Part shown: positions 1-8,535 of the stretch, piece after piece | Position numbering within the stretch: position 1 is the first letter of the stretch | How the letters are laid out: each line of letters starts with the position of its first letter | Origin: Candidatus Poribacteria bacterium | GTDB lineage: Bacteria > Poribacteria > DTPJ01 > WJIO01 | Assembly: GCA_014730235.1 (NCBI GenBank) | Contig: WJIO01000137.1 | Location: forward strand, 1 to 8,535 | DNA: 8,535 nucleotides | Direction of reading: 5' to 3' | Notes under the pieces: model-generated | The model's database searches: none | Seen by the model: the letters and a program-made list of their open reading frames with translations, nothing else | Told to the model about the DNA's origin: nothing | Made by a program: the position numbers and the translations under genes

Positions 1-81
1 ATATATTTTTTCATTATGCCGGGGATCCACCTAAATCCGAAAAAACTGATTTCAAACAAATTTGTTTTTATAAAGATGGCC
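1..81. other. Upstream non-coding stretch, no gene seen
   Basis: AT-rich sequence before the ars promoter. No ORF of convincing length or codon character crosses it. The only structure seen is a perfect 14-bp palindrome at 54-67 (AAACAAATTTGTTT), lying 14 nt upstream of the -35 box. It could be an upstream regulator site, the remnant of a terminator of a gene outside the window, or chance in AT-rich DNA. Confidence 0.5.
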
Positions 82-110
82 TTGAAATGTTTATAAAAAT
101 GGTATATAAT
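82..110 (+). promoter_or_regulatory. Sigma-70-type promoter of the ars operon
   Basis: A TTGAAA -35 box (82-87) and a perfect TATAAT -10 box (105-110) are separated by 17 nt, the ideal spacing. Transcription would start near 117, inside the dyad at 111-132, and would give a short leader of about 34 nt before the TTG start of arsR. The position of the dyad explains how a repressor could block initiation. Confidence 0.85.
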
Positions 111-132
111 TATATCCGGATATGCGAATATA
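111..132. promoter_or_regulatory. Putative ArsR operator O1 (imperfect dyad at the transcription start)
   Basis: An inverted repeat of 11-bp arms (TATATCCGGAT / ATGCGAATATA) with two mismatched pairs, starting right after the -10 box. The right arm contains ATATGCGAAT, which is also the half-site of the perfect palindrome at 525-552. ArsR/SmtB-family repressors bind such AT-rich dyads overlapping their own promoters. Position and the shared half-site are seen; binding by this ArsR is inferred. Confidence 0.75.
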
Positions 133-137
133 TAAAT

Positions 138-144
138 GGAGGTG
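138..144 (+). promoter_or_regulatory. Ribosome binding site that fixes the arsR start at TTG 151
   Basis: GGAGGTG lies 6 nt before the TTG at 151. An in-frame ATG at 136 overlaps this Shine-Dalgarno sequence and has no ribosome binding site of its own, so the ATG is very unlikely to be the start. Confidence 0.85.
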
Positions 145-150
145 TTATTA

Positions 151-510
151 TTGCGTGAGTTATTGAATGTATTTAAGGCTTTATCTGATGAAACTCGTAT
201 AAGACTGTTGAAACTGTTACAACGGCGTGAGTTATGCGTATGTGAAATAATGCAGGCTCTGGATATGACCCAGTCCAGAGTTTCCCGGAACTTGGGTATA
301 CTTAAAAAAGCCGGCCTTGTTAAAGACCGGAGAGATGGTCTGTGGGTCCATTATTCTTTAGACCATGAATCTTTTAATTCTTATGCCACACCTTTGCTAT
401 CGCTCTTGAAGGATTGGATAAATGATGATGATACGATTATTAAAGATATAGAAAAACTGAGCGAAGCTGTTAAATTGAGCGAAGAAAAAGAGATATGCAA
501 AACAGGTTAA
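151..510 (+). CDS. arsR: ArsR/SmtB-family arsenic-responsive repressor
   Basis: Winged-helix repressor of 119 residues, expected to bind DNA as a dimer and to leave it on binding As(III)/Sb(III). The start is the TTG at 151, set by GGAGGTG 6 nt upstream. Residues 6-25 (NVFKALSDETRIRLLKLLQR) match the family N-terminus; the recognition helix region is about 40-57 (TQSRVSRNLGILKKAGLV), followed by the wing (KDRRDGLWVHYSL). The metal-binding helix reads ELCVCEIMQAL, giving Cys29 and Cys31 as in classical ArsR. The third cysteine of the E. coli-type site (CVCxxC) is replaced by Met34, and a lone Cys116 sits near the C-terminus. First gene of the operon; it probably represses itself through the dyad at 111-132. 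Arsenic specificity rests on the CVC motif and on the neighbours, acr3 and arsC. Confidence 0.93.
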   Translation: MRELLNVFKALSDETRIRLLKLLQRRELCVCEIMQALDMTQSRVSRNLGILKKAGLVKDRRDGLWVHYSLDHESFNSYATPLLSLLKDWINDDDTIIKDIEKLSEAVKLSEEKEICKTG

Positions 511-521
511 TCTCTTTTTTT
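485..521 (+). terminator. Possible weak terminator/attenuator hairpin overlapping the arsR stop
   Basis: A perfect 10-bp inverted repeat (AAAAAGAGAT at 485-494, ATCTCTTTTT at 510-519) encloses a 15-nt loop, and the right arm runs into a stretch of seven T (515-521). The stem is AU-rich with only two G-C pairs, so termination would be partial at best. It overlaps the last codons of arsR and would lower transcription of the efflux genes relative to arsR. Geometry is seen; function is inferred. Confidence 0.4.
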
Positions 522-524
522 AAA

Positions 525-552
525 CAATACATTCGCATATGCGAATGTATTG
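525..552. promoter_or_regulatory. Putative second ArsR operator O2 (perfect 28-bp palindrome)
   Basis: Perfect palindrome with arms CAATACATTCGCAT / ATGCGAATGTATTG, centred at 538/539, in the 65-nt gap between arsR and the permease. Its core ATTCGCATATGCGAAT shares ATATGCGAAT with the promoter dyad at 111-132, so both are likely bound by the same ArsR, with this copy the stronger site. No convincing -35/-10 pair surrounds it; it may act as a roadblock, a DNA-looping partner of O1, or the operator of a promoter I cannot recognise. As RNA it could form a hairpin of about 12 bp, but no T-run follows it. Confidence 0.7.
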
Positions 553-575
553 ATACGTTTATTAGAGGAATTGAT

Positions 576-1751
576 ATGCGATCTGAATGGAAAAAAGCAT
601 TATTATTTATTGCTGTGTTTTTGGCAGCTTATTATATTCCTTTCCAGAATCCCAGAATAAAACAGGCAATACTAAGCGCTTTTGTTATGCTCCAGGATTA
701 CGCCCAAAAGCATGTGTTATTTTGCCTGATACCCGCCTTCTTTATTGCCGGTGGAATATCTGTATTTGTTAGCCAGGTATCAGTTATGAAATACTTCGGC
801 GTACAAGCCAATAAGATATTGTCATACAGCGTTGCCTCTGTTTCAGGAGCAATTCTTGCCGTTTGTTCATGCACTATCCTTCCACTTTTCGCCGGAATAT
901 ACAAGCGTGGTGCCGGAATTGGCCCTGCCACCGCTTTTTTGTATTCAGGGCCTGCAATTAATATATTGGCAATAATCCTTACAGCCCGGGTGTTAGGTTG
1001 GCAGCTTGGTCTTGCCCGTGTTTTGGGTGCTGTTATATTTGCTGTCATAATCGGTCTTTTGATGTCTTTATTTTTTCGTAAGGAAGAATCAGAAAAATCC
1101 GCTGCGATTATATCTGAAACAGGGGAATCTGAAAGGCCTTTATGGAAAACAGGATTATATTTTTTATCAATGATAATGCTTCTCATATTTGCCGCCTGGA
1201 GCAAGCCCAAAGAACCGGTGGGCTTTTGGGATTTAATATATGATATACATTGGCATTTGGCCGGAGGATTTCTTATATTGCTGATTTTGATGCTTGTTTA
1301 CTGGTTCAGGAAGGATGAAATTAAAGAATGGACGTTATCCACATGGGAATTTGCAAAGATGATTTTGCCATTATTGTTTGTTGGTGTTTTGGTAGCTGGT
1401 GCTCTTATGGGAATTCCTGGCAGTAATTCCGGTTTAATACCATCCAGATATATAACTTCTATAGTCGGTGGCAATTCTCTTTTTGCCAACGCTTTTGCGG
1501 CTGTGGTGGGTGCGTTTATGTATTTTGCTACCCTGACAGAAGTTCCTATTTTACAGGCGCTTATGGGAAGCGGTATGGGTAATGGTCCTGCTCTGGCTTT
1601 ACTGCTTGCCGGGCCAGCTTTGAGTTTACCAAACATGATCGTCATACGCAGCGTCATGGGAACGAAAAAAACTTTAGTATTTGTCGCTCTGGTTGTGGTA
1701 ATGGCAACAATTTCAGGTATGATTTTTGGATTAATAATGAAAGGTGTATAA
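576..1751 (+). CDS. ArsP_1/DUF318 (UPF0718) family membrane permease
   Basis: Integral membrane protein of 391 residues with about eight to ten hydrophobic segments. The family has internal two-fold repeats, visible here as CSCTILPLFAGIYKRGAGIG...SGPAINI (97-130) and TEVPILQALM...GMGNGPALALLLAGPALSLP (321-352). A charged cytoplasmic loop lies at about 168-190. Characterised family members (ArsP) export trivalent organoarsenicals such as methylarsenite; others are linked to Cu/Zn efflux, so the substrate is not certain. Cys97 and Cys99 in the conserved CSC motif are candidate metalloid ligands. The ATG at 576 is chosen because AGAGGA (564-569) lies 6 nt upstream. An in-frame ATG at 495 would add 27 residues encoded across the arsR end and the palindrome, and has no ribosome binding site. 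The stop is 2 nt from the next gene, implying translational coupling. Confidence 0.9.
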   Translation: MRSEWKKALLFIAVFLAAYYIPFQNPRIKQAILSAFVMLQDYAQKHVLFCLIPAFFIAGGISVFVSQVSVMKYFGVQANKILSYSVASVSGAILAVCSCTILPLFAGIYKRGAGIGPATAFLYSGPAINILAIILTARVLGWQLGLARVLGAVIFAVIIGLLMSLFFRKEESEKSAAIISETGESERPLWKTGLYFLSMIMLLIFAAWSKPKEPVGFWDLIYDIHWHLAGGFLILLILMLVYWFRKDEIKEWTLSTWEFAKMILPLLFVGVLVAGALMGIPGSNSGLIPSRYITSIVGGNSLFANAFAAVVGAFMYFATLTEVPILQALMGSGMGNGPALALLLAGPALSLPNMIVIRSVMGTKKTLVFVALVVVMATISGMIFGLIMKGV

Positions 1752-1753
1752 TA

Positions 1754-1993
1754 ATGAAAATACAGGTATTGGGTACAGGATGTCCAAAATGCAAAAAGGT
1801 TTTTAAAAATGCAGAGAAAGCTGTAGAAATATCAGGTAGCAATGCAGAGATAGTAAAGGTCGAAGATGTCAATAAAATCATGGATTATGGTGTTATGATT
1901 ACACCAGCTTTGGCAATTGAAGGTGATGTAAAAATATCTGGAAAAGTGCCATCACCAGAGCAGATTGCCGGCTGGATAAATGAAAAAAGTTAA
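1754..1993 (+). CDS. Small thioredoxin-like redox protein (Thioredoxin_3 / MTH895-type)
   Basis: Cytoplasmic protein of 79 residues with the compact thioredoxin fold of the MTH895/TM0996 group. The active-site CPKC is at residues 10-13 (LGTGCPKCKK) and the probable cis-proline at 51 (MITPALAI). It starts 2 nt after the permease stop, with AAGGTG (1741-1746) at 7 nt. In many bacteria and archaea such proteins are encoded next to DUF318 permeases and ArsR regulators, which suggests a shared task. Here it also sits two genes before a thioredoxin-coupled arsenate reductase. Plausible roles are reductant for ArsC, thiol carrier handing As(III) to a permease, or redox partner of the permease cysteines. 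The fold call is firm; the role is inferred. Confidence 0.9.
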   Translation: MKIQVLGTGCPKCKKVFKNAEKAVEISGSNAEIVKVEDVNKIMDYGVMITPALAIEGDVKISGKVPSPEQIAGWINEKS

Positions 1994-1999
1994 CATGCC

Positions 2000-3088
2000 A
2001 TGAAAACAGATATAAAAACAAAGAAACTAAGCGTATTTGAAAAATATCTAACTCTCTGGGTATTTTTGTGTATCGTGGCAGGAATTATACTGGGAAGGTT
2101 ATTTCCGGATATAGCTCTGGTTCTTGATAGTTTATCGGTAAAGCAGGTTTCCATTCCCATAGCTATATGCCTGTTTTTTATGATGTATCCCATCATGGTA
2201 AAGATAGATTTTGCTGAAGTTGTAAAGGCAGGAAAAACTCCCAGACCTGTGATATTAACCCTTGTAGCTAACTGGCTTATAAAGCCATTTACTATGGTTG
2301 GAATAGCTACTCTTTTTCTGGGCGTTTTGTTTAAAGGATGGATACCGGGTATTGATGCAGGCATCAAATATGCCGGTGAAGTTCCGCTTTCTCGTTCATA
2401 TATATCTGGCACTATATTACTGGGTATTGCACCATGTACTGCTATGGTGCTGATGTGGAGTTATCTTGCTCGCGGGAATGACGGTCATACCCTGGTAATG
2501 GTGGCGATTAATTCCCTGACCATGCTTTTTCTTTATGCGCCTTTGGGTGGTTTTCTGCTTGGCGTCAACAGTATGCCTATTCCCTGGCAGACTATAATTT
2601 TATCGGTGAGTTTTTATGTTGCACTTCCACTATTAGCCGGTTATTTTTCCAGAAGGCAGATAATAAAGTCAAAGGGAGAAGATTGGTTTAAAGAGAAATT
2701 TATACAACGACTGACAGCAGTTTCTATTATCGCACTTTTGATTACGCTGGTTGTGTTGTTTGCCCTCAAGGGTGAAGTTATACTGAAACAGCCACAGGCC
2801 ATTTTTCTTATAGCAATTCCATTATTTATCCAGACGAACCTTATTTTTTGGATTACTTATGGCCTTGCAAAACTTATCAGACTAAAGTATGAAGACGCTG
2901 CCCCATCGGCTATGATCGGAGCGTCCAATCACTTTGAGGTGGCTATAGCCACTGCAACTATGCTTTTTGGATTGGGTTCTGGCGCTGCTCTTGCGACCGT
3001 AGTTGGGGTATTAATCGAGGTTCCGGTAATGCTTATGTTAGTTAAGATATGCCTGAGAACAAGGCATTGGTTTAACGGTAAAAGCTGA
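2000..3088 (+). CDS. acr3: ACR3-family arsenite efflux permease
   Basis: Membrane transporter of 362 residues, the usual ACR3 length, with about ten transmembrane segments; it exports As(OH)3 using the proton motive force. Family signatures are clear: [20 protein letters not shown] (137-156) with the essential cysteine at 146, and a C-terminal block [11 protein letters not shown]...[22 protein letters not shown] (307-348) with the conserved Glu313. It starts 6 nt after the thioredoxin-like gene. No good Shine-Dalgarno precedes the ATG at 2000 (the upstream sequence is mainly A-rich), so translation probably depends on coupling to the preceding gene. A nearby ATG at 1995 hits a stop after two codons. 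The product could also be named ArsB, but it belongs to the ACR3 family and not to the E. coli ArsB family. Confidence 0.95.
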
Positions 3089-3103
3089 AAGGAAATAAAT
3101 TTA

Positions 3104-3580
3104 ATGAAAAAAGCAAAAGTTTTATTTATATGCACAGGTAATTCGGCAAGAAGCCAGATGTCTGAAGGTTTGCTTCGTAAAATGGCCGGAGATATAACAG
3201 ATGTTTACAGCGCGGGAACTAAGCCTTCTGAAAAAGTCAATCCGTTTGCTTTGAAGATGCTTTCCGATAGCGGCATTGATACATCCGGTCATTACACAAA
3301 GAGTGTAACAGAATTTTTGGATAAAGAGTTTGATATAATCATTACAGTTTGTGACAATGCGCGCCAGAACTGCCCTGTTTTTCCCGGTAAAGCTGTAAAA
3401 TATCACTGGAATCTGGAAGATCCTGCATCTGTGGAAGGAACTGAGGAAGAAAAGCTGGAGGTATTTCGTAACACCTTTGCTGATATTTCAAAGAGGGTTT
3501 CGGAATTGATAGATATGATAAAGAATATGCCGAAAAAGAAGGAAAAATCAGGCGAAAAAGATTTGGGGATAAATCTATAA
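3104..3580 (+). CDS. arsC: Arsenate reductase, thioredoxin-coupled (low-molecular-weight phosphatase fold)
   Basis: Cytoplasmic enzyme of 158 residues that reduces arsenate to arsenite for export by ACR3. The P-loop CTGNSARS starts at the nucleophile Cys10. The redox pair Cys83 and Cys90 lies in VCDNARQNCPVFPG, and the general acid Asp106 in HWNLEDPA. These match the Cys10-Cys82-Cys89 relay of Staphylococcus aureus/Bacillus ArsC, so the disulfide is expected to be resolved by thioredoxin, possibly the CPKC protein encoded upstream. The body is of normal length with a lysine-rich tail (about residues 144-154). AAAGGA (3088-3093) lies 10 nt before the ATG, and the gap from acr3 is 15 nt. Last gene of the operon; its stop codon touches the terminator stem. 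Confidence 0.96.
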   Translation: MKKAKVLFICTGNSARSQMSEGLLRKMAGDITDVYSAGTKPSEKVNPFALKMLSDSGIDTSGHYTKSVTEFLDKEFDIIITVCDNARQNCPVFPGKAVKYHWNLEDPASVEGTEEEKLEVFRNTFADISKRVSELIDMIKNMPKKKEKSGEKDLGINL

Positions 3581-3618
3581 ACAAAACCCCTCCGATTTTA
3601 ATCGGAGGGGTTTTGTTT
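3579..3618. terminator. Bidirectional intrinsic terminator between convergent operons
   Basis: Perfect 18-bp stem (3579-3596 and 3601-3618) with a TTTA loop; the GC-rich core CCCCTCCGAT/ATCGGAGGGG is flanked by an A-rich left arm and a T-rich right arm. Read from either strand it gives a hairpin ending in a T-rich tract, so it can end both the ars operon (the arsC stop is at 3578-3580) and the - strand secreted-protein operon, whose stop is at 3631-3633. Confidence 0.92.
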
Positions 3619-3630
3619 AAGTTTACATGA

Positions 3631-4416
3631 CTATTTAACTTTGATTTCGCCCCAGGAAGCGGTCAATTTACCACTGGATTCAACAGGAGTAAAGGCATCA
3701 TACCATGTGGCCATGATATTTTCCATAAGTTTTCCTGCCATTTCCTTGGTGTTATCGTCGTTTCCTGCAACATGATATTTATCAGGTGCGAGGCACATCA
3801 TGACAAACATACCGTTGCCATACTCGGCTTCCATTATAATTGGTTTGTTTGTGCCTGTTTCCACCATCAATACATCAAAACCATCCTGGGCAGTAATTAC
3901 TTCCCAACCTGTGGGCCAGCCTTGATGGCCCCATCCGGAAAATTCGTCTTCAGTGAATTTATGTGGTTCATTAAAGACCGGATGTTCTGGTTCTTCGATA
4001 GTAAATACCGAGGGATCGGGATCGCTTCGGACACAAAGCAGGCCGTCGGGCAGCCAATCTACGTTGGCTTCATTCTGGTCTGCCTGGGTCGGTTCGATTA
4101 CAATACCACCACCATCTACAAAATCATGAATTGCGGCTGCGTTGTTATCAACAGACTGATGTAGAGCTGCATTGTTGGTATACATGGCCGACATAAACAG
4201 AAGTCTGTATCCGTCCAGATCCATGTTTCCACCCTCAACATCATCTGTTATGTCATCATAATCATAACCATATTCATCCAGAGACTGGGTTAAACCTCTG
4301 ACCTGTGTCCACTGGTCAGCGAAATCAATAACGGCTATGTCGGCAGCTTTAGCCACAGGCATTATAGCTACCAGCAAAAACAGCGCGAAAAGCGGAGAAC
4401 AAATTTTCCTAAACAT
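3631..4416 (-). CDS. Secreted protein with a GATase1/ThuA-like fold and a C-terminal WGEIK tail
   Basis: Protein of 261 residues, function not recognised. A signal peptide covers residues 1 to about 24-25 (positive MFRK, hydrophobic stretch, cleavage near VAKAA). The mature part begins ADIAVIDFADQW, with alternating strands and glycines (YRLLFMSAMY, FVDGGGIVIEP, GNGMFVMMCLAPDKY) typical of the class-I glutamine-amidotransferase-like or ThuA-like fold. I cannot find the Cys-His-Glu triad of active amidotransferases; Cys128 and Cys208 are not in a nucleophile-elbow context. It is strongly acidic. The end, PVESSGKLTASWGEIKVK, matches the end of the upstream partner gene. A strong ribosome site (AAGGAGGT, complement of 4423-4430) lies 6 nt before the ATG. 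The gap to the upstream gene is 17 nt, so the two are co-transcribed. It may be a sugar- or ligand-binding extracellular protein; confidence in the fold is moderate. Confidence 0.8.
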   Translation of the reverse strand: MFRKICSPLFALFLLVAIMPVAKAADIAVIDFADQWTQVRGLTQSLDEYGYDYDDITDDVEGGNMDLDGYRLLFMSAMYTNNAALHQSVDNNAAAIHDFVDGGGIVIEPTQADQNEANVDWLPDGLLCVRSDPDPSVFTIEEPEHPVFNEPHKFTEDEFSGWGHQGWPTGWEVITAQDGFDVLMVETGTNKPIIMEAEYGNGMFVMMCLAPDKYHVAGNDDNTKEMAGKLMENIMATWYDAFTPVESSGKLTASWGEIKVK

Positions 4417-4433
4417 GATCTTACCTCCTTGTG

Positions 4434-5177
4434 TTACTTCAATTCACCCCAAGTTGTTGCTATTTTATTCATTGGGCTGACTGGCGAAGTAGAAATTTCA
4501 GTTACACTTACGTTGTCAAAAGCTACACCCGGGTTCATCCCCCAGGCTGAAAGGGCTACGCTGCCTGAAGGAATACTAGAGTCCATAACGTCAAACAGCA
4601 TACGGTCATCCAGGCTGACCTTTATATTTTCACCCAGTATCTCAACTTTTATATGATGCCAGATGCCATTGTCTTTTTCATACATGGTTTCCATAACTTT
4701 ACCGAGTTCAGTATATTGACCGTCAACGCAAACTCGCAAACGACCAAAGCGACCATCAGTTCGACTATCTTGTCCGTTCATGTCAAATACATAGAAATTA
4801 TTTTCATCTACATATCTAAATAACACACCAGGTATGTCATCGTCAAGGGCATACATGTCAACTTCAAAAATGGAGTTGTCCCAGTTACCACCGTTGTAAT
4901 ATATCCATGAGCCTCTGGAAGGTGAGTCACTTCCGGCGTCGCCACCGTAAATGTTAGAATTTTCCAGAATGGCGATCTGGCCATCAACTTCAGTTATATG
5001 CCAGTTGGATGGGCCTGAATTGGCGCCGGGTTCGTCGTAAATGTTCCATTCCCTGATACCTGTTTCTCCAGCACCAAGGAGTGCATCAAAATCTTCTGTC
5101 AAATTTGCCGCTGTTCCAATAGATGCTAAGAATAAGCTGGCAAAGACAACTGTAATAGCTGATTTCAGTAACCTCAT
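4434..5177 (-). CDS. Secreted jelly-roll (laminin-G/DUF1080-like) protein with a C-terminal WGELK tail
   Basis: Protein of 247 residues with a signal peptide (MRLLKSAITVVFASLFLASI, cleavage near GTAA at 21-24). The mature part reads as a single concanavalin-A-like beta-sandwich: a WHITEVDGQIAILE strand, SWIYYNG, FEVDMYALDDDIPGVLFRY, NNFYVFDMN, GIWHHIKVEILGENIKVSLD and a closing GVAFDNVSVTEI. This pattern (GVxFRYxDxNNFYxF ... WHxxKVxxxGxxIxVxxD ... FDNVxV) is common in DUF1080, LamG and GH-linked domains that bind or cleave sugars; no catalytic residues can be assigned. It ends PVSPMNKIATTWGELK, a tail shared with the downstream gene. First gene of the - strand pair; a ribosome site AAAGGG precedes the ATG. 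Likely exported and acting on or anchored near the cell surface. Confidence 0.82.
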   Translation of the reverse strand: MRLLKSAITVVFASLFLASIGTAANLTEDFDALLGAGETGIREWNIYDEPGANSGPSNWHITEVDGQIAILENSNIYGGDAGSDSPSRGSWIYYNGGNWDNSIFEVDMYALDDDIPGVLFRYVDENNFYVFDMNGQDSRTDGRFGRLRVCVDGQYTELGKVMETMYEKDNGIWHHIKVEILGENIKVSLDDRMLFDVMDSSIPSGSVALSAWGMNPGVAFDNVSVTEISTSPVSPMNKIATTWGELK

Positions 5178-5202
5178 ATATTCCCTTTCTACTTCAAATT
5201 AG

Positions 5203-5219
5203 GGCAGTAAGATACTGCC
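5203..5219. repeat. Inverted repeat in the 5' region of the secreted-protein operon
   Basis: A perfect 7-bp inverted repeat (GGCAGTA / TACTGCC) with a 3-nt spacer, 25 nt upstream of the start codon of the jelly-roll gene on the - strand. It may be a 5'-UTR hairpin that stabilises mRNA or the site of a dimeric regulator. No T-run follows on either strand, so it is not a terminator. Confidence 0.5.
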
Positions 5220-5411
5220 AGACTAAATACCATTTTTACAACGCATAAATTATAATACATTAAGACTATATACATATGAAGATAATATTAAATTATGGTT
5301 AATAATATTTATTTTATATGACTTATGCTCTTTTTGGATAACACTTACATTCTGTTTACAGGAATGATTATTGGAAATGTCTAATCTCTTGTCTGAATAT
5401 CAGATTTACCA

Positions 5412-5440
5412 TTGACTTTATGACAATTTTTGTGTATACT
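5412..5440 (+). promoter_or_regulatory. Sigma-70-type promoter of the EF-G gene
   Basis: TTGACT (5412-5417) and TATACT (5435-5440) are separated by exactly 17 nt, each differing from consensus at one position. Transcription would start near 5447, leaving a 5' leader of about 215 nt before the ATG at 5663. Confidence 0.8.
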
Positions 5441-5662
5441 CAATTTGCTTTCTTTGAGTTTTAACGCGGGAGCTTTAAAGCATTTATTTGATTAAGCTAT
5501 AGTTTTATCTCAACCAGTATTTTTCGCCTGAGAGTAATATATAATTACTAAGCCGGTGTTCCAGTGATTATGAATAAATTGAGATTATGATGCTGAAAGA
5601 AAGCATAAACTAAAATTGCGGATGGAAAATGTAAGTAATGGTGATTCAAGGAGAATTATGGT

Positions 5663-7744
5663 ATGAAAGAATATAGACCTAATCAGATCAGAAATATAGG
5701 AATCTTTTCTCATGCGCGGGCAGGAAAAACATCTCTGACAGAAGCCCTCCTGTATGATTCTGGTGCCATTTCAAAATTGGGAAGATCTGATGATGGTAAT
5801 ACAGTATCTGACTATGATGAAGACGAAATTCGAAGAAATACCAGTATAAATACTGCCCTGTGTATCTGTGAATGGAAAGATTGTAAGATCAACCTGATTG
5901 ACACCCCCGGATACAGCGACTTTGCAGGTGAACAGGAAGCAGCCGCCAGAGTATCAGACAATATCTTGATCGTTACTGATGCAAGCATGGGACTGGAAGC
6001 TGGAGCTGAAAAAGCCTGGGAAAGAGCAGAAAAATACGATATACCAAGAGCAATATTCCTTAATAAAATTGACAAGGAAATGGCAAAATTTGATGAAACT
6101 TTACAGGCTCTGGAGGTACTGGGAGGAAGAATTGTTCCTGTAAGTATTCCTATAGGGGTTGGACTGAATTTCAAGGGGATTATTGATCTGGTTAAGATGA
6201 AAGCCTATGTAAAAGGTGATAATGATAAAAAACTTCAGGAAATCGATATACCTGAAGATATGCAGGATCAGATAGATGAACATAGAGAAACTTTAATAGA
6301 TGCTGTAGCTGAGGCTGATGATGAACTCCTGGAGAAATACCTGGGCGGCGAAGAGCTAACAGATGAAGAAATAAAAATAGGGCTTAAAAAAGGTATTTCT
6401 GATAACATGTTTGTACCTTTGACCTGCGGATCAGCCTATGAAAATATAGGTCCTCAGATGCTTCTGGACCTTCTGGTCAGTTTTGCTTCACCAGTTGATG
6501 CAAAACCGGTAAAGGCAACTAAGCCGGGAAGCGAAGAAGAAGAAGTAGAAATTGAAATTAAAGAGGATGGCCCACTTTGTGCTTTTGTATTTAAAACTAT
6601 GTCAGACCCATACGCCGGTAAAGTCAGCTATTTTAAAGTTTACTCAGGCATTTTCAAATCTGACTCCAGGGTAATAAATGTAAACAAAAATACAGAAGAG
6701 CGAATCGGTACCTTGTCTCTTGTCAGCGGTAAGAAATTCACAAACGTGGATAAAATCGTAGCCGGTGATTTTGGCATGGTAACAAAATTGAGCGAAACAG
6801 ACACTAACGATACCCTCTGTGACGAAGAAAATGAGCTGTTGCTTCCACCTATAGATTTCCCGAAACCTGTTATTTCTATGGCAATCACACCCAAAACTCA
6901 GGGTGATGATGAAAAACTAAGCACCATGCTCACAAGAATGACAGAAGAAGACCCTACGTTTATACTGCGAAGAGATAATGAAACTAAAGAAACGATAATA
7001 TCCGGTATGGGGGAACTGCATATTAACGTTATTCTTGATAGAATAAAGAATCGCTATAACGTAGAAGCAGAAACTCGAGTACCAAAGGTACCTTATAGAG
7101 AGACAATCAGAGGTAAATCCGAACAGCAGGGAAGATATAAAAAGCAAACTGGTGGTCGGGGACAGTATGGCGACGCATGGATCAGGATGGAACCTAACGA
7201 ACGTGGAGCCGGTTTTGAATTTATTGACGCCATTGTTGGTGGTGCAATACCAAGGCAATATATACCGGCTGTAGAAAAGGGTTTAATCGAATCTATGGAG
7301 GAAGGTATACTTGCTGGCTCCCAGGTTGTTGATATGAAAATAACCCTCTATGACGGTGGTTTTCATCCTGTGGATTCATCGGAAATGGCCTTCAAGATCG
7401 CAGCTTCTATGGCCTTTAAGAAAGCAATGGAAGCAGCCCAACCCTTCATCATGGAACCTATTATGGAAGTTGAAATTACCGTTCCTGATGAATACATGGG
7501 TGATGTAATGAGCGACCTTAACAGCCGTAGAGGAAGAATTTTGGGCATGAATCCAAGTGATGGAAAACAAATAATCAAAGCAAACGTACCCATGGCTGAG
7601 ATGTTCAGATATTCGGTTGATTTAAGGTCAATAACCAGCGATAGAGGTTCATTTACTATGGAATTCTCACACTATGAAGAAGTGCCTTTTGACATCAGCG
7701 AGAAGATAGTAGCTGAATACCAGGCTTCTCAGGAGTCTTCCTGA
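5663..7744 (+). CDS. fusA: Elongation factor G-like translational GTPase (EF-G-2 type)
   Basis: Full-length protein of 693 residues with the five-domain layout of EF-G, which drives ribosomal translocation or, in some paralogues, ribosome recycling. GTPase motifs: G1 SHARAGKT (16-23), switch-I region RRNTSIN (57-63), G3 DTPG (80-83), G4 NKID (134-137), G5 TCGSA (254-258). An acidic stretch (EEEEVEIEIKED) joins the G domain to domain II. Domain III includes ITPKTQGDDEKLSTML and GMGELHINVI; domain IV includes TGGRGQYGDAW; domain V includes the PIMEVEITVPDEYMGDVMSD and RRGRILGM blocks. G1 and switch I differ from housekeeping EF-G (AHIDAGKTTT, RGITI) and match the EF-G-like group in which paralogues labelled fusA2 occur, so a second, canonical EF-G probably exists elsewhere. 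AAGGAG (5648-5653) lies 9 nt before the ATG. No ribosomal genes (rpsL, rpsG, tuf) flank it, again unlike classical fusA. Monocistronic by its own promoter and terminator. Confidence 0.93.
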   Translation: MKEYRPNQIRNIGIFSHARAGKTSLTEALLYDSGAISKLGRSDDGNTVSDYDEDEIRRNTSINTALCICEWKDCKINLIDTPGYSDFAGEQEAAARVSDNILIVTDASMGLEAGAEKAWERAEKYDIPRAIFLNKIDKEMAKFDETLQALEVLGGRIVPVSIPIGVGLNFKGIIDLVKMKAYVKGDNDKKLQEIDIPEDMQDQIDEHRETLIDAVAEADDELLEKYLGGEELTDEEIKIGLKKGISDNMFVPLTCGSAYENIGPQMLLDLLVSFASPVDAKPVKATKPGSEEEEVEIEIKEDGPLCAFVFKTMSDPYAGKVSYFKVYSGIFKSDSRVINVNKNTEERIGTLSLVSGKKFTNVDKIVAGDFGMVTKLSETDTNDTLCDEENELLLPPIDFPKPVISMAITPKTQGDDEKLSTMLTRMTEEDPTFILRRDNETKETIISGMGELHINVILDRIKNRYNVEAETRVPKVPYRETIRGKSEQQGRYKKQTGGRGQYGDAWIRMEPNERGAGFEFIDAIVGGAIPRQYIPAVEKGLIESMEEGILAGSQVVDMKITLYDGGFHPVDSSEMAFKIAASMAFKKAMEAAQPFIMEPIMEVEITVPDEYMGDVMSDLNSRRGRILGMNPSDGKQIIKANVPMAEMFRYSVDLRSITSDRGSFTMEFSHYEEVPFDISEKIVAEYQASQESS

Positions 7745-7768
7745 TAGTTAGAAATATATTATAAGAAT

Positions 7769-7801
7769 TAAAGGCAGGTTCTGAACCTGCCTTTATTTTT
7801 T
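7769..7801 (+). terminator. Intrinsic terminator of the EF-G gene
   Basis: A perfect stem of 11-12 bp (AAAGGCAGGTT / AACCTGCCTTT, 7770-7780 and 7784-7794, plus a T-A pair at the base) with a CTG loop, followed by ATTTTTT up to 7801. It lies 25 nt after the EF-G stop and ends only 15 nt before the panC start, so panC needs readthrough or a promoter that overlaps this region; none is clear. Confidence 0.92.
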
Positions 7802-7816
7802 GCAAAGGTGTAAATT

Positions 7817-8535
7817 GTGAAAATAATTACTTCAACTTCGGAAATTCAAAAGTATTGCATGGAAAAGCGTGTTGAAGGTAAAACCATAGGCATTGTGCCT
7901 ACTATGGGATTTTTCCACGAAGGACACTTAAGCCTGATGCGTCAGGCCCGGGAAGAAAATGATGTCGTTGTCACCAGCATCTTTGTGAACCCCACACAAT
8001 TTGGCCCCAGCGAAGATTACGAGGCATATCCAAGAGACCTGGAACGAGATTCAGAAATGGCCAGGAAGATAGGGGTTGATGTTATATTTTCCCCCCAGGT
8101 AAAAGACATGTATCCCACCGGATATGCCACGTTTGTAAATGTAGAGGGTATTACGGATAAAATGTGCGGTGCATCCCGTCCAACTCACTTTCGAGGCGTG
8201 ACAACGGTAGTTACCAAGCTTTTCAATCTGATGATACCCCAAAGGGCTTATTTCGGTCAAAAGGACGCGCAGCAGTCTATAGTAATAAAACGCATGAACC
8301 AGGATCTAAATTTTGGTATTGATATTGTCGTATTGCCCATCGTTCGGGAAGCTGATGGTCTCGCCATGAGTTCCAGAAACAAATACCTCAGCGAGGATGA
8401 GCGTAAAGCTGCCCTTCAACTAAACAAATCCCTGTTAAAAGCTAAAGAATTGATACAGTCCGGCGAACACAACCCGCAAAAGGTGCATGATAAAATCAAA
8501 TCTATGCTGGAACCTGAACCTCTTCTGCGCATTGA
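7817..8535 (+). CDS. panC: Pantothenate synthetase (pantoate--beta-alanine ligase), 3' end outside the window
   Basis: ATP-dependent ligase that joins pantoate and beta-alanine through a pantoyl-adenylate, the last step of vitamin B5 synthesis before coenzyme A; cytoplasmic. 239 codons are present from a GTG start, against a usual length of about 280, so roughly the last 40 residues are cut off by the window edge. Motifs in order: PTMGFFHEGHLSL with the HIGH-type HEGH at 34-37, IFVNPTQFGPSEDYEAYPRD (55-74), HFRGVTTVVTKLFN (124-137), YFGQKDAQQ (145-153), and READGLAMSSRNKYL with the KMSKS-like MSSRN (184-188). AAAGGTG (7804-7810) lies 6 nt before the GTG, which settles the start. No panB or panD is visible; they may follow outside the window. 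Reading frame open to the last base. Confidence 0.96.
   Translation, partial: MKIITSTSEIQKYCMEKRVEGKTIGIVPTMGFFHEGHLSLMRQAREENDVVVTSIFVNPTQFGPSEDYEAYPRDLERDSEMARKIGVDVIFSPQVKDMYPTGYATFVNVEGITDKMCGASRPTHFRGVTTVVTKLFNLMIPQRAYFGQKDAQQSIVIKRMNQDLNFGIDIVVLPIVREADGLAMSSRNKYLSEDERKAALQLNKSLLKAKELIQSGEHNPQKVHDKIKSMLEPEPLLRI

Follow-up and report, generated by a model that had tools for sequence, protein, structure and literature searches.

A short tryptophan-containing C-terminal tail on Sec-exported proteins of Poribacteria, a candidate minimal T9SS sorting signal

RESULTS

Two adjacent genes encode secreted proteins with a common C-terminal tail

The window, that is, the whole 8,535-nucleotide stretch analysed, contains a pair of real, co-directional ORFs on the minus strand, separated by a 17-bp gap, and an obvious signal peptide opens each product. 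The first gene (4434-5177, minus strand) encodes a secreted protein of 247 aa, whose signal peptide, MRLLKSAITVVFASLFLASIGTA (5109-5177), was recognised by eye from its basic n-region and hydrophobic h-region. Its passenger is a beta-sandwich of the 3-keto-disaccharide-hydrolase/CBM66-like type: it matched PF06439 in Pfam (E=5e-10) and the CBM66 of levanase in a PDB profile search (E=2e-16), and CBM66 was the best Foldseek match. In the AlphaFold model, the fold stopped near residue 227, and residues 233-247, which form the tail, lay outside the folded domain with pLDDT <50. The second gene (3631-4416, minus strand) encodes a secreted protein of 261 aa, with MFRKICSPLFALFLLVAIMPVAKA (4345-4416) as its signal peptide. 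It matched no Pfam family above cut-off. Relatives were found within the host genome and in other Poribacteria, and the passenger is possibly of an alpha/beta (ThuA/GATase-like) type.

The first protein ends in PVSPMNKIATTWGELK (4437-4484, last 16 residues) and the second in PVESSGKLTASWGEIKVK (3634-3687, last 18 residues). The two tails aligned without gaps, as claimed in an earlier note on this DNA, and BLASTP of one protein against the other found them to be the sole similarity. The same note had assigned the proteins to different folds. This held in so far as the first is PF06439/CBM66-like and nothing outside the tail is detectably similar; for the second, the predicted model was weak (pLDDT 43) and no fold was interpreted from it. 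The tail of the first protein contains conserved columns, and in the alignment of the second protein with its relatives, V245, K250, W255, and K259 were invariant.

A perfect inverted repeat with 19-bp arms and a 2-nt spacer (3579-3618) sits between the convergent upstream gene and the tail-protein pair. Read from the DNA letters only and missed by a consensus scan, it is a probable bidirectional terminator that would end the transcript of the pair. Elsewhere in the window, we noticed an arsenic-type operon on the plus strand (136-3580), made up of an ArsR regulator, a PF03773 permease, a thioredoxin-like protein, an SBF/ACR3-like transporter, and an arsenate-reductase-like LMW phosphatase. 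An EF-G-like protein of 693 aa is encoded at 5663-7744, and the ORF at 7817-8533, which leaves the contig at its end, resembles pantoate-beta-alanine ligase (panC) by sequence appearance only.

The tail recurs at the ends of exported proteins of unrelated types

In the host genome (5.5 Mb, 92% complete), a DNA pattern for WG-x-hydrophobic-K occurred 68 times, versus 11 times for the reversed control. About 58 of the 68 occurrences were ORF ends, nearly all of them 0-3 aa before the stop and a few up to 8 aa, and the same upstream consensus was common to them; the tail is thus by no means confined to the pair in the window. The consensus reads [AP]V[ED]P.[GD]K[LI]..[TS]WG.[IL]K followed by 0-3 residues, for a length of 16-20 residues, and its fuller form in the host genome is [AP]V[ED]P.[GD]K[LI][AT][TV][TS]WG.[IL]K. 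Variants exist, with WA or WS in place of WG or with longer ends. We also scanned 387,842 sequence windows with a PWM from which the W column was omitted, built from training tails that did contain W. It gave 67 scores >10 bits. Of these, 59 fell on C-termini and a further 6 on C-termini that were slightly longer; the other 2 lay immediately before T9SS CTDs, and no other position scored as high. The pattern count and the PWM scan together rule out chance similarity of the tails. ORF calling was crude throughout, and the genomes are mostly MAGs.

A crude signal-peptide test, identical for tail ORFs and other ORFs, was positive for 45 of 51 tail ORFs versus 236 of 841 others (28%, p ~5e-18). 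In five of the six misses, a hydrophobic signal region was visible behind an over-extended start. These figures indicate that tail proteins are, by prediction, Sec-exported. The tail is far from equally frequent on cytoplasmic proteins, and its presence on dozens of unrelated proteins with predicted Sec export supports the suggestion in the earlier note of a C-terminal tag for sorting, secretion, or surface anchoring.

Laminin_G_3 (LamG) was found in 24 of 54 host tail proteins. The others included PF06439, F5/8 type C, kelch, WD40-like, NPCBM, cohesin, TolB-like propeller, and unclassified proteins, together with ThuA-like ones assigned by reading of the sequence, with no family match. Some LamG relatives lacked the tail. 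The tail is therefore modular: it occurs on unrelated folds and, in the one protein modelled, it is an unstructured extension past the folded domain. No tail model was present among the NCBIfam families matched by the 54 proteins, nor among 25 listed of the 37 Pfam families that they matched.

The tail is phylum-wide

A second genome (G058, OX638316.1) yielded 50 tail ORFs in 1.24 Mb, which extrapolates to ~200 per genome, a rough figure since part of that sequence had been selected for its nearness to C25, SprA, or CTD genes. There are perhaps 100-200 tail proteins per poribacterial genome. The tail pattern exceeded its reversed control in each of the 58 poribacterial genomes examined (9 families, 14 genera). 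A GTDB-wide scan with V.....K[LI]..TWG.IK matched at least 113 stretches, and among the matches listed, 79 of 80 titles were Poribacteria. Among these matches, the tail was essentially exclusive to the phylum, in agreement with the earlier note, which had mentioned similar ends in Poribacteria-like genomes. The remaining title was a 3.8-kb contig labelled Deltaproteobacteria, in which the tail closes a 28-aa frame; it may be a misbinned Poribacteria contig with a frameshift.

Poribacteria encode homologues of T9SS components

An earlier single-cell study (2014) noted TIGR04183 sorting domains in Poribacteria and reported Por secretion genes as not found (PMC3909097), and a 2024 paper listed T9SS only for FCB phyla (PMC11285876). 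We found in the host a SprA/Sov homologue of 2297 aa (L221:6643-13536(+)), which matched TIGR04189 at E=9e-54 and 182 bits, below the cut-off of 200. A LysM domain lies at its N-terminus. SprA matches were present in 57 of 58 genomes and covered every sampled genus. Peptidase C25 proteins occurred in every genome tested, and one of the four in the host reached 460 bits, above the cut-off of 420 for PorU. Neither SprA nor C25 gave a match in 14 control genomes. In both the host (L381) and G058 (L199), a PorV-family gene comes immediately after a PorU gene.

PorV-family proteins, a family that passed its curated cut-off, were present in every genome tested. The search covered 12 genomes (G000, G001, G003, G007, G016, G023, G040, G055, G057-G059, and G062, where G000 is the host): 11 of them had 13-30 PorV/PorQ-family matches each, and the remaining one, which is the least complete, had 8. 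These outer-membrane proteins are greatly expanded, and several of their genes adjoin CTD-protein genes, as if they encoded dedicated shuttles for that cargo. Canonical CTDs numbered 5-40 per genome. GldM (TIGR03517) was matched in none of 12 genomes, in a search in which control genomes were silent as well. Because neither SprA nor PorV matched any PDB sequence, both assignments rest on profile models, by which the phylum is predicted to encode SprA, PorU, and many PorV-family proteins.

A tail-like segment adjoins canonical T9SS CTDs

In 91 sequences, a tail-like segment stood directly before a canonical CTD, a number that is no frequency, the loci having been fetched for carrying the junction or as homologues of such proteins. 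The passengers fell into two unrelated groups, WD40-type proteins and ~550-aa repeat proteins that we read as FG-GAP-like. The junction consensus was [AS]V[ED]P.G..[LV]TT[LF]G.[VI]K[RQ]TALLQN[FY]PNPFNPETW. The W position differed between the two settings: at C-terminal tails, with no selection for W, it was W in 67 of 67, whereas in the pre-CTD copies it was L in 66, F in 20, W in 3, and I in 2 (L/F, 86 of 91). The Trp thus accompanies a position at the very end of the protein.

No protein with both an intact terminal tail and a CTD was found, and a tail-for-CTD swap between close orthologues was looked for and not found. In the PWM scan, the segment was missing from other CTD proteins, and most G058 CTD proteins were without it. 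Tail proteins were smaller than CTD proteins (median 274 versus 942 aa); passenger overlap between the two sets was weak and was given no weight as support. Incidentally, four loci of two genomes (L358, L359, L361, and L362; G007 and G029) hold many ~550-aa repeat proteins in tandem arrays, and almost all of these proteins end in the tail-like segment and a T9SS CTD.

DISCUSSION

Two of the results above go beyond the earlier note, namely the likely T9SS machinery and the tail adjoining T9SS sorting domains. Our preferred reading of the tail, to which we give a probability of roughly 0.55, is a minimal, very short (~16-20 residues) C-terminal sorting signal of a poribacterial T9SS. Sec would export the tail protein to the periplasm, where the T9SS would read the tail, Trp included, as a minimal replacement for the ~80-aa CTD. 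The reader would probably be one of the many PorV-family shuttles, possibly a dedicated PorV paralogue. The protein would then leave through SprA, and a PorU-type sortase might cut or anchor it. Export, PorV binding, and cleavage are all steps that we infer for tail proteins. To our knowledge, T9SS is the one Sec-dependent outer-membrane exporter to recognise a C-terminal signal that lacks a membrane helix, and it is for this reason, and in view of the short CTDs of P. intermedia, that a minimal T9SS signal seems the most likely identity of the tail. Those short CTDs, of 43-55 aa, are predicted to bind PorV as the long ones do (PMC11969387), and work on P. gingivalis (PMC3120885) was counted in support as well. 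The fuller statement, that of a phylum-wide ~18-residue Trp-containing signal, previously undescribed in the open-licence literature, borne by ~100-200 proteins per genome and read by T9SS, stands in our view at even odds.

Several observations count against the T9SS reading. The tail has neither CTD motifs B and D (GxY) nor an Ig fold, and it is less than half as long as the described short CTDs. Poribacteria use normal type A CTDs as well, so that a second signal would not be needed in principle. Among the matches listed in the GTDB-wide scan, the tail occurred in no other T9SS phylum. PorV paralogues adjoin CTD genes rather than tail genes, and the tail-like segment with a CTD came from only two large passenger groups. 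Moreover, since T9SS and tail are both phylum-wide, their co-occurrence inside the phylum cannot tell T9SS dependence from shared ancestry.

Some of these same points would suit a pathway specific to Poribacteria and separate from T9SS, for which the tail would be the C-terminal sorting or anchoring signal and which would have its own receptor or processing enzyme: T9SS occurs in several phyla (PMC11285876), as opposed to the tail, whose listed matches were limited to Poribacteria; CTD motifs are missing from the tail; and tail and CTD proteins differ in size and have few passengers in common. Such a pathway is nevertheless unlikely, given that the only internal tail-like segments lie directly before T9SS CTDs, that a PorU-PorV-SprA system extends throughout the phylum, and that we know of no other exporter of the kind described above.

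The position of the pre-CTD segment also bears on another idea, whereby the mature protein retains the tail as a docking peptide at its C-terminus and is tethered by it to a partner on the surface or in the periplasm. In known cargo, PorU cleavage sites lie directly upstream of the CTD (PMC11969387), exactly where the segment is found, and a cut there, just after VKR, would expose it as a new C-terminus. The 0-3 variable residues after the final K and the unstructured tail of the model fit this idea too. However, the end so exposed would differ from the real tails, the invariant terminal W being L or F in the pre-CTD copies, and most G058 CTD proteins lack the segment; a docking peptide seems a little less likely than a separate pathway.

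Finally, that the tail is the inherited last strand of an expanded LamG/jelly-roll family and no sorting module is very improbable, despite the share of Laminin_G_3 among the host tail proteins: inheritance within a single family is ruled out by the spread of the tail over kelch, WD40-like, F5/8C, cohesin, ThuA-like, and unclassified proteins, and, in addition, some LamG relatives do without it, it is disordered in the model, and a similar segment precedes CTDs.

On sequence evidence, the tail points out the proteins that are probably secreted or surface-borne in a dominant phylum of uncultured sponge symbionts. The SprA, PorU, and PorV homologues would supply the secretion machinery that had been lacking for the CTD proteins described in 2014 (PMC3909097) and extend T9SS components beyond the phyla of the 2024 paper (PMC11285876). 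If the T9SS reading is true, we know of no smaller natural T9SS signal, and the tail would add a second class of signal to the normal CTDs and show how little of a CTD a T9SS may need for cargo recognition.

Compared with known C-terminal signals, the tail resembles PEP-CTERM/exosortase and LPXTG/sortase signals in being a short C-terminal homology on many secreted, often lectin-like proteins. Unlike them, it lacks a hydrophobic stretch that could span a membrane and a basic end, as the earlier note had observed for the pair, and it also has no PEP or LPXTG motif; both identities are ruled out on this architecture. The short CTDs of P. intermedia are similar in that shortened C-terminal signals stand beside long ones in one organism. 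They carry motifs B, D (GxY/GxN), and E and a cleavage site (PMC11969387), whereas in the consensus of 275 tails motifs B, D, and E are not recognisable. By the definitions of all these classes, and of the T9SS type A domain (TIGR04183, PF18962), the tail falls outside them: it has 16-20 residues instead of ~70-100, neither Ig-like fold nor GxY, and an invariant Trp, and it matches neither type A model, nor any other curated one in NCBIfam (54 tail proteins) or among the 25 listed Pfam families. Yet it shares with the type A domain a C-terminal place on proteins with Sec signal peptides and of unrelated folds, in genomes that also hold homologues of SprA (182 of 200 bits in the host), PorU, and PorV. 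In two families, the link is a physical one, a tail-like segment being fused directly to such a domain.
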